NCBI RefSeq assembly: GCF_009295515.1
Contig: NZ_RQVV01000053.1
Location: forward strand, 62,001 to 126,000
Direction: 5' to 3'
DNA length: 64,000 bases
From: Erwinia endophytica
GTDB lineage: Bacteria; Pseudomonadota; Gammaproteobacteria; Enterobacterales; Enterobacteriaceae
This document shows, in pieces, positions 1 through 64,000 of this stretch. Position numbers and translations under genes: made by a program. The stretch's first letter is position 1. Each line of letters opens with the position of its first letter. The notes under the pieces were generated by a model. That model was not told the origin of the DNA, did no database searches, and worked only from the letters and a program-made list of their open reading frames with translations.

Positions 1-1119
1 ATTCAGGTCGATATCATCGATACGTGAGGACAGTTTGGCCGCATAGTAGTAACGCAGACTGTCGGCATCCAGATGCTGCAACCAGGTGCTGGCCTTGATG
101 AACGTACCGCGCGATTTTGACATTTTCGCGCCATTGACCGTCACATAACCGTGCACAAACAGATTGGTGGGTTTACGGAAGTTACTGCCTTCCAGCATGG
201 CTGGCCAGAACAGACTGTGGAAATAGACAATGTCTTTACCGATAAAGTGATACAGGTCAGCAGTAGAGTCTTTCTGCCAGAAAGCATCGAAATCGATATC
301 GCCGCGTTTGTCGCACAGGTTTTTGAATGAGCCCATGTAGCCGATTGGCGCATCCAGCCAGACGTAGAAGTATTTTCCCGGCGCCCCTGGAATTTCAAAG
401 CCGAAGTACGGCGCATCGCGGGAGATATCCCACTGTTGCAGGCCGGATTCAAACCACTCCTGCATTTTGTTGGCGACCTGCTCCTGCAGTGCGCCGGAGC
501 GGGTCCACGCCTGTAACATGGCGCTGAATTCCGGTAGATCAAAGAAGAAATGCTCAGAGTCACGCATGACCGGCGTGGCGCCGGATACCACCGACTTCGG
601 CGAGATTAACTCGGTCGGACTGTAGGTTGCGCCGCAGACTTCACAGTTATCGCCGTACTGATCCGCAGATTTACACTTCGGACAGGTTCCTTTCACAAAA
701 CGGTCAGGCAGGAACATGCCTTTTTCCGGATCGTACAGTTGTGAAATACGGCGGTTCTTGATGAAGCCGTTTTCTTTTAAACGGGTGTAAATCAGCTCAG
801 ACAGTTCACGGTTCTCCGCGCTGTGCGTAGAGTGATAGTTGTCGTAGCTGATGTCAAAACCAGCAAAATCGGCCTGATGTTCCTGACTCATTTCGGCAAT
901 CATCTGCTCCGGCGTAATGCCCAGTTGCTGAGCTTTCAGCATGATCGGCGTACCGTGGGCATCGTCAGCACAGATGAAGTAAACCTGGTTGCCGCGCATT
1001 CGCTGGTAACGAACCCAAATATCTGCCTGGATATGCTCGAGCATGTGGCCGAGATGGATGGGACCGTTGGCGTACGGCAGAGCGCACGTTACCATTATTT
1101 TTTTCGCGACTTGAGTCAT
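1..1119 (-). CDS. metG: Methionyl-tRNA synthetase (C-terminal part outside window)
   Basis: This class I aminoacyl-tRNA synthetase charges tRNA-Met with methionine in the cytoplasm. 373 codons from the start are visible; the reading frame is open at base 1, so the anticodon-binding and C-terminal dimerisation parts lie outside (family about 675 residues). The N-terminus begins [19 protein letters not shown], followed by the HIGH-type motif HLGH near residues 22-25. A zinc-knuckle Cys set (CPKC ... CEVC) lies near residues 146-162, and KMSKS near residue 335. The start is the ATG read on the minus strand from 1119. It is divergent from mrp, the arrangement also known in E. coli. Identification is firm from the motifs and near-complete agreement with enterobacterial MetG. 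Confidence 0.97.
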
Positions 1120-1290
1120 AGTGGGACTTGCTATACCTGTTTAAAAAGGGGCTTAGATGGTAACCGAAAGGCCCTCCCTGCGTAAACAATCCCGCACGGT
1201 GACCGCCGTTTTTTGCTGGTGGTCAGCATCAGGCGCTGTCACATCTGATATGCTCTGATAATCAGTATCAACCATGAAAAAGGAGTCGGG

Positions 1291-2403
1291 ATGATGTCAC
1301 CGTCCCAGGAGCAACACACACCGGCATCGCTGCGCGCGCGGGTGATGGGTATTTTGACCACCTTTGAGCATCCGACGCTAACACATAATCTCACGACGCT
1401 AAAGGCGCTGCACCATTGTGCGCTGATGGACAATACGCTGCATATTGAGTTGGTGATGCCATTTGCCTGGAACAGCGGATTCGAGGCGCTGAAGGAAAGC
1501 GTTAGCGCTGAGTTGCTACGTCTGACTCGCGCCTCTGCTATCAACTGGCGGCTGACTCATGCTATCGCCACATTGAAACGGGTGAAAAATAATCCCGGTG
1601 TGCATGGCGTAAAGAACATCATTGCGGTCAGTTCAGGGAAAGGCGGGGTGGGTAAATCAAGCACCGCCGTTAACCTGGCGCTGGCGCTGGCGGCCGAAGG
1701 GGCGCAGGTCGGGCTGCTGGATGCCGATATTTATGGTCCTTCTATCCCGGAGATGCTTGGCACGCGGGATGAGCGACCCTCCTCGCCGGATGGGAAGCAC
1801 ATGGCGCCGATCATGGCACACGGGCTGGCGACTAACTCTATCGGTTACCTGGTGACCGAGGACAATGCGATGGTGTGGCGTGGACCGATGGCCAGTAAGG
1901 CGTTGATGCAATTGCTGAATGAAACGCTGTGGCCTGAACTGGATTATCTGGTGCTGGATATGCCCCCTGGAACGGGAGATATCCAACTGACCCTGGCGCA
2001 AAATGTGCCGGTCACCGCGGCGATAGTGGTGACCACGCCGCAGGATATAGCACTGATTGATGCGCGCAAAGGTATCGTGATGTTTGAGAAGGTCAATGTG
2101 CCGGTGCTGGGCGTGGTGGAAAACATGAGCATGCACATCTGTAGCCATTGTGGCCATCACGAGCCGATTTTCGGTTCTGGCGGGGCTGATAAGCTGGCGG
2201 AGCAGTATCACACCACCTTGCTCAGTCAGCTGCCGTTGCATATTACGCTGCGCGAAGATTTGGATGATGGCCAGCCTACGGTGATTCGGCGTCCGCAGAG
2301 CGAGTTTACGGCGATGTATCGTCAACTGGCTGGACGGGTTGCCGCACAGCTGTTTTGGCAGGGCGAGGTGATCCCCGACGATATCGCTTTTCGCGCGATC
2401 TAG
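1291..2403 (+). CDS. mrp: Mrp/ApbC iron-sulfur cluster carrier P-loop ATPase
   Basis: Mrp/ApbC is a cytoplasmic ATPase that carries [4Fe-4S] clusters to apoproteins. The 370-residue protein has an N-terminal DUF59/MIP18-like segment (about residues 15-95). A deviant Walker A, SGKGGVGKSS, lies at 115-124, LLDADIYGP follows near 142-150, and the cluster-binding CSHC pair is at Cys284 and Cys287. Length matches the family. Two tandem ATG codons (1291 and 1294) follow AGGAG at 1281-1285; either may be used. The gene is divergent from metG with a 171-bp shared upstream region, as in E. coli. Nothing in it looks broken. Confidence 0.95.
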   Translation: MMSPSQEQHTPASLRARVMGILTTFEHPTLTHNLTTLKALHHCALMDNTLHIELVMPFAWNSGFEALKESVSAELLRLTRASAINWRLTHAIATLKRVKNNPGVHGVKNIIAVSSGKGGVGKSSTAVNLALALAAEGAQVGLLDADIYGPSIPEMLGTRDERPSSPDGKHMAPIMAHGLATNSIGYLVTEDNAMVWRGPMASKALMQLLNETLWPELDYLVLDMPPGTGDIQLTLAQNVPVTAAIVVTTPQDIALIDARKGIVMFEKVNVPVLGVVENMSMHICSHCGHHEPIFGSGGADKLAEQYHTTLLSQLPLHITLREDLDDGQPTVIRRPQSEFTAMYRQLAGRVAAQLFWQGEVIPDDIAFRAI

Positions 2404-2528
2404 GGATACCCCGCGTGATTTGTCGTTAGTTAACGTCAATCAGGCATCCGCGTTTATTTGCCTTGTGTGAGGCGAGAAACACGATGCGCAAAATGGCTGG
2501 TCGGTTGCAGTGAAAGGGCGGATTAATT
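2404..2528. other. Short intergenic stretch downstream of mrp
   Basis: About 125 bases between the convergent mrp and the small minus-strand gene. I see no strong hairpin followed by a T tract and no repeat, so no terminator is called. Confidence 0.5.
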
Positions 2529-2786
2529 TCAGTTATCTCCCCAGACCGGTTTTACGTGTCTTTCGCCGCCAATGCCGGTCCCCCGATACTCATAGTCAAT
2601 TTTCCCGGCGTCAAATAGTTGATCCAGCAGGGAAAAGTTATCTGGCGGCGTCACGTTACAGCGGCTGTTGAGTACGGTATCCTGGAGGGTGAATGTGCGG
2701 TCGCCGCGCGCAATTTGCTTCAGGTATTGCAGCATCTGCAAGGCGGCGACGCTGATCCCATACTGTTCATTAAGCGGTCTGGTCAT
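2529..2786 (-). CDS. Hypothetical protein, 85 residues
   Basis: I do not recognise this family. The start chosen is ATG read from 2786 (protein begins MTRPLNEQYGISV), because GGAAAG sits seven bases upstream of it. The frame is open further upstream, but that extension is Pro/Cys-rich and has no ribosome site. The 85-residue product is soluble, with no signal peptide or membrane segment. It has a helical N-terminal half (AALQMLQYLKQIARGD) and a C-terminal half ending in GGERHVKPVW, a layout that could be a small winged-helix fold; that is a guess. It stands alone, convergent with mrp and divergent from the TetR gene. Function unknown. Confidence 0.6.
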   Translation of the reverse strand: MTRPLNEQYGISVAALQMLQYLKQIARGDRTFTLQDTVLNSRCNVTPPDNFSLLDQLFDAGKIDYEYRGTGIGGERHVKPVWGDN

Positions 2787-3020
2787 CTCACTTTCCGTTG
2801 GCTGCCTCTTATGCGGACTGAATGGGGTCCGGGTGACGAATTTTTTGACTGTAGCAAAAAGTTGCCGCAGGAAACACCCGCCGGGGGGTAACGATGGCAA
2901 CGACTGCGAGTATCACTCTGGCGAGTGACCGCACCGGCGAGGTTCAAAAACGGACTGTCGTTTTGCCCTGACCCCTGAATTATACCGAAAAAGGCTGTTT
3001 TTCTAATAAAAAATAATAAT

Positions 3021-3043
3021 ATTATATTATTGATAATAAAGGA
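3021..3043. promoter_or_regulatory. AT-rich inverted repeat upstream of the tetR-like gene
   Basis: The bases before the regulator are almost pure A/T and contain AATAAT-N5-ATTATT as an inverted repeat, followed by AAAGG. TetR proteins usually bind a palindrome close to their own promoter, so this may be promoter plus operator. The call rests only on position and symmetry. Confidence 0.3.
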
Positions 3044-3055
3044 ATGTTGTCTGAT

Positions 3056-3688
3056 ATGAAGCGTATAAATACCACAAAATTAGACGCCTCTGCTCACCCA
3101 CGTGAACGCGGACGTCCGCGAGAGTTCAATGTTGATACCGCGCTGGATCGGGCCATCCTTTATTTTCGTGAACATGGCTATCATGCAGCATCAATTGCCT
3201 CGCTGTCGCAGGCGCTGCAACTTTCGGCGGGGAGTCTCTATAAAGCGTTCCACAGCAAGCGCCAGCTGTTTAAAGCGGCTTTTGAGCGATACCTGATTAT
3301 CCGCCGCCATCAACTGACGGATATGTCCAATGATGCTGAAAGTGGACGGGACAAGCTGTTTCGGGTACTGAAATTTTATGCTGAATCATCCTGTGCGGAT
3401 GAGGGGCGAAAAGGCTGCCTGGTTATTGTGGGAGCGGTTGAGCTGGCCAGTACCGATGCCGAGATGGCGCGGGAAGTGGCGGCGATAATGAAGCACCATG
3501 AACAACAGCTGACCAGGATAATCTGCGCCGGGCAACAGGATGGTTCAATAAATATCGCTGTTGAGCCCGGCGTTACGGCCCGACTGATGCTGGCCCTGGT
3601 TCAGGGGTTGCGTGTTTTGGGCAAAGCCGGTCGTACACGTGAAGAGATGATAGCTGTCGTGCAGACTGCCATGAAACTTTTGGATTGA
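3056..3688 (+). CDS. TetR/AcrR family transcriptional regulator
   Basis: A one-component repressor of about 210 residues. The N-terminal helix-turn-helix domain includes RGRPREFNVDTALDRAI, then ASLSQALQLSAGSLYKAFHS as the recognition region, and KRQLFKAAFERYL, typical of TetR domains. The C-terminal ligand/dimer domain is all-helical. Start is uncertain: ATG 3044 lies only one base after the AAGGA, so ATG 3056 (MKRINTTKLD) is preferred although its spacing is long. The next genes on the same strand, a dehydrogenase and an MFS transporter 190 bp downstream, are its likely targets. The effector cannot be told from sequence. Confidence 0.88.
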   Translation: MKRINTTKLDASAHPRERGRPREFNVDTALDRAILYFREHGYHAASIASLSQALQLSAGSLYKAFHSKRQLFKAAFERYLIIRRHQLTDMSNDAESGRDKLFRVLKFYAESSCADEGRKGCLVIVGAVELASTDAEMAREVAAIMKHHEQQLTRIICAGQQDGSINIAVEPGVTARLMLALVQGLRVLGKAGRTREEMIAVVQTAMKLLD

Positions 3689-3880
3689 TTAAGCCTTGTC
3701 CTGAGCTAAATGAAAGCTGACTGGTTTGAATTTTTTCATTATATTGGAAATGAATTAATCCAAAATGGTTGGCGCCGCCCATCCTGACCGGATAACGATT
3801 ATCCGCCTTCACTTTATCAGGGCCAGAGTCTGTCAGGTGACAGAAAAGATTATTTCTTTTATTAATCAATAGGTTTTTCT

Positions 3881-4765
3881 ATGAAAATTGCCTTTCTGGG
3901 GCTGGGGACGATGGGGAAACCGATGGCGGCAAACCTCATCAAAGCCGGTTACCGCTTACGTCTCTGGAACCGATCAGCGGAAGCCGCTACATCACTGGCT
4001 GAGCTGGGCGGACAGGTCGCGCTGACCCCTTTAGAGGCGGTCAAAGGGGCAGATATTGTTATCTCAATGCTGGCCGATGACCATGCTACCCGTGCGGTGA
4101 TGATTGATGGAGGGGGACTGGAGGGCATGAGCCGGGGCGCTATTCACCTCAACATGGCCACCATTGCAGTGGCCTTTGCCGATGAGTTGACGCAGATCCA
4201 CCGGGATAAGGGGCTGCGTTATATTGCCGGGCCGGTCCTGGGACGTGTCAATGTGGCTGAAGCGGGTCAGCTCAACATTCTTGCCGCAGGTGATACTGCT
4301 ACCTTACAAGAGGTCCAGCCGCTATTGGATATCCTTGGTCAGAAGACATGGTATTTTGGCGATAAACCGGCGCAAGCCAATGTGGTTAAGCTGGCGGTGA
4401 ATTTCATGATAGCCAGTGCTATCGGCTCCATGGGGGAAGCGGTGGCATTGGCGCAAGGCTACGGTGCAGAGAAAGCCGATTTTATTGACCTGATAACCTC
4501 GACCGTGTTTGCTGCGCCGGTTTACAAGGGATATGGCGGGGCGATTGCGGCGGAGACCTTCGAACCAGCCGGATTCAAGCTGTCACTGGGCCTGAAAGAT
4601 GTCAGTCTGGGCCTTGAGGCTGGGGCGCAGGCGAATGTGCCGATGCCCATCGCCAGTGTACTGCGGGACCAGCATCTTGATAGTCTTGCCCACCATGAAG
4701 GTCAGTTGGACTGGGCGGCGTTGGCACGTGTTTCAGCGCGTCGGGCAGGGCAAAATGACCAGTAG
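3881..4765 (+). CDS. NAD(P)-dependent oxidoreductase, 3-hydroxyisobutyrate dehydrogenase family
   Basis: A 294-residue cytoplasmic beta-hydroxyacid dehydrogenase or reductase. The Rossmann motif GLGTMGKPMAANL is at residues 7-19. The substrate loop AGPVLGRVNVAEAGQL is near 116-130, and the family's catalytic lysine falls in NVVKLAVN (Lys170, Asn174). These features place it in the 6-phosphogluconate/3-hydroxyisobutyrate dehydrogenase superfamily, but the substrate cannot be read; the GRxxxAEAGxL loop is shared with glyoxylate-reductase-like and imine-reductase-like members. The start codon follows AGG by about 8 bases. Its stop overlaps the start of the following MFS gene, so the two are probably translated together. 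Confidence 0.85.
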   Translation: MKIAFLGLGTMGKPMAANLIKAGYRLRLWNRSAEAATSLAELGGQVALTPLEAVKGADIVISMLADDHATRAVMIDGGGLEGMSRGAIHLNMATIAVAFADELTQIHRDKGLRYIAGPVLGRVNVAEAGQLNILAAGDTATLQEVQPLLDILGQKTWYFGDKPAQANVVKLAVNFMIASAIGSMGEAVALAQGYGAEKADFIDLITSTVFAAPVYKGYGGAIAAETFEPAGFKLSLGLKDVSLGLEAGAQANVPMPIASVLRDQHLDSLAHHEGQLDWAALARVSARRAGQNDQ

Positions 4766-5969
4766 TGACCCGCGTTCTCCGTCATCCCCTAAGTGGCTGC
4801 TATGGTTGTTGGCGGTGGCCACCGGTTTGATTGCTGCCAATATTTATTACGCCCAACCGTTGGTGGGGGCGATAAGCAAAGATCTGGGGCTATCAATATC
4901 GGCAGCAGGACTGATCGTGACGCTGACACAAGTGGGATATGGTAGCGGCTTACTGTTAATTGTTCCGCTGGCTGATTATTTCGAGAACAAGCGGCTGGCC
5001 ATTTCAGTACTCTTATTCAGCGCCGTTGGCTTACTTATCTCTGGCCTGGCGACATCTTCTGTCCCCTTTTTAATCGCCTCCCTGTTGATTGGGCTGGGAT
5101 CGGTCACCGTGCAAATTTTAGTCCCCTATGCCGCTCATTTGGCGCCTGACGCGATGCGTGGGCGGGTGGTGGGAAACGTGATGAGCGGACTGATGCTGGG
5201 TATTATGCTGGCGCGACCGGTGGCCAGTTTAATCACTGAATTTAGCAACTGGCGTATGGTTTTCTTTGTGTCATTTGTTGCCATGTTGGGGCTGGCGCTG
5301 CTACTCCATCGGGTCTTACCCCCTCGCCAGGTTTCAGTCAACACCGGATACCGTGAAATGCTGGTGTCGATGTATCAGTTAATGCGTACCACGGCACCGT
5401 TACAGCGTCGGTCGTTCTATCACGCCTGCCTGTTTGGCGCATTCAGCCTGTTCTGGACAACGGTTCCATTGTTACTGTCCGGGCCTGACTTCAGGCTGTC
5501 GCAAACCGGTATCGCATTATTTTCACTGGCCGGGGTCGCTGGCGCCATCGCCGCGCCTTTAGCGGGCCGTCTGGCTGACAGAGGCTGGATTAGAGGCGCT
5601 ACGGGGTGTGCCATGTTTTTGGTGATTGCTTCATTCATGCTTATGCAGCATGGCGAGCATGGTTCACTGCACTCACTGGCGCTGCTGACTCTGGCTGCGA
5701 TAATGCTGGATTTTGGCGTATCGGCCAATCTGGTGCTGGGCCAGCGTGTTATCTTCAGCCTTTCGCCAACGATCCGGGGCAGACTTAACGGTCTGTATAT
5801 GGCGACATTCTTTGCCGGCGGTGCAATAGGATCCGCATCTGGAGGCTGGGTATATGCTCATTATGGCTGGCGAACGACGTCTGCCCTTGGCGCCGCATTC
5901 GGCACGCTGGCACTGCTGTTTTTTTTCAGTGAGTTTAAGGGCAAAAGACGGCAACAACCTGATAGCTGA
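4755..5969 (+). CDS. MFS transporter (YgaY-like drug/metabolite exporter family)
   Basis: A 404-residue major facilitator with 12 predicted membrane helices. The first helix carries KWLLWLLAVATGLIAANIYY followed by AQPLVG, a pattern typical of the YgaY-like group of putative exporters; RGRVVGNVMSGLMLGI is the conserved region near helix 5. The frame is open upstream, but the ATG at 4755 is chosen because it follows GGGCAGGG and overlaps the previous gene by 11 bases (ATGACCAGTAG). Co-expression with the dehydrogenase and nearby TetR gene suggests export of a substrate or product of that enzyme. Substrate unknown. Confidence 0.85.
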   Translation: MTSSDPRSPSSPKWLLWLLAVATGLIAANIYYAQPLVGAISKDLGLSISAAGLIVTLTQVGYGSGLLLIVPLADYFENKRLAISVLLFSAVGLLISGLATSSVPFLIASLLIGLGSVTVQILVPYAAHLAPDAMRGRVVGNVMSGLMLGIMLARPVASLITEFSNWRMVFFVSFVAMLGLALLLHRVLPPRQVSVNTGYREMLVSMYQLMRTTAPLQRRSFYHACLFGAFSLFWTTVPLLLSGPDFRLSQTGIALFSLAGVAGAIAAPLAGRLADRGWIRGATGCAMFLVIASFMLMQHGEHGSLHSLALLTLAAIMLDFGVSANLVLGQRVIFSLSPTIRGRLNGLYMATFFAGGAIGSASGGWVYAHYGWRTTSALGAAFGTLALLFFFSEFKGKRRQQPDS

Positions 5970-6036
5970 GTGCGGACGAGCTTGCATCAGCATGGCACTT
6001 TCCCTAAGCTGGCAAAGGTAAAGAGATTCAATCTCA

Positions 6037-6122
6037 ATGACTCGGGGTGCCGTTTCTTTCCAAAGAAACAGCTGAGAAATACCCGCTGAACCTGAACTGG
6101 ATAATGCCAGCGTAGGGAAGTC
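6037..6122 (+). promoter_or_regulatory. TPP riboswitch (THI element) upstream of thiM
   Basis: The sequence has the conserved thi-box parts in order: ACTCGGGGTGCC, then the invariant GCTGAGAAATACCC, then GAACCTGAACTGGATAATGC and CAGCGTAGGGAA. An optional P3a arm, GTTTCTTT-CC-AAAGAAAC, pairs perfectly at 6052-6069. Binding of thiamine pyrophosphate is expected to lower thiMD expression. The spacing to the thiM ATG (46 bases, with GGGAG just before it) fits control of translation initiation. Confidence 0.95.
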
Positions 6123-6167
6123 AGATGCCGGAGCGCATCGCCTTCTTGATCGCCGGTTGGGAGCGTT

Positions 6168-6962
6168 ATGATCATCCAACCTCAACTCTTCACGGCCCAT
6201 CAGGCCGCTATTTCACTCACACTTTTTCGCAATAATGCACCGTTGGTGCACTGTCTGACCAATGATGTGGTGCAGACGTTTACCGCAAATGTTTTGCTGG
6301 CGCTTGGCGCGTCTCCGGCGATGGTGATTGAACCACAGGAAGCGGCGGAGTTCAGTGCTATTGCCGATAGCGTGCTGATCAATGTCGGTACGTTAACCCG
6401 GGCGCGCAGCGAAGCGATGCGACTTGCAGTACAGGCGGCAAATAACGCAGGGCGTCCGTGGACGCTCGATCCGGTTGCGGTGGGAGGGCTGACGTTTCGC
6501 AGTGATTTTTGTCGGCGTCTGCTGGATTACCGCCCAGCGGCTATTCGTGGCAACGCTTCCGAAATCATGGCCCTGGCCCGTCAGGCCGTCGCCGGACGCG
6601 GCGTTGACAGCCTGCATGATTCCTCAGCCTCGCTGGAGGCCGCCTGCCTGCTGGCGCAAACCAGTGGCGCGGTGGTGGCCGTGACCGGAGAAGTGGACTA
6701 TGTCACCGACGGGAAGCAACTGCTGGCGATCCCTGGTGGCGCGTCCCTGATGACCCGAGTGGTGGGAACCGGTTGCGCGTTGTCGGCGGTGGTGGCTGGG
6801 TTCGCTGCGCTGCCGGGCGATAAATTAACGCATGTCGCCAGCGCCTGCCGGGTGATGAGTCTGGCCGGAGAGAGGGCCGCCGCCTTAGCGGCAGGACCGG
6901 GAAGTTTTGCCTCGCTGATGCTGGACCAGTTGTATCATCTGGATACGGAGGCGTTGGTATGA
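6168..6962 (+). CDS. thiM: Hydroxyethylthiazole kinase
   Basis: Phosphorylates 4-methyl-5-(2-hydroxyethyl)thiazole in thiamine salvage. The 264-residue protein has [20 protein letters not shown] (27-46) near the N-terminus, GNASEIMAL (128-136), and the catalytic [14 protein letters not shown] with Cys203. Length matches the family. GGGAG precedes the ATG. It sits under the TPP riboswitch and overlaps thiD by four bases (ATGA), so the pair is co-translated. Nothing unusual. Confidence 0.96.
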
Positions 6963-7759
6963 AGCGGATTAATGCCCTGACCATCGCGGGCACTGATCCG
7001 AGTGGTGGCGCGGGTATCCAGGCTGATCTTAAAACTTTCTCGGCGCTCGGCGCTTATGGTGCCAGTGTCATCACCGCACTGGTGGCGCAGAATACTCATG
7101 GCGTGCAGTCGGTCTGCCGGGTTGAGCCGGATTTTGTGGCGGCCCAACTGGCTTCGGTGTTGAGCGATGTGCGTATCGACAGTGTTAAAATCGGCATGCT
7201 CAGTGAGAGTGATATTGTGCAGGTGGTGGCGGACAGACTGCAATCAGCCGCCATTCCCTGGGTGGTACTGGATACGGTGATGCTGGCTAAAAGCGGCGAT
7301 CCGTTGCTGTCGCCACAGGCCGTCGACACCTTGCGGCAACAATTGCTGCCGCAGGTTTCCCTGATTACGCCAAATTTACCGGAAGCGGCAGCGTTGCTGG
7401 AATGCGCTATGGCATGCAATGAGGACGAGATGTGCTCTCAGGGACGGAAACTGCTGGAACTGGGATGCCAGGCCGTACTGATCAAAGGGGGGCACCTCAG
7501 CGATGACGAAAGCCCTGACTGGTTGTTCACCCGTGAGTATGAGCAACGCTTTACGGCGCCGCGCATTGCCACCCAAAATACCCACGGCACGGGATGTACG
7601 CTTTCCGCGGCCCTGGCGGCGTTGCGTCCGCGTCACACTAACTGGTTGACTACGATACAGGCCGCGAAGCAATGGTTGCAGGGCGCGCTGGAACAGGCAG
7701 ATTCGTTGAAAGTCGGCTCAGGGCATGGCCCGGTACATCATTTTTATCGTTGGTGGTGA
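6959..7759 (+). CDS. thiD: Hydroxymethylpyrimidine/phosphomethylpyrimidine kinase
   Basis: Phosphorylates HMP and HMP-P in thiamine synthesis. The 266-residue ribokinase-fold protein begins [20 protein letters not shown]. It contains [16 protein letters not shown] with the catalytic GTGC at 210-213. Its start overlaps the thiM stop (ATGA). In E. coli the order thiM-thiD also lies between metG/mrp and fbaB. Confidence 0.96.
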
Positions 7760-7905
7760 GGTTTTTGTGAAATTTTTCTCTGGATCGTTCTGAAAAATGG
7801 AGTCAGCAATTTGCATTAAATCAGGTTATGGGTCCACGCTGTTTGAGTTCAGGTTTTAACCACTGCAGGGCCGTTGGCCCCGCAACCTTTCAAACAGGAG
7901 TTAAC

Positions 7906-8958
7906 ATGACGGACATCGTACAGTTATTAGGAAAAGAAGCTGACACCCTTTTGCAACATCGCTGCCTGACTATTCCGGCGGATAGCCTCTATTTACCGGG
8001 CGCGGATTATGTCGATCGGGTGATGATCGATAATAATCGTCCGCCTGCTGTGCTGCGTAACATGCAGACGCTATATAACACCGGCCGTCTGGCAGGCACC
8101 GGTTATCTTTCCATTTTGCCGGTGGATCAGGGCGTTGAGCACTCTGCTGGCGCGTCGTTTGCCGCTAACCCGCTCTATTTCGATCCGAAAAATATTGTGG
8201 AGCTGGCGATCGAGGCAGGATGTAACTGTGTGGCTTCAACCTATGGCGTGTTGGCCGCGGTTTCACGTCGCTATGCGCACCGTATTCCGTTTATGGTCAA
8301 GCTGAACCATAACGAGACGCTGAGCTATCCGACTCAGTATGACCAGACGCTGTACGCCAGTGTGGAGCAGGCGTTTAATCTGGGGGCGGTCGCGGTTGGT
8401 GCCACGATTTACTTTGGTTCGGAACAGTCACGGCGTCAGTTGGAAGAAATTTCCGCCGCTTTCGAGCGTGCGCATGAACTGGGGATGGTGACCGTGTTGT
8501 GGGCCTATTTGCGTAATAACGCCTTCAAAAAAGACGGTGTGGATTATCATGCCAGCGCTGATTTGACCGGTCAGGCTAATCATCTGGCGGCCACTATCGG
8601 GGCGGATATCGTCAAGCAGAAAATGGCGGAGAATAACGGTGGGTATACCGCCGTGAAATTCGGTTCCACTGATGAACGTGTCTACAGCAAACTCACCAGC
8701 GATAACCCGATCGATCTGGTGCGTTATCAACTGGCTAACTGTTATATGGGGCGCGCGGGGCTGATCAACTCGGGGGGCGCATCCGCTGGGGCAACCGACA
8801 TGGCGGAATCTGTGCGTACGGCGGTTATTAACAAACGAGCGGGCGGCATGGGATTGATCCTGGGGCGCAAAGCCTTCAAGAAAGCGATGAAGGATGGTGT
8901 GGCGCTGATCAATGCCGTACAGGACGTTTATCTGGCTAAAGACGTGACCATTGCGTAA
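7906..8958 (+). CDS. fbaB: Class I fructose-bisphosphate aldolase, DhnA type
   Basis: Cleaves fructose 1,6-bisphosphate to DHAP and glyceraldehyde 3-phosphate through a lysine Schiff base; in E. coli FbaB is induced during gluconeogenic growth. The chosen ATG at 7906 follows CAGGAG and gives [16 protein letters not shown] and 350 residues, the E. coli length. The frame extends 26 codons upstream without a ribosome site. DhnA-family motifs visible are [31 protein letters not shown] and the [13 protein letters not shown] region expected to hold the active-site lysine. Monocistronic by position. Confidence 0.95.
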
Positions 8959-9005
8959 TTACTGACGTTTACCGGTTATTTCTGGCTCTGCTGGTGAGTT
9001 TTCTG

Positions 9006-9023
9006 AAGGGGCGGGGGCCCCTT
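9006..9023 (+). terminator. GC-rich hairpin downstream of fbaB
   Basis: AAGGGGC-GGGG-GCCCCTT forms a perfect seven-base stem about 48 bases after the fbaB stop. Only TTT follows, so it is a weak intrinsic terminator at best. The rest of the 8959-9192 gap shows nothing else I can name. Confidence 0.4.
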
Positions 9024-9192
9024 TACCGCGACGTTGTCGGTTCATTTTCTCTTGCATAGCCATATTCGCTAGAGAGCATACTTTCCCGCTGCGTGATTAT
9101 TTTGTTACAATCTATCTTCCAGTAAACCGTCCTTTCGCCGAATCGAACGAGATAAAATAGGGCTTTATGTTTTGGTGAATTGTTGAGTCTAC

Positions 9193-11271
9193 ATGAAGTG
9201 GTTATCCAAAAATGCGTTGCTGTTCGCCATTAAAACCTGTGTTGCGGCATTTTTAGCGTTATACATTGCCCTGAAACTGAACCTCGATAAACCAGCCTGG
9301 TCGATGGTTTCAGTCTATGTGATTTCTCAATTATATTCGGCCTCCACGTTGTCAAAAGCGGTGTTTCGCTTTTTTGGTACGGTACTGGGGGGCATTTTTA
9401 CTTTCCTGATTTATCCTGTCACCGTTACGCACCCGGTGTTGTTTTGCCTGTGTATTTCGCTGTGGGTTGCTTTTTGTTTGTATCTCTCGTTGCATGATAG
9501 AACCCCGAAAAGCTATGTCTTCATGCTGGCAGGTTACAGCGCGGCGATTATGGGCTTTGCGGATGTCACCACGCCACTGTCGATAACCTATACCGTCATC
9601 TCCCGTATCGAAGAGATCACCGTCGCTATTATTTGTTCCAGTCTGATTCATATGCTGGTTTTTCCCGTCAGAATGCGCAATTTGTTGGAAAATAGCGTCA
9701 GTAACTGGTTCGAAAGTGCGAAGAAGCTGATGAATGAGCTGCTCACCTTTGATACTAAAACGCCTTCGCCCGAGAGAGAGCATATTCTGGTACAGATGGC
9801 TAACTATCCGGTGACGGTCGAAGTGCTAATCACGCACTGCGTCTATGAAGGGGATTCCGCGCGCAAACTCATTCGGCTGGTGAGTGCGCAGTATCAGCAT
9901 CTGTCTTACCTGATCCCTACATTGACGGCGATTGAGAAACGTTTGAGTCTGTTGGCTGAGCAGGGGATCACTTTTCCCGATTTTGTGGCCGAGTCCTTCA
10001 GCCATTTTCTCGTCTGGCTGAACAGCCCGGAACAAAGCGGCAATGCGCAGGGGATCCAGCAGGATATTCAGCTTTCGCAGGAACGGATCAAAGCGCTGTA
10101 TGCCCGCAATGAAATGAATGCGGAAGAGGGATTGTTGTTGATGGGATTGATGGAACGCTTGCTCAACTTTATTCGCATTACTGAGTCTTTTTTTGGCGCA
10201 CGGGAACGGGTCAGCCAACTGGGGCCGGAAAAAAAACGCGGCAAGGTAAAGTTGATCAAAAAACATGCGGACAAAGGACTTATTTTACTTTCAGCGTTTA
10301 CCGCGTTTACCGCCACCATGATGGGCTGCCTGTTCTGGATTGGTACCGGATGGAAAGATGGCGCGACGGCGCCGATGATAGCGGCGGTGGTGTGTTCCTT
10401 CTTTGCGGCGCTTGATAGCCCGATTGCGTCGATGAAGATTTTTTTAAAGGGGGTGGTGATAGCGATTATTATCAGCGTACTGTATGTCGGCCTGCTTATT
10501 CCGCTGACCACAACCTTTGAATCGTTGATTATTTGTCTGGCTCCGGGCTTGTTGGCGTTGGGGTTGATTATTGCGAATCCATCCACCAATTTCATTGGGT
10601 TGATCATTTCTACCCAGATCCCGGGTTTTATTGGCATGACGCATGACCTCAAACCCGACTTGTTATCCATTATTAATGCGTCAATTTCGACCATTGTGGG
10701 CATCGTCCTGGCGGTGGTGGTCACCGCGATTATTCGCAATAAGAGACCTTCCTGGACCGCCAGACGCGTGTTGCGCAGAGGCATAAAAGAATTGTTGCAG
10801 TTCACGGATGAGATCAAGATCAATGCCTCGTCATTGCTGTCGCGTCAGCAATATGTCGCCAGCATGGTTGATAAAATCAATATTATTCTGCCGCGTAACA
10901 AAGTGGACCCAATGCCAGACGTGGCGCTGGGCGGTAATTTGATTACCGAAATCTGGCTGGGGGTAAACTGCTATGATTTCTATGCCCGGCATGAACAAGT
11001 CCTCCGGCAGCATCAGCTTGAGACGGATGCATTGATGTCTGAAATCAACCAGTATTTCAAAAAACGCTTGAAGGACCTTCGTCGCGAGCCACCACAGTCT
11101 TTACTGGATACGCTGGATGACTTGCTGATAAGAACAGAAGCGATATGTCGCACGGATATCACGCTGTTCCCGCCGCTGTTTTATCTGTTTAACCTCCGCA
11201 TGACGCTTTATCCGACGCAACGCTGGCCAGAACGACTGCTTGCCAGGGAGGGGAGCGCCTTGCCTGTCTGA
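9193..11271 (+). CDS. FUSC family (AaeB/YccS-like) inner-membrane protein, probable aromatic acid exporter
   Basis: A 692-residue membrane protein with the double architecture of the fusaric-acid-resistance family. There is an N-terminal block of about six helices (residues 10-160), a long cytoplasmic linker (about 165-355), a second block of about six helices (360-515) and a soluble C-terminal domain. The motif KPAWSMVSVYVISQ near residue 34 is typical of AaeB-like proteins. E. coli AaeB works with the periplasmic adaptor AaeA to export p-hydroxybenzoate, but no adaptor or AaeX gene is next to this one. The ATG at 9193 has only a poor ribosome site. Substrate is inferred from family only. 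Confidence 0.85.
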   Translation: MKWLSKNALLFAIKTCVAAFLALYIALKLNLDKPAWSMVSVYVISQLYSASTLSKAVFRFFGTVLGGIFTFLIYPVTVTHPVLFCLCISLWVAFCLYLSLHDRTPKSYVFMLAGYSAAIMGFADVTTPLSITYTVISRIEEITVAIICSSLIHMLVFPVRMRNLLENSVSNWFESAKKLMNELLTFDTKTPSPEREHILVQMANYPVTVEVLITHCVYEGDSARKLIRLVSAQYQHLSYLIPTLTAIEKRLSLLAEQGITFPDFVAESFSHFLVWLNSPEQSGNAQGIQQDIQLSQERIKALYARNEMNAEEGLLLMGLMERLLNFIRITESFFGARERVSQLGPEKKRGKVKLIKKHADKGLILLSAFTAFTATMMGCLFWIGTGWKDGATAPMIAAVVCSFFAALDSPIASMKIFLKGVVIAIIISVLYVGLLIPLTTTFESLIICLAPGLLALGLIIANPSTNFIGLIISTQIPGFIGMTHDLKPDLLSIINASISTIVGIVLAVVVTAIIRNKRPSWTARRVLRRGIKELLQFTDEIKINASSLLSRQQYVASMVDKINIILPRNKVDPMPDVALGGNLITEIWLGVNCYDFYARHEQVLRQHQLETDALMSEINQYFKKRLKDLRREPPQSLLDTLDDLLIRTEAICRTDITLFPPLFYLFNLRMTLYPTQRWPERLLAREGSALPV

Positions 11272-11361
11272 CCAACCTGACAGGCAAGGCGATCACGGCG
11301 GTCTGAGCCACAGGGGGCACTATTATTTCTCCACATGAGCTCAGTATGGCTGTGGTCGCCT

Positions 11362-12051
11362 TCACGGCGTTTTTTCAAACCACTCGCTGTTTTGTTCGGT
11401 GATGGGGGTAATGGAGAATATTATCTCTTGTAGATGTTGACGCATCGCCTTTTCAGCGGCATCGGCGTTGTGTGCCACCAGCGCGTTATAGATTTCTTCA
11501 TGTTGCTGGATCAGATTTTCTGGCGGTGAGACTTTACTCAGGGTCAGAAAGCGCACCCGGTCCATTGTCGCTTTGATGTTTTCCACGGTTTCCCAGGCCA
11601 GCTCACAGTTGATACTCTGCGCAATCAGGCGATGAAATTCATCGTCCAGTAGCAGGAATCCCCGGCTGTCATGACGTTCAGCCGCCATTTTTTGTAACTG
11701 TAAATTGTGTTCAATCAGCGCCAATGCTGACGGAGTGGCCTCATTTGCCGCCCGACGAACGACAGCGATTTCCACTGCTTCGCGAATAAAACGACCATCG
11801 GCGACGCGCCGGGCGGAAATTTTACACACGAAGGTACCGCGTTGTGGTAATACCTGGACCAGACTGGCTTCGGCCAGTTTAATAAAGGCTTCGCGTACCG
11901 GCTGACGGGAGACATTAAAGCGGGTTGAAACCTCCTTTTCCGACAGCAGTGAACCGGGAGGGATAGCACAGGTCACAATATCCTGACGCAGAAAACGATA
12001 AATCTGCTGATTGACGGGTTCGCTCGCGGTAATAGTGTATGAAATCGACAT
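11362..12051 (-). CDS. rspR: GntR/FadR-family regulator, RspR (YdfH)-like
   Basis: A 229-residue repressor. The winged helix is in residues about 12-75, with LSEKEVSTRFNVSRQPVREA as the recognition part and PQRGTFV as the wing. The helical FCD effector domain follows, with the metal/ligand pattern DDEFHRLIA near residue 135 and RQHLQEI at the end. In E. coli RspR (YdfH) represses rspAB, and here the gene ends a minus-strand run of rspA, rspB, MFS and ydfI-like genes. It is separated from them by about 100 bases and probably has its own promoter. Symbol assigned by similarity and context. Confidence 0.8.
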   Translation of the reverse strand: MSISYTITASEPVNQQIYRFLRQDIVTCAIPPGSLLSEKEVSTRFNVSRQPVREAFIKLAEASLVQVLPQRGTFVCKISARRVADGRFIREAVEIAVVRRAANEATPSALALIEHNLQLQKMAAERHDSRGFLLLDDEFHRLIAQSINCELAWETVENIKATMDRVRFLTLSKVSPPENLIQQHEEIYNALVAHNADAAEKAMRQHLQEIIFSITPITEQNSEWFEKTP

Positions 12052-12154
12052 GCGATAAGATTCATTTTGGTGTGATACGTCAATAGCCTGACGCTGGATT
12101 ATATCAGTCTAATCAGCCTGATGCTCCAGCGCCAGCCTTTTTGCGCCTGAACGC

Positions 12155-13627
12155 TTACCGAATGCCGTTAACCTGTTTAACCGCGTCTTTGGCACCGATT
12201 TTGTGCAACAACTGATAGTAATGAGTGACAGATTCGCGGAACCGCGTATTCCCGGGCAGATCGTCGGCAAAGACCGCTTTCAGCGACAGCAAAGCATTGA
12301 TCCGTTCGTCACCGTCACGGCTTGAATTGACCAGACGGGCAATTTCTTGATGCAGTGGATCGTTAATCACAATGGTATTCCCCTGTTCATCCACGCCGCT
12401 GACGTAGCGCATCCAGCCTGCGACCCCGAGCGCCAACAGATCAAAATTGCTGCCGTTGTTCAGATGCCAGCGGATACTGTCCAGCCAGCGCTGCGGCAGT
12501 TTTTGCGTGCCGTCGGTAGCAATCTGATAAGTACGGTGCCTGACTGCCCGGTTTTTGTAGCGGGCGATCAGCGAATCGGCATAGGCCGTCAGATCGACGT
12601 TTTTGGTATGCAGAGTGGGAGCCTGTTCGTCCAGCATTAACTTGTATGACGCCTGCTGGAAGTGAATATCGTCCATACAGTCACTGATATGCTCATAACC
12701 GGCCAGATAGCCAAGGTAAGCGAGGAACGAATGGCTTCCGTTCAGCATACGCAGTTTCATCTCTTCAAAAGGCAGTACGTCAGCCACCAGTTCGGCGCCT
12801 GCTTTTTCCCAGGCAGGGCGCCCGTTAACGAAATTATCCTCAATCACCCACTGGAAAAAGGGTTCGCATTCAACGCCAACTGGATCCGTGCAGCCCAGTT
12901 TCTCGCTCAACGAGGCAAAAGCCTGCTCAGTCATGGCGGGCACGATGCGGTCCACCATGGTGGAAGGGAAGGTAATGTGCTGCTGAATATAGCGGGCCAG
13001 TTCGGGATCCTGCTGCTGTGCCAGTTGCACAATAACGTTACGTGTAACGTGACCATTTTCAGGCATGTTATCGCAGGACATCACGCTGAAAGCAGGCAGT
13101 CCGTTGGCACGACGGCGCTTGATGGCGGCCAGAATCAGGCCCGGTACGGATTCAGGATCCTCGGGATGGGCTAAATCGTGCACGATGGCGGGGTGGTCGA
13201 GCATCAGTTGCCCCGTTGAAGGCTGATAGCAATAGCCTTTCTCGGTCACGGTCATGGAGATAATGGCCACCTCGGGTTGGCACATGGCGTCGATGATTTT
13301 TTCGATGCCATCAATGCTGCGGCAGAGCGCCTCATTGACGACGCCGACCACTCGGGTGCTCAATCCGTCATCTGCCATTTCAGTGACGCTGTATAGCCGG
13401 TCCTGCTGGCGCAGCGCTTTAATTAAATCACCCTTGTTGTTTTTGTTGATCTCACACTCACAGTAGCCCCAGTCGCTACCGTGTTCGGATGCCAGAATAT
13501 CGGCACAAACCGCCTGATGGGCGCGGTGAAATGCACCAAAACCAATATGGACAATACGGGTACGCAGAGCTTTTCGATCATAGCACGGGAGCAGAGTGCC
13601 TTCAGGCAGCAGATCAACGGATAACAT
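12155..13627 (-). CDS. Mannitol dehydrogenase-family oxidoreductase (fructuronate/mannonate reductase type, YdfI-like)
   Basis: A 490-residue NAD-dependent polyol or hexonate dehydrogenase. The N-terminal Rossmann part has IVHIGFGAFHRAHQAV (26-41). The C-terminal mannitol-dehydrogenase domain has KLRMLNGSHSFLAYLGYLAG, containing the family's catalytic Lys-x(4)-Asn-x(2)-His. UxuB (fructuronate reductase) and YdfI of E. coli have this architecture. AAGGA seven bases before the ATG supports the start. Third enzyme of the minus-strand sugar-acid operon; together with RspA (a mannonate dehydratase-type enzyme) it implies hexuronate, hexonate or sugar-alcohol oxidation. The exact substrate is not readable. 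Confidence 0.85.
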   Translation of the reverse strand: MLSVDLLPEGTLLPCYDRKALRTRIVHIGFGAFHRAHQAVCADILASEHGSDWGYCECEINKNNKGDLIKALRQQDRLYSVTEMADDGLSTRVVGVVNEALCRSIDGIEKIIDAMCQPEVAIISMTVTEKGYCYQPSTGQLMLDHPAIVHDLAHPEDPESVPGLILAAIKRRRANGLPAFSVMSCDNMPENGHVTRNVIVQLAQQQDPELARYIQQHITFPSTMVDRIVPAMTEQAFASLSEKLGCTDPVGVECEPFFQWVIEDNFVNGRPAWEKAGAELVADVLPFEEMKLRMLNGSHSFLAYLGYLAGYEHISDCMDDIHFQQASYKLMLDEQAPTLHTKNVDLTAYADSLIARYKNRAVRHRTYQIATDGTQKLPQRWLDSIRWHLNNGSNFDLLALGVAGWMRYVSGVDEQGNTIVINDPLHQEIARLVNSSRDGDERINALLSLKAVFADDLPGNTRFRESVTHYYQLLHKIGAKDAVKQVNGIR

Positions 13628-13682
13628 AATTAATCCTTATAGCTAGATAACGGTGGGCATGCCGCAGCATGCCCGATGAGAA

Positions 13683-14966
13683 TTAGATGGAAACGGGGTT
13701 AACGCTTTGCTTCGGGCTTTTAATCACCAACAGCACCAGGAGCGCGCCGAGAGCGGCCACCACGCCCGCGAGGATGAAGGCACTGTCGAATTTGCCGGTG
13801 TGATGCACAATGTAACCCGTGACTACCGGGCCGATAATGCCGGAAATACTGCCAATCAGGTGGATAAAGCCGCTGATCCCGCCCACACGGCTCTTATGCA
13901 CCACATCCTGAATAATCGCCCAGTAAATGGCGCCAGTGATGTACAGGAAGAAAATTGATACTGACATCAGGGTGACGGCTGGATAAACCCCTTGCACTGA
14001 GCCTGCCAACGCCACGCAAATAGCAGCGGCCAGCAGTGAGACGACCAGGACAATTTTTCTTGAAAGCAGCAACTTACCGGTGATGTTGAAGATTTTATCT
14101 GAGATCCAGCCTCCCAGCGCCAGACCGACAAAGCCGACGATCCACGGGATCATCGTGGTCATACTCATCGACTTGATATCGAGGTTATGCGCCTGCACCA
14201 GGTAGGCCGGAAACCAGCTCAGGAAGAAGAACAGAATGTAGTTGTAGCAAAAGAAGGCGAAGGCGGTGACCAGGATAATCGGCTGGCGCAGATAGAAGCC
14301 AAGGCCGTGTTCAGACTGAGCCAGCTCTTCATCCGGCGTGGTCTGTTCTTCTTTCAGCTTCGCCACCAACAGGCGCTCTTCTTCGCTAACGCGAAGACTC
14401 TTCAGAGGGTTATCCGCCGCGATCAGAAACCAGGCGACCATCCACACGATGCCGATGGTGCAGATGATAACGAAAGCCGGACGCCAGCCGAACGCGAGGG
14501 ACAGATAACCAATGATCGGGCCGGCAACTGCGCCGCCCAGTGGCGAACCGGCACTGAGAAAACCCATTGCCGTCGCCGCTTGTTTCTTGGGAAACCAGCC
14601 ATTAATGGCTTTGTTGGCCGAGGAACAGATCGGGCCTTCCGCCATGCCGAACATCACACGTAAAATCAGCATTGACCAAAAGCCCGTTGCCAGCGCAGTG
14701 AAGCCACAGAACAGCGACCACAGGCCGACAGCCACCCCCAGTACCAGTGTTGGACCAAATTTGTCGGTGGCGAGGCCACCTATAAAGTTAAACAGTGCGT
14801 AACCGAAGAAAAAGCTGCCGAATATCAGGCCGAACTGCTCAGCATTCAGCATCAGATCTTTTTCAATCATCGGTACGGTCAGGGAAAGGGCCACACGATC
14901 GAGGTAATTGATCATATAGACCAGGAACAGTAGCAGTACGATAATCCAGCGGAGGTTTTTAAACAT
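13683..14966 (-). CDS. MFS transporter, anion:cation symporter type (hexonate/hexuronate, YdfJ-like)
   Basis: A 427-residue 12-helix transporter. MINYLDRVALSLTVPMI in helix 1 and FGYALFNFIGGLATDKFGP around the first cytoplasmic loop are hallmarks of the GudP/ExuT/galactonate symporter family, which imports sugar acids with protons. The ATG at 14966 is preferred over upstream open frame because GGAG lies seven bases before it and the first helix starts there. It lies between the rspB-like dehydrogenase and the YdfI-like oxidoreductase, so it is the probable uptake step of the operon. E. coli carries a related transporter gene, ydfJ, in its rsp region. Confidence 0.87.
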   Translation of the reverse strand: MFKNLRWIIVLLLFLVYMINYLDRVALSLTVPMIEKDLMLNAEQFGLIFGSFFFGYALFNFIGGLATDKFGPTLVLGVAVGLWSLFCGFTALATGFWSMLILRVMFGMAEGPICSSANKAINGWFPKKQAATAMGFLSAGSPLGGAVAGPIIGYLSLAFGWRPAFVIICTIGIVWMVAWFLIAADNPLKSLRVSEEERLLVAKLKEEQTTPDEELAQSEHGLGFYLRQPIILVTAFAFFCYNYILFFFLSWFPAYLVQAHNLDIKSMSMTTMIPWIVGFVGLALGGWISDKIFNITGKLLLSRKIVLVVSLLAAAICVALAGSVQGVYPAVTLMSVSIFFLYITGAIYWAIIQDVVHKSRVGGISGFIHLIGSISGIIGPVVTGYIVHHTGKFDSAFILAGVVAALGALLVLLVIKSPKQSVNPVSI

Positions 14967-15041
14967 GATGACTCCATTATATTTATAGTCGTAGGGTATC
15001 TGTGCCGGTGGGGAGCGATGCCCCACACCGACCGTCTGGCG

Positions 15042-16049
15042 TCATACAGCCAAAATGACTTTGCAACAGTTGCGCGGATCCTTTTCAAACAGGGTCATGG
15101 CCTGTTCGATTTCGCTCAGCGGGAAGTAATGCGTCACCAGTTTGTCTGGCTGGATAAGTCCCTGTTCCATCCAGTTAATGACCAGCGGGAAGCGATGGCT
15201 GTTGAGCCGGGAAGTAAACAGCGACAGCTCTTTACTGGTCAGGCTTTGTTGCGTGACCGTACAGGGCTCGCCAGAGAAACCAAGTAAGCCAATCCGTCCC
15301 GCCGGGGAAGCCAGTGCCGCCGCTTCCGCCAGAATGGCCGGATGGCAGGCGGCATCAATAATCAGCGTCGGTTTTTCGCCCTCAAGCTGAGTTGCCAGCG
15401 GGATGTCGCTGTTATTCAGCACCACATCAGCACCGTTTTCCGTCGCCATCGCCAGTCGCTCCGGCAGACGGTCAGCAACGATCACCTTGCGGACTTTATA
15501 CACGCCTTTCAGCACCTGTATGGCGGTGAGCCCCATCGGTCCGGCGCCGTAAATCAGTGCCACATCATTGGGTTGCGGCTGGAGGAAGGCTGTGATGTTG
15601 GCGGCGATGGTGAAGGGTTCCACCAGGCTGGCCAGTTTATCGGGAATGCTGTCTGGCAGACGATAAGCATTGGCTGCCGGGGCGACGGCATATTCACTGA
15701 AGCCGCCGTCACGATGTACGCCGATCACCTGCAGTTCGCTACAGACATTGGGACGACCAACAGAACAGGGGTAGCAGTGGCCGCAACTGACCACCGGATC
15801 GACCGCCACGCGTTCGCCAATTCTGTTACGGTCGACATCGCTGCCTACCGCGTCGATCACCCCAAAAAACTCATGACCGATAACTCTTGGGTAGCGGGCA
15901 AAAGGGTTATGTCCGTGCCAGATATGCACGTCGGAACCGCAGATACTGGCGTATTTTACTTTAACCCTGACTTCCCCTTTAGCGGGGGTCAGTTCCGGTC
16001 GTGGTTGCAGTACCAGCTCACCGGGGCGTTCTATGACCACACTTTTCAT
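15042..16049 (-). CDS. rspB: Zinc-type alcohol dehydrogenase RspB
   Basis: A 335-residue medium-chain dehydrogenase. The start at 16049 (MKSVVIERPGELV) follows AAGGAG and removes a 33-codon upstream extension. Catalytic zinc region: ICGSDVHIWHGHNPF and GHEFFGVIDAVG. Structural zinc region: DPVVSCGHCYPCSVGRPNVC. NAD-binding part: IYGAGPMGLTAIQVLKG. It aligns along its length with E. coli RspB, including LIIDAACHPAIL and the CCKVIL C-terminus. Oxidises a secondary hydroxyl of a sugar acid or alcohol; substrate not established here. The rspA stop lies 11 bases before its start, so the two are coupled. Confidence 0.88.
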   Translation of the reverse strand: MKSVVIERPGELVLQPRPELTPAKGEVRVKVKYASICGSDVHIWHGHNPFARYPRVIGHEFFGVIDAVGSDVDRNRIGERVAVDPVVSCGHCYPCSVGRPNVCSELQVIGVHRDGGFSEYAVAPAANAYRLPDSIPDKLASLVEPFTIAANITAFLQPQPNDVALIYGAGPMGLTAIQVLKGVYKVRKVIVADRLPERLAMATENGADVVLNNSDIPLATQLEGEKPTLIIDAACHPAILAEAAALASPAGRIGLLGFSGEPCTVTQQSLTSKELSLFTSRLNSHRFPLVINWMEQGLIQPDKLVTHYFPLSEIEQAMTLFEKDPRNCCKVILAV

Positions 16050-16059
16050 TTTTGCCTCC

Positions 16060-17274
16060 TTACCAATTCCACAAGGTGCCGTCTTCCAGACGTGCAACCG
16101 GCAGATACGCTGCTTCATACGGATAGCGGGCTGCCACTTTTTCATCAAACTCGATACCCAGGCCGGGTTTGTCGCCTGGGTGCATATAACCGTTATCGAA
16201 GGTCCAGTTTGGCTGGAATACTTCCATCATCTTTTCGGAATAGCCCATGTATTCCTGGACGCCAAAATTCGGTACCCACAGGTCAAAATGCAGCGCGGCC
16301 GCCATGCAGATTGGCGACAGGTCTGAAGGCCCGTGTGAACCGGTGCGTACCTGATAAAGCGAGGCAAAATCAGCAATACGGCGCATTCCCGTAATGCCGC
16401 CTGCATGGGTAATGGTGGTGCGGATGTAGTCGATCAGTTGTTCTTCAATCAGCTGCTTACAATCCCAGATACTGTTGAACACTTCACCGACGGCGATCGG
16501 GGTAACCGTGTGTTGGCGGATCAGGCGGAAGCACTCCTGGTTCTCGGCTGGGGTTGGGTCTTCCATCCAGAACAGGCGATAGTCTTCGACGCTTTTGCCG
16601 AAGCGAGCCGCTTCAACAGGCGTCAGACGGTGGTGCATGTCGTGCAGCAGATGTTCGTTAAAACCAAATTTGTCACGGATAGCGGCAAACAGCCTGGGGG
16701 TAAAGTCGAGGTATTTTTCCGTTGACCACAACTGTTCTTCCGGCCAGTCGCCTTTGGTGGCGGGTTCATAAGCCTGACCTTTGCCTTTCGCCATGCCATA
16801 AGTGGTTTTCATCCCCGGCACGCCACATTGAGCACGGATGGCTTTAAAGCCCAGTTCTTTGTGTTTTGCGTAGTCGTCCAGCACTTCGTCAATACTGTGG
16901 CCGGTGGTATGGCAGTACACCATGACACCCGTGCGCGATGCGCCGCCCAGCAACTGATAAACCGGCATGTTGGCCGCTTTACCTTTGATGTCCCACAGCG
17001 CCTGATCGATGGCGGAGATAGCCGACATGGTGACCGGGCCACGACGCCAGTAAGCGCCTTTGTAGAAGTATTGCCAGATATCCTCAATCTGATGGGCGTT
17101 ACGGCCAATCAGTTGCGGACAGAGGTGATCTTTCAGGTAGGAAGCCACCGGCAGTTCACGGCCATTCAGCGTGGCATCGCCAATGCCGGTCAACCCTTCA
17201 TCGGTGGTGATTTTGACGGTAACAAAATTCCTGCCAGGGCAGGTAACGAAGACTTCAGCTTTTACAATTTTCAT
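16060..17274 (-). CDS. rspA: Mannonate dehydratase-family protein RspA
   Basis: An enolase-superfamily acid-sugar dehydratase, 404 residues from the ATG at 17274 ([17 protein letters not shown]). The capping domain occupies about residues 1-125 and a TIM barrel the rest. [10 protein letters not shown] holds the first metal ligand and a catalytic His, WMEDPTP and AVGEVFNS the other carboxylate ligands, and [10 protein letters not shown] the C-terminal catalytic His. Members turn D-mannonate (or D-gluconate, slowly) into 2-keto-3-deoxygluconate; E. coli RspA was first described as a starvation-sensing protein. First gene of the operon; expected control by the GntR regulator. Confidence 0.9.
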
Positions 17275-17476
17275 CCAGATGGCCTTTTGATCATACAATG
17301 CTGAAAAAAATACGCATTGACGTACTACCATACAAGTTGATTGTGATGAATGTTCGACAGTGATCACAGTTGAGTGACGTGTTGTTCGGATGTGGGTGAG
17401 ATAATGTATTCAGGCGGCATTGAGGTGAAGAAAAGGCAAGAAATGCAGGGAGAGAAGGGAATAAAGTGACGATGAT
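17275..17476. promoter_or_regulatory. Upstream region of the rsp operon
   Basis: This holds the rspA promoter region on the minus strand. The 9-mer ATTGACGTA (17316-17324) is the reverse complement of a motif upstream of the GntR gene (12076-12084), a possible shared operator. AGTGATCACAG at 17358-17368 has only half of a CRP-like site. No gene is seen here. Confidence 0.35.
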
Positions 17477-17511
17477 AAAGAAAAGGCCCACTCGGGGGAG
17501 CCGGGTGGGCC
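17477..17511 (-). terminator. Intrinsic terminator downstream of trhP
   Basis: GGCCCACTCGG (17485-17495) pairs with CCGGGTGGGCC (17501-17511) around a five-base loop, with one non-Watson-Crick position. On the minus strand the hairpin is followed by TTTTCTTT, the layout of a rho-independent terminator for transcripts arriving from trhP. It also insulates the rsp operon promoter from upstream transcription. Confidence 0.8.
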
Positions 17512-17620
17512 AAGGTGGTGGTTCGAGAACAATTCGCTGTTTTTAATGAGTCATCTTAAGCGCGTCCATTGTAGTCGGGAAATGCTCAGTGTTGTGTGAT
17601 CGAATTCTAAGAAAATTATC

Positions 17621-19003
17621 TTAGGTGATTTTTTCCGAATGAATGGTTGATGCTGGTTGACTGACTGGCGCATCGGCGAAGTTACGCATTAGCAGGGCAA
17701 AAGCAAGGTCGAGCTCTTCCGGCACTGGGATCCAGACAATATGACCATTACCTGGCGCGACGTCCACAGGCTGCTGTTTATTGTTTTCCATCCTTTCCAG
17801 GTGGAAATTGATATTGCCTGCCGGGGTCATCAGTTCCAGGCTGTCGCCAACGCAGAATTTGTTTTTCACTTCAACTTGCGCCATGTCGCCACGCCGCTCG
17901 CCAGTGAATTCGCCGACAAACTGCTGGCGGTCAGAGGCGGAAAAACTATGTTGGTAATTCTGGTAGCTGTCATGAGTATGGCGGCGCAGGAAACCTTCGG
18001 TATAGCCCCGATGGGCCAGCCCTTCCAGGGTCGTCAGCAATGATTCATCGAAGGGTTTTCCGGCGGCGGCATCATCAATAGCACGACGATAAACCTGGGC
18101 GGTCCGGGCGCAGTAGTAGTGTGATTTGGTACGGCCTTCAATCTTCAGCGAGTGAACGCCCATTTGAGTCAGTCGGCCCACGTGTGCTACAGCGCGTAAG
18201 TCTTTGGAGTTCATGATATAGGTGCCGTGTTCATCCTCAAAGGCGGTCATATATTCACCCGGACGCATTGACTCCTCAATCAGAAAGACTTTATCGGTTG
18301 GCTGGCCTTCACCTAACGTCGGCTCGATGTTTTTCACCGGGATCGGCTGATACTGATGGACTATCTGTCCCAGTTCGTCCTGCTTTCCTTCCTGAACCTT
18401 GTATTCCCAGCGGCAGGCGTTCGTGCAGGTCCCCTGGTTTGGGTCGCGTTTGTTGATATAACCGGAAAGCAGACAGCGACCAGAATAGGCCATACATAAG
18501 GCACCATGGACGAAAATTTCCAGCTCGATGTCTGGCACTTGCTGGCGGATTTCAGCGATCTCCTCCAGGGACAATTCGCGGGAGAGGATCACCCGGGTCA
18601 GGCCCATTTTTTGCCAAAATTTTACCGTCGCCCAGTTAACGGCATTGGCCTGTACCGACAGATGCACATCCATTTGCGGGAAGGCTTCCCGCACCAGCAT
18701 AATCAGCCCAGGATCGGACATGATCAACGCGTCGGGTCCCATTGCTACCACGGGTTCCAGATCGCGAATAAATGTTTTCAGCTTGGCGTTGTGCGGAGCG
18801 ATGTTCACCACCACGTAGAATTTTTTCCCCAGCGCGTGGGCTTCATTGATGCCGATCGCCAGATTCTGGTGGTTGAATTCATTATTGCGTACACGCAAGC
18901 TGTAACGGGGCTGGCCGGCATAAACCGCATCTGCGCCATACGCGAAGGCGTAGCGCATGTTTTTTAGTGTGCCAGCCGGAGAAAGCAATTCCGGTTTAAA
19001 CAT
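17621..19003 (-). CDS. trhP: tRNA 5-hydroxyuridine modification protein TrhP (YegQ)
   Basis: A 460-residue U32 'peptidase' family protein. TrhP/YegQ is needed for prephenate-dependent formation of 5-hydroxyuridine at the tRNA wobble base. The N-terminus MFKPELLSPAGTLKNMRYAF and the U32 signature EIFVHGALCMAYSGRC are clear. A second Cys pair, CTNAC, follows about 26 residues later; these cysteines are expected to hold an Fe-S cluster in this family. Length equals E. coli YegQ closely. It lies next to baeR as in E. coli and ends in a good terminator. Confidence 0.93.
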   Translation of the reverse strand: MFKPELLSPAGTLKNMRYAFAYGADAVYAGQPRYSLRVRNNEFNHQNLAIGINEAHALGKKFYVVVNIAPHNAKLKTFIRDLEPVVAMGPDALIMSDPGLIMLVREAFPQMDVHLSVQANAVNWATVKFWQKMGLTRVILSRELSLEEIAEIRQQVPDIELEIFVHGALCMAYSGRCLLSGYINKRDPNQGTCTNACRWEYKVQEGKQDELGQIVHQYQPIPVKNIEPTLGEGQPTDKVFLIEESMRPGEYMTAFEDEHGTYIMNSKDLRAVAHVGRLTQMGVHSLKIEGRTKSHYYCARTAQVYRRAIDDAAAGKPFDESLLTTLEGLAHRGYTEGFLRRHTHDSYQNYQHSFSASDRQQFVGEFTGERRGDMAQVEVKNKFCVGDSLELMTPAGNINFHLERMENNKQQPVDVAPGNGHIVWIPVPEELDLAFALLMRNFADAPVSQPASTIHSEKIT

Positions 19004-19232
19004 AATATCTCAGTCTGATGTCAGGTCAGAATCCCCACTGCCTTTCAAGACCATCGCGGTGTGAGCTGCCAGCGTCAACCTCGTTCACTTAGCTGAGTGA
19101 GCTTGTCGGGATAACACTGTTGCCGCCGTACAATGGACAGAAATCCGCAGGGGAAAGGTTGCAAGGCCATCGGGGAAGCGACCTTGCGGATGGCAAGAAT
19201 TGTAAAAGCTGGCGTGAGGAATGTAAATTGCG
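19004..19232. other. Intergenic region between baeR and trhP
   Basis: About 229 bases downstream of baeR on the minus strand, containing the trhP promoter region. At 19146-19197 TCCGCA and TGCGGA can pair around a longer internal arm, followed on the minus strand by TTTCT; this may end the mdt-bae transcript. Weak evidence; no gene is seen. Confidence 0.35.
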
Positions 19233-19943
19233 CTAAATCAATTTGCAGACATCGGCTTCCCAGCGATAACCCATGCCGTATACCGCGCGGATAAAGGGCT
19301 GGTCGGCATCGAGCGCTTCCAACTTGCGGCGCAAATTCTTGATATGACTGTCAATCGTACGGTCAGTCACCACGCGATAGTCATCGTACAGATGATTGAG
19401 CAACATCTCGCGTGAAAAGACTTTACCCGGTTCCTGCGCCAGGGTTTTCAGCAGGCGGAATTCCGCCGGGGTCAGATCGAGGAGGGAGCCTTGCCAGCTG
19501 GCTTGAAAACGACCGTCATCCACCACCAGAGAGGAAACTTCTTGCGCTTTTTCCTGCGTGCGTTGGCAACGCCTGAGGATGGTTTTGACGCGCGCCACGA
19601 CTTCCCGTGGGCTGAAGGGTTTGCAGATATAATCATCGGCGCCGATCTCCAGCCCCAGCAGGCGGTCAATCTCTTCCGTTTTGGCAGTGACCATGATAAT
19701 CGGCAGTTCGGAGAAGCGGCGAATTTCACGACTGACGGATAAACCATCCAGACCTGGCAACATCAGATCCAGCAAGACCAGGTCAGGCGGCGTCTGTTTA
19801 ATCCATGCCAGCACCTCGTCTCCACGCAACAGGTGGTGGGTTCGGTAATTGGCCGCCTGGAGATAATCCACCAGCAACTGACCGAGTTTCGGTTCATCTT
19901 CAACCACTAAGATCAAGGGAGTATTGTTTTCCTGGGTCATCAT
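19233..19943 (-). CDS. baeR: Response regulator BaeR
   Basis: OmpR-family DNA-binding response regulator of the BaeSR envelope-stress system. The receiver domain contains [19 protein letters not shown], the phosphorylatable Asp in [11 protein letters not shown], and the MVTAK and KPFSPRE motifs. A winged-helix output domain ends [20 protein letters not shown] and YGMGYRW. Start at 19943 gives 236 residues, close to the 240 of E. coli BaeR. An earlier ATG at 19982 overlaps the baeS stop as TAATG and would add 13 residues; coupling makes it possible. Known role: activates mdtABCD under envelope stress. Confidence 0.93.
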
Positions 19944-19981
19944 GCTTATTGGTATCTGCTGAGTGAGAGAAGATTCTCTCA

Positions 19982-21367
19982 TTAGTTTTTTTGGCTGGGC
20001 AAGTGTATCGTAATTCTCAGGCCGCCGGCAGCGGAGTGCTCGGCTTTGATGCGGCCATCGTGCGCCTCGACAATATTCTGGCAAATGGCCAGACCCAGCC
20101 CCGATCCGCCACTGGCCCGGTTACGCGAACTTTCCGCGCGAAAAAATCGTTCGAAAATTTGTTCGCGTTGCTCGTCGGTAATGCCGGGCGCGGTATCGTC
20201 GAAATAAAGGATCTGCTGAGCAGGTTGTGATACCAACGTTACTGTCAGACTTCCCCCCGCATCGGTATAGCGCAGGCTGTTTTCCATCAAGTTACTCAAC
20301 AGTTGTATCAGGCGGTCCGGGTCGCCAAATAACGGCGCCTGTGCCGGAAGTTTCAGTATCAACACCAGATTGTGCTGCTGATAACGGCTGTTGAAGTTGG
20401 CTGCCGTCAGCTCCAGTAGCGGCACCAGGTCGGTGGCGCTTTTGCGGTAGGCCAGCGCGCCTTCATCTGAGAGCGACAGTTGGTGCACATCATCAACCAG
20501 TTTGGTCAATGTATTGACTTCTCCCAACAGGGAGATGATCGACTCCGGCGTTAATTTACGCACGCCGTCCTGGAGTGCTTCCAGCTCTCCGCGCAGGATC
20601 GCCAGCGGGGTTCTGAGTTCATGTGAGATATCCGCCATAAATTCCCGACGCATTCTTTCGTTTTTTTCCAGTGTACTGGCCAGACGGTTAAAGTCCTGCC
20701 CCAGATGGCCCAGTTCATCGCGGCTGTTGGCCTGTACGCGGCTGGTGAAATCGCCAGCGGCAAGGCGGTGAGTCCCCTCGATCAGGCGTTTGACCGGCGC
20801 CAGCAGACCGCGTGACATCAGCCCGGTGACCAGCGCGGCCAGTAGCATGGCCAGGCCGACGATAATCCAGCTGGTGCGTTTTTGCTGCTGATCGAAGTTG
20901 ATATCCGCGCTGCGGGTTAATCGCTCCGGCGGAGAACCCACAACCCAGCCAACGATATGTCCGTCTTGGGTGGTGATTTTGCTGCGGTAGCTTTCCAGCG
21001 GGATGGGGGCGCGAGGGCCGATCATGACGTGATATTGCTGGTCAATAATCCAGAATGGGGTGCGCCAACCATGTGGCGGAAACTGGTTGTTGGTGTCGGG
21101 GTTCTGCTCCAGCGAGCGCATGATCTGGAAAACCAACTGGTTGTTATGACGCAGGAATTCCCAGTTTCCGTGTTGCTCGTATTGCTCGGCCAGCGCATCG
21201 CTGAGCATCATCAGACGCTGCTCGTTACCTTTTTTAATGTAATCGATAAAGCTGTGCTCAAAGCTGAAGCGCACCCCCCAGTGCATGGTGCCCAGCACCA
21301 GCATGCAGGTGGAAAATATGGCCGCAAACAGCTTAACGGTAATACCGATCCGCAACTTCGCCAACAT
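19982..21367 (-). CDS. baeS: Sensor histidine kinase BaeS
   Basis: Inner-membrane kinase of 461 residues. The first membrane helix is at about 9-30, the periplasmic sensor at about 31-165, the second helix at about 167-188 and a HAMP domain to about 235. The phospho-acceptor is [14 protein letters not shown], His249. The ATPase domain has N box [14 protein letters not shown] and G boxes DDTAPGI and GSGLGLAIC. The start overlaps the mdtD stop as TGATG, so it is coupled to the efflux operon. It phosphorylates BaeR; E. coli BaeS senses indole, flavonoids, metals and envelope damage. Confidence 0.93.
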
Positions 21368-22776
21368 CAGGAGTTCCTCCGGCGGCGGTCCAACACCACA
21401 TTTTTGCTGACGTCAGGCGGCACATGCCAGAACACCAGCGCAGGCAGGATTATCACCACGGCCATGCACAGCCAGGTATAAATAAAGGTCTGCTGCGCCA
21501 ATGGGCTGGCAGCCGCCGACGGATGACCAAAAGCGCCGAGCAGCAGCCCGACAATCGTGACGCCGATACTCATCGACAGTTGCATAATTATCGACAACAA
21601 ACTGTTGCCGCTGCTGGCCAGCGAGTCCGGGAGTTCTTTCAGTGTCAGGGTATTCATCGCCGAAAAGCGGATGGCATTAACCATACCCAGCAAGAACAGC
21701 ACCACAGGCAGCAGTCTTTCCCACTTCATCAGCGTGACGGCCGGGAACAGCAGCGCCACCAGGCTGAGACTTATCGTGGCGCCGACCAGCACGTTGCGGT
21801 AACCGAAGCGGTTAACGATTTGTACCACGATACGTTTCATGCCCATATTGCCCAGCACCATCGGGATCATCATCAGTCCGGCGTGAAAAGGGGGGAACCC
21901 CAGGCCAACCTGCAGGAAAATCGGCACCATAAACGGCAACATTCCACTGCCGATACGACCGGTAAAACTGCCCAGCAGGCCGATAGCGTAGAGGCGGTTA
22001 TCAAACAATTTCAGACTGAACAGGGCGTGCTCGTTGTGGCGGGCGTGCAGCAGATAAAACAACAGAGAGAAGAGGCCAGTCAGAATAAACAGGCACAGCA
22101 TCAATGGCGAAATCCCCAACCCGCGTTGTCCATCAAGCGCCAGAGTCAGGGTAGCCATTCCGACGGCCAGCAGGACAAAGCCGATAAAATCAAACCGTCG
22201 CGGCGGCAACCGGAAATTGGACATCAACCTCAACGTGGCGGTTGCGCCAATCAGGCCGACCGGCAGGTTAATCAGAAAGATCCAGTGCCAACTGGCGTAT
22301 TGCACCAGAATACCGCCAAGCGCCGGACCCAGCAGGGGACCGACCTGACCGGGCAAGGTGACAAAGGTCATTGCCGCCATATACTGTTCACGCGGCACCA
22401 GCTTCATCACCGTCAGGCGACCAACCGGCACCATCATCGCACCGCCTACCCCTTGTAATACGCGGGCAATCACTAACTGGTCCAGGGTGGTCGCCATGGC
22501 ACAAAACAACGACCCTACGCTGAACAGAACAATGGCGCTGGTGAATATGTCGCGCACACCCAACCTGTCCGCCAGCCAGCCGCTGACTGGCAGCATCACC
22601 GCGACGGTCAATACATAAGACACCACCACCGAGTGCATATGCAGCGGGTTTTCATTCAAACTCGTCGCTATGGCGGGCAGGGCCGTGTTGACGATGGTGG
22701 TATCCAGCGATTGCATAAAAAATCCGCAGGCAACAATCCACAGTTGCCAGCGCACGCCTGGGGACAGCGTATTCAT
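21367..22776 (-). CDS. mdtD: MFS transporter MdtD
   Basis: A 469-residue 14-helix DHA2-type facilitator encoded in the mdtABCD-baeSR operon. Hallmarks are [19 protein letters not shown] in helix 1 and [13 protein letters not shown] in the first loop. [20 protein letters not shown] follows in helix 4. In E. coli MdtD is not needed for the drug efflux of MdtABC, and it has been linked to citrate/iron export (named IceT in Salmonella). It lies 49 bases after mdtC and overlaps baeS. Confidence 0.92.
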
Positions 22777-22825
22777 TGATTAGAGCATTCCTGAGTTAAT
22801 GATCAAATATCCCCGTCATACGCCA

Positions 22826-25800
22826 TCATTCCACGTGGACTCGTGTGGACGTGGGCTTTCGTCGCAGTTTATCCATATACAGATAAACCACCGGCGTGGT
22901 GTACAGTGTTAACAGTTGGCTCATCACCAGACCGCCGATGATGGTTATCCCCAGCGGCTGACGCAGTTCAGCGCCGTCACCGGAGGTTAGCGCCAGCGGC
23001 AGGGCACCAAACAGGGCGGCCAGCGTGGTCATCATAATTGGCCTGAAACGCAACAGGCTGGCCTGGAATATGGCGTCACGGGCAGTGAGATTGCGGGTTC
23101 GTTGGGCTTCCAGCGCAAAATCTACCATCATAATAGCGTTCTTTTTTACAATGCCTACTAATAGCAGGATGCCGATTAATGCGATCAGGCTGAAAGGCGT
23201 GGAAAAAAGCCACAACGCCAGTAACGCTCCCACGCCTGCGGATGGCAGGGTGGAAAGGATGGTCAACGGATGAACATAACTTTCATACAGTATCCCCAAC
23301 ACGATATACACGGTAGCGATAGCCGCCACAATCAGCCACAGTTGGTTACTCTGGTTTTGCTGGAAAAGATGTGCGGTACCGGCAAAGCTGCCGCGCACGG
23401 TGTTGGGTACGCCCAGGGCAACCATGCTACGGTCAATCGCCGCGGCAGCCTGTGACAGCGAGACGCCTTCCGGCAGGTTAAATGAAAGGGTGGACGCCGC
23501 CGACAGCCCCTGATGGTTGACCGACAGCGGTGCATTGGCCGGTTGCCACTGCGCAAAGTACGACAGGGGAATGGCCTTGCCGTCATTATTGATAACGTAC
23601 ATCAAATCCAGCGAGCTGACGTCCTGGGTGTAGCGCGGGTCAACCTCCATCACCACTTTGTACTGGTTAAGTGGTTGGTAGATAGTGGATATCTGTCGCT
23701 GCCCGAAAGCGTTGTTCAGTAGGTTATTGACATCCGACACCTTGATGCCCAACCGCGCCATGCTTTGACGATCATAGATCAGCGCCATTTCCGCACCCTT
23801 GTCCTGTTGATCGGAGTTAACATCCGCCAGTTCCGGCAGGGTGCTAAAGGCCTGGCGGATTTTCGGTTCCCAGCGCCTCAGGTCGTCAAGGCTGTCTGAC
23901 AACAGCGTGTACTGATAACTGGCATTGGACTCGCGTCCGCCGGTGCGCATATCCTGTACCGCCTGGAGATAAAGATTGGCTCCAGGTTCTTTCGCCAGTT
24001 TGATGCGCAACCGGGCCATTACGTGCTGGGCATTTTCACGGCGTTCGCTCAGTGGTTTCAGCGAGATAAACATAGAACCGCTATTAGTGGATCGTGAACC
24101 GCCGGTAAAACCAACTACGCTGTCGACCGCCGGGTCATCACGGACAATCTTCATAAAATCTTCCAGTTTGCCGCGCATCGCCTTGAACGAGATACTCTGG
24201 TCGGCCTGAATAAAGCCCATCAGTCGCCCGGTATCCTGTTCGGGCAGCAAGGTTTTCGGCAGGGTAATATACAGGTAGATAGTCAGACCAATGGTGGCAA
24301 ACAGCACCATCAGTACCCAGCGCGCGTGATTCAGTACCCAGTCCAGTGATCGGCCATAGTGTTGTTGCACGGCCGCCAGTCGTTTACCGATGCCCTTTAG
24401 CCGGGGCGGGTCACGCTTTGCCGGGGGCGTTTTTAGCAGGCGGGCGCACATCATTGGCGTCAGTGTCACCGAGATGAACAGCGAAATGGCGATGGATACC
24501 GAGAGGGTGAGGGCGAACTCTTTGAAAAAACGGCCAATCAGACCGCCGAGCAGCATCAGCGGCAGGAAAACCGCTATCAGCGACAGACTCATCGACAGCA
24601 CGGTAAAGCCCACCTCGCGTACGCCCTGCAATGAGGCCTGCAACGGCTTCATACCGGCTTCTACGTGACGAGAGATATTTTCCAGCACCACGATGGCGTC
24701 ATCAACCACGAAGCCCGTGGCGACCGTCAGCGCCATCAGCGAGAGGGTATTAAGGCTGAAGCCGCACAGGTACATGGCGGCGAAGGTGCCGATCAGCGAA
24801 ACCGGAACGGCTACGGCCGGGATCAACGTGGCACGCGCGGAGCGTAGAAAAAGCAACACCACCAACACCACCAGACCGACGGAAATCATCAGCGACTGTT
24901 CCACTTCCACCAGTGAGGCACGGATGGTCGGTGAACGATCCTGAGCAATATTCAGATGGATAGAGGCTGGCATACTTTTTCTCAGTTCCGGCACTTCCGC
25001 ACGGATACGGTCCACCGTATCGATGATATTCGCTTCCGGCAACTTACGAATGAGCATCAGGATGGCCGGTCTGGCATTCGCCATGCCGGCATTGCGTACA
25101 TCCTGCACCGAGTCGCTCACGGTCGCCACATCTTGCAGGCGGACTGGGGAACCGTTGTTGTAATGTACCACCAGCGGCAGATAGTCTGCGGCGGTTTGCA
25201 ATTCATCGTTGGTTTTCAACTGCCAGCGCTGGTCGCGGTCTTCTATCGCACCCTGTGGTCGGCGCTGGTTAGCGTTGGATATCGCCTGACGGACAGCGTC
25301 CAGCGACACCCCCTGATTAAACAGTGCTGTTGGGTTCAACGCTACCCGTACCGCCGGTAGCGAGCTGCCACCGAGGGTGACATCGCCGACGCCATCGATT
25401 TGCGACAGTTTTTGCGCTAACTGGGTGGAGGCATAGTCATACAGCTGCCCCTGGGACCAGGTGTCCGAGGTCAGGGTCATTATCATGATCGGCGCATCGG
25501 ACGGATTGACTTTGCGCCAGGTTGGGCGACTGGGCATGCCGCTGGGCAGTAAACTTTGGGCGGCGTTAATCGCGCCTTGTACGTCTCGCGCCGCACCGTT
25601 GATATCCCGGTCGTAATCAAACACCAGAATAATGCGTGTGCTGCCGAGTGAGCTGCTGGAGGTCATCTCCGTCACACCGGCAATGCGGCCCAGAGAGCGT
25701 TCCAGCGGCGTGGCGACAGAGGAGGCCATGGTTTCCGGCGAGGCGCCCGGCAGCGAAGCCGAGATCAAGATAACCGGGATATCCACCTCCGGCAGTGGCG

Positions 25801-25903
25801 CGACTGGCAGCAACCGGAAGCCAAGTATACCGGCCAGCACAATGGCGAGCGTCAGCAGGATGGTCGCCACCGGACGATGGATAAACAGCGCGAAAAATTT
25901 CAC
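22826..25903 (-). CDS. mdtC: RND efflux pump subunit MdtC
   Basis: A 1025-residue hydrophobe/amphiphile efflux transporter subunit. It starts [19 protein letters not shown] and has the usual two sets of six helices, each with a large periplasmic loop. The TM4 proton-relay region reads [20 protein letters not shown], with the paired Asp residues. [15 protein letters not shown] marks TM10-11. MdtC forms a heteromultimer with MdtB (2 B : 1 C in E. coli). It exports bile salts, novobiocin and similar compounds with MdtA and TolC. Overlaps mdtB by four bases (ATGA). Confidence 0.95.
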
Positions 25904-28900
25904 TGTTTGTTCTCCTGCCTGAAGCGGCGGCGGGCCGCGTGTGCCAGGCGGTCAAACAACAGGTAAATCACCGGTGTGGTGAACAACGTCAGTAGCTGGC
26001 TGACCAACAGACCGCCGACCATCGCGATGCCCAGTGGACGGCGTAGTTCAGCGCCGACGCCGTTGCTGAGCATCAGCGGCAGCGCGCCGAGCAGGGCGGC
26101 CAGGGTGGTCATCAGTATCGGGCGGAAACGTAGCAAACAGGCCTGATAGATAGCGGTATCAGGCGCCATGCCTTGTTCCCGCTCGGCGGCCAGCGCGAAG
26201 TCGATCATCATGATGGCGTTTTTCTTGACGATACCGATAAGCAGGATGATACCGATAATGGCGATCACATCCAGTTGGCTGCCGCTGAGTATCAGCGCCA
26301 GCAGTGCCCCAACCCCTGCGGTAGGCAATGTGGAAAGAATGGTTATTGGATGGATAAAGCTTTCATACAATATTCCCAGCACAATATACATGGCGACTAT
26401 CGCCGCGACGATCAGCCAGACGGTGCTGGACAGCGCAGCCTGGAAGGCCAGCGTGCTGCCCTGGAACTGAGTGATTATCTCTGACGGCATGGCCAGATTC
26501 TGTTCGGCTTCGGTGATGGCATTGACCGCTTGTTCCAGTGAGTAACCGTCGCTGACATTGAACGAGAAGGTGGTGGATGGGAACTGATCCAGATGGTTAA
26601 TACTCAGGGCGGCGTGGCGTTGTTCCACCGTCGCAATGGCGCTGAGCGGCACCATGCCCCCGCTACTGCTGCTCAGGCGAATAGTCTGTAGCGCGTCCAG
26701 CCCAGGGGTGGTCGCGGTCTCATTCTCCAGCACCACGCGATACTGATTGGATTGAGTGTAAATCGTCGAAATCAGTCGTTGGCCGAAGGCGTTGTACAGT
26801 GCGTTATCGACATCCGCCATGCTGATCCCCAGGCGGCTGGCATTATCGCGATCGACCCGGATAAAGGCTTCCAACCCCTGATCCTGCCAGTCGCTGCTGA
26901 CATCCTGTAGCATCGGTAACTTCGCCAGCGCATTGAGCAGTCGTGGTACCCACAGAGTCAGCGTATCGGGTGATCCCGCTTGCAGGGTGAACTGATATTG
27001 GGTGCGGCTGGCGGTGGTATCGATGGTCAGATCCTGTACCGGTTGCAGATAAAGATGGATGCCGGGAAGCCGCTCCACCTGATGCTGCAGACGCTTGATC
27101 ACTTGCGGAATGCGGTCATCCCGCTCGCTTAGCGGCTTCAGATTGATTTGTAGTCTGCCGCTGTTGAGCGCCGGATTCGTGCCGTCCACGCCAATAAATG
27201 AGCTCAGGCTTTGTACTGCCGGATCTTGCAGAATGATCGCGGCCACTTCCTGCTGACGCTGTGTCATGTTGGCGTAAGAGACCGATTGCGGCGCTTGCAT
27301 GGTGCCCTGAATAATGCCGTTATCCTGCAACGGGAAGAAGCCCTTGGGAATGATTATCCACAGTAGTACGGTGATGACCAGGGTACCCAGCGCCACGCCA
27401 AGAGTCCACCATGGGTGTTTCAATACCTTGCTCAGTAAACGACCATAGCGGGCGATGACCCGCTCAAACATTGCCTCACTGGCGCGGGAGAAACGGTTTT
27501 GTTGGCGTAATGATTCCGTGCTCAACATTCGTGCGCACATCATCGGCGTCAGTGTCAGCGAGACGACAGCGGAAATCAGGATCGACACCGCCAGCGTGAC
27601 GGCAAATTCACGGAACAGTCTGCCGACAATATCCCCCATAAACAGCAACGGGATCAGGACTGCAATCAGCGAGAAAGTGAGAGAGATGATAGTAAAACCA
27701 ATTTCTCCGGCACCTTTCAGTGCCGCGGCCATCGGTCGCTCACCTTTTTCGATATAGCGTGAGATATTTTCGATAACCACGATGGCATCGTCGACCACGA
27801 ACCCCGTGGCGATAGTCAGCGCCATCAGCGTCAGATTGTTGATTGAAAATCCGAGAAAATAAATCACCGCAAAAGTGCCAATCAGCGACAGCGGGACGGC
27901 TACGGCGGGAATGATGGTCGCCGGAACATTGTGCAGGAACAGGTAGATAATCATCACCACCAGCGACATGGACAACACCAGCTCGAACTGCACATCATGC
28001 ACTGAGGCGCGGATGTTGGTCGTGCGGTCGGTCAGAATCTGCACATCCACCGATTTTGGCAGCGTGGCGGTCAGGCCTGGCAGCATCTTGCGGATGTTGT
28101 CGGCGGTGGCAATGATATTGGCGCCGGGCTGGCGCTGTATATTCAGGACGATGGCGGGCTGGCGGTTAGCCCAGGCGCCCAGCCAACGGTTCTCTGCACC
28201 CTGTTCGATAGTGGCGACGTCTCCCAGACGAACGGGTGAACCATTCTGATAAGAAACGATTAACTGGCGGTAATCCTCGGCCGATTTCATCTGGTCATTG
28301 GCTGAGAGGGTGATAGCACGTTGCGGGCCGTCTAAACTGCCTTTCGCTGAATTGACGTTGGCATTGCTGATGGCATTACGCACGGTTTCACTGTCCAGCC
28401 CGAGCGCGGCCAGAGCCTGTGCGTTGAGCTTAACTCTGACCGCCGGACGCTGGCCGCCTGATAATGTCACCAGCCCGACGCCGGAAACCTGTGATATTTT
28501 CTGTGCCACACGCGTTTCGATCATGTCCTGTACCTGGGTCAGCGGCATGCTGGTGGTGGTGACGGCCAGGGTCATGATCGGCGGATCGGCGGGGTTGACT
28601 TTGCTGTAAACCGGCGGGTTAGGTAGATCCAAGGGCAGCAGGTTAGTTGCGGCGTTAATCGCGGCCTGCACTTCCTGTTCAGCGACATCCAGCGGCAAAC
28701 TCAGCTGGAACTGCAACGTAACGACTGAGGCCCCGCCAGCGCTTTGTGAGGACATCTGTTTCAGCCCGGACATCTGACCGAACTGGCGCTCCAGTGGCGC
28801 GGTAATGGCTGACGTCATCACATCCGGGCTGGCACCGGGATAGAGGGTCACCACCTGAATGGTGGGATAGTCCACTTCCGGCAGGGCCGAAACAGGTAAG

Positions 28901-29019
28901 ACTCGGTAACCGATTATCCCGGCCAGCAGGATCGCCAGCATCAACAGAGTGGTGGCTACCGGACGAAGAATAAACTGGCGGGAAGGCCCGCCGTTGGTAC
29001 TGGGGGGCATGACCTGCAT
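25900..29019 (-). CDS. mdtB: RND efflux pump subunit MdtB
   Basis: A 1039-residue RND transporter subunit closely matching E. coli MdtB from its first residues ([20 protein letters not shown]). Membrane-proton motif: [20 protein letters not shown]. Periplasmic docking and porter domains are intact, and [20 protein letters not shown] marks the second half. The start coincides with the end of mdtA (ends at 29019), as expected for tight operon packing. Forms the MdtBC heteromultimer with MdtC. Confidence 0.95.
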
Positions 29020-30257
29020 CAGGAGCGGCTTCCTTTCGCGGGCGGGATATTTTCACCGGAGACCGATGAGGAGGACAGCGGATCGACAACGTCGACTGTC
29101 GCGCCTTCAGTCAGACGGTCAATACCGTCGGTGACGACGCGTTCACCAACATCCAGACCGGCGGTAATCACCACTTTCTCGCTGTCCTGTAGCCCGGTGC
29201 TAACCTGTTTTTTACTGACTTTATGGTCTTCGTTCACCACCCAGACAAAATGGCCTTCGTTGCCCATTTGCAAGGCTGCCGCTGGAATGACAATGGCATC
29301 CTGCTGAGTGCTGACTTGCAACCGGGCGTTAACGAATTGATTAGGAAACAGCAGGTTATCACTGTTGCTGAAGCGGGCTTTCAGTTTCACCATCCCGGTG
29401 GTGCTGTCAATCTGGTTATCCATACTGAGCAGGGTGCCGTGGGTTAGCAGCGTTTTATTGTTGCGGTCCCAGGCCTCCACAGGAATGGGTTGACCGGTTT
29501 TCTGTGCGTTGAGAAGGGTGCCGATGTCGTTTTCCGGCAGGCTGAACACCAGGTCGATAGGATGAGTTTGGGTGATAACCACAATGCTGTCGCTGCTGGT
29601 GATATAGTTGCCGGTATCCGTCTGCCTCAGGCCGACACGCCCGGAAATAGGGGAGGTGACGCGGCTGTATGTCAGGTTCAACTGGGCGCTGGCGACACTG
29701 CCTTCATCCATTTTAATGGTGCCCAGTGTTTCGTTCACCAGTGAACGTTGGTTATCAATTTCCTGCTGGGAGACCAGATTGGTTTTAGCCAGTTTTTCAT
29801 AGCGGGCCAGATCACGGCGGGCATTTTCCAGTGTGGCCTGGTCTTTGGCCAATTGCCCCTGAGCCTGAATCAGCGCGACCTGATAAGGTCGGGGATCGAT
29901 TTCTGCCAGCAACTGGCCGGCCTGTACTTCCTGCCCTTCCATGAAGTGTAATGCTACCAGATTGCCGTCGACCCGGCTGCGCAGGGTGACGGTATTCGCT
30001 GCGGTGACGGTTCCCAGCCCGGAAAGATAGTGCGGAACGTTTTGGCGAACGGCTGCGATTGCCTGCACGGGGGCCAGCGCACCACTTCCTCCCCGGCGCT
30101 CGCCATTTTTCCTGACACCTGCCGCGTGAGGTTGAGCGCTTGCGGTGGTCGGCGAGACTGTCGCATTGTGGCGGCTATAGCCATACCAGCCACCGACAGC
30201 AAGCACTGTCGCTACAACGATGAATACAATCTTACGAAAACGGCGTTGGCGGTTCAT
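29019..30257 (-). CDS. mdtA: RND efflux membrane fusion protein MdtA
   Basis: Periplasmic adaptor of the MdtABC-TolC pump, 412 residues. It begins with a positively charged N-terminus and one membrane-anchoring helix (residues 8-27). The lipoyl/barrel-sandwich part includes [20 protein letters not shown], and a coiled-coil hairpin lies at about 130-190. Beta-barrel and membrane-proximal domains ([17 protein letters not shown]) follow. First gene of mdtABCD-baeSR. I looked for a BaeR box upstream and could not recognise a good match. Confidence 0.94.
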
Positions 30258-30501
30258 TGTTGTTATTCGTTCTCCGGTAGCAATGCGTGTTGTCCACCAG
30301 GGGCAATAAAGAACGCCCCTTAATATTATTAGTTTAGCGAGTTTAACGGCGGTAAAAGTGAAGGAAATAAGGATAACCGTTCAAGCCTTGTAAGGGGTCG
30401 TAATCTGAAAATCTTTTGCCACAAATCAACGAAACAGTTTTATCCCAGCTTTGCTAAGCTGGTAGTCATGCGGAAATCCTTTCATCTTCAGGAGTGTGAT
30501 C
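30258..30501. promoter_or_regulatory. Divergent promoter region of mdtA and the aldo-keto reductase gene
   Basis: AT-rich DNA just upstream of mdtA (AATATTATTAGTTTA, 30322-30336) is where its promoter would lie. CCAGCTT-TGCT-AAGCTGG at 30445-30462 is a perfect seven-base inverted repeat 40 bases before the reductase start and could be an operator or a small mRNA hairpin. Confidence 0.3.
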
Positions 30502-31464
30502 ATGAGTCAATCAGAACATCGTTCGCTGGGCCGTACTGGCATTAATGTCCCTAAGCTGACCTTCGGCGGCAATGTCTTTGGCTGGACAATCGACCAGAAA
30601 ACCTCTTTCTCTTTGCTGGACGCATTGGTTGAGAACGGGCTGTATTTCATTGATACGGCGGATGTGTACTCGCGTTGGGCGCCGGGAAATCAAGGCGGGG
30701 AATCCGAAACTATCATCGGCAACTGGCTGCAACAAAGCGGCAAGCGCGACAAAATCGTGCTGGCAACCAAAGTGGGTATGGATATGGGGGAGGGGAAAAC
30801 CGGTTTGGCTCCGGCTTATATCCGCCAGTCAGTGGAGGATTCGTTGCGTCGTCTGCAAACTGATTATATTGACCTGTACCAGGCCCACCGCGACGACAGT
30901 GATACGCCGTTACAGGATACGCTGCAGACTTTTGATGCGTTAATCAAAGAAGGAAAAGTACGGGCCATTGGCGCATCTAACTATTCCGCCAGTCGCCTGG
31001 ATGAAGCGCTGAAAGTCAGTAAGGATAATGGGTTGGCCCGTTATGAAACGCTGCAACCGGAATATAATCTCTATGATCGTGAAGGGTACGAGAGTGGGCT
31101 GGAGAAGGTCGCGCAAAACCATGGGCTGGGGGTGATTAACTATTATTCTCTTGCCAGCGGTTTCCTCAGCGGTAAATACCGCAAGCCGGAAGATGCCAGC
31201 AAAAGTCAGCGTGGCGATGGCGTGGTGCAGAAATACCTGAATCCGCGCGGGCTGAACATTTTGGCCGCATTGGATAAAGTCGCTGCAGCGCATAACGCCA
31301 CGCCAACTCAGGTTACGCTGGCCTGGGAAATGGCCCGCCCAGGCATTACCGCGCCGATTGTGAGTGTGACCTCGCTGGCCCAGCTTGACGAGCTGACCAA
31401 AGCCGTCACGCTGCAGCTTAGCGATGCGGATATTCGTGAACTGTCGGAAGCCAGTCGTTACTGA
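30502..31464 (+). CDS. Aldo/keto reductase
   Basis: NAD(P)H-dependent carbonyl reductase of 320 residues with the TIM-barrel tetrad. Asp and Tyr are in FIDTADVYS (near 49-55), Lys in LATKVG, and His in YQAHRDD. The cofactor-binding end holds SVTSLAQLDEL. The ATG at 30502 follows CAGGAG; the GTG six bases upstream is less well placed. Monocistronic between the mdt operon and the tag operon. Physiological substrate unknown; the family reduces a wide range of aldehydes and ketones. Confidence 0.9.
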   Translation: MSQSEHRSLGRTGINVPKLTFGGNVFGWTIDQKTSFSLLDALVENGLYFIDTADVYSRWAPGNQGGESETIIGNWLQQSGKRDKIVLATKVGMDMGEGKTGLAPAYIRQSVEDSLRRLQTDYIDLYQAHRDDSDTPLQDTLQTFDALIKEGKVRAIGASNYSASRLDEALKVSKDNGLARYETLQPEYNLYDREGYESGLEKVAQNHGLGVINYYSLASGFLSGKYRKPEDASKSQRGDGVVQKYLNPRGLNILAALDKVAAAHNATPTQVTLAWEMARPGITAPIVSVTSLAQLDELTKAVTLQLSDADIRELSEASRY

Positions 31465-31523
31465 GATTAATGCCAGCCTGACTGAACGTTGAGCGTCGCT
31501 GCGCCCGGTAAGTTCCCTGATTA

Positions 31524-31548
31524 CGCTCAGAGTGAGATCCTCTGAGCG
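31524..31548. terminator. Hairpin between convergent aldo-keto reductase and tagH genes
   Basis: CGCTCAGAG and CTCTGAGCG form a perfect nine-base stem with a seven-base loop in the 91-base gap between two convergent genes, eight bases beyond the tagH stop. There is no long T tract on either side. Position suggests a shared transcription end. Confidence 0.5.
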
Positions 31549-31555
31549 CGTATTG

Positions 31556-32362
31556 TCAGCTAAACAATCTCGAAAACCAGTTGCGCTTCACGTCCGGTTG
31601 CGAAGGGGGTTCGGGTGATGAAGCCAGCCCTTCACCCAGCCCTTTATCGATCATTTCTCCAATCATTGTCAGTGCGCTGACCGCATCCTGACCTCGGGCT
31701 GAAAACCGCAACCGCTGGCCGTGTTTGACGCCAAGAGAAATAACGCGCATCAAACTTTTGGCATCAACGGCGGTTGAGCCAGCATCAAGATTCTCAACGG
31801 TTATGGTGCTGTCAAACTGTTTAACCCTCTTTACCAACTCAGCAGCTGGTCGGGCGTGCAGTCCATGAGCATTGTGGATCGTAAATATTGCCTGCTCAGC
31901 ATCATCCGATACCACGGTTTCCTCTTCGCTCTGCCTGTGCAGCCCGGTTAAGAGGGTCAGAATGTCGGCTGGGGTCTGCGCATGGTTAATCGCCTCCGGT
32001 ACGCTGTCATCCGCCAGCGCGTGGGTCAGTTGGCGCAGAATATTCAGGTGCTCATTGGAACGGGCGGCGATCCCCACCACGACCCGGGCAATGTTTCCGT
32101 CTCCCCAGTCCACCCCTTGACGAAATACCATCACCTTTACGCCGGTTTGGATGACGGCGTCGCGGGTCTCCGGCGTACCATGCGGAATGGCGATACCGTT
32201 GCCGAGATAGGTGGAAATTTGCGCCTCACGCGCCTGCATACCCGCAAGATAGTCCTGCGTGGTGTATCCCGCCTGGACCAGTTCTCCAGCAACCAGACGG
32301 AGCGCCGCATCTTTATCATGCCAGCAATCTTTCAGGGTAATATCATGCTCACAGAGCTGCAT
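31556..32362 (-). CDS. tagH: PTS EIIA-HPr fusion of a fructose/tagatose-type system
   Basis: A 268-residue phosphocarrier. The N-terminal fructose/mannitol-type EIIA domain has the phospho-His in GNGIAIPHGTP (His61). The C-terminal HPr domain has NAHGLHARPAAEL with His169 and the regulatory-Ser region DAKSLM (Ser203). FruB of the E. coli fructose system is longer (about 376 residues) because of a central M domain missing here. The architecture fits the TagH (IIA-HPr) protein described for D-tagatose uptake in Klebsiella. It starts inside the end of the EIIBC gene (14-base overlap). Substrate is an inference from the neighbouring gatY and kinase genes. Confidence 0.72.
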   Translation of the reverse strand: MQLCEHDITLKDCWHDKDAALRLVAGELVQAGYTTQDYLAGMQAREAQISTYLGNGIAIPHGTPETRDAVIQTGVKVMVFRQGVDWGDGNIARVVVGIAARSNEHLNILRQLTHALADDSVPEAINHAQTPADILTLLTGLHRQSEEETVVSDDAEQAIFTIHNAHGLHARPAAELVKRVKQFDSTITVENLDAGSTAVDAKSLMRVISLGVKHGQRLRFSARGQDAVSALTMIGEMIDKGLGEGLASSPEPPSQPDVKRNWFSRLFS

Positions 32363-33797
32363 TCTGACCTCCCTGAGCGATGTTAACCTTGTCTGCCTCT
32401 GCCTCTGCCTCTGCAGTGGCCAGTTGCTGGCGCTTTTGCCAAAGTCGCCAGCAGCCCAGCATCAACGCGCCGCAAACTGAACCGGCAAGTATACACAGCA
32501 CCCATGCCAACGGTTTGCTGACCAGCGGCAGGATCAGAAATCCGCCGTGCGGGGCGGGAACCTGAATCTGCAGGAGATAGCTGAACACCGCCGAAACCGA
32601 CGAGGCAATCATCATCATTGGAATCACGCGCAGAGGATCTTTGGCGGCAAATGGGATGGCTCCTTCAGTGATATGGGTACAGCCCAGAATATAGTTCACC
32701 ATTCCGGCGGTGCGTTCCTCTTCATTGAAGCCTTTGGGGAAGAAAGTGGTGGCCAGCGCGATAACCAGCGGTGGCGTGATACAGGCGGCAGACACCCCAG
32801 CCATAAAGAAATAGTTGCCCTGACCGAGCAGCAGTGTGCCCGTGACGTAGGCGGCTTTGTTAACCGGACCGCCGAAATCGAAGGAGCACATTGCCCCGAC
32901 CACGATCCCCAGCAGGATTGGGTTCGCTTCCTGCAACGAAACGAGCCAATTCATCATTCCGTTGTTGATGGCGGCGACTGGCTGGCCAAGGAGTGCCATC
33001 AGTATGCCGATGGCCAGAACACCAATCAGCGGCATGATGAATATCGACTTCAGCCCTTCGTACTGGCGCGGTAATCCTGCCAGTCGCTGTTTTACCCACA
33101 GCATCAGATACCCGGCGGCAAAACCGGCAATGATGCCGCCCAGGAACCCTGCGCCGGTGGCGTTCGCCATCAGCCCACCCACAAACCCAGCCACCATGCC
33201 GGATCTTCCCGCAACCGACCAGGCAATATATGCCGTGAACACCGGGACCATAATTGAAAACGCTTGTTGACCAATGTTCATCAACATCGCCGCGATGGCA
33301 TTATATTCTGCCGATTGCGGATCAGCGGAATAGATACCCCACAGGAAAGAAAGGGCAATTAATACCCCTCCGGCGACAACAAACGGTAGCATATTGGAAA
33401 CGCCGCTCATCAGGTGCTTATAGAGTTGTCGTCCGACAGATTCCGTTGATGCCTTCGTCATTGTGAGGTCTTTTTCACCTTTACGTATCGGTGCTTCTCC
33501 GTTGAGAACTTTATTGATCAATTCAGCAGAATGGTGCAAAGCGTCTTTTACCGGGACTTCCAACACAGGCAGGCCATTGAATCTACTGGTATTGACATCT
33601 TTATCCGCCGCAATAATCACGCCGGAAATATCCTGCAAATCTGCAGGAGTAATGGCGTTTTCCACCCCCGCCGCGCCATTGGTTTCCACCTTAATTTCTA
33701 CGCCGATTTTTTTTGCTGCGTGTTTTAGCGCCTCTTCCGCCATATAAGTGTGGGCAATGCCGGTAGGGCACCCGGTTACCGCTATTATCTTTTTCAT
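32349..33797 (-). CDS. tagT: PTS fructose-family EIIBC permease, probable tagatose transporter
   Basis: A 482-residue inner-membrane permease. The N-terminal EIIB domain begins MKKIIAVTGCPTGIAHTYMA with phospho-Cys10. The EIIC domain from about residue 115 has eight to ten membrane segments, with SFDFGGPVNKAAY and THITEGAIPFAAKDP as fructose-family substrate-site motifs. The start at 33797 follows AAGGG and removes a 34-codon upstream stretch. Fructose-family permeases phosphorylate position 1 of the incoming sugar, so the product would be a ketohexose 1-phosphate. Sits between tagK and tagH. Fructose itself is the alternative substrate; the aldolase context favours tagatose. Confidence 0.75.
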   Translation of the reverse strand: MKKIIAVTGCPTGIAHTYMAEEALKHAAKKIGVEIKVETNGAAGVENAITPADLQDISGVIIAADKDVNTSRFNGLPVLEVPVKDALHHSAELINKVLNGEAPIRKGEKDLTMTKASTESVGRQLYKHLMSGVSNMLPFVVAGGVLIALSFLWGIYSADPQSAEYNAIAAMLMNIGQQAFSIMVPVFTAYIAWSVAGRSGMVAGFVGGLMANATGAGFLGGIIAGFAAGYLMLWVKQRLAGLPRQYEGLKSIFIMPLIGVLAIGILMALLGQPVAAINNGMMNWLVSLQEANPILLGIVVGAMCSFDFGGPVNKAAYVTGTLLLGQGNYFFMAGVSAACITPPLVIALATTFFPKGFNEEERTAGMVNYILGCTHITEGAIPFAAKDPLRVIPMMMIASSVSAVFSYLLQIQVPAPHGGFLILPLVSKPLAWVLCILAGSVCGALMLGCWRLWQKRQQLATAEAEAEADKVNIAQGGQNAAL

Positions 33798-33819
33798 ATG
33801 CAGACCCTTTAGTTTGTTC

Positions 33820-34734
33820 TTACCGTTTTTCTGTTTGAACCTGCAACAACAGGTCCGGAATGTTGGCGAGTCTTCCCAGTCCCGCCGAGCTTGCCACATC
33901 AGCGCCAGTCGCGCTGGCCAGTTTCATGGCCTGTTCCACACTACCGCCCGACAACCAGACACTGAGGAAAGCGCCCAGCGCCGCGTCACCCGCGCAGGCC
34001 GAGCTGACCAGTTCAATTTTCGGGGCCGTGCAGAACCAGTCGTTTTGGCCATCGGAAAAATACATTCCGTCGGCGCCAAGCGTCAGCAGGATGTTCTGTG
34101 CCCCAAGGGCATGCATTGCCTGCATCGCTGTTTTCGCCTGATGGTGATTGGTAACCGGCAGGCCAAATATGGCAGCGACCTCATCGTTATTGGGTTTGAT
34201 CAGCAGCGGCTTGAATGTCAGCATGTCTTTGAGCGAGGGGTCGCTGATATCCAGGATCACGGGGATGTTTTGCGCCTGGCACAGCGTCAGAATTTCCGCA
34301 TAAAAACGACTTTCAATGCCGGGTGGCAGGCTGCCGCTGATGACCAGGCAATCCGCGTCTGTTAATCGCTCTAGTTGATCGATGACCTGTTGCTTGCAAT
34401 CGTCATCAATAAACGTGCCCGGATTAAGTAGCTTGAACTCATTCTCACCATCATTAATAAACACGTTGATACGGGTGGGGGCGTTAACCCAGGCTGGAGT
34501 GACAGCCAGTTTTTTCTTTTTCAATTCCTGAACAATGTAATGCCCGGTAAAACCACCAAAGATGCCCAGCACATGGGCGGGTTTGGCAAAGTGTTGCAGC
34601 ACCAGTGCGACATTCACGCCTTTGCCGTTCGGGCAGTACTCCGTGCGGTGAGCACGGTTCACCACCTGCGGATGGAGGGGGGCGCTGAAAATATTCATAT
34701 CGATGGCGGTGTTGAGGGTAAGGGTATAAATCAC
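33820..34734 (-). CDS. tagK: 1-phosphofructokinase/tagatose-phosphate kinase, PfkB family
   Basis: A 304-residue sugar-phosphate kinase. The GTG start read from 34734 is preferred because AAGGAG lies seven bases upstream and the family N-terminus IYTLTLNTAIDMN follows directly; the earlier ATG at 34761 lies inside gatY. Features: YCPNGKGVNVALVL (substrate lid region), LLIKPNNDEVA, and the catalytic loop CAGDAALGAF, where the usual Gly-Ala-Gly-Asp is Cys-Ala-Gly-Asp but the catalytic Asp is kept. Expected to turn the 1-phosphate made by the PTS into a 1,6-bisphosphate for the adjacent aldolase. FruK-type fructose 1-phosphate kinase is the alternative. Confidence 0.75.
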   Translation of the reverse strand: MIYTLTLNTAIDMNIFSAPLHPQVVNRAHRTEYCPNGKGVNVALVLQHFAKPAHVLGIFGGFTGHYIVQELKKKKLAVTPAWVNAPTRINVFINDGENEFKLLNPGTFIDDDCKQQVIDQLERLTDADCLVISGSLPPGIESRFYAEILTLCQAQNIPVILDISDPSLKDMLTFKPLLIKPNNDEVAAIFGLPVTNHHQAKTAMQAMHALGAQNILLTLGADGMYFSDGQNDWFCTAPKIELVSSACAGDAALGAFLSVWLSGGSVEQAMKLASATGADVASSAGLGRLANIPDLLLQVQTEKR

Positions 34735-34744
34735 AGTCGTCTCC

Positions 34745-35936
<1,192 letters not shown>

Positions 35937-36770
35937 GTGTCAAAACCCTCTACCAGCCTGCTGAAAAGACGTCTGGATATTGCTGAGATTGTGCGTAAAA
36001 ACGGTGAAATTAAAGTGGATGATTTGGCCGACATGCTGGACGTTTCCGGGGTGACCATTCGCAGCGATCTGAACTATCTGGAGCAGCAGGGATATCTGAA
36101 ACGTAGTTTCGGTGGCGCTATTTACACTGCTCAGCCAGCCGGACTGGGCATCGGCCAGGACGTCCAGCCTGTGTCCCAGGTGACTAGCGCTATCGAGTCA
36201 GAGCTGGCAAAACAGCTTGCCCGGCAGCTTGGCGATGAAGAGATAGTGTTTCTGGGGGCAGGCAGCATCATGCGCAAGGCGATCCCTTTTCTCGGTGAGT
36301 ATCGCGGACTCAGCCTCGTCGTCAACGATCTGGCCCATGTGCCTCCGGCCCGTGACTATGTGGATGGCCAGGTGGTGGTGCTGGGGGGCGTACTGGAACA
36401 GGGAGAGCAGAGGCTAACAGGCGAGCTGGCGGTGCAGTCGCTGCGGCAATATCGTCCTTCCCACTGTGTGCTGATGGTGGACCATATCAGCGAAGACGGC
36501 ACACTGAATGTGACCAGTGAACCATCGGCTTTGTTACTTAGTGAAGCGGTGCGGTTGTGCAGGTACTGCGTGGCAATAGTTGCCAGACGTCCGGTATATA
36601 GCGAAAGTCGCCATCCGGTGGGGAAACTGAAAAATATGTCTGCGGTGATAACGCCGCAAATGGTCGCCGCTGAATATCACAGCCGTTTTACTGATGCGGG
36701 TTTATCAAATAGTTACACCAATAACGAATGTTTGACCTGGATTAACCCGGGACGGCATCCGGCAAGGTGA
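35937..36770 (+). CDS. DeoR-family transcriptional regulator of sugar catabolism
   Basis: A 277-residue regulator. The DeoR helix-turn-helix reads RRLDIAEIVRKNGEIKVDDL (residues about 10-29) and then SGVTIRSDLNYLEQQGYLKR. The C-terminal sugar-phosphate sensor (ISOCOT-like) has FLGAGSIMRKAIPFL in place of the usual D-x-G-T/S loop, and LVVNDLAHV. GTG at 35937 is chosen because AGG lies seven bases upstream and the protein then starts right before the HTH. Divergent from gatY-tagKTH and ten bases upstream of a PfkB kinase gene, so it should control both. Its ligand is probably a sugar phosphate of the pathway. Confidence 0.82.
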   Translation: MSKPSTSLLKRRLDIAEIVRKNGEIKVDDLADMLDVSGVTIRSDLNYLEQQGYLKRSFGGAIYTAQPAGLGIGQDVQPVSQVTSAIESELAKQLARQLGDEEIVFLGAGSIMRKAIPFLGEYRGLSLVVNDLAHVPPARDYVDGQVVVLGGVLEQGEQRLTGELAVQSLRQYRPSHCVLMVDHISEDGTLNVTSEPSALLLSEAVRLCRYCVAIVARRPVYSESRHPVGKLKNMSAVITPQMVAAEYHSRFTDAGLSNSYTNNECLTWINPGRHPAR

Positions 36771-36780
36771 AGGAAAATGT

Positions 36781-37772
36781 ATGAGTGTGACCATCTGTGC
36801 CATTGGCGAGTTGCTTGTCGAGTTTCTGGCAAAAAAGGAAAACCAGGGATTTTCAACGCCCGGTGAATTTTGGGGACCTTATCCCAGCGGCGCCCCGGCT
36901 ATCTTTGCCGATCAGGTGGCCAGACTGGGGTTTAACTCGATGCTCTTCAGCTGTGTTGGCAACGATGCCTTTGGAGAAATGAATATTACCCGTCTGGCAC
37001 GTGATGGCGTGAACATCAGCGGTATTTCCGTTCTGCAAAAAGCGATAACCGGTAGTGCGTTTGTCAGCTATCGCAGTCAGCAGCAGCGTGACTTTATCTT
37101 CAATATACACAACAGTGCCTGCGGCTTACTGAGTCGCGAGCATCTCAATGAGGATCTGCTGCGTCAGTGCAGCCATCTGCATATTATGGGGTCGTCGCTG
37201 TTCTCGTTTCGGCTGATCGATGCTACGCGAAAAGCTATCAGCATCATTAAAAGCCACGGTGGTACGGTGTCATTCGATCCCAACATTCGCAAGGAAATGC
37301 TAAATATTCCGGAAATGTCCCAGGCTTTTGAATACATACTGGATTACACCGATATTTTTCTGCCAAGCGACGGCGAGCTGGATTATTTTGGGCTAAGCCA
37401 GTCGCGGATGAGCAGCAGATTGTTGCGAGCCTGCTGGCGAGGGGGATCCACCATATAGTCATTAAGCGTGGCCAGCGCGGTGCCAGCTATTACAGCCAGA
37501 CAGCAGAGTGCCATATACCAGGATATTCGGTACGGGTGGTGGATCCCACCGGTGCCGGGGACTGTTTCGGCGCGACTTTTGTCAGTCTGCTACTGGCTGG
37601 GAAAAGTGAGTCGGATGCGCTGGCCCACGCGAATGCCAGCGGGTCGCTGGCGATTTCGGCACGGGGTCCGATGGAGGGAACGTCCACGCTGGCGGAAATT
37701 AGAGCTTTTATGGCAGCGGCAAACCGCACAGCACATACCGACTGTTCGGGAAGTACGGCTGATGGTGCTTAG
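36781..37772 (+). pseudogene. PfkB-family sugar kinase, interrupted by a one-base frameshift
   Basis: Translation from ATG 36781 (after AAGGA) gives a normal ribokinase/PfkB N-terminal part: CAIGELLVEFLA, the sugar-binding PSGAPAIFADQVARLG and VSFDPNIRKEM. Near codon 209 the frame then derails and stops at 37456-37458. From 37407 the next frame continues exactly where the family should go: DEQQIVASLLARGIHHIVIK, then the catalytic DPTGAGDCFGATF and a proper C-terminus ending at 37772. One missing base around 37402-37407 (GTCGCGG where GTCGGCGG would restore the frame) explains it; the repaired protein would be about 330 residues. As it stands the catalytic Asp is lost. It may be a real pseudogene or a sequencing error. 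Confidence 0.85.
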
Positions 37773-39121
37773 CGGAATATTACCTGTGCCCAGCGGGCCA
37801 GACCGGCGGTGACGGAACCAAAGTCATCGCCGCTGGTGAGCGGAATATTCGGTAATTGCTGTTGTAACGCTTGACGCAGGAGCGGCGAGCGAGCGCTGCC
37901 GCCGGTCAGATAGATAACCTCCGGTTGCGTTCCACTCGTCTCCAACGCCAGTTTGACCTGCTGTTGGATCTTTTCCAGCGGCTGCATAATTGCGGCTTGC
38001 AATGAATCGACGGTGATTGTTGTTCCCAGCGATGGCTCAATAAAATGCAGGTCAGCAATGGTTTGTGGTTGCTCTGAGAGGGCGATTTTGCTCTCTTCCG
38101 CCGCACGAACCAGGCGGTAGCTCAGGCGTTGCTGCCAGACTTTCAGCAGGCGTTTCACTTTTGTTGTTTCCTGTCCATCGCGGATCAGATCCTGAATCAG
38201 TTTACGGCTGGTCGTTGAGTAGAAGTCACTCTGCGCCGGAACATCGTTGATCGCTACCGCGTTCCACCATGGCAGCGAGGGCAGGGCGGTGCCTTTCTCC
38301 GTTGAGCCGCCCAAGCCCAACAGCGGCATCAGTTGTTTAAAGGCCAGCATGATATCCAGATCGTTGCCGCCAACGCGGCAGCCGCTGTGACCCAGCAGAC
38401 TGCCGTTACGGTCAGGTTTATCATGCCATTGCGGGCCCATCAGCAACATTGAGCAATCGGTGGTTCCCCCGCCGATATCCACCACCAATACGCGAGTTTC
38501 CGCCTGTAGCGTCGCTTCAAAGTCCAGCCCGGCGGCGACGGGTTCGAACTGGAATTCCACCGTTTTAAATCCGGCACGTTTGGCGGCTCGGTCCAGAATA
38601 CCCACAGCCTGACGGTTGGCTTCATCGCCGCCCAATCCCTGGAAGTTGACTGGCCGGCCAATCACAGCCTGCGTGATACTGTCATGCGATTGCTGTTCGG
38701 CGGTCTGGCGGATATGCAGCATCATGGCGCAAACCAGATCTTCAAAGAAAGCGACCTGTTGTGGTTTCAGCCCGTTAGCGCCGAGGAAGGATTTCGGCGA
38801 TTTGACGAACCAGACCTCTTCCGGGTCAGCTATATACTGGGCCAGTGAAGTCAGACCGAATTGCACACTGGCTGGCGTGACAACAATATCTTCTTCGCGG
38901 TTAAGGGTGATGGCCCGGCGCAGGAGAGCCTGCGTATCCGCATCGGGTGTGGGGACCTGATGGTGACGGAACAGCCATTCGCTGACGGCGTCGCGCGTTG
39001 GGGCACACAACATTGAGGGCAATAGTCTGGAACCGTTTTCCAATGGCAGCAGCGTTGGTACGCCTTCACGCATTATGGCTACCGAGCAGTTTGCCGTGCC
39101 GTAATCAAAGCCGATGAACAT
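37769..39121 (-). CDS. yegD: Hsp70-like protein YegD
   Basis: A 450-residue actin/Hsp70-ATPase-fold protein without the Hsp70 peptide-binding domain. Phosphate 1: FIGFDYGTANCSVAIM at the N-terminus. Phosphate 2: VLVVDIGGGTTDCSMLLMG. Adenosine motif: VIYLTGGSARSPLLRQAL. This is the YegD arrangement and length. Its role in the cell is not established; chaperone activity is presumed from the fold. The start follows GGGGGA. Its 3' end overlaps the end of the broken PfkB gene by four bases, convergently. In E. coli yegD also lies between the mdt and udk genes. Confidence 0.9.
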   Translation of the reverse strand: MFIGFDYGTANCSVAIMREGVPTLLPLENGSRLLPSMLCAPTRDAVSEWLFRHHQVPTPDADTQALLRRAITLNREEDIVVTPASVQFGLTSLAQYIADPEEVWFVKSPKSFLGANGLKPQQVAFFEDLVCAMMLHIRQTAEQQSHDSITQAVIGRPVNFQGLGGDEANRQAVGILDRAAKRAGFKTVEFQFEPVAAGLDFEATLQAETRVLVVDIGGGTTDCSMLLMGPQWHDKPDRNGSLLGHSGCRVGGNDLDIMLAFKQLMPLLGLGGSTEKGTALPSLPWWNAVAINDVPAQSDFYSTTSRKLIQDLIRDGQETTKVKRLLKVWQQRLSYRLVRAAEESKIALSEQPQTIADLHFIEPSLGTTITVDSLQAAIMQPLEKIQQQVKLALETSGTQPEVIYLTGGSARSPLLRQALQQQLPNIPLTSGDDFGSVTAGLARWAQVIFR

Positions 39122-39308
39122 ATTTCCCCCAGCGAACGATGAAAAAAGGCGCTGACTTTAGCTCAACTGGGGTAAGAGAGCAATAATTCGCGGCAACGGG
39201 GCCAGGGGATAGCACAACCTGATATAGCCCACCTGGCATATTGGCAGTAAATTAATTGCCCCAGGGTTGGCTGCTTACCGGCTCTCTTCAGCAGGCGAAA
39301 CCGGGGGA
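39122..39308. other. Intergenic region between the PAP2 gene and yegD
   Basis: About 187 bases on the minus-strand path from the PAP2 gene to yegD. No strong hairpin or repeat was seen; it should contain the yegD promoter. Confidence 0.4.
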
Positions 39309-39938
39309 TCACTGGCTCACTTTCAGTAATTCAGCGCGTGTCCAGGCGTGATCGATTCCGGCAATTTGCACGGATAACCGCTGTAAAAACTGTTGTGTGG
39401 TGGCGGTACGTCCGTCACTTATCAGCAGCAGCGGCAGCAACAGTACAATGCATAATTGCCCAATGGAGAAGCCTTTTAGCTCGGCGCGACGTTGACTGAC
39501 CAGGAAAGCCGTACTCAGCGTGAATCCGAGAAACAGCCCGCTGATCACTTCGCTTTCAGAGTGATAATTGAGGATCAGCCGTGACATGCCGACCATCAGT
39601 GGGATCAGATAGCCGAAACCCACAGAAAAAGCCCGCCAGAAACCGGAGAGACGGCCACTGAGCAGCCATAACATCACCGGCCAGAGGGTGGCAGACATCG
39701 CGCTGTGTCCACTGATGCCAGTAAAGTTAAAGCGGGAACTGCCAATACCAAAGCCAAGAAAGGCTATTTTAGACAAGCTGACGATCACGCCTGCGGCGCA
39801 GAATGCCAACATCCAATACCAGACAGCACGGCGGTCACTGTTTTTCCAGGTGATCAGGATAGCCATAATCACCGCCGTGGGGATAAGGAGCATGCTGTCG
39901 CCAAAGTAGGTCAAAATATGCAAAATATGCCAGGACAC
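39309..39938 (-). CDS. PAP2-family membrane phosphatase
   Basis: A 209-residue inner-membrane protein with about six helices. It contains the type 2 phosphatidic acid phosphatase motifs: SGHSAMSA (motif 2, near residues 75-82) and SRLILNYHSESEVISGL (motif 3, near 119-135), which supply the two catalytic histidines and an arginine. Motif 1 (usually KxxxxxxRP) is less clear. Such enzymes act on lipid phosphates (undecaprenyl pyrophosphate, phosphatidylglycerol phosphate and others) at the periplasmic face; the substrate here is not readable. Divergent from udk. In E. coli the udk-yegD interval carries other genes (yegE, alkA). Confidence 0.85.
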   Translation of the reverse strand: MSWHILHILTYFGDSMLLIPTAVIMAILITWKNSDRRAVWYWMLAFCAAGVIVSLSKIAFLGFGIGSSRFNFTGISGHSAMSATLWPVMLWLLSGRLSGFWRAFSVGFGYLIPLMVGMSRLILNYHSESEVISGLFLGFTLSTAFLVSQRRAELKGFSIGQLCIVLLLPLLLISDGRTATTQQFLQRLSVQIAGIDHAWTRAELLKVSQ

Positions 39939-40135
39939 CTTTATTCCTTATAACTCACTATGTGGACTTGGCCTGATTAACATCAGTTTAACCTTCATTC
40001 ATCCGGTCGTATAACGGTAAAGTCTGAAAAGCTTTCCGTTGCATTTCACTGGCATCAACCCCGCGAAATCCTTATAATTATGCCCGAATCATCCTCTCCA
40101 TTGTCTCAGACAATCCGTAACCAGGTCTTTAATTT

Positions 40136-40777
40136 ATGACTGATAAGTCACATCAGTGCGTCATCGTAGGTATTGCGGGCGCCTCCGCCTCGGGAAAAAG
40201 TCTTATCGCCAGTACTCTGTATCGTGAAGTGCGCGAACGGGTGGGCGACGAAAATATTGGTGTTATCCCCGAGGATGCGTATTACAAAGATCAAAGTCAC
40301 CTGACTATGGATGAACGGGTTAAAACGAACTACGACCACCCCAGCGCGATGGACCATAATTTACTGTTGCAACATCTGCAGATGTTAAAGGCAGGGCTGG
40401 CGATAGATTTGCCGGTGTACAGTTATGTGGAACATACCCGCACGGCGCAAACCGTCCGCCTGAAACCGAAGAAAGTGATTATCCTGGAAGGGATCCTGCT
40501 GCTGACCGATGCGAGTTTGCGTCAGGAAATGAATTTTTCGATTTTTGTCGACACCCCGCTGGATATTTGCCTGATGCGCCGGATGAAGCGTGATGTGAAT
40601 GAACGAGGCCGTTCGATGGATTCGGTGATGGCTCAGTATCAGAAGACGGTCCGCCCGATGTTCTTACAGTTTATTGAACCTTCCAAACAATATGCCGACA
40701 TCATTGTGCCGCGCGGGGGTAAAAATCGTATCGCGATTGATATTCTGAAGGCGAAAATCAATCAATTTTTCGAATAG
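40136..40777 (+). CDS. udk: Uridine kinase
   Basis: Phosphorylates uridine and cytidine with GTP or ATP in pyrimidine salvage. The 213-residue protein has Walker [16 protein letters not shown] near residues 13-27. It also has [10 protein letters not shown], the substrate-binding [13 protein letters not shown], and IILEGILLL (Walker B). Length and sequence match enterobacterial Udk. It precedes dcd by about 100 bases, as in E. coli. Confidence 0.96.
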
Positions 40778-40877
40778 TTTTATGTTAGCCGATAGTCTCT
40801 GCGCAGGACGTGCAGGGCACCAGGACCTGACCTCAGGCCCCGACAGCTCACTTTGATTTATTATGGAGTATCCACCG

Positions 40878-41459
40878 ATGAGATTATGCGATCGCGATAT
40901 TGAAGCCTGGCTTGATAACGGTCAGCTTGATATCTCCCCCCGCCCCCCGGTAGAACGTATCAACGGCGCTACTGTCGATGTGCGGTTGGGCAATCTGTTC
41001 AGAACTTTTCGTGGTCATACGGCGGCGTTTATCGACTTGAGCGGTCCGAAGGCTGAAGTCAGCGCTGCGCTTGATCGTGTAATGAGTGACGAGATTGTGT
41101 TGGACGAGGGCGACGCTTTTTTCCTGCATCCAGGGGAACTGGCGTTGGCCGTCACTTTTGAGTCGGTAACGTTACCGGATAACCTGGTCGGCTGGCTGGA
41201 TGGCCGGTCATCGTTAGCGCGTTTGGGCTTGATGGTGCATGTTACCGCGCACCGTATCGATCCAGGTTGGCAGGGACGGATTGTGTTGGAGTTCTACAAT
41301 TCAGGTAAACTGCCGCTGGCGTTGCGTCCGGGTATGCTGATTGGTGCGCTCAGTTTTGAACCGCTTTCCGGCCCGGCCGCCCGGCCTTATAATCGTCGGC
41401 AAGACGCTAAATATAAAGGGCAGCAGGGCGCAGACGCCAGCCGGATCGATAAAGATTAG
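40878..41459 (+). CDS. dcd: dCTP deaminase
   Basis: Makes dUTP from dCTP for dTMP synthesis. The ATG at 40878 gives [15 protein letters not shown] and 193 residues, exactly the E. coli Dcd length; an upstream ATG at 40863 would add five residues with no family support. [20 protein letters not shown] holds the conserved Ser-Arg active-site region, and catalytic Glu lies in IVLEFYNSG. The C-terminal tail ending SRIDKD closes over the substrate. Confidence 0.96.
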
Positions 41460-41560
41460 TCGGTTTTTATTGGGCAGCCAGACTCACGCGGGCCAGCGCA
41501 TGGGGACGTGTAGCCAATGTACCAGCAATTTGAAGTATGACGGGTATATAAGGGGAAGGC

Positions 41561-43402
41561 ATGAGAAGAGTCATTACCACGCTGGCGATTTTGCTGGTGG
41601 TAATTGTAGCTGGAATGACCGCGTTGGTATTGCTGGTCGATCCCAATGATTTTCGCGCTTACATGGCTCAGCAGGTTCAGCAGCGCAGTGGTTACCGCCT
41701 GGCGCTGAATGGCGATCTCCGTTGGCACGTCTGGCCGCAGCTCAGTATTTTGTCGGGTCAAATAACCCTGACCGCACCAGGCGCGCCCCAGCCGGTGGTC
41801 ACGGCCAGCAATATGCGGCTGGATGTCAAACTTCTTCCTTTATTTTCACACCAGTTAGCGGTTAAACAGGTGATGTTAAAAGATGCGGTGATCCGTCTGA
41901 CGCCGGACAGTGAAGCGCAGCGTTCCGTCGGCGCACCGGTCGGGCCGGCGGATTCTTCCCCGTCGGAAATCAGTCGGGGATGGAAGTTTGACATTGATGA
42001 TTTGCATGTGGTGGACAGCCTGTTGATTTGGCAACAGAGCAATGGCGAGCAGTTAAACATTCGCGATCTGAACTTACAACTTTCACAACATAAGCGGCGT
42101 CAGGCGCATATTGAACTGAGCAGCCGCATCAGTCGTAATCAGCGCGAACTGCTGGTGAGCCTTAATGCCGATGCGGATCTTAGTCGCTATCCTCAGCAGA
42201 TCTCTGCGGCAATCAATCAGTTTGATTATCAACTGGCCGGTGCGGATTTACCCAAAAGTGGTTTGAAAGGGCAAGCGAAAATGCAGGCTGACTGGCACAG
42301 TGATGGGCAGAGCTTCAGCCTGAAGAACATGGAGGTAAGCGCTAATAACAGCCAGTTAGAGGGCAGTGCGAGCGGCACGTTGGCGGACCGTCCCAAACTC
42401 ACATTTAATCTGCATGCGCCGATGTTAGATATGGATTCACTGTTTGGCCTCAATATTGGAGGCGATAGTAGCACGCCAGGCGAGGAGGTTCAGCGTTCCG
42501 GGCCTGGACCGGTGATTTCACAACCTGTTGCGCGTAATAACGCTGATTCTCCGCTGAATGTGCTGGATGGCAATCTGACGTTGGCGGTGGACAAGATGCG
42601 CTGGCGCGGGATGGATTTAGAGCAGGTAGCATTGGATGCCAGTAGTAAGAATGGTCTGTTAACGCTGGCGACGCTGACCGGTCAGGCTGGAAAGGGGCAT
42701 TTCTCTCTGCCAGGAACGGTTGATGTCCGGGGACCACAAACACGGGTTGCGTTGCAGGCATCGCTGCAAGATATTGCAGTCGCGCCGCTGTTAAAGGCTT
42801 TTGATTTGCCACCGTCTTTAAGTGGCGAACTTTCACTGACCGGCGATTTCAGCGGTACCGGGCTGACAGTGCCGTCCTTCAAGCGGAGTTGGAACGGCAG
42901 TACGCAGGTGAGTCTGGCCAATGCTCAGTTGGCTGAACTGGATTTCCAGCAGATGATCCAACGGGCGGTGGAGCGGAGTAGTAACCGGGTTCACGGGCCG
43001 TCAAAACCAGAAGCGAACAGTAATCTGCAACAGATTAAAGGTGGTGTGACGCTGAATAACGGTCAACTCACTTTTGATGATTTGCAGGGGCAGTCTTCGA
43101 TGCTGAATTATAGCGGCAAGGGCAGTATTAACCTGGCGGAGCAGCAGGCGGATGTTACGTTTGGCGTGACGGTGACCGGGGGCTGGCAGGGTGACAGCGA
43201 GCTGGTTAGCCGTTTGCAGCAAACGCCGGTGCCCTTGCGTATTTATGGGCCGTGGTCTGGGCTGAAATATTCGTTACAGGTTGATCACCTGTTGCGTCAG
43301 CAATTGCAGAATGAAGCGAAGAAGCGGTTGAAAACGTGGTCTGAGCACAATCAGAACAGCAACAAAAACAACTCAGTACAGAAGTTGATTAAGGAGCTGT
43401 AG
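41561..43402 (+). CDS. asmA: AsmA, outer-membrane assembly/lipid-homeostasis protein
   Basis: A 613-residue envelope protein with one N-terminal membrane helix (residues 4-26) and a long periplasmic beta-rich body, the AsmA layout. VLLVDPNDFRAYMAQQVQQR and LNGDLRWHVWPQLSILSG are hallmark N-terminal motifs. The C-terminal AsmA domain contains LDGNLTLAVDKMRWRGM and IKGGVTLNNGQLTFDDLQG. The family is proposed to carry phospholipids across the periplasm. GGGAAGG precedes the ATG. Position downstream of dcd is as in E. coli. Confidence 0.93.
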   Translation: MRRVITTLAILLVVIVAGMTALVLLVDPNDFRAYMAQQVQQRSGYRLALNGDLRWHVWPQLSILSGQITLTAPGAPQPVVTASNMRLDVKLLPLFSHQLAVKQVMLKDAVIRLTPDSEAQRSVGAPVGPADSSPSEISRGWKFDIDDLHVVDSLLIWQQSNGEQLNIRDLNLQLSQHKRRQAHIELSSRISRNQRELLVSLNADADLSRYPQQISAAINQFDYQLAGADLPKSGLKGQAKMQADWHSDGQSFSLKNMEVSANNSQLEGSASGTLADRPKLTFNLHAPMLDMDSLFGLNIGGDSSTPGEEVQRSGPGPVISQPVARNNADSPLNVLDGNLTLAVDKMRWRGMDLEQVALDASSKNGLLTLATLTGQAGKGHFSLPGTVDVRGPQTRVALQASLQDIAVAPLLKAFDLPPSLSGELSLTGDFSGTGLTVPSFKRSWNGSTQVSLANAQLAELDFQQMIQRAVERSSNRVHGPSKPEANSNLQQIKGGVTLNNGQLTFDDLQGQSSMLNYSGKGSINLAEQQADVTFGVTVTGGWQGDSELVSRLQQTPVPLRIYGPWSGLKYSLQVDHLLRQQLQNEAKKRLKTWSEHNQNSNKNNSVQKLIKEL

Positions 43403-43413
43403 GGGCGCACTCA

Positions 43414-43435
43414 GACGCGGTTGTTAAACCGCGTC
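43414..43435. terminator. Hairpin between convergent asmA and yegH
   Basis: GACGCGGTT-GTTA-AACCGCGTC is a perfect nine-base stem with a four-base loop, just beyond the asmA stop. It spans the last codons of yegH, whose stop codon lies in the loop. No T tract follows on either strand, so it may block or stabilise RNA ends rather than act as a classic intrinsic terminator. Confidence 0.45.
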
Positions 43436-45004
43436 ATCCGCTTCTGTCACCTGCAGTGGGATAATCTGCACCTTCTGTATCCTGTGGCTTTCCACTTGCA
43501 GTGTGCGGAACAGATAATCACTGATCTGAATCTCATCGTCTTTCTGCGGCACCCGCTGCATATGTTCCATCAGTAATCCCGCCAGAGTGTGGAATTCGCG
43601 CTTTTCATCCAGCGGCAGTGGCACATACATGACTAAATCTTCCAAGGGCATATGGCCATTCGCAGTCCAACTGCCATCAATGTTCTGTTGAATATCGTAG
43701 CGTGGGTCGACTGTTTCACCTTCATTTGGCAGGTTGCCTGCGATGGTTTCCATCACGTCACTTAACGTCACCACACCTTCCATCGATCCAAATTCATCTA
43801 CCACAAAAGCGAAATGGGTACGTGCCGTACGAAATTGCTCAAGGGCCGGGAGCAGGGTAAGTTGCTCCGGGAACACCAGTGGCTGACGGATCAGGGCACG
43901 AATATCCAGACTGTCGCCGTGTAACACCTGCTGCAATAAATCGATGACATGCACCACCCCCAGCGGATCGCCATTATTTTCCGTCACCACCAATCGTGTA
44001 TGTTGATTGCTATCCAGCCGCGCCATGATCTTTTCCGCGGGTTCGCTCAGGTCAAGATGTTCAATGTCATGTCGTGAGGTCATGATACTGCTGACGGTAC
44101 GCTGACCCATATTCAGTACCCGGGCAATCATCATCCGTTCTTGCTTATTAAAGACGGCGTGGCTCTCAGCGTTGTCAGCCACCAGTGAGGCGGTTTCGGC
44201 ATCCAGTTCAGCATGTTCATGGCTGCCACGCAGTAAACGCAGCACCGCTTCAGCGGTACGCTTACGCAATGGCGATTTTGCTGAAAGAAAACGGCGGCGG
44301 TTAAATTGCGCCAGCTGATTCAGCGCTTCAATAATGACTGAGAAGCCAATGGCCGCGTACAGATAGCCTTTGGGGATTGAATAGCCAAAACCATCCGCCA
44401 CCAGGCTGAAGCCAATCATCAGCAGGAAGCTGAGACAGAGAATGACAATGGTCGGATGTTCATTCACAAAGCGGGTTAATGGTTTGCTGGCCAGGAGCAT
44501 CAGCAGGATGGCGATAATCACCGCCGCCATCATGACCGCAAGGTGATCCACCATCCCAACAGCCGTAATCACTGAGTCCAGAGAGAATACCGCATCCAGG
44601 ACCACTATTTGCGCGACGACCGGCCAGAATTTAGCACCACGCTTTTGTGGATGTTGATCCTCGTCTTTTCCTTCAAGTCGTTCGTTCAATTCCATCGTCG
44701 CTTTGAATAACAAAAAGCCGCCGCCGAGCAGCATAATGAGATCACGCGCACTGAAAGGGTGGCCGACAACGGTGAAAAGGGGGGCGGTTAAGGAAGAAAG
44801 CCAGGAGATAGAGGCCAGCAGCAGCAGACGCATCACCAGGGCCAGTAACAACCCGGTAATACGGGCCCTGTCGCGCAGTGACGGTGGGAGTTTCTCTGCC
44901 AGGATGGCGATAAACACAAGGTTATCAATACCCAGCACCAGCTCTATAACGATCAGGGTGACCAGCCCAGCCCAGATTGACGGATCAACGATCCATGCGA
45001 ACAT
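43424..45004 (-). CDS. yegH: TerC/CBS/CorC-domain membrane protein YegH
   Basis: A 526-residue inner-membrane protein. The N-terminal TerC-family domain has about seven helices: [20 protein letters not shown] and [20 protein letters not shown] carry the paired conserved acidic residues. Two CBS domains follow at about 305-420 ([34 protein letters not shown]), then a CorC_HlyC domain. TerC proteins are linked to Mn2+ export and metal homeostasis. The ATG at 45004 is preferred to the GTG three bases before. Lies between asmA and the EPS cluster as in E. coli. Confidence 0.9.
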
Positions 45005-45351
45005 CACTCACTCGCCCTAAAGGTTGCAGGAGTTTCCATGATAATGAATCTGGCGTGATTCAACAAATAATCCCCGAAGCTTCACCCACAGGCAGATTTA
45101 TTCATCATGCTCCAGGTCACAGACGTGTTGGCACACGATGCAGGCCAGCCACTGAGCTGAGTCAGTACTTGCCCATAAGCGGGGGGTTTTTGCCCTGTAA
45201 CTGGAATTATTTTAGGTATAGCCAACATGGGATAATCGGCATTTGTAATTACCTGAACAAAATACGGGCAATATCTTTACATTTTTTCAAGATTATTCGT
45301 ACAGGGATCTGGGTAAAGCGGGTGATACCTGGAGAATGAAGAAAGAATGTT

Positions 45352-45365
45352 CAGGATAATTCTTA
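45352..45365 (+). promoter_or_regulatory. Candidate RcsAB box upstream of the EPS operon
   Basis: CAGGATAATTCTTA reads on the other strand as TAAGAATTATCCTG, matching 11 of 14 bases of the RcsAB-box consensus TAAGAATATTCCTA. It lies about 556-569 bases before the amsG start codon. In E. amylovora the RcsA/RcsB site of the ams operon is also roughly half a kilobase upstream of amsG (recalled from the literature), so spacing and sequence agree. It would couple EPS synthesis to the Rcs phosphorelay. Confidence 0.65.
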
Positions 45366-45661
45366 TTTTTATGTCGAATTATTCTGAAATTTATCTGTAA
45401 GAAAAAGACGATTTATACGGTATTGACTGGGGTGGGAGGTAGTCTTAATCCTAAAAAACAGTGTGGTTGAGAGCTGACTCTTGTAAACATGCCAGTAATA
45501 ACTAGTATAGCAACATGTTAGTAAATGTTGGTGTTAATGTAATGATTAGCATGACTATGTCTTTCCCGTCCGACTGACGGATTGTTCTGAACGGCTAATA
45601 CATTATCTGTTGTCTGGAGAAGACAGGATATAACCGACAAGGTGAAGGTTTCGTGATACAG

Positions 45662-45696
45662 CACATTGGCAGCTACAAGCCAGGGGCGGTAGCGTG
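45662..45696 (+). promoter_or_regulatory. JUMPstart sequence with ops element (RfaH recruitment)
   Basis: The stretch reads ...GGCAGCTACAAGCCAG then GGGCGGTAGCGTG, matching the JUMPstart consensus found before polysaccharide operons. Its 3' end, GGCGGTAGCGTG (45685-45696), is the ops signal at which RNA polymerase pauses and recruits RfaH, the antiterminator for long surface-polysaccharide operons. It is on the transcribed strand 224 bases before amsG, as expected for an element that must lie inside the leader RNA. Confidence 0.9.
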
Positions 45697-45713
45697 TCAG
45701 AATCGTTTGAAAT

Positions 45714-45735
45714 TAACCCGTAGGGTTACATTTTT
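45714..45735 (+). terminator. Small hairpin plus T5 tract just after ops (possible attenuator)
   Basis: TAACCC-GTA-GGGTTA forms a six-base stem at 45714-45728, followed by ACA and five T residues, only 17 bases after the ops element. It is a weak intrinsic terminator, but its position directly behind the RfaH loading site is suggestive. Confidence 0.35.
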
Positions 45736-45920
45736 CGCCACATGGTTGTTGATGTTTCCTGTTAATTCTCATTATCACATCACCTGTCAGGATAACTTTC
45801 CGGTACGATGCGTAAATGCATATCCTGTATAATAAATGATGTGGTGAGAAAATACGCAATTATTTTCAGTGGCGGAATTAATAAATCACAGGCTTTCGCA
45901 GGAAAAATTAAGAGTTAACT

Positions 45921-47354
45921 ATGCGCGATATAGAATTTACCTTTAAAGGGCCGCTAATAAAACTGTCTCTGGCACTTTCAGATCTGATATTTTTTAATGC
46001 TTCTTTGTTTGTTGCGGTTTTATTAATGAATGCATTTCCGGGTAACCTGATGGGGGATATTCCGAGTCAGGATCTGCATTTAAGAATTGCGACACATATT
46101 ATCCTCTCAATTATTTGTATTGGATGGTTCTGGATCCATCTACGCCACTATACTTACCGCAAACCATTCTGGTTTGAACTTAAGGAAGTATTAAGAATTA
46201 TTCTGATATTTTCCGTCATCGATCTGGCTATTACAGCCTTGTCAAAATGGGAGTTTTCTCGCTGGATTTGGGTATTGACCTGGCTGCTGGCATTGGGATT
46301 TATTCCGGTTGGTCGTGCCATCGTTAAACGTATTCTCAATCACTATGGCCTGTGGAAGCGTCAGTCGATCATTATCGGTAGCGGTAAAAATGCAGAAGAA
46401 GCCTATATGGCGTTGCAGAGCGAAGAAGTGATGGGGTTTGATGTGGTCGCCTTCTACGACGTGGATGGGATGACTCCGGCTCCGGCACTGTTTGGCATAC
46501 CGGTCATTCGCGAAGAGGACGCTTTATGGCAGTTGGTCAACAGTGATACGCAGTTTATTGTGGCGGTGGAGTATGAGCAAAGCCGACACCGTGATTTTTG
46601 GCTGAAGAATCTGGCAAAACATCACTGTCGCTCCGTTTCCGTGGTACCTTCGTTGCGTGGTGTGCCGCTTTATGGCACTGATATGGCTTATATTTTCAGT
46701 CATGAGGTGATGATTCTCAGGGTAAGCAATAACCTGGCCAAACGTACCTCTCGCTTTGCTAAAAGGGCCTTTGATCTTATCGGCGCGCTGAGCATTATCA
46801 TCATGCTGATGCCTGCGCTGTTGGTGCTGGTCTTTATGGTTTCCCGGGATGGTGGCAGCCCAATCTATGGTCACGAACGAGTCGGTCTTAACGGACGTAA
46901 ATTTAAGTGCCTGAAGTTCCGTTCAATGGTGGTAAATTCGAAAGAAGTGCTGGAAGAAGTCCTGCGAACTGACCCGGTGGCCCGGGCAGAGTGGGATAAA
47001 GATTTCAAATTAAAAAACGATCCTCGCATTACACGGATTGGTCACTTTATTCGTAAAACCAGTCTTGACGAACTGCCACAGTTGTGGAATGTGGTACGCG
47101 GAGAGATGAGTCTGGTTGGTCCGCGTCCGGTCATTGAAGATGAGTTGGAGCGTTATGCCGGTGATGTGGATTACTACTTCATGGCTAAACCGGGAATGAC
47201 CGGCCTGTGGCAGGTGAGTGGCCGCAATGATGTGGATTATGAAACACGCGTCTACTTTGACTCCTGGTATGTAAAAAACTGGTCTTTGTGGAACGATATC
47301 GCCATCCTGTTCAAAACAATTGGCGTTGTTTTGCGGCGTGATGGTGCTTACTGA
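45921..47354 (+). CDS. amsG: Undecaprenyl-phosphate galactose phosphotransferase (WbaP family)
   Basis: Starts EPS repeat synthesis by moving galactose 1-phosphate (glucose in some relatives) from the UDP-sugar to undecaprenyl phosphate at the inner membrane. 477 residues, the length of E. amylovora AmsG. Four N-terminal helices (about 13-145) are followed by a central Rossmann-like part ([16 protein letters not shown]). A further hydrophobic segment (about 285-308) leads into the catalytic domain with [40 protein letters not shown] and GPRPV. First gene of the cluster, behind the JUMPstart leader. Donor sugar galactose is inferred from its relatives. Confidence 0.9.
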
Positions 47355-47375
47355 CAGAGGCGATTTTCCGTTGTG

Positions 47376-47395
47376 CCGGTACGCTTGCGTACCGG
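47376..47395 (+). terminator. Hairpin between amsG and wza
   Basis: CCGGTACG-CTTG-CGTACCGG is a perfect eight-base stem 21 bases after the amsG stop. The next T-rich run (CTTTTG) is about 15 bases further, so it is not a typical intrinsic terminator. In the 279-base gap before wza it may lower readthrough or protect the amsG mRNA end. Nothing else in this gap could be named. Confidence 0.4.
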
Positions 47396-47633
47396 TAGTC
47401 CTGGTGTCTTTTGACTGTTAACTGTCATTGACTAACGTGCTAAACAAACTTTTTTTGACGTATGCTAAGCATCAGTGTGATCGAAGCGGCAAGGCATAAA
47501 AAAGAGGGGGAGTTTAAAATAATGACCGACAGTAACAGAGCCTGAACATGTGATTCATTTTATTACTTTTGCATGACGCTACACTGCGGCGGACTCGCCA
47601 CTATCAATCAATTTACTGATAGCGATGATATAG

Positions 47634-48767
47634 ATGATTACAATCAAAACGAAAGTATTACCCTTGTTGATAACGGCGACACTCCTTTCTGGATGTACAG
47701 TGGTGCCCGGTTCAAAGCTTTCAACCAGTGGAAAGGATGTTATCAAGCAGCAGGATAGCAATTTCGATATTGATAAGTACGTCAATGTTTATCCCATGAC
47801 TCCAGGCCTGGTAGAGCAAATGAGTCCCAGACCCGTAGTGGCGCGGCCTAACCTGCAATTACAGACTGAACTGCAAAGCTATGAGTATCGGATCGGCATC
47901 GGTGATGTATTAACCGTTACCGTCTGGGATCACCCGGAATTAACCACGCCAGCGGGGCAATACCGCAGTGCCAGCGATACAGGTAACTGGGTTCATTCAG
48001 ATGGCACTATTTTCTATCCTTATATTGGCCAGGTTCGGGTGGCAGGACGCACGGTCCAGGAAGTGCGTAACGAGATTGCCAGGCGTCTGGCGCAGTACAT
48101 CGAGAGTCCGCAGGTTGATGTCAGCGTTGCCTCCTTCAAATCACAAAAGGCGTACGTGACCGGTGAAGTGACGACCTCCGGCCAGCAGCCGATCACCAAT
48201 GTTCCCCTGACTATCCTTGATGCCGTGAACGCTGCGGGGGGACTGACGGCTAACGCCGACTGGCGTAATGTCGTGCTGACCCATAATGGTCATGAGATTC
48301 CGATTTCTCTGCAAGCTCTGTTACAGAATGGCGATCTCACGCAGAACCATTTGCTGTACCCCGGTGATATTCTTTATGTCCCACGTAACGACAATCTGAA
48401 AGTGTTCGTGATGGGTGAAGTAAAACAGCAGGCAACGCTGAGGATGGATCGCAGTGGTATGACGCTGGCTGAAGCACTGGGGAGTTCGCAAGGAATGGAT
48501 CAGACCACTTCTGATGCGACTGGCGTATTTGTCATCCGTCCAGTAAGAGGATCTAATCGCGCGAAGATTGCCAATATCTATCAGTTGAATACCAAAGATG
48601 CTTCAGCGATGGTGATGGCTTCCGAGTTCCAATTGCAGCCTTATGACATCGTGTATGTCACCTCGACGCCATTGACCCGTTGGAGTCGTGTGGTGGCGCA
48701 GTTGCTCCCAACCATCAGCAGTGTCTACCAGTCTAGCGAAACCGCTAACATTTATCATAAATGGTAA
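47634..48767 (+). CDS. wza: Outer-membrane polysaccharide export lipoprotein Wza (AmsH)
   Basis: Forms the octameric outer-membrane pore for EPS export. 377 residues. The signal peptide has lipobox LLSGC with Cys21 as the lipidated residue. The polysaccharide export domain includes [20 protein letters not shown], then SLBB-type repeats and a C-terminal amphipathic helix ([20 protein letters not shown]) that makes the alpha-barrel in Wza. The ATG at 47634 is the only start giving the full signal peptide; its ribosome site is poor. First of the wza-wzb-wzc export trio. Confidence 0.93.
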
Positions 48768-48782
48768 GCACCGGAGCACATG

Positions 48783-49217
48783 ATGATTAATTCAATCTTA
48801 GTGGTCTGCGTCGGCAATATTTGTCGCTCCCCAACCGGGGAGCGGTTGCTCAAATTGGCGCTGCCGAATAAGAAAATCGCCTCAGCTGGATTACAGGCGA
48901 TGGTGGACCATGCAGCTGATGACACGGCAAGTCTCGTTGCCCGTGAACATGGACTATCGCTGGATGGACATGTCGCCCGTCAATTAACCTCTGGCATGTG
49001 CCGGGATTACGACTTGATCCTGGTCATGGAGAAAAAACATGTCGGGATGGTTAACCGCATCAACCCCTCCGTGAGTGGCAAGACCATGTTATTTGGCCAC
49101 TGGCTCAACCAACAGGAAATAGCGGATCCCTATAAGAAAAGCCGCGATGCCTATGAAGCCACGTACGGATTACTCGAAAACGCTGCCCAGAAATGGGTCA
49201 ACGCCTTAAGCCGATAG
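48783..49217 (+). CDS. wzb: Low-molecular-weight protein-tyrosine phosphatase Wzb (AmsI)
   Basis: Dephosphorylates the Wzc tyrosine kinase and so allows cycles of EPS assembly. 144 residues from the second of two tandem ATGs, which gives a six-base spacing to GGAG and a start MINSILVVCVGNICRSPT that matches Wzb. Catalytic CX5R is Cys9 to Arg15; the general-acid Asp is in ADPYKKS near the C-terminus. Lies between wza and wzc with short gaps. Confidence 0.94.
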   Translation: MINSILVVCVGNICRSPTGERLLKLALPNKKIASAGLQAMVDHAADDTASLVAREHGLSLDGHVARQLTSGMCRDYDLILVMEKKHVGMVNRINPSVSGKTMLFGHWLNQQEIADPYKKSRDAYEATYGLLENAAQKWVNALSR

Positions 49218-49229
49218 TTGGGATTATTC

Positions 49230-51413
49230 ATGAATATAAAAAGTAAGGCACCGTCATCGCCGGGAGAGGAGTCAACCGGGTGGGACCTGGCTCATATTGT
49301 GGGACAACTGGTCGATCATCGTTGGGTTATTGTGGCGGTCACGGCGTTATTTATGTTGTTGGGGACCCTCTACAGCCTGTTCGCCACGCCGATTTACAGT
49401 GCAGATGCCATGGTGCAGGTGGAAGATAAAAATTCCAATACGGTTCTGAATGACCTGACCCAGATGATATCAAGCGCTCAGCCGATGTCCGCGACTGAAG
49501 TGGAAATTGTGACATCGCGTCTGGTCATCGGTAAGACGGTGCATGATCTTGGTCTGGATGCGTTGGTGCAGCAGAACTATTTGCCGGTTATTGGTAAAGG
49601 CTTGTCCCGTTTGATGGGGCACAAGCCCGGACAGGTGGACATTTCTCAACTGAGTTTGCCTGCTAACTGGGAAAAACCGGTACTGCAGTTGGAAGTGAAT
49701 GGTCCTGACAGTTACACCGTCAGCAAGAATGGTAAAACGTTATTTAAAGGTAAAGTTGGCCAGTTGGAAAGCCATAATGGCGTGACCATGCTGGTTAAAA
49801 GTATTCAGCAAGCTAATCCCGGTACGGATTTTACGGTGACTAAACTTAGCGAGCTGCAGGCTATCGGCATGGTGACCAATAATTTGACGGTTGCCGACAA
49901 AGGGAAAGATACCGGGGTATTAGGGCTGACCTATCTGGGTGAAGACCCTGTGCAGATCAGCACGGTGCTGGACCAGATTATCAACAATTATGTTGCCCAG
50001 AATATTGACCGTAAATCAGCTGAAGCGCAGAAAAGTCTGCAGTTCCTGAAAGTGCAATTGCCGCAAGTACGTGAGAAGTTGGACGCAGCTGAAGACAAGC
50101 TGAATGTTTATCGCCGTAAAAATGACTCCGTGGATTTATCACTGGAAGCTAAATCCGCGCTGGATTCATCCGTCAGCATCCAGAGCCAGTTAAACGAACT
50201 GACCTTCCGTGAAGCTGAAGTATCGCAGTTGTTCACCAAAGACCACCCGACCTACCGGGCGTTATTGGAAAAACGTCAGACGCTGGAAGATGAACAAAAA
50301 CGGTTGAACCAGAAAATTGCTCAGATGCCGCAGACTCAGCAGGACATCGTACGTCTGACCCGTGACGTACAGGCTGGTCAGGAAATCTACATGCAATTGC
50401 TGAACCGTCAGCAGGAACTGAGTATCAGCAAAGCCAGCACCGTGGGGAATGTGCGCATTGTCGACCATGCTGCGACCGCCGCGGCGCCAGTGGCACCGAA
50501 GAAATTGCTGGTGATCGTTGCCAGCCTGATGTTGGGTTTAGTGGTCTCAGTGGGCTATGTCCTGGTTAAAGCGCTGTTCCACCACGGTATTGACCGTCCG
50601 GATCAGTTGGAAGAACAGGGTATCAATGTGTATGCCACGGTGCCTTTATCTGAATGGCAGCGTAAGCGGGATGTCGAAGCGTTGTCCCGGCGGGGAACAC
50701 AGATAAAAGTTGATCCGCACAACACGTTGTTGTCGTTAGGCAACCCGACAGATTTGGCTGTTGAAGCAATCCGCAGCTTGCGTACCAGTCTGCACTTCGC
50801 AATGATGGAAGCGAAAAATAATATTCTGATGATTACCGGCGCCAGCCCCGGCATTGGTAAAACATTTATCTGTTCTAACCTGGCGGCACTGGTCGCCCAC
50901 GCGGGTCAGAAAGTTCTGTTTATCGATGGGGATATGCGTCGTGGTTACACCCATGAGTTGCTGGGCGCCAGTAATAAAGTGGGGCTATCCGATGTGCTGT
51001 CAGGTAAAAAGCCTTTCGGTACAGAGATGCTGCAACAAGGTGCTTATGGTTTTGACTTTATTTCGCGTGGTCAGGTGCCTCCGAACCCGTCTGAGTTGTT
51101 GATGCATAAGCGCATGAACGAGTTGCTGGAATGGGCGAGTAAGAACTATGACCTGGTCTTGATTGATACCCCACCGATCCTCGCGGTAACGGATGCGTCT
51201 ATTATTGGTAAACTGGCTGGCACTTCTCTGATGGTCGCTCGCTTTGAAACCAACACGTTGCGTGAAATTGAAATCAGCTATCGCCGCTTTGCACAGAATG
51301 GTATTGAGGTTAAAGGGGTGATCCTTAACGCGGTGGTGCGTAAAGCCGCCAATGCTTATGGCTATGGCTATGACTATTACAGTTATGGTTATAAATCGGA
51401 TGTGAAAAGCTAA
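49230..51413 (+). CDS. wzc: Tyrosine autokinase / EPS co-polymerase Wzc (AmsA)
   Basis: Inner-membrane protein of 727 residues controlling EPS chain length and export with Wza. The N-terminal Wzz domain with TM1 (WVIVAVTALFMLLGTLYSLF) is followed by a long periplasmic helical region with coiled coil near residues 270-390. TM2 is LLVIVASLMLGLVVSVGYVL. The cytoplasmic BY-kinase has Walker A GASPGIGKTFICSN, Walker A' LFIDGDMRRG and Walker B LVLIDTPP. The C-terminal tail is a tyrosine cluster (seven Tyr in YGYGYDYYSYGY plus flanks). ATG 49230 is preferred to TTG 49218. Confidence 0.95.
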   Translation: MNIKSKAPSSPGEESTGWDLAHIVGQLVDHRWVIVAVTALFMLLGTLYSLFATPIYSADAMVQVEDKNSNTVLNDLTQMISSAQPMSATEVEIVTSRLVIGKTVHDLGLDALVQQNYLPVIGKGLSRLMGHKPGQVDISQLSLPANWEKPVLQLEVNGPDSYTVSKNGKTLFKGKVGQLESHNGVTMLVKSIQQANPGTDFTVTKLSELQAIGMVTNNLTVADKGKDTGVLGLTYLGEDPVQISTVLDQIINNYVAQNIDRKSAEAQKSLQFLKVQLPQVREKLDAAEDKLNVYRRKNDSVDLSLEAKSALDSSVSIQSQLNELTFREAEVSQLFTKDHPTYRALLEKRQTLEDEQKRLNQKIAQMPQTQQDIVRLTRDVQAGQEIYMQLLNRQQELSISKASTVGNVRIVDHAATAAAPVAPKKLLVIVASLMLGLVVSVGYVLVKALFHHGIDRPDQLEEQGINVYATVPLSEWQRKRDVEALSRRGTQIKVDPHNTLLSLGNPTDLAVEAIRSLRTSLHFAMMEAKNNILMITGASPGIGKTFICSNLAALVAHAGQKVLFIDGDMRRGYTHELLGASNKVGLSDVLSGKKPFGTEMLQQGAYGFDFISRGQVPPNPSELLMHKRMNELLEWASKNYDLVLIDTPPILAVTDASIIGKLAGTSLMVARFETNTLREIEISYRRFAQNGIEVKGVILNAVVRKAANAYGYGYDYYSYGYKSDVKS

Positions 51414-51518
51414 ATAAGTCGCCCGAAACATTTGTCAGAGACTTAGGTTTCGGGTTGTCTTTTCTGCGGTTTGGATTTTCCAGGTGATTTTATCTGGACG
51501 CAACGAAGGTATTTGGTA

Positions 51519-52418
51519 ATGAAGGATATTTTCTTCTCAATTGTCATTCCCGCATATAATGCATCCGAATCTATCGTGACGACCCTGGATTGTGTAGCTG
51601 CGCAGACTTATCAGCATTTTGAAGTGATCATTATTGATGATAAGTCCGCGGATGCTGAACGACTAGCTGAAGTGGTGAAGAACTATCCCCAACTGAAGAT
51701 TCAATTGGTCCTTTCGCAAGAAAAGCTATTTGGATCTGCAGCCCGAAATAAAGGGATTGACCTGGCGACGGGCGATTACATCTGTTTTCTTGATGCTGAT
51801 GATGAATGGCACCCAGAGAAGCTACAGGAATCGCTGAAAACTATCCGTGAACTGGACGCGCAGGGGAAAGAAAAAACCATCATTTTCAGCCAGGTGAATA
51901 TTATTCAGGATGGCCGCTTTCTGAAAGTGATGCCAATGCGGGCGCTCTCACGCAACGAAAGTGTCGCTGAATACCTGTTTGGCTGCTATGGTTTTATCCA
52001 GACCAGTACCATTGTGTTGAAGCGTGAATATGCGGAAGACATCAAGTTCGATCCACAATATATCCGCCATCAGGATTATGACTTTTGTATCCGGGCCGAT
52101 AAAAAAGGCTACGAATTTGTGATGATTGCCCAGCCACTGGCGAATTACCACCTGGTTTCCTCATTCGGTTCCAAACACAAAGGCGAATCAGTGAAATATT
52201 CCTTCTTCTGGTTAGAGAAGATGAAACCTCATTTGACTCAGCGCGATATCAATACCTACAAAGCGTATAAATTGCCGTTGCGCTATAAAATGGATGGGAA
52301 ATCACTGCAAGCGGGCGTCAGCTTTATCCGTTATTTTTTCTTAACAAATAAAGATAATCGTACCTATTTTATCAATCGTCTTAAGGATAAGGTCAGAGAG
52401 CGATTAAGTGGTAAATAG
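51519..52418 (+). CDS. amsB: Family 2 glycosyltransferase (AmsB-like)
   Basis: Cytoplasmic GT-A transferase of 299 residues adding a sugar to the lipid-linked EPS repeat. FFSIVIPAYNASESIVTTLD at the N-terminus and VIIIDDKSADAERL are the nucleotide-sugar site; FLDADDEWHPEKL is the metal-binding DxD-type motif. The ATG at 51519 is chosen over an upstream open stretch because the family N-terminus begins there and AAGG precedes it. Position after wzc is that of amsB, whose product in E. amylovora adds galactose; donor here is inferred. Confidence 0.85.
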   Translation: MKDIFFSIVIPAYNASESIVTTLDCVAAQTYQHFEVIIIDDKSADAERLAEVVKNYPQLKIQLVLSQEKLFGSAARNKGIDLATGDYICFLDADDEWHPEKLQESLKTIRELDAQGKEKTIIFSQVNIIQDGRFLKVMPMRALSRNESVAEYLFGCYGFIQTSTIVLKREYAEDIKFDPQYIRHQDYDFCIRADKKGYEFVMIAQPLANYHLVSSFGSKHKGESVKYSFFWLEKMKPHLTQRDINTYKAYKLPLRYKMDGKSLQAGVSFIRYFFLTNKDNRTYFINRLKDKVRERLSGK

Positions 52419-52460
52419 CGTTAGTTTTCATGCAAGAAAACTAGCCTCGCGGGGAAAAGA

Positions 52461-53585
52461 ATGGCCATATACTGGATAATAAGCTATACGCTGCTCGTTT
52501 TTTGTATCTTTGAACTGGCCTCGATTAACCAGTTAACACAGCCGAAAAATCGATGTGTCATTACCTATTTCTTTTTTATCGGGACCGTTATTCTGATCCT
52601 TTTTGCCGGTATGCGAGGACCGGGATCAGGGATAGATGACTGGCAGTACCTTGGTTTTTTCCACGATTTCTCCAGACAGACCAGCATGGAAGGTTATGCG
52701 ACGGTAGCGGATGTTTATCGTTACGAAAACCTGTTTATGCTCCTGGCCTGGGTGCTGGGTTGGTTCACTCACCAGAGTTACTATTTTCTGTTGTTCGTGG
52801 CTTTTATCGCGGTAACAACTAACGCCTTTATTTATAAAAAATATTCTCCGTTGATTTTATGTTCGCTGTGCCTGTATTCAGCCCATCTGTTTATCAACAA
52901 GGATATGAATCAGATCCGTTTTGGGTTGTCGAGTGCTTTTGCCGTGGCGTGTATCTGCACTGCTGCGGGCAGAAAGTATCTGTTGGCGATAATTTTTCTG
53001 CTGTTGAGCAGCCAGTCGCACTCAACCGGTTACGCTTTATTAATTGTGACGCCATTTCTGTTCCTGAAAGAACGTAAGTACTTTGGTGTAGCGATGGTGA
53101 TTGCGGCTATTCCATTAGGGTTGATCGGTGGGAAAAAGCTGTTTCTTGACTCGCTGGGGATTGTTCCATCGCTTGGTGACAGGGCTATGGGGTACAGCGG
53201 AACCAATTTCGACGTGGCTTCCCCGGTATTTGGTCTGGCTAACCTGAAGAACATTGCCTTTATCGCCTTTTTTACTCAGGTTTATTTCCGTAAAACGATT
53301 GAACCTAAAGATCGGCTGGCGTATATATTGCTTATTGCCTATTCCGCCGGGGCTGCCGTGCGTATTGTTTTCTCCGATTTCTCCATCCTCGGGGGAAGAG
53401 TGGGCAATTTATTCCTGCACACGGAGCCATTATTATTGGCGCTGATTATGACACGTATCAGGAACCCGTTGTTCAACATTGCACTGTTGTTCGCGATGAC
53501 GACGTATTATCTGGCCTACAATACCATCCTCTCGGTGCAGTCGATTGACGGTTACAGTATTGCGCCGTTCTTCAGGATTTTTTGA
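52461..53585 (+). CDS. amsC: EPS polymerase, EpsG/Wzy type (AmsC-like)
   Basis: A 374-residue integral membrane protein with about ten to eleven helices. It shows the EpsG-family pattern LFAGMRGPGSGIDDWQYLGF after the second helix and NKDMNQIRFGLSSAFAVACI in the middle, the region common to Wzy-like EpsG polymerases. It is expected to join repeat units on the periplasmic face of the inner membrane. As usual for polymerases the overall sequence is poorly constrained; family and position (that of amsC) carry the call. Confidence 0.85.
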   Translation: MAIYWIISYTLLVFCIFELASINQLTQPKNRCVITYFFFIGTVILILFAGMRGPGSGIDDWQYLGFFHDFSRQTSMEGYATVADVYRYENLFMLLAWVLGWFTHQSYYFLLFVAFIAVTTNAFIYKKYSPLILCSLCLYSAHLFINKDMNQIRFGLSSAFAVACICTAAGRKYLLAIIFLLLSSQSHSTGYALLIVTPFLFLKERKYFGVAMVIAAIPLGLIGGKKLFLDSLGIVPSLGDRAMGYSGTNFDVASPVFGLANLKNIAFIAFFTQVYFRKTIEPKDRLAYILLIAYSAGAAVRIVFSDFSILGGRVGNLFLHTEPLLLALIMTRIRNPLFNIALLFAMTTYYLAYNTILSVQSIDGYSIAPFFRIF

Positions 53586-53657
53586 TTGACTGGCCAGCTA
53601 TCTGGCCTTTTTTATTGCTAGTTTTTTGACTTTCATGATTTATATGCAGGGTATCAG

Positions 53658-54410
53658 ATGAACAATCAATTCGGCACAGTAGGTATTATCATCCCTATGT
53701 ACAACGCGCGTGATACTGTTTTACGTGCGGTACAGTCGGTTCTTGAGCAAACCTGGACGGACTGGAGAGTCTATCTGATTAATGATAAATCAACCGATGA
53801 TTCACTGGCTCTGGTGCAGGAGCATTGCCGCGATCCTCGGATTACTATCCTGAGTAACGAGGTGAATCTGGGGGTGGCCGAGACCCGTAATGTTGGCCTG
53901 AACGCTGCCACTGAAGAGTTTATCGCTTTCCTCGACAGCGATGATGAATGGGAAAAAGACAAGTTGATGTTGCAGGTGCAAGCGCTGGCTGCGGGTGACA
54001 ATTTGATTATCTCCCATTACGGTTATAAATCCCGCACCAAAGCTTATGACGTTACCTACAGCAAACCTTATCTGCTGAAAGAGAATTTTGTGAAAAAGCA
54101 GTTTCGCATCTGCTTCTCTTCCGTCTGTTATCGTCGTCCGGTACGCAATATCACTTTTCAGAAAAAGGGACATGAGGACTTTTTATTCCTCTATGAATTA
54201 TTTGAGCAATATAAGCAGGCTCGCGTTATCGAACAAAATCTGGTTATTTATTATGAGCTGGGTGATTCACTGTCGCGTAATAAAAATAAAGCGGCGAAGT
54301 GGCATCTTGATTTATTAAAATTCATCTATAAAAATAACTCGCTGAAAGTCTATTATTATTATCTTTGGTACATGGTTAATGGCGTTCTGTTCACATTGAA
54401 GCACAGATAA
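53658..54410 (+). CDS. Family 2 glycosyltransferase
   Basis: A 250-residue GT-A transferase. GIIIPMYNARDTVLRAVQSV begins the nucleotide-binding fold, LINDKSTDDSL and FLDSDDEWEKDKL give the metal/nucleotide site, and GHEDFLFLYELFEQY contains the ED pair typical of the acceptor-side catalytic region. It could correspond to E. amylovora AmsE or to one of the Pantoea Wce transferases. However, it lies before, not after, the GT4 gene, so I give no symbol. Adds one sugar of the repeat unit; donor unknown. Confidence 0.82.
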   Translation: MNNQFGTVGIIIPMYNARDTVLRAVQSVLEQTWTDWRVYLINDKSTDDSLALVQEHCRDPRITILSNEVNLGVAETRNVGLNAATEEFIAFLDSDDEWEKDKLMLQVQALAAGDNLIISHYGYKSRTKAYDVTYSKPYLLKENFVKKQFRICFSSVCYRRPVRNITFQKKGHEDFLFLYELFEQYKQARVIEQNLVIYYELGDSLSRNKNKAAKWHLDLLKFIYKNNSLKVYYYYLWYMVNGVLFTLKHR

Positions 54411-54534
54411 CCTGCCGGGCTTGAAACGTATCGGTCTTGCAATGACAAATGTCGCAGCCTTTCCTGAATGTGGGCATTGATTGCCTGGCGAGACAGACTT
54501 TTAACATTGATGTGATTGAGGTGGCGAGTCCACG

Positions 54535-55569
54535 ATGAAAAAAATAGTGCTGGTGATTAAAGACGCTTATTCCTATGCCGGAACCGAAAATATTTGTAAC
54601 TTCATGTCTGAGTGTTTGGGTGATGACCATGAAGTGAGCGTTTATTCCCTGGAAGGCGCGGGGAAGCCATTTTATCCGTTTAACAAGGTTAAACAGATGG
54701 TCAGTTTTCAGGGTGAAAAAAATCCTATCCGCAGTGCAGTAAAGCGGATTAATCAGGAAGGTTTCGATGCGGTGTTTTTAATCAGCATGGGCCGCCTGAG
54801 TGTGATGTTCGCGCTGTACAGCATATTATCGCTGAAAAAGAAAAAGGCGAAAACCTACGCCTGCGAACATATTGCAATTAACTCCTTCAGTAAACCGATT
54901 AAGTTCCTCAAATATCTCTTTCTGCGTTATTACGACCGTGTCATCGTGTTGACCGATAAAGACCATGCCGTATTTACGCAGTGGGGCATCCCAAGTAAGA
55001 CTATCCCTAATCCTGTGGTGTACAAAAATTTTCAGCGCACTGAACGCAAGTATCAGGCGCTGGCCGTGGGCCGTCTTGATTTCCAGAAAGGCTTCGACCT
55101 GCTGCTGGATATCTGGCAGGGCTTCCAGGCGACTAATCCGGACTGGAAACTGGTCATCGCCGGTGACGGCGAATTGAAAGATCAACTGATCGCTCAGGCA
55201 GCGGCACTGAACATTTCGGACAGTGTGGCCTTTGTTGGTCGGGTCTCCAACATCAATGACTACTACCGTGACAGTGATATGGCCTTAATGACCTCGCGTT
55301 ATGAAGGTTTACCGCTGGTTTTACTGGAAGCTAAATCCTGGGCGTTACCCGTTGTAGCCTATGACTGCCCAACCGGTCCGCAGGAAATCATCAATAACAA
55401 TGAGGATGGTTTCCTGGTGGCAATGAATGATCGTGCCAGCTTTATTGAAAAAATGCACCAACTCGCGCACAACGATGCGCTGTTTTATGCCATGAGTGAA
55501 AAAACAAAAACAACGTCACTTAAATTCGACGGCAAGATTATTAAAGAAACCTGGCTTTCGCTGGTTTAA
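54535..55569 (+). CDS. Family 4 glycosyltransferase (AmsD-like)
   Basis: A 344-residue GT-B transferase. The N-terminal acceptor domain contains KDAYSYAGTENI. The donor domain has VGRLDFQKGFDLLLD, KLVIAGDGELKDQL and the EX7E-type motif TSRYEGLPLVLLEAKSWALP. E. amylovora AmsD is of similar length and family, but there it precedes amsE, while here the GT2 gene comes first. A 124-base gap upstream is longer than usual in this cluster. Adds one repeat-unit sugar; donor unknown. Confidence 0.83.
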   Translation: MKKIVLVIKDAYSYAGTENICNFMSECLGDDHEVSVYSLEGAGKPFYPFNKVKQMVSFQGEKNPIRSAVKRINQEGFDAVFLISMGRLSVMFALYSILSLKKKKAKTYACEHIAINSFSKPIKFLKYLFLRYYDRVIVLTDKDHAVFTQWGIPSKTIPNPVVYKNFQRTERKYQALAVGRLDFQKGFDLLLDIWQGFQATNPDWKLVIAGDGELKDQLIAQAAALNISDSVAFVGRVSNINDYYRDSDMALMTSRYEGLPLVLLEAKSWALPVVAYDCPTGPQEIINNNEDGFLVAMNDRASFIEKMHQLAHNDALFYAMSEKTKTTSLKFDGKIIKETWLSLV

Positions 55570-55631
55570 AAATACCCCTCTGGAATTTACATTCACGCCG
55601 CAACGGCACTAATGACTATGGGATTACATGA

Positions 55632-57848
55632 ATGAAAAGAAGAGAATTAATTACTGGGTTCTCATCGATTCTTGCAGCCCTTTCTGTGAGTTCGTTTTCC
55701 AGCCAGGCCGCTAAAAAAGACGCTTCCGTTTCGATGACTGACGTCAATGCTGGCGATATACCGAAAGATGATGTTCCTATTCTGACGCCGGAAAACATCT
55801 ACGCCATGCCAGAGCGTTTCTGGGAAAATTTCAGCGGGAAACTCTATATCGGTAAGGCCGGGACAGACCCGACCCAGGCCGGCAATCTGATCGATGTGTT
55901 CCTGCGTAATGCTGATGGCAAACTTTCTAAAATTGCGCAGCCGGTGGCGCTTAACCGGGGAAATTTCCAGACATTTATCGCTGATAACGCGGCGCTGATA
56001 GCCAACCCTGTTCACTCGATGGCGGTGCTGGATGACAACGGCCATGTCCTGTTCAATATTCCTGATATCAGTCGTCTGGCGGCGAATAACTTCAGTCAGC
56101 GTCTGGTTCAGCCGGCAGGTTATCAGTTGATTGGAGAAATCAGTTCAGTAAACGAACTGCGTAAGACCCGGCCGCTGTTTGAAGGGGCGAAGGTGAAACT
56201 CAGCAGTTGGCACGAAGGACGAGAACAGGGCGGCGGCGAGTTCGTCGGCAGCTTCAGCCCTGCCACGGACGATGGTGGGGTGACCTTCGCCGGTGCCGGT
56301 TTCCACTGGCGTCGCGTGGTGCAGGATTTTAATCGTCTGACCCTGTTTGATTTTGGGGCGATTGATGACGGTAAAACGGATACGGCCCCAGCTGTCAGAG
56401 CAATGTACAACTGGTCACGGAAAGCGGATCAGCCCATTTGTGTGCAATTTCCCGCGGGAACCTTCCTCGTCAGCGGTTGTGATTTCTCGCAAGAGGAGAC
56501 GCGCTTTTTCCGGGTGTCCGGGGCAATGGTCAACTTCGGCTATTTCCCGGCCACCACCATTGTCTCTGACGGCAAATCCGACTTTGTTTTTGAGGTCAAT
56601 AGCCGTTGGGTGGAGATTGGCAACCTTATTTTTAACGGTCGCGCTGACCATCATCCCAATGAGCAGGGCTTTTTTAACAATAAATGCCCGGGGGGCCAGT
56701 ATTTCCGTGGCGCCTGCCTGTATTTTAAGGCGGTAGGCGGTACTTCGCTGAGCTTGATGGATACCCTCGACTGCAAGATTGATCAGTGGTATGCCAGTAA
56801 GTGTACGGGGGACGTGATCAAATCCGTGTGGTCAGGGCAGAAAACGGGTAAGTGGGATCACAGTACCGCCATTGAGTTATCCAACTTCAATGCTCAGCAC
56901 TGTAGTAAAGGGATGGTACTGAACCTGGATCGCTGTAGTCAGTCGATTATCCATAATGGCTGGATTGAGCATTCGGAAAATCCGGGCAACATCTCGAATG
57001 GTCAATGGATCATTGATGCGCTGAGCATTGAAACCTGTAAAAACCCGCTGATTGCGCATAACTCTCGTTTGAATATGCGCCAGACCAACTTGCAGGCCGG
57101 AAGCTGGATTGATAACTCGCGCGCTGAAGGTGCCTGGTTGAGTGCTTTTGAACAAGGCTCTACACGAGTGGAGTCCTATGGTATCGCTGTTGACGGCAGC
57201 ATGAAGTACAACTACCTGCTCTCACGCTTTCGTCTGGTGAATAACAGTAATCAGGAAAAATGGATCGAGCTCGGTAACATCTTCACCCCGGAAGTCGGTG
57301 ATAGTTGGGAAATTGAGATTATCGGCCAGGCCGGTTTCAGTAACGGGACCGACCAACAAACGCTGGAAAAAGTGGTGGGAGGGGCCGCTACTGGCGGCAA
57401 AGCGATGATCAATCTGCAGCGGAAAACACATAAGTTTGAAGCCAACTGGCATGCTGAAGGCGCCAGCCCCATCGTCGACGTAATGATTGAGACGCCTTAT
57501 GACACCGATGCCCGCGTTTATGTCAAGCTGGCTGGCTGGTTAGCGTCTGCCGGCGTGTTGATGAAGTCCACCGCGAAAGATCGTTTTATGACCGGCGCCT
57601 GTGCACGTTTCGACAGTAAAATGGCGGAAGTTAAACAGCCAGCTGGCGCGAATGTTCACCGGGCGGTTCAGCGTTTTACTTTGCACAATGGTAAGGCGGG
57701 GATAGGCGCCAACGAACAGGGGGATGTACTGATGCAGTCGCGAGTGCTGAATGCTGACGAGGTGGATATCTCAAAGGCGGCAGGCTACGTTTCCATGGTC
57801 ATTAACGGCCAGCAGGTGGCTGTGCCTTATTTCGCGATCAAGAAGTGA
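55632..57848 (+). CDS. amsF: Exported tailspike-like EPS protein (AmsF/WceF family)
   Basis: A 738-residue protein. The signal peptide carries Arg-Arg at residues 3-4 (MKRRELITGF) and an AQAA-like end (SSQAA) near 27. Residues 60-148 resemble the head-binding domain of phage P22 tailspike: GKLYIGKAGTDPTQAGNLI corresponds to P22 GKIYIGQIDTDP..., AQPVALNRG to TQPLIINAAG, and HSMAVLDDNG to HSMAIYDANG. A Gly-rich linker (HEGREQGGGEFVGSF) follows. Then comes the start of a right-handed beta-helix, LFDFGAIDDGKTDTAPAVRA with VQFPAGTFLVSG, the pectate-lyase/tailspike pattern, and a C-terminal beta domain. Pantoea stewartii WceF was reported to have a phage tailspike-like fold and to modify stewartan biofilm. 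So the likely role is EPS cleavage or processing outside the cytoplasm. Confidence 0.85.
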   Translation: MKRRELITGFSSILAALSVSSFSSQAAKKDASVSMTDVNAGDIPKDDVPILTPENIYAMPERFWENFSGKLYIGKAGTDPTQAGNLIDVFLRNADGKLSKIAQPVALNRGNFQTFIADNAALIANPVHSMAVLDDNGHVLFNIPDISRLAANNFSQRLVQPAGYQLIGEISSVNELRKTRPLFEGAKVKLSSWHEGREQGGGEFVGSFSPATDDGGVTFAGAGFHWRRVVQDFNRLTLFDFGAIDDGKTDTAPAVRAMYNWSRKADQPICVQFPAGTFLVSGCDFSQEETRFFRVSGAMVNFGYFPATTIVSDGKSDFVFEVNSRWVEIGNLIFNGRADHHPNEQGFFNNKCPGGQYFRGACLYFKAVGGTSLSLMDTLDCKIDQWYASKCTGDVIKSVWSGQKTGKWDHSTAIELSNFNAQHCSKGMVLNLDRCSQSIIHNGWIEHSENPGNISNGQWIIDALSIETCKNPLIAHNSRLNMRQTNLQAGSWIDNSRAEGAWLSAFEQGSTRVESYGIAVDGSMKYNYLLSRFRLVNNSNQEKWIELGNIFTPEVGDSWEIEIIGQAGFSNGTDQQTLEKVVGGAATGGKAMINLQRKTHKFEANWHAEGASPIVDVMIETPYDTDARVYVKLAGWLASAGVLMKSTAKDRFMTGACARFDSKMAEVKQPAGANVHRAVQRFTLHNGKAGIGANEQGDVLMQSRVLNADEVDISKAAGYVSMVINGQQVAVPYFAIKK

Positions 57849-57986
57849 TGTTCTCGGGGACTGGGGGAGACTGTTCCTGAATTTTGTCGGAGCGCTTTGA
57901 CAGGGGGGCTCCGTATTAAGATAAAAATTTGCGCCGGGTGAAATAATTAGTTCGAAAATAGACTTATTTATCAGCATTTTATTGGT

Positions 57987-58019
57987 GGTTTATTCCTGCG
58001 GGATAAACCGTCTTTTTCT
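57987..58019 (+). terminator. Terminator-like hairpin inside the EPS operon before amsJ
   Basis: GGTTTATTCC and GGGATAAACC form a ten-base stem (one U-G pair) with a three-base loop, followed by GTCTTTTTC. This is a good rho-independent layout only about ten bases before the amsJ ribosome site. In an RfaH-controlled operon such an element would set the ratio of early to late genes. Another weaker stem, CGGAGC/GCTCCG (57889-57914), lies earlier in the same 180-base gap. Confidence 0.6.
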
Positions 58020-58028
58020 GGAGTGTTT

Positions 58029-59270
58029 ATGAGAATTTTACTAGTTGGCAATCATACCTGTGGTAACCGTGGTGATGGCGCAATATTACGCGGTCTTATT
58101 GATTCGCTTAATCTGGCAAGGAATGACCTCGAAATTGAGGTAATCAGTCGCTATCCAACCAGTTCAGGTTACCTGCTCCAGCAGAAAATCATGCCGGATG
58201 AACTGTTCCTTGAGACCAAAAAAGGGAAGAACAAGATGACCGATAAGGTCAAACGCCGTCTGATGCCGAAAATTATGATGGCTCACATCAGTGGTCGCGG
58301 CTTTTTTAAGTTTTTCTCTGTTCCGCCATATTTGCAGGATTTTACCAATAAATTGCGGCAGTATGATGTGATCATTCAGGTTGGTGGTTCATTTTTTGTC
58401 GATCTGTACGGCCCGTTGCAGTTCGAGCACGCGCTGTGTGCGTTGCTGGCGAAAAAGCCGATCTTTATGGTGGGTCACAGCGTGGGGCCTTTCCAGAAAG
58501 AAGGATTCAACAAAATTGCTAACTTTGTATTTTCTCGCGTTAACAGTCTGGTGTTGCGTGAGAGCGTCAGCCTGGAGATGATGAAGCAGGGCAATATCAC
58601 CACAGAAAAAGTGATTTCCGGTGCTGACACTGCCTTCCTGGTGCGTACCCGTTCTATCGAGCAGCCGGGGCATAATCTGTTGCACTGGCAAAAACTGATC
58701 GCCTCGACAAAAACCATTTTTGTCACCGTTCGCCAACTGGCTCCTTTCGATAAACGCCTTGGCGTCACCCAGCAGGAGTACGAGATAGCCTTTGCTAACG
58801 TTATCAATGCGGTTATCGATAAGGGATATCAGGTTGTGGCGTTATCAACCTGCACCGGTATTGACAGCTACATAGATGATCGGATGGTGGCAATGACACT
58901 GCGCGATCACGTGGTACAGAAAGACCAATATCATGTTGTGATGGATGAGTTTAACGACCTGGAACTGGGTATTCTGCTGGGTGAGGGGCATCTTACGATT
59001 GGCACCCGCTTGCATTCGGCAATCATTTCAATGAATTTTGGTACACCAGCTGTCGCCATCAATTACGAGCACAAATCTCTGGGGGTGATGAACCAGCTTG
59101 GTCTGCCAGAGATGTCTTCGGATGTGAAAAGCTTGATGGATGGCTCGCTCATTAACAAAGTTAACGACATCCTGGAAAATTATGATGTGATTAAACAGCA
59201 GGTTGCCACCGCGGTCGCTCAGGAGCGGGTACGTGGTAATAAAATCACTGAAGACGTTGTCAGAGCTTAA
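58029..59270 (+). CDS. amsJ: Polysaccharide pyruvyl transferase family protein AmsJ
   Basis: A 413-residue protein of the pyruvyl transferase family (relatives WcaK, CsaB) that puts a pyruvate ketal on a repeat-unit sugar from phosphoenolpyruvate. GT-B-like features: VGNHTCGNRGDGAILRGL at the N-terminus, IIQVGGSFFVDLYG and FMVGHSVGPF in the middle, and the C-terminal LTIGTRLHSAIISMNFGTP with the conserved Arg-x-His typical of the family. The ATG at 58029 is preferred to GTG 58023 (GGAG six bases before). Amylovoran and stewartan both carry pyruvate, so the assignment fits. Confidence 0.88.
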   Translation: MRILLVGNHTCGNRGDGAILRGLIDSLNLARNDLEIEVISRYPTSSGYLLQQKIMPDELFLETKKGKNKMTDKVKRRLMPKIMMAHISGRGFFKFFSVPPYLQDFTNKLRQYDVIIQVGGSFFVDLYGPLQFEHALCALLAKKPIFMVGHSVGPFQKEGFNKIANFVFSRVNSLVLRESVSLEMMKQGNITTEKVISGADTAFLVRTRSIEQPGHNLLHWQKLIASTKTIFVTVRQLAPFDKRLGVTQQEYEIAFANVINAVIDKGYQVVALSTCTGIDSYIDDRMVAMTLRDHVVQKDQYHVVMDEFNDLELGILLGEGHLTIGTRLHSAIISMNFGTPAVAINYEHKSLGVMNQLGLPEMSSDVKSLMDGSLINKVNDILENYDVIKQQVATAVAQERVRGNKITEDVVRA

Positions 59271-59279
59271 GGTGAACAG

Positions 59280-60503
59280 ATGAAACTTACGTTTTTCACA
59301 ATGCGTTTTCCGGTGGCATCTGAGACCTTTGTTTTGAATCAGGTGACGTATTTTATCGATCAGGGCTATGACGTCGAGATTATTTCCGTCTTTCCTGGCG
59401 ATCTGGCTAACCGGCACGGTGCGTTCGACCATTATCGTCTGGCAGAAAAGACGCACTATCTGTTGCCGGAAGACAGTACCTCAAATGCGGAAAAGCTCAG
59501 GCAGCGCCTGAAAATTATGCTGCCGAAAATATTCAGTCCCAGGACGCTTCGTTCACTGAATATCAGTCGTTATGGCGCTCAGTCCAGCAAGCTTCTGTTG
59601 CCAGCGATTGTCGCCGGCGCGAAACAGACTTTTACTGCTGATATTTTCCTGGTGCATTTTGGCTATGCGGGGGCGCTGGCGAATAAACTGCGTGAGCTCG
59701 GTGTGTTACGGGGTAAACAGGCAACAGTGTTCCATGGCGCTGACATTTCCCGTCGTCATATTCTCGAAGAGCATAAGCAGGATTACATCAACCTGTTTCG
59801 CCAGAGCGAGCTGTTGTTGCCGATCAGCCATTTGTGGGAAAACAAACTGATCGCCATGGGATGCCCTCCGGAGAAAATTCGTGTTACGCGGATGGGGATT
59901 GAGCCAGAAAAATTCAATCTGAACGTTCGCGAGGGGCTGCATTCGCCGCTGCGCATCGTTTCAGTTGCACGTCTGACTGAGAAGAAAGGTTTGGGTGTTG
60001 CGGTGGAAGCCTGCAAATACCTGAAAGAGCAGGGCGCCAACTTCGAATACACCATCATTGGCAATGGTGATATGGAAGAAGAGTTGCGCATGGCCATCCA
60101 CTCAGCCAACCTGCAGGATCATGTGCAGCTATTGGGGTTTAAGCCACAGGAAGAGATCAAACGCCATCTCGACGAGGCGGATATTTTTCTGTTGCCTTCC
60201 CTCACTGCGGCGGATGGGGATATGGAAGGGATCCCGGTGGCGCTGATGGAAGCCATGGCTGTCGGCCTGCCAGTGGTCTCCAGCTACCATAGCGGTATTC
60301 CCGAGCTGATTGAAAATAACGTCTCAGGCTGGCTGGCTCCGGAAGGTGATGCCAGAGCGCTGGCCGGTATACTGTTAAAACTGGCGAATAGCGATGTGGA
60401 TATCGCACCTGTTATTGCGGCGGCACGTAAAAAGGTGGAAGTGGAATTCAACCAGCACATTGCCTATCGTCAGTTGGCTGAACTCCTGGAGCAATTAGCG
60501 TGA
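59280..60503 (+). CDS. amsK: Family 4 glycosyltransferase AmsK
   Basis: A 407-residue GT-B transferase, the length of AmsK. The acceptor domain starts MKLTFFTMRFPVASETFVLN (WcaL-like). The donor domain has VSVARLTEKKGLGVAVEACK, YTIIGNGDMEEEL and the nucleotide-sugar motif DMEGIPVALMEAMAVGLPVV with the EX7E acidic pair. AAGG precedes the ATG. It overlaps wzx by four bases (GTGA). Adds a late sugar of the repeat; in E. amylovora AmsK is proposed to be a galactosyltransferase. Confidence 0.88.
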   Translation: MKLTFFTMRFPVASETFVLNQVTYFIDQGYDVEIISVFPGDLANRHGAFDHYRLAEKTHYLLPEDSTSNAEKLRQRLKIMLPKIFSPRTLRSLNISRYGAQSSKLLLPAIVAGAKQTFTADIFLVHFGYAGALANKLRELGVLRGKQATVFHGADISRRHILEEHKQDYINLFRQSELLLPISHLWENKLIAMGCPPEKIRVTRMGIEPEKFNLNVREGLHSPLRIVSVARLTEKKGLGVAVEACKYLKEQGANFEYTIIGNGDMEEELRMAIHSANLQDHVQLLGFKPQEEIKRHLDEADIFLLPSLTAADGDMEGIPVALMEAMAVGLPVVSSYHSGIPELIENNVSGWLAPEGDARALAGILLKLANSDVDIAPVIAAARKKVEVEFNQHIAYRQLAELLEQLA

Positions 60504-61840
60504 GTAGTTTAAAGTCACAAGCCGTATGGCTTTTTGGCGGCACCTGCTTTGCCGCTGTATTACAGGTGGTGCAGTTAGGCGTGTTGGCACGCAAGCTGGA
60601 GACGCATGAACTGGGTATCCTCGCGATAATCAACGCGATTCTCGCGGTGGCGATGGTGCTGCAAGACATGGGGATGAGTAGCTACGTCGTTCACCGACAG
60701 AATATAACCCGTAAAGAGCAGAGCACTATTTATTGGGTGAATGTGCTATTGAGCCTGCTGACCGGTTTGTTGTTGATCGCAATTGCCTGGCCGATCGCTC
60801 ATTTTTACCATATTCCGCGATTAACCGGACTGATTATGCTGACCAGCCTGAATTTTTTGGTGCTGGGGTCGCTGTCGCAATATCAGGCGCAATTTATTAA
60901 AGCCAAGAAAATGGTGTTGTTGGCGAAAATAGAAATGGCCACTAAATTTCTGGCCTTTCTGTTTACTGTCGGAATGCTTTATTTATCTTCACTCAGTGTT
61001 TCGGCCGTCATACTCGGATTATTTGCGAATGCCGCTATGCGTATTCTTTGCATGATTTGGTTGGGTGAAAAATCCTGGCGGCCAACATTCGAATTTGATA
61101 AGACAACTTTTTTCAGCTCGATTAAATATGGCGTTTATCAGTTAGGTTCCCAGACAATTAACCAGTTGCGTACTCAGGCTGATTCATTAATTGTTGGTAA
61201 GGTGATGGGCGCGGATATGCTGGGTGTTTACTCACTGGCGAAAGAGCTGATATTGCAACCGTTGAAGCTGGTGTCGCCGGTGATTAACCGCCTGGCCCTG
61301 CCTCGATTTGCCGAAAAACAACATGAACCGCAGCAGTTGCAGCAGCTGTTCCTGAAGGGAACTTTCGCGATCATGCTGTTCAGTAGCCTGATGTATCTGG
61401 CGATTGGCATTCTGTCGCCGGTTATCGTGCGGATGCTCTATGGCGCGTCACATGAAGCGGTGGGGCATCTGATCCCGCTGATGTTGCTGTTTGGGATGCT
61501 ACGCCCAATGGGCGGACTGACTGGCGCAATTTCCCAGGCCAATGGACGCACTAACGTCGAATTCTACTGGAATGTGGTGGCCAGCATCATTGTGGTGTTG
61601 GTACTGGCGACCACGTGGGTTTATCCAAATGTCTGGTATGTGGCGCTGACGCTGTCGATTTCCCAGGTGCTAATTTCCACTTTTGCTCATCCGTTCTTTA
61701 TCCGACCCGTAATTGGTATTCGCTTTTTGCCATATGCCCGTCAGTGGATTTCGGTTTCAGTGGTGTTTGTCGGGATCATCGCGTTAGTCAGTTATTATAA
61801 TTTATTCGTCAGGCCCGAATGGTTTAGCGGTTGGTGGTAA
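60500..61840 (+). CDS. amsL: Wzx-type EPS repeat-unit flippase (AmsL)
   Basis: A 446-residue MATE/MOP-superfamily protein with about 12 to 14 helices. It moves the lipid-linked repeat unit to the periplasmic face of the inner membrane. The Polysacc_synt motifs VHRQNITRKEQSTIYWVNVL and GVYQLGSQTINQLRTQADSL are typical. Translation starts at GTG 60500, which overlaps the amsK stop (GTGA) and follows GGAG by eight bases. Last gene before a clear terminator, so it probably ends the main EPS transcript. Confidence 0.88.
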   Translation: MSSLKSQAVWLFGGTCFAAVLQVVQLGVLARKLETHELGILAIINAILAVAMVLQDMGMSSYVVHRQNITRKEQSTIYWVNVLLSLLTGLLLIAIAWPIAHFYHIPRLTGLIMLTSLNFLVLGSLSQYQAQFIKAKKMVLLAKIEMATKFLAFLFTVGMLYLSSLSVSAVILGLFANAAMRILCMIWLGEKSWRPTFEFDKTTFFSSIKYGVYQLGSQTINQLRTQADSLIVGKVMGADMLGVYSLAKELILQPLKLVSPVINRLALPRFAEKQHEPQQLQQLFLKGTFAIMLFSSLMYLAIGILSPVIVRMLYGASHEAVGHLIPLMLLFGMLRPMGGLTGAISQANGRTNVEFYWNVVASIIVVLVLATTWVYPNVWYVALTLSISQVLISTFAHPFFIRPVIGIRFLPYARQWISVSVVFVGIIALVSYYNLFVRPEWFSGWW

Positions 61841-61857
61841 TCTAAACGCGTAATAAT

Positions 61858-61890
61858 AAAAAGGTGGCTTCTCAGGGAGTTGCCTTTTTT
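61858..61890 (+). terminator. Intrinsic terminator after the EPS operon
   Basis: AAAAAGGTGGC pairs with GTTGCCTTTTT (three wobble pairs) around an 11-base loop, ending in six T residues, 18 bases after the amsL stop. It separates the EPS operon from galF. Confidence 0.8.
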
Positions 61891-62050
61891 ATTACCGGAC
61901 TGACAACCCGCTCAAAAAATCCAGCAATGGGGTTTGTCTGAAATTTTCGGGCCAGCGAGAGCGACATTTTCAGATTAATATTATACTGGCTAATCATCCC
62001 TTTACTGCATAATCATTCAACGTTTTTTACTTCATTTATATGGAAAAAAT

Positions 62051-62947
62051 ATGACCAAGCTTAAAGCAGTTATCCCCGTTGCGGGTCTGGGTATGCATAT
62101 GCTCCCTGCTACAAAAGCCATTCCTAAAGAGATGCTGCCTGTTGTGGACAAACCGATGATCCAGTACATCATCGATGAGTGCGTGGCAGCGGGTATCAAG
62201 GAAATTGTCCTGGTCACTCATGCGTCCAAGAATGCAGTTGAAAACCATTTTGACACCTCTTATGAGCTGGAAGCTTTGCTGGAAGCTCGCGTTAAACGTT
62301 CTTTGCTGAGCGAAGTCCAGTCCATCTGCCCGCCAGGCGTGACCATTATGAATGTGCGTCAGCCACAGCCGCTGGGTCTGGCAAACTCGATTTTGTGCGC
62401 CCGTCCAATGTTGCATGATGAGGCCTTTGTGGTGGTGTTGCCGGACGTGCTATTGGATGACGCCACCGCCGATCCTCTGCGTTATAATCTGGCCGCGATG
62501 GTGGCGCGTTTTGAAGAAACCGGCCGCAGTCAGGTGCTGGCTCATCACATGCCCGAGGCTGACCTGTCTGAGTACTCGGTGATTAAAACGCAGGAAGTGA
62601 TGGATAATCCGGGCCAGACCAGTCAGATCGTGGACTTTGTTGAGAAACCTGAAAATCCGCAGGCATTAGGTTCCGACCTGGCTGCTGTGGGGCGTTATGT
62701 GCTTTCCGCCGATATCTGGTCAGAGCTGGAAAATCTGGAACCGGGAGCATGGGGCCGCTATCAGTTGACGGATGCCATTGCCAGACTGGCGAAAAAGCAG
62801 CCGGTTGATGCTCATCAATTGAGTGGGAACAGCTTTGACTGTGGCCGCAAACTCGGTTACATGAAAGCTTTTGTTTCCTGGGGATTGAGAAACCATGCTC
62901 AGGGACGCGAATTCCGCGAAGAGATTCAGAAAATTCTGGCTAAATAA
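62051..62947 (+). CDS. galF: UTP-glucose-1-phosphate uridylyltransferase subunit GalF
   Basis: A 298-residue GalU paralogue. The P-loop-like motif reads [12 protein letters not shown] instead of the GalU form AGLGTRMLPATK, the mark of GalF, whose own catalytic activity is weak and which is thought to modulate GalU and UDP-glucose level. [12 protein letters not shown]-like region ([12 protein letters not shown]), VEKPEN and LGYMKAF are otherwise conserved. About 210 bases after amsL, with its own upstream region (61891-62050) behind the terminator. GalF next to surface-polysaccharide clusters is common in Enterobacterales. Confidence 0.92.
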
Positions 62948-62999
62948 TTCGCAATATCATGATGGCCGTGCAGCAGAAGCGCGGTTGTGAGGAGTCAAC

Positions 63000-64000
63000 A
63001 TGGCTATTTTAGTAACGGGTGGCGCGGGCTATATCGGTTCCCATACTGTACTGACGCTGCTCGATCGCGGTGATGAGGTGGTGGTACTGGATAACCTGAG
63101 CAACGCTTCACGCGAGTCAATCAACCGCGTCGAGCAACTCACCGGCAAAAAAGCGGTTTTCTGTGAAGGCGATATTCTTGACCGCGCCTGTTTACGCGAT
63201 GTGTTCGCCCGGCATGATATCTCTGCGGTTATCCATTTCGCGGGGCTGAAAGCCGTGGGTGAATCCACCCGTATGCCACTGGAATATTATCAGAACAATG
63301 TTACCGGCACACTGGTGTTACTGGAAGAGATGCGCACTGCAGGTGTGAATCAATTTATCTTCAGCTCTTCCGCTACCGTGTATGGCGCTGATGCCCCGGT
63401 TCCTTATGTGGAAACCACGCAGATCGGTGGCACGACCAGCCCTTACGGCACCTCGAAACTGATGGTGGAATTCATCCTGCGCGACTATGCCAAAGCCAAT
63501 CCGGAATTCAGCGTAATTGCACTGCGTTACTTCAATCCGGTGGGCGCACACCCGTCAGGGCAGATTGGTGAAGATCCGAACGGTATTCCCAATAACCTGT
63601 TGCCATACATCGCTCAGGTGGCTATTGGACGCCTGGAGAAGTTGGGGATTTTTGGTGATGATTATCCCACGAAAGACGGCACCGGCGTACGTGATTATAT
63701 CCATGTGATGGACCTGGCGGAAGGTCACCTGAAAGCGCTGGATCATCTGCCTGCCATCAGCGGTTATAAAGCTTACAACCTTGGCGCCGGGAAAGGCTAT
63801 TCCGTTCTGGAAATGGTCAAAGCATTTGAAAAAGCGTCTGGTCGTTCCGTACCTTATCAAATTTCCCCTCGCCGGGCTGGCGACCTGGCCGCCTTCTGGG
63901 CCGATGCCTCACTGGCGGAGAAAGAACTGAACTGGCGTGTTTCCCGCGGTATCGACGAAATGATGCGCGATACCTGGAACTGGCAGAGTAAGAACCCGGA
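63000..64000 (+). CDS. galE: UDP-glucose 4-epimerase (last few codons outside window)
   Basis: Interconverts UDP-glucose and UDP-galactose, the galactose donor needed for a galactose-rich EPS. The ATG at 63000 follows GGAG ([20 protein letters not shown]). NAD motif GGAGYIGS at 7-14; catalytic SSSATVYG and YGTSK with the Tyr-x3-Lys pair; [10 protein letters not shown] and [12 protein letters not shown] follow. 333 codons are visible of the usual 338 or so, so the gene is nearly whole and only cut by the window end. It follows galF by 52 bases and is probably co-transcribed. Confidence 0.95.

Follow-up and report, generated by a model that had tools for sequence, protein, structure and literature searches.

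The window analyzed here is a 64,000-nucleotide stretch of the Erwinia endophytica genome (assembly GCF_009295515.1, contig NZ_RQVV01000053.1, positions 62,001 to 126,000), in which Pfam matches in 10 open reading frames define an EPS cluster on the forward strand (45921..61840, +). This cluster, which we take to be of the amylovoran/stewartan type, encodes a sugar transferase, Wza, a LMW phosphatase, Wzc, glycosyltransferases, an EpsG-type polymerase, WceF, a pyruvyl transferase, and a Wzx-type flippase. The wceF/amsF open reading frame itself is intact (55632..57848, +; 738 aa). It is preceded by a glycosyltransferase gene in the amsE position (54535..55569, +; PF00534) and followed by a polysaccharide pyruvyl transferase gene in the amsJ position (58023..59270, +; PF04230), so that EPS genes flank it on both sides, and not the phage genes that would surround the tailspike gene of a prophage. 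This setting recurs among relatives. When named genomes were scanned by pattern, a method whose reach is limited to close relatives, 65 loci came up, 55 of them wceF at an identity of at least 60% (L033-L087); both upstream glycosyltransferases have homologues at all 55 of these loci, and the pyruvyl transferase at 51.

Nothing sets the encoded protein apart within its family, which is unusual but already published. Its residues 1-737 match 6tgf, the WceF of Pantoea stewartii, with an E-value of 0 (phmmer against PDB sequences), and residues 129-735 correspond to PHROG 4250, "EPS depolymerase" (E 7.7e-194, profile search); NCBIfam assigns it no family, and PF12708 matches only part of the beta-helix, below its own cut-off (E 3.2e-5). 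In an unrooted tree of 73 rows the catalytic part of WceF forms one clade (38 rows, support 100/98), the 38 rows remaining after 93 distinct WceF sequences were reduced to 64 complete ones and then cleared of near-copies. Together with the full-length match and the position in an EPS cluster, this clade identifies the window protein as a WceF orthologue. The P. stewartii copy (L060; PDB 6TGF) is 67.6% identical to it and shares its cluster neighbours and its MKRR start; it belongs to another species and is the one whose structure and activity are known.

The protein opens with a probable Tat signal peptide at about residues 1-28 (55632..55715, +). Measured against the twin-arginine consensus of Tat signals, the relevant features are the MKRR start, present in all 65 distinct WceF orthologues of at least 690 aa, and a hydrophobic stretch. 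Searches of Pfam and NCBIfam gave no TAT profile match for this signal; TatC is encoded in the E. endophytica genome. Use of the Tat route by the window protein is what we infer from these features, and a Tat signal is stated for P. stewartii WceF in its published description (Irmscher et al., 2021; PMC7949094). Behind the signal and the head domain discussed below follow a neck at about residues 166-230 (56127..56321, +), which phage depolymerases have as well, and a parallel, catalytic beta-helix at about residues 236-514 (56337..57173, +), both with limits adopted from P. stewartii WceF in PMC7949094, and a C-terminal triple-helix, sandwich, and stem region (57180..57845, +), placed by homology to 6tgf and by the domain order given there. 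The tailspike-type beta-helix that the first-pass annotation had described after the head is in place, as published for P. stewartii WceF.

That annotation had also placed a P22-like head at residues 60-148 and had proposed a profile comparison with PF09008 (Head_binding). The comparison returns a significant match (E 9.7e-18; 64.9 bits over a curated cut-off of 24) and moves the beginning of the domain upstream, to residues 48-148 (55773..56075, +; profile positions 8-108 of 113). Eight P22-type PDB chains (7sg7, 2vky, 8eb7, 2vnl, 1lkt, 8tvr, 2xc1, and 5gai) align by phmmer from residue 48 or 49 to an end between 143 and 161, with E-values from 4.3e-13 to 1.4e-8. Identity to ten named phage heads is 28-34%, and the GKxYIG...DP and QP...N positions of the P22-type head (1lkt, 2xc1, 8tvr) are also kept in WceF. 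Unlike the phage domain, the WceF head stands behind a Tat-type signal, precedes another enzyme, and has one block, residues 109-124 (55956..56003, +), fully replaced. Within the genus, PF09008 has 29 matches in 26 of 37 genomes, and 26 of the 29 are wceF. The three elsewhere (L208, L209, and L234, in two genomes) are probably prophage tailspikes. In the E. endophytica genome the same profile search of the 37 genus genomes found no PF09008 match beyond WceF.

The head, the beta-helix, and a phage origin of WceF are already in print, so that their presence here is no new discovery. Irmscher et al. (2021, JBC) described for P. stewartii WceF a P22-like head, a trimeric state, and hydrolysis of stewartan, and proposed descent from a phage; hydrolase activity on host EPS is thus established for the P. 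stewartii protein only, and mutants of that species make longer EPS (PMC7949094). What the present comparison adds is evidence on the head itself, kept under selection, apparently rebuilt, and once lost, together with phage tailspikes that bear a similar leader and paralogues linked to lysis genes, for the last of which we claim no novelty in print.

The view that WceF is a captured tailspike, which the first-pass annotation had put forward, gains support from these comparisons, in line with the origin proposed in PMC7949094; the phage-to-bacterium direction is an inferred one, the trees being unrooted. The WceF heads form one clade (29 of 54 rows, support 100/100; the 54 were kept from 146 distinct heads) on a long branch of 2.28 changes per column with no trusted phage neighbour in this unrooted tree; because the trees are unrooted and the WceF heads sit on such a branch, they leave direction and donor unresolved. 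The converse, that phages took the head, the hydrolase, or both from bacterial EPS enzymes, would be compatible with unrooted trees and with a hydrolase tree whose rows are mostly bacterial. We regard it as unlikely, given that the phages bearing the hydrolase differ widely from one another and fall at several places in the tree (the label "phage" changes four times over eight rows), that the P22-type head is present in 175 phage records, and that a trimer built of head, neck, and helix is a tailspike design.

The donor phage is missing from this picture, because none of 11 phage hydrolases tested, Zoomie, Frozen, and Vid5 among them, carries a P22-type head; PF09008 was absent from all 10 that were scanned with Pfam. 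The EPS depolymerases of Erwinia and Pantoea phages (PHROG 4250; PhiEaH1, phiEaP8, Special G, and others) resemble WceF in neck, helix, and C-terminal region but, unlike WceF, show no such head in the 11 proteins tested. WceF matches 386 phage records, with 32-40% identity among the 60 matches listed. Eight phage records cover at least 80% of the full-length query, the best of the five among the matches listed reaching 81%. With residues 48-420 as query, 13 phage records cover at least 80%, and the nine among the matches listed all start at residue 87 or later. Among the matches listed of the 386 records, no phage combines a P22 head with a WceF-type hydrolase, which falls short of proving absence, and a scan of viral contigs with the whole of WceF as query found no relative. 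Erwinia phage Zoomie (L313 2087-4660) combines a T7-type tail-fibre N-terminus with a WceF-type hydrolase of 28% identity to WceF, to all appearances another swap of the anchoring part.

How the WceF head differs from phage heads can be read from a comparison of 80 distinct phage heads with 66 WceF heads. Of the columns aligned to WceF, 49 are invariant to 95% or more in phages. Seventeen of these columns persist in 80% or more of the WceF heads and 25 in fewer than 20%, a pattern other than that expected of a functional virion adaptor, which would retain the phage-invariant residues. The losses are unevenly spread. Block 66-88 keeps six of its 12 phage-invariant positions and has lost three, and block 109-124 has lost all 10; at positions such as L71, G77, L107, F115, and D145, WceF heads hold their own residue at 98-100% where phages hold another invariant one. 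Judged from the alignment, this pattern fits a fold that was kept and a surface that was changed. We do not call block 109-124 the docking surface, because the residues of the P22 head that contact the virion were not found among the papers listed, and passages of PMC3966878 and PMC12724387 do not name them for P22.

It could be supposed that WceF still docks on P22-like virions or tailocin-like particles, as a decoy or by pseudotyping induced prophages, and the 17 retained columns, as well as the three PF09008 matches outside wceF in two other genomes of the genus, offer it some footing. Docking nonetheless appears less likely now, the indirect argument being that the block at 109-124 has been replaced at every phage-invariant position; WceF is moreover exported, away from the site of virion assembly, and E. 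endophytica encodes no other PF09008 match. We consider this proposal very improbable.

The head is nevertheless under selection. Its median dN/dS is 0.046, as low as that of the catalytic helix (0.052), over 65 orthologues with 282 to 317 of 320 pairs usable, depending on the region; synonymous sites are near saturation (median head dS 1.37), so these values are rough. A head-profile match is found at 54 of the 55 named wceF loci. WceF was present in 28 of the 147 genomes searched; in all 28 the alignment began at residue 1 and ended at 737 or 738, and one copy has an internal stop. Two broken copies among the 55 (L083 and L085) still carry the head piece, and L073 and L086 are shortened elsewhere. 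The hosts of broken or shortened copies (L022, of the same family, L083, L085, and L073) include P. brenneri, Ca. P. haifensis, and a stink-bug symbiont. The single departure is that of Pantoea sp. A4 (L076 5866-7770), in which the whole head is gone in frame and the signal runs straight into the neck. Since this copy keeps signal, neck, helix, and cluster without the head, WceF cannot depend strictly on that domain in every host.

Such an in-frame loss beside an intact cluster is what would be expected if the head were a relic that no longer does anything. We find that reading quite unlikely in view of its low dN/dS, its retention at all other named loci, and the aggregation of P. stewartii WceF constructs that lack it, reported in PMC7949094. 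The first-pass annotation had seen no obvious use for a virion-attachment domain in a bacterial EPS operon; these constructs partly answer it. A more serious alternative is that the head binds a specific partner, be it Wza, Wzc, peptidoglycan, the outer membrane, or EPS, and that this is the main reason for its retention. The low dN/dS, the WceF-specific residues, and the aggregation of P. stewartii WceF with stewartan (PMC7949094) all speak for an anchor of this kind, against which stand the natural loss in Pantoea sp. A4 and the want of a known partner, PMC7949094 giving no localization of WceF. We view it as a possibility that deserves weight, though one we do not favour.

The reading that we prefer, at a probability of roughly 0.7, is that WceF is a captured tailspike that now serves as a Tat-exported trimmer of EPS, its head retained for assembly and solubility of the trimer, perhaps also for retention of the enzyme, and no longer as a virion adaptor. 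On this view the line began with a phage tailspike that combined a P22-type head with a neck and an EPS-hydrolase beta-helix; a single capture, in a forebear of these plant-associated bacteria, would have brought it into the EPS cluster, where it became fixed. WceF would fold and trimerize in the cytoplasm, pass the inner membrane by the Tat route, and slowly cut the EPS of its own cluster, trimming chains during or after their export. The head, formerly a virion adaptor, would have been kept to assemble and solubilize the trimer, and may in addition keep the enzyme attached to the envelope or within the EPS matrix.

A comparable arrangement occurs on tailspikes of genuine phages. Of 80 viral contigs with P22-type heads, these being the best 80 of at least 499 such relatives, seven have, in frame and ahead of the normal phage start, a twin-arginine-like leader with the sequence MKRRTLLKSLLGLTSLLPVKFAASQN or one close to it; a scan for the leader pattern found 10 viral contigs, including the earlier seven. 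The leader also occurs in Escherichia phages CurroJimenez_Bas106, Louie, and APC_JM3.2 and in E. coli A30, with phages Dewey and Huey among the matches listed for it; it is rare in E. coli, where four of 5426 genomes hold at least 80% of a query made of leader plus head. In the three named Escherichia phages, which have a MKRRTLL leader, it stands directly before the P22 head, as in WceF; they differ from WceF in an unrelated enzyme part, in a conserved inner start codon, and in heads that lie not specially near those of WceF. As a source of the WceF head these coliphages receive no support from the head tree. Annotation places the beginning of the coding sequence at the leader for Bas106 and Louie, but for APC_JM3.2 and E. 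coli A30 it chooses the inner start. No TAT profile matches the leader-bearing phage proteins, three of which have no NCBIfam family, and the literature, among the matches listed, contains no tailspike with such a leader besides WceF (PMC7949094).

The leader, conserved as MKRRTLLKSLLG, was read at 21 loci, representing 14 distinct sources (L130, L137, L138, L155, L158, L170, L195, L237-L240, L246, L248, and L250) and five alleles, and it precedes different enzyme parts (P0002 versus P0003). One pair of alleles differs at eight codons, all eight synonymously; another, L130/L246, shows seven non-synonymous against three synonymous codon changes, which counts against the leader. Variable sites fall at codon positions one to three in the numbers 9, 1, and 12 over all alleles; over four alleles the leader has 6, 1, and 12, and the stretch of 60 bases before it 2, 5, and 5. 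Two of the five alleles have a weak outer ribosome site (-1.0 kcal/mol in L130 and L239), and in L137 and L155 that site reaches -5.5 one base off the start, whereas the inner site (-3.9 at 8 bases in all five alleles) is better placed. The simplest reading of these features is that the leader-bearing tailspike may be a dual-start gene.

A second route from tailspike to host enzyme is suggested by relatives of WceF that lie near lysis genes. The E. endophytica genome has three of its own besides WceF: a prophage fibre (L002), a lone hydrolase of 638 aa (L003), and a neck-only match (L004). The prophage fibre carries an EPS hydrolase module (L117 8360-10570; contig 49, from about 16 kb) at 42-43% identity to WceF, and the tail genes of its prophage, in the gene order of L117, are presumably P2-like. 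Around the lone hydrolase (L262 10612-17837; contig 49, within 368000-387000), genes for LysR, the EPS hydrolase, GH18, LPMO, a holin, and a lysozyme are adjacent, a locus that we take to resemble the holin-dependent chitinase release locus of Serratia.

Across 28 genomes, paralogues occupy 66 places, of which 51 places in 50 loci were counted; one protein of clade A and one of clade B served as references, the higher of the two scores deciding each assignment, and L284, L288, L292, L296, and L298 reach only 49-54% identity to the clade A query. A division into types A and B by length of the N-terminus was contradicted by the tree for L095, L100, L104, L107, L108, and L110. Clade A paralogues, from Erwinia, have neither signal nor head. 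A phage-type endolysin gene is found in 29 of their 37 loci, always on the same strand and upstream of the hydrolase at a gap of 56 to 2093 bases (median 911), and is lacking in eight; holin and Q are each found in 24 of the 37. Just upstream of the hydrolase in 16 of the 37 lies a full set of CI-like repressor, Q, endolysin, holin, and spanin (L263, L265-L269, L275, L279, L281, L283, L286, L287, L289, L291, L293, and L294), the components having been matched in one or two loci each to Q PF06530, lysozyme PF00959, holin PHROG 1356, Rz-like spanin PHROG 1275, and repressor PHROG 4. Twenty-one of the clade A loci lie near LolC (10), CheV (13), or a conserved 464-aa protein (21), and 16 lie elsewhere. 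Lysozyme and holin occur in four and one, respectively, of 13 loci outside clade A, and queries with the lysis genes matched none of the 55 wceF loci.

Taken together, these observations allow a broader reading, which we offer tentatively and with a little less than even confidence: phage tailspikes would repeatedly become EPS enzymes released by the host. In some a Tat-type leader would be set before the P22 head, as in WceF and, independently, in living P22-like coliphages whose dual-start gene could give rise to a virion spike as well as an exported depolymerase; in others head and leader would be dropped and a phage lysis module kept or borrowed, either as CI-like repressor, Q, endolysin, holin, and spanin beside the hydrolase, frequently at a single site on the Erwinia chromosome, or as the GH18/LPMO/holin/lysozyme locus of E. 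endophytica. For the question of what the head does, its natural loss, the evidence of selection on it, and its one rebuilt block provide precise targets, and Tat-like leaders on real phage tailspikes provide a testable model for the passage from virion protein to exported enzyme. The paralogues linked to lysis genes suggest that several EPS-cutting enzymes of plant-associated bacteria may be freed by means of phage-derived lysis genes, and such release, if true, would bear on biofilm dispersal and on exposure to phages.
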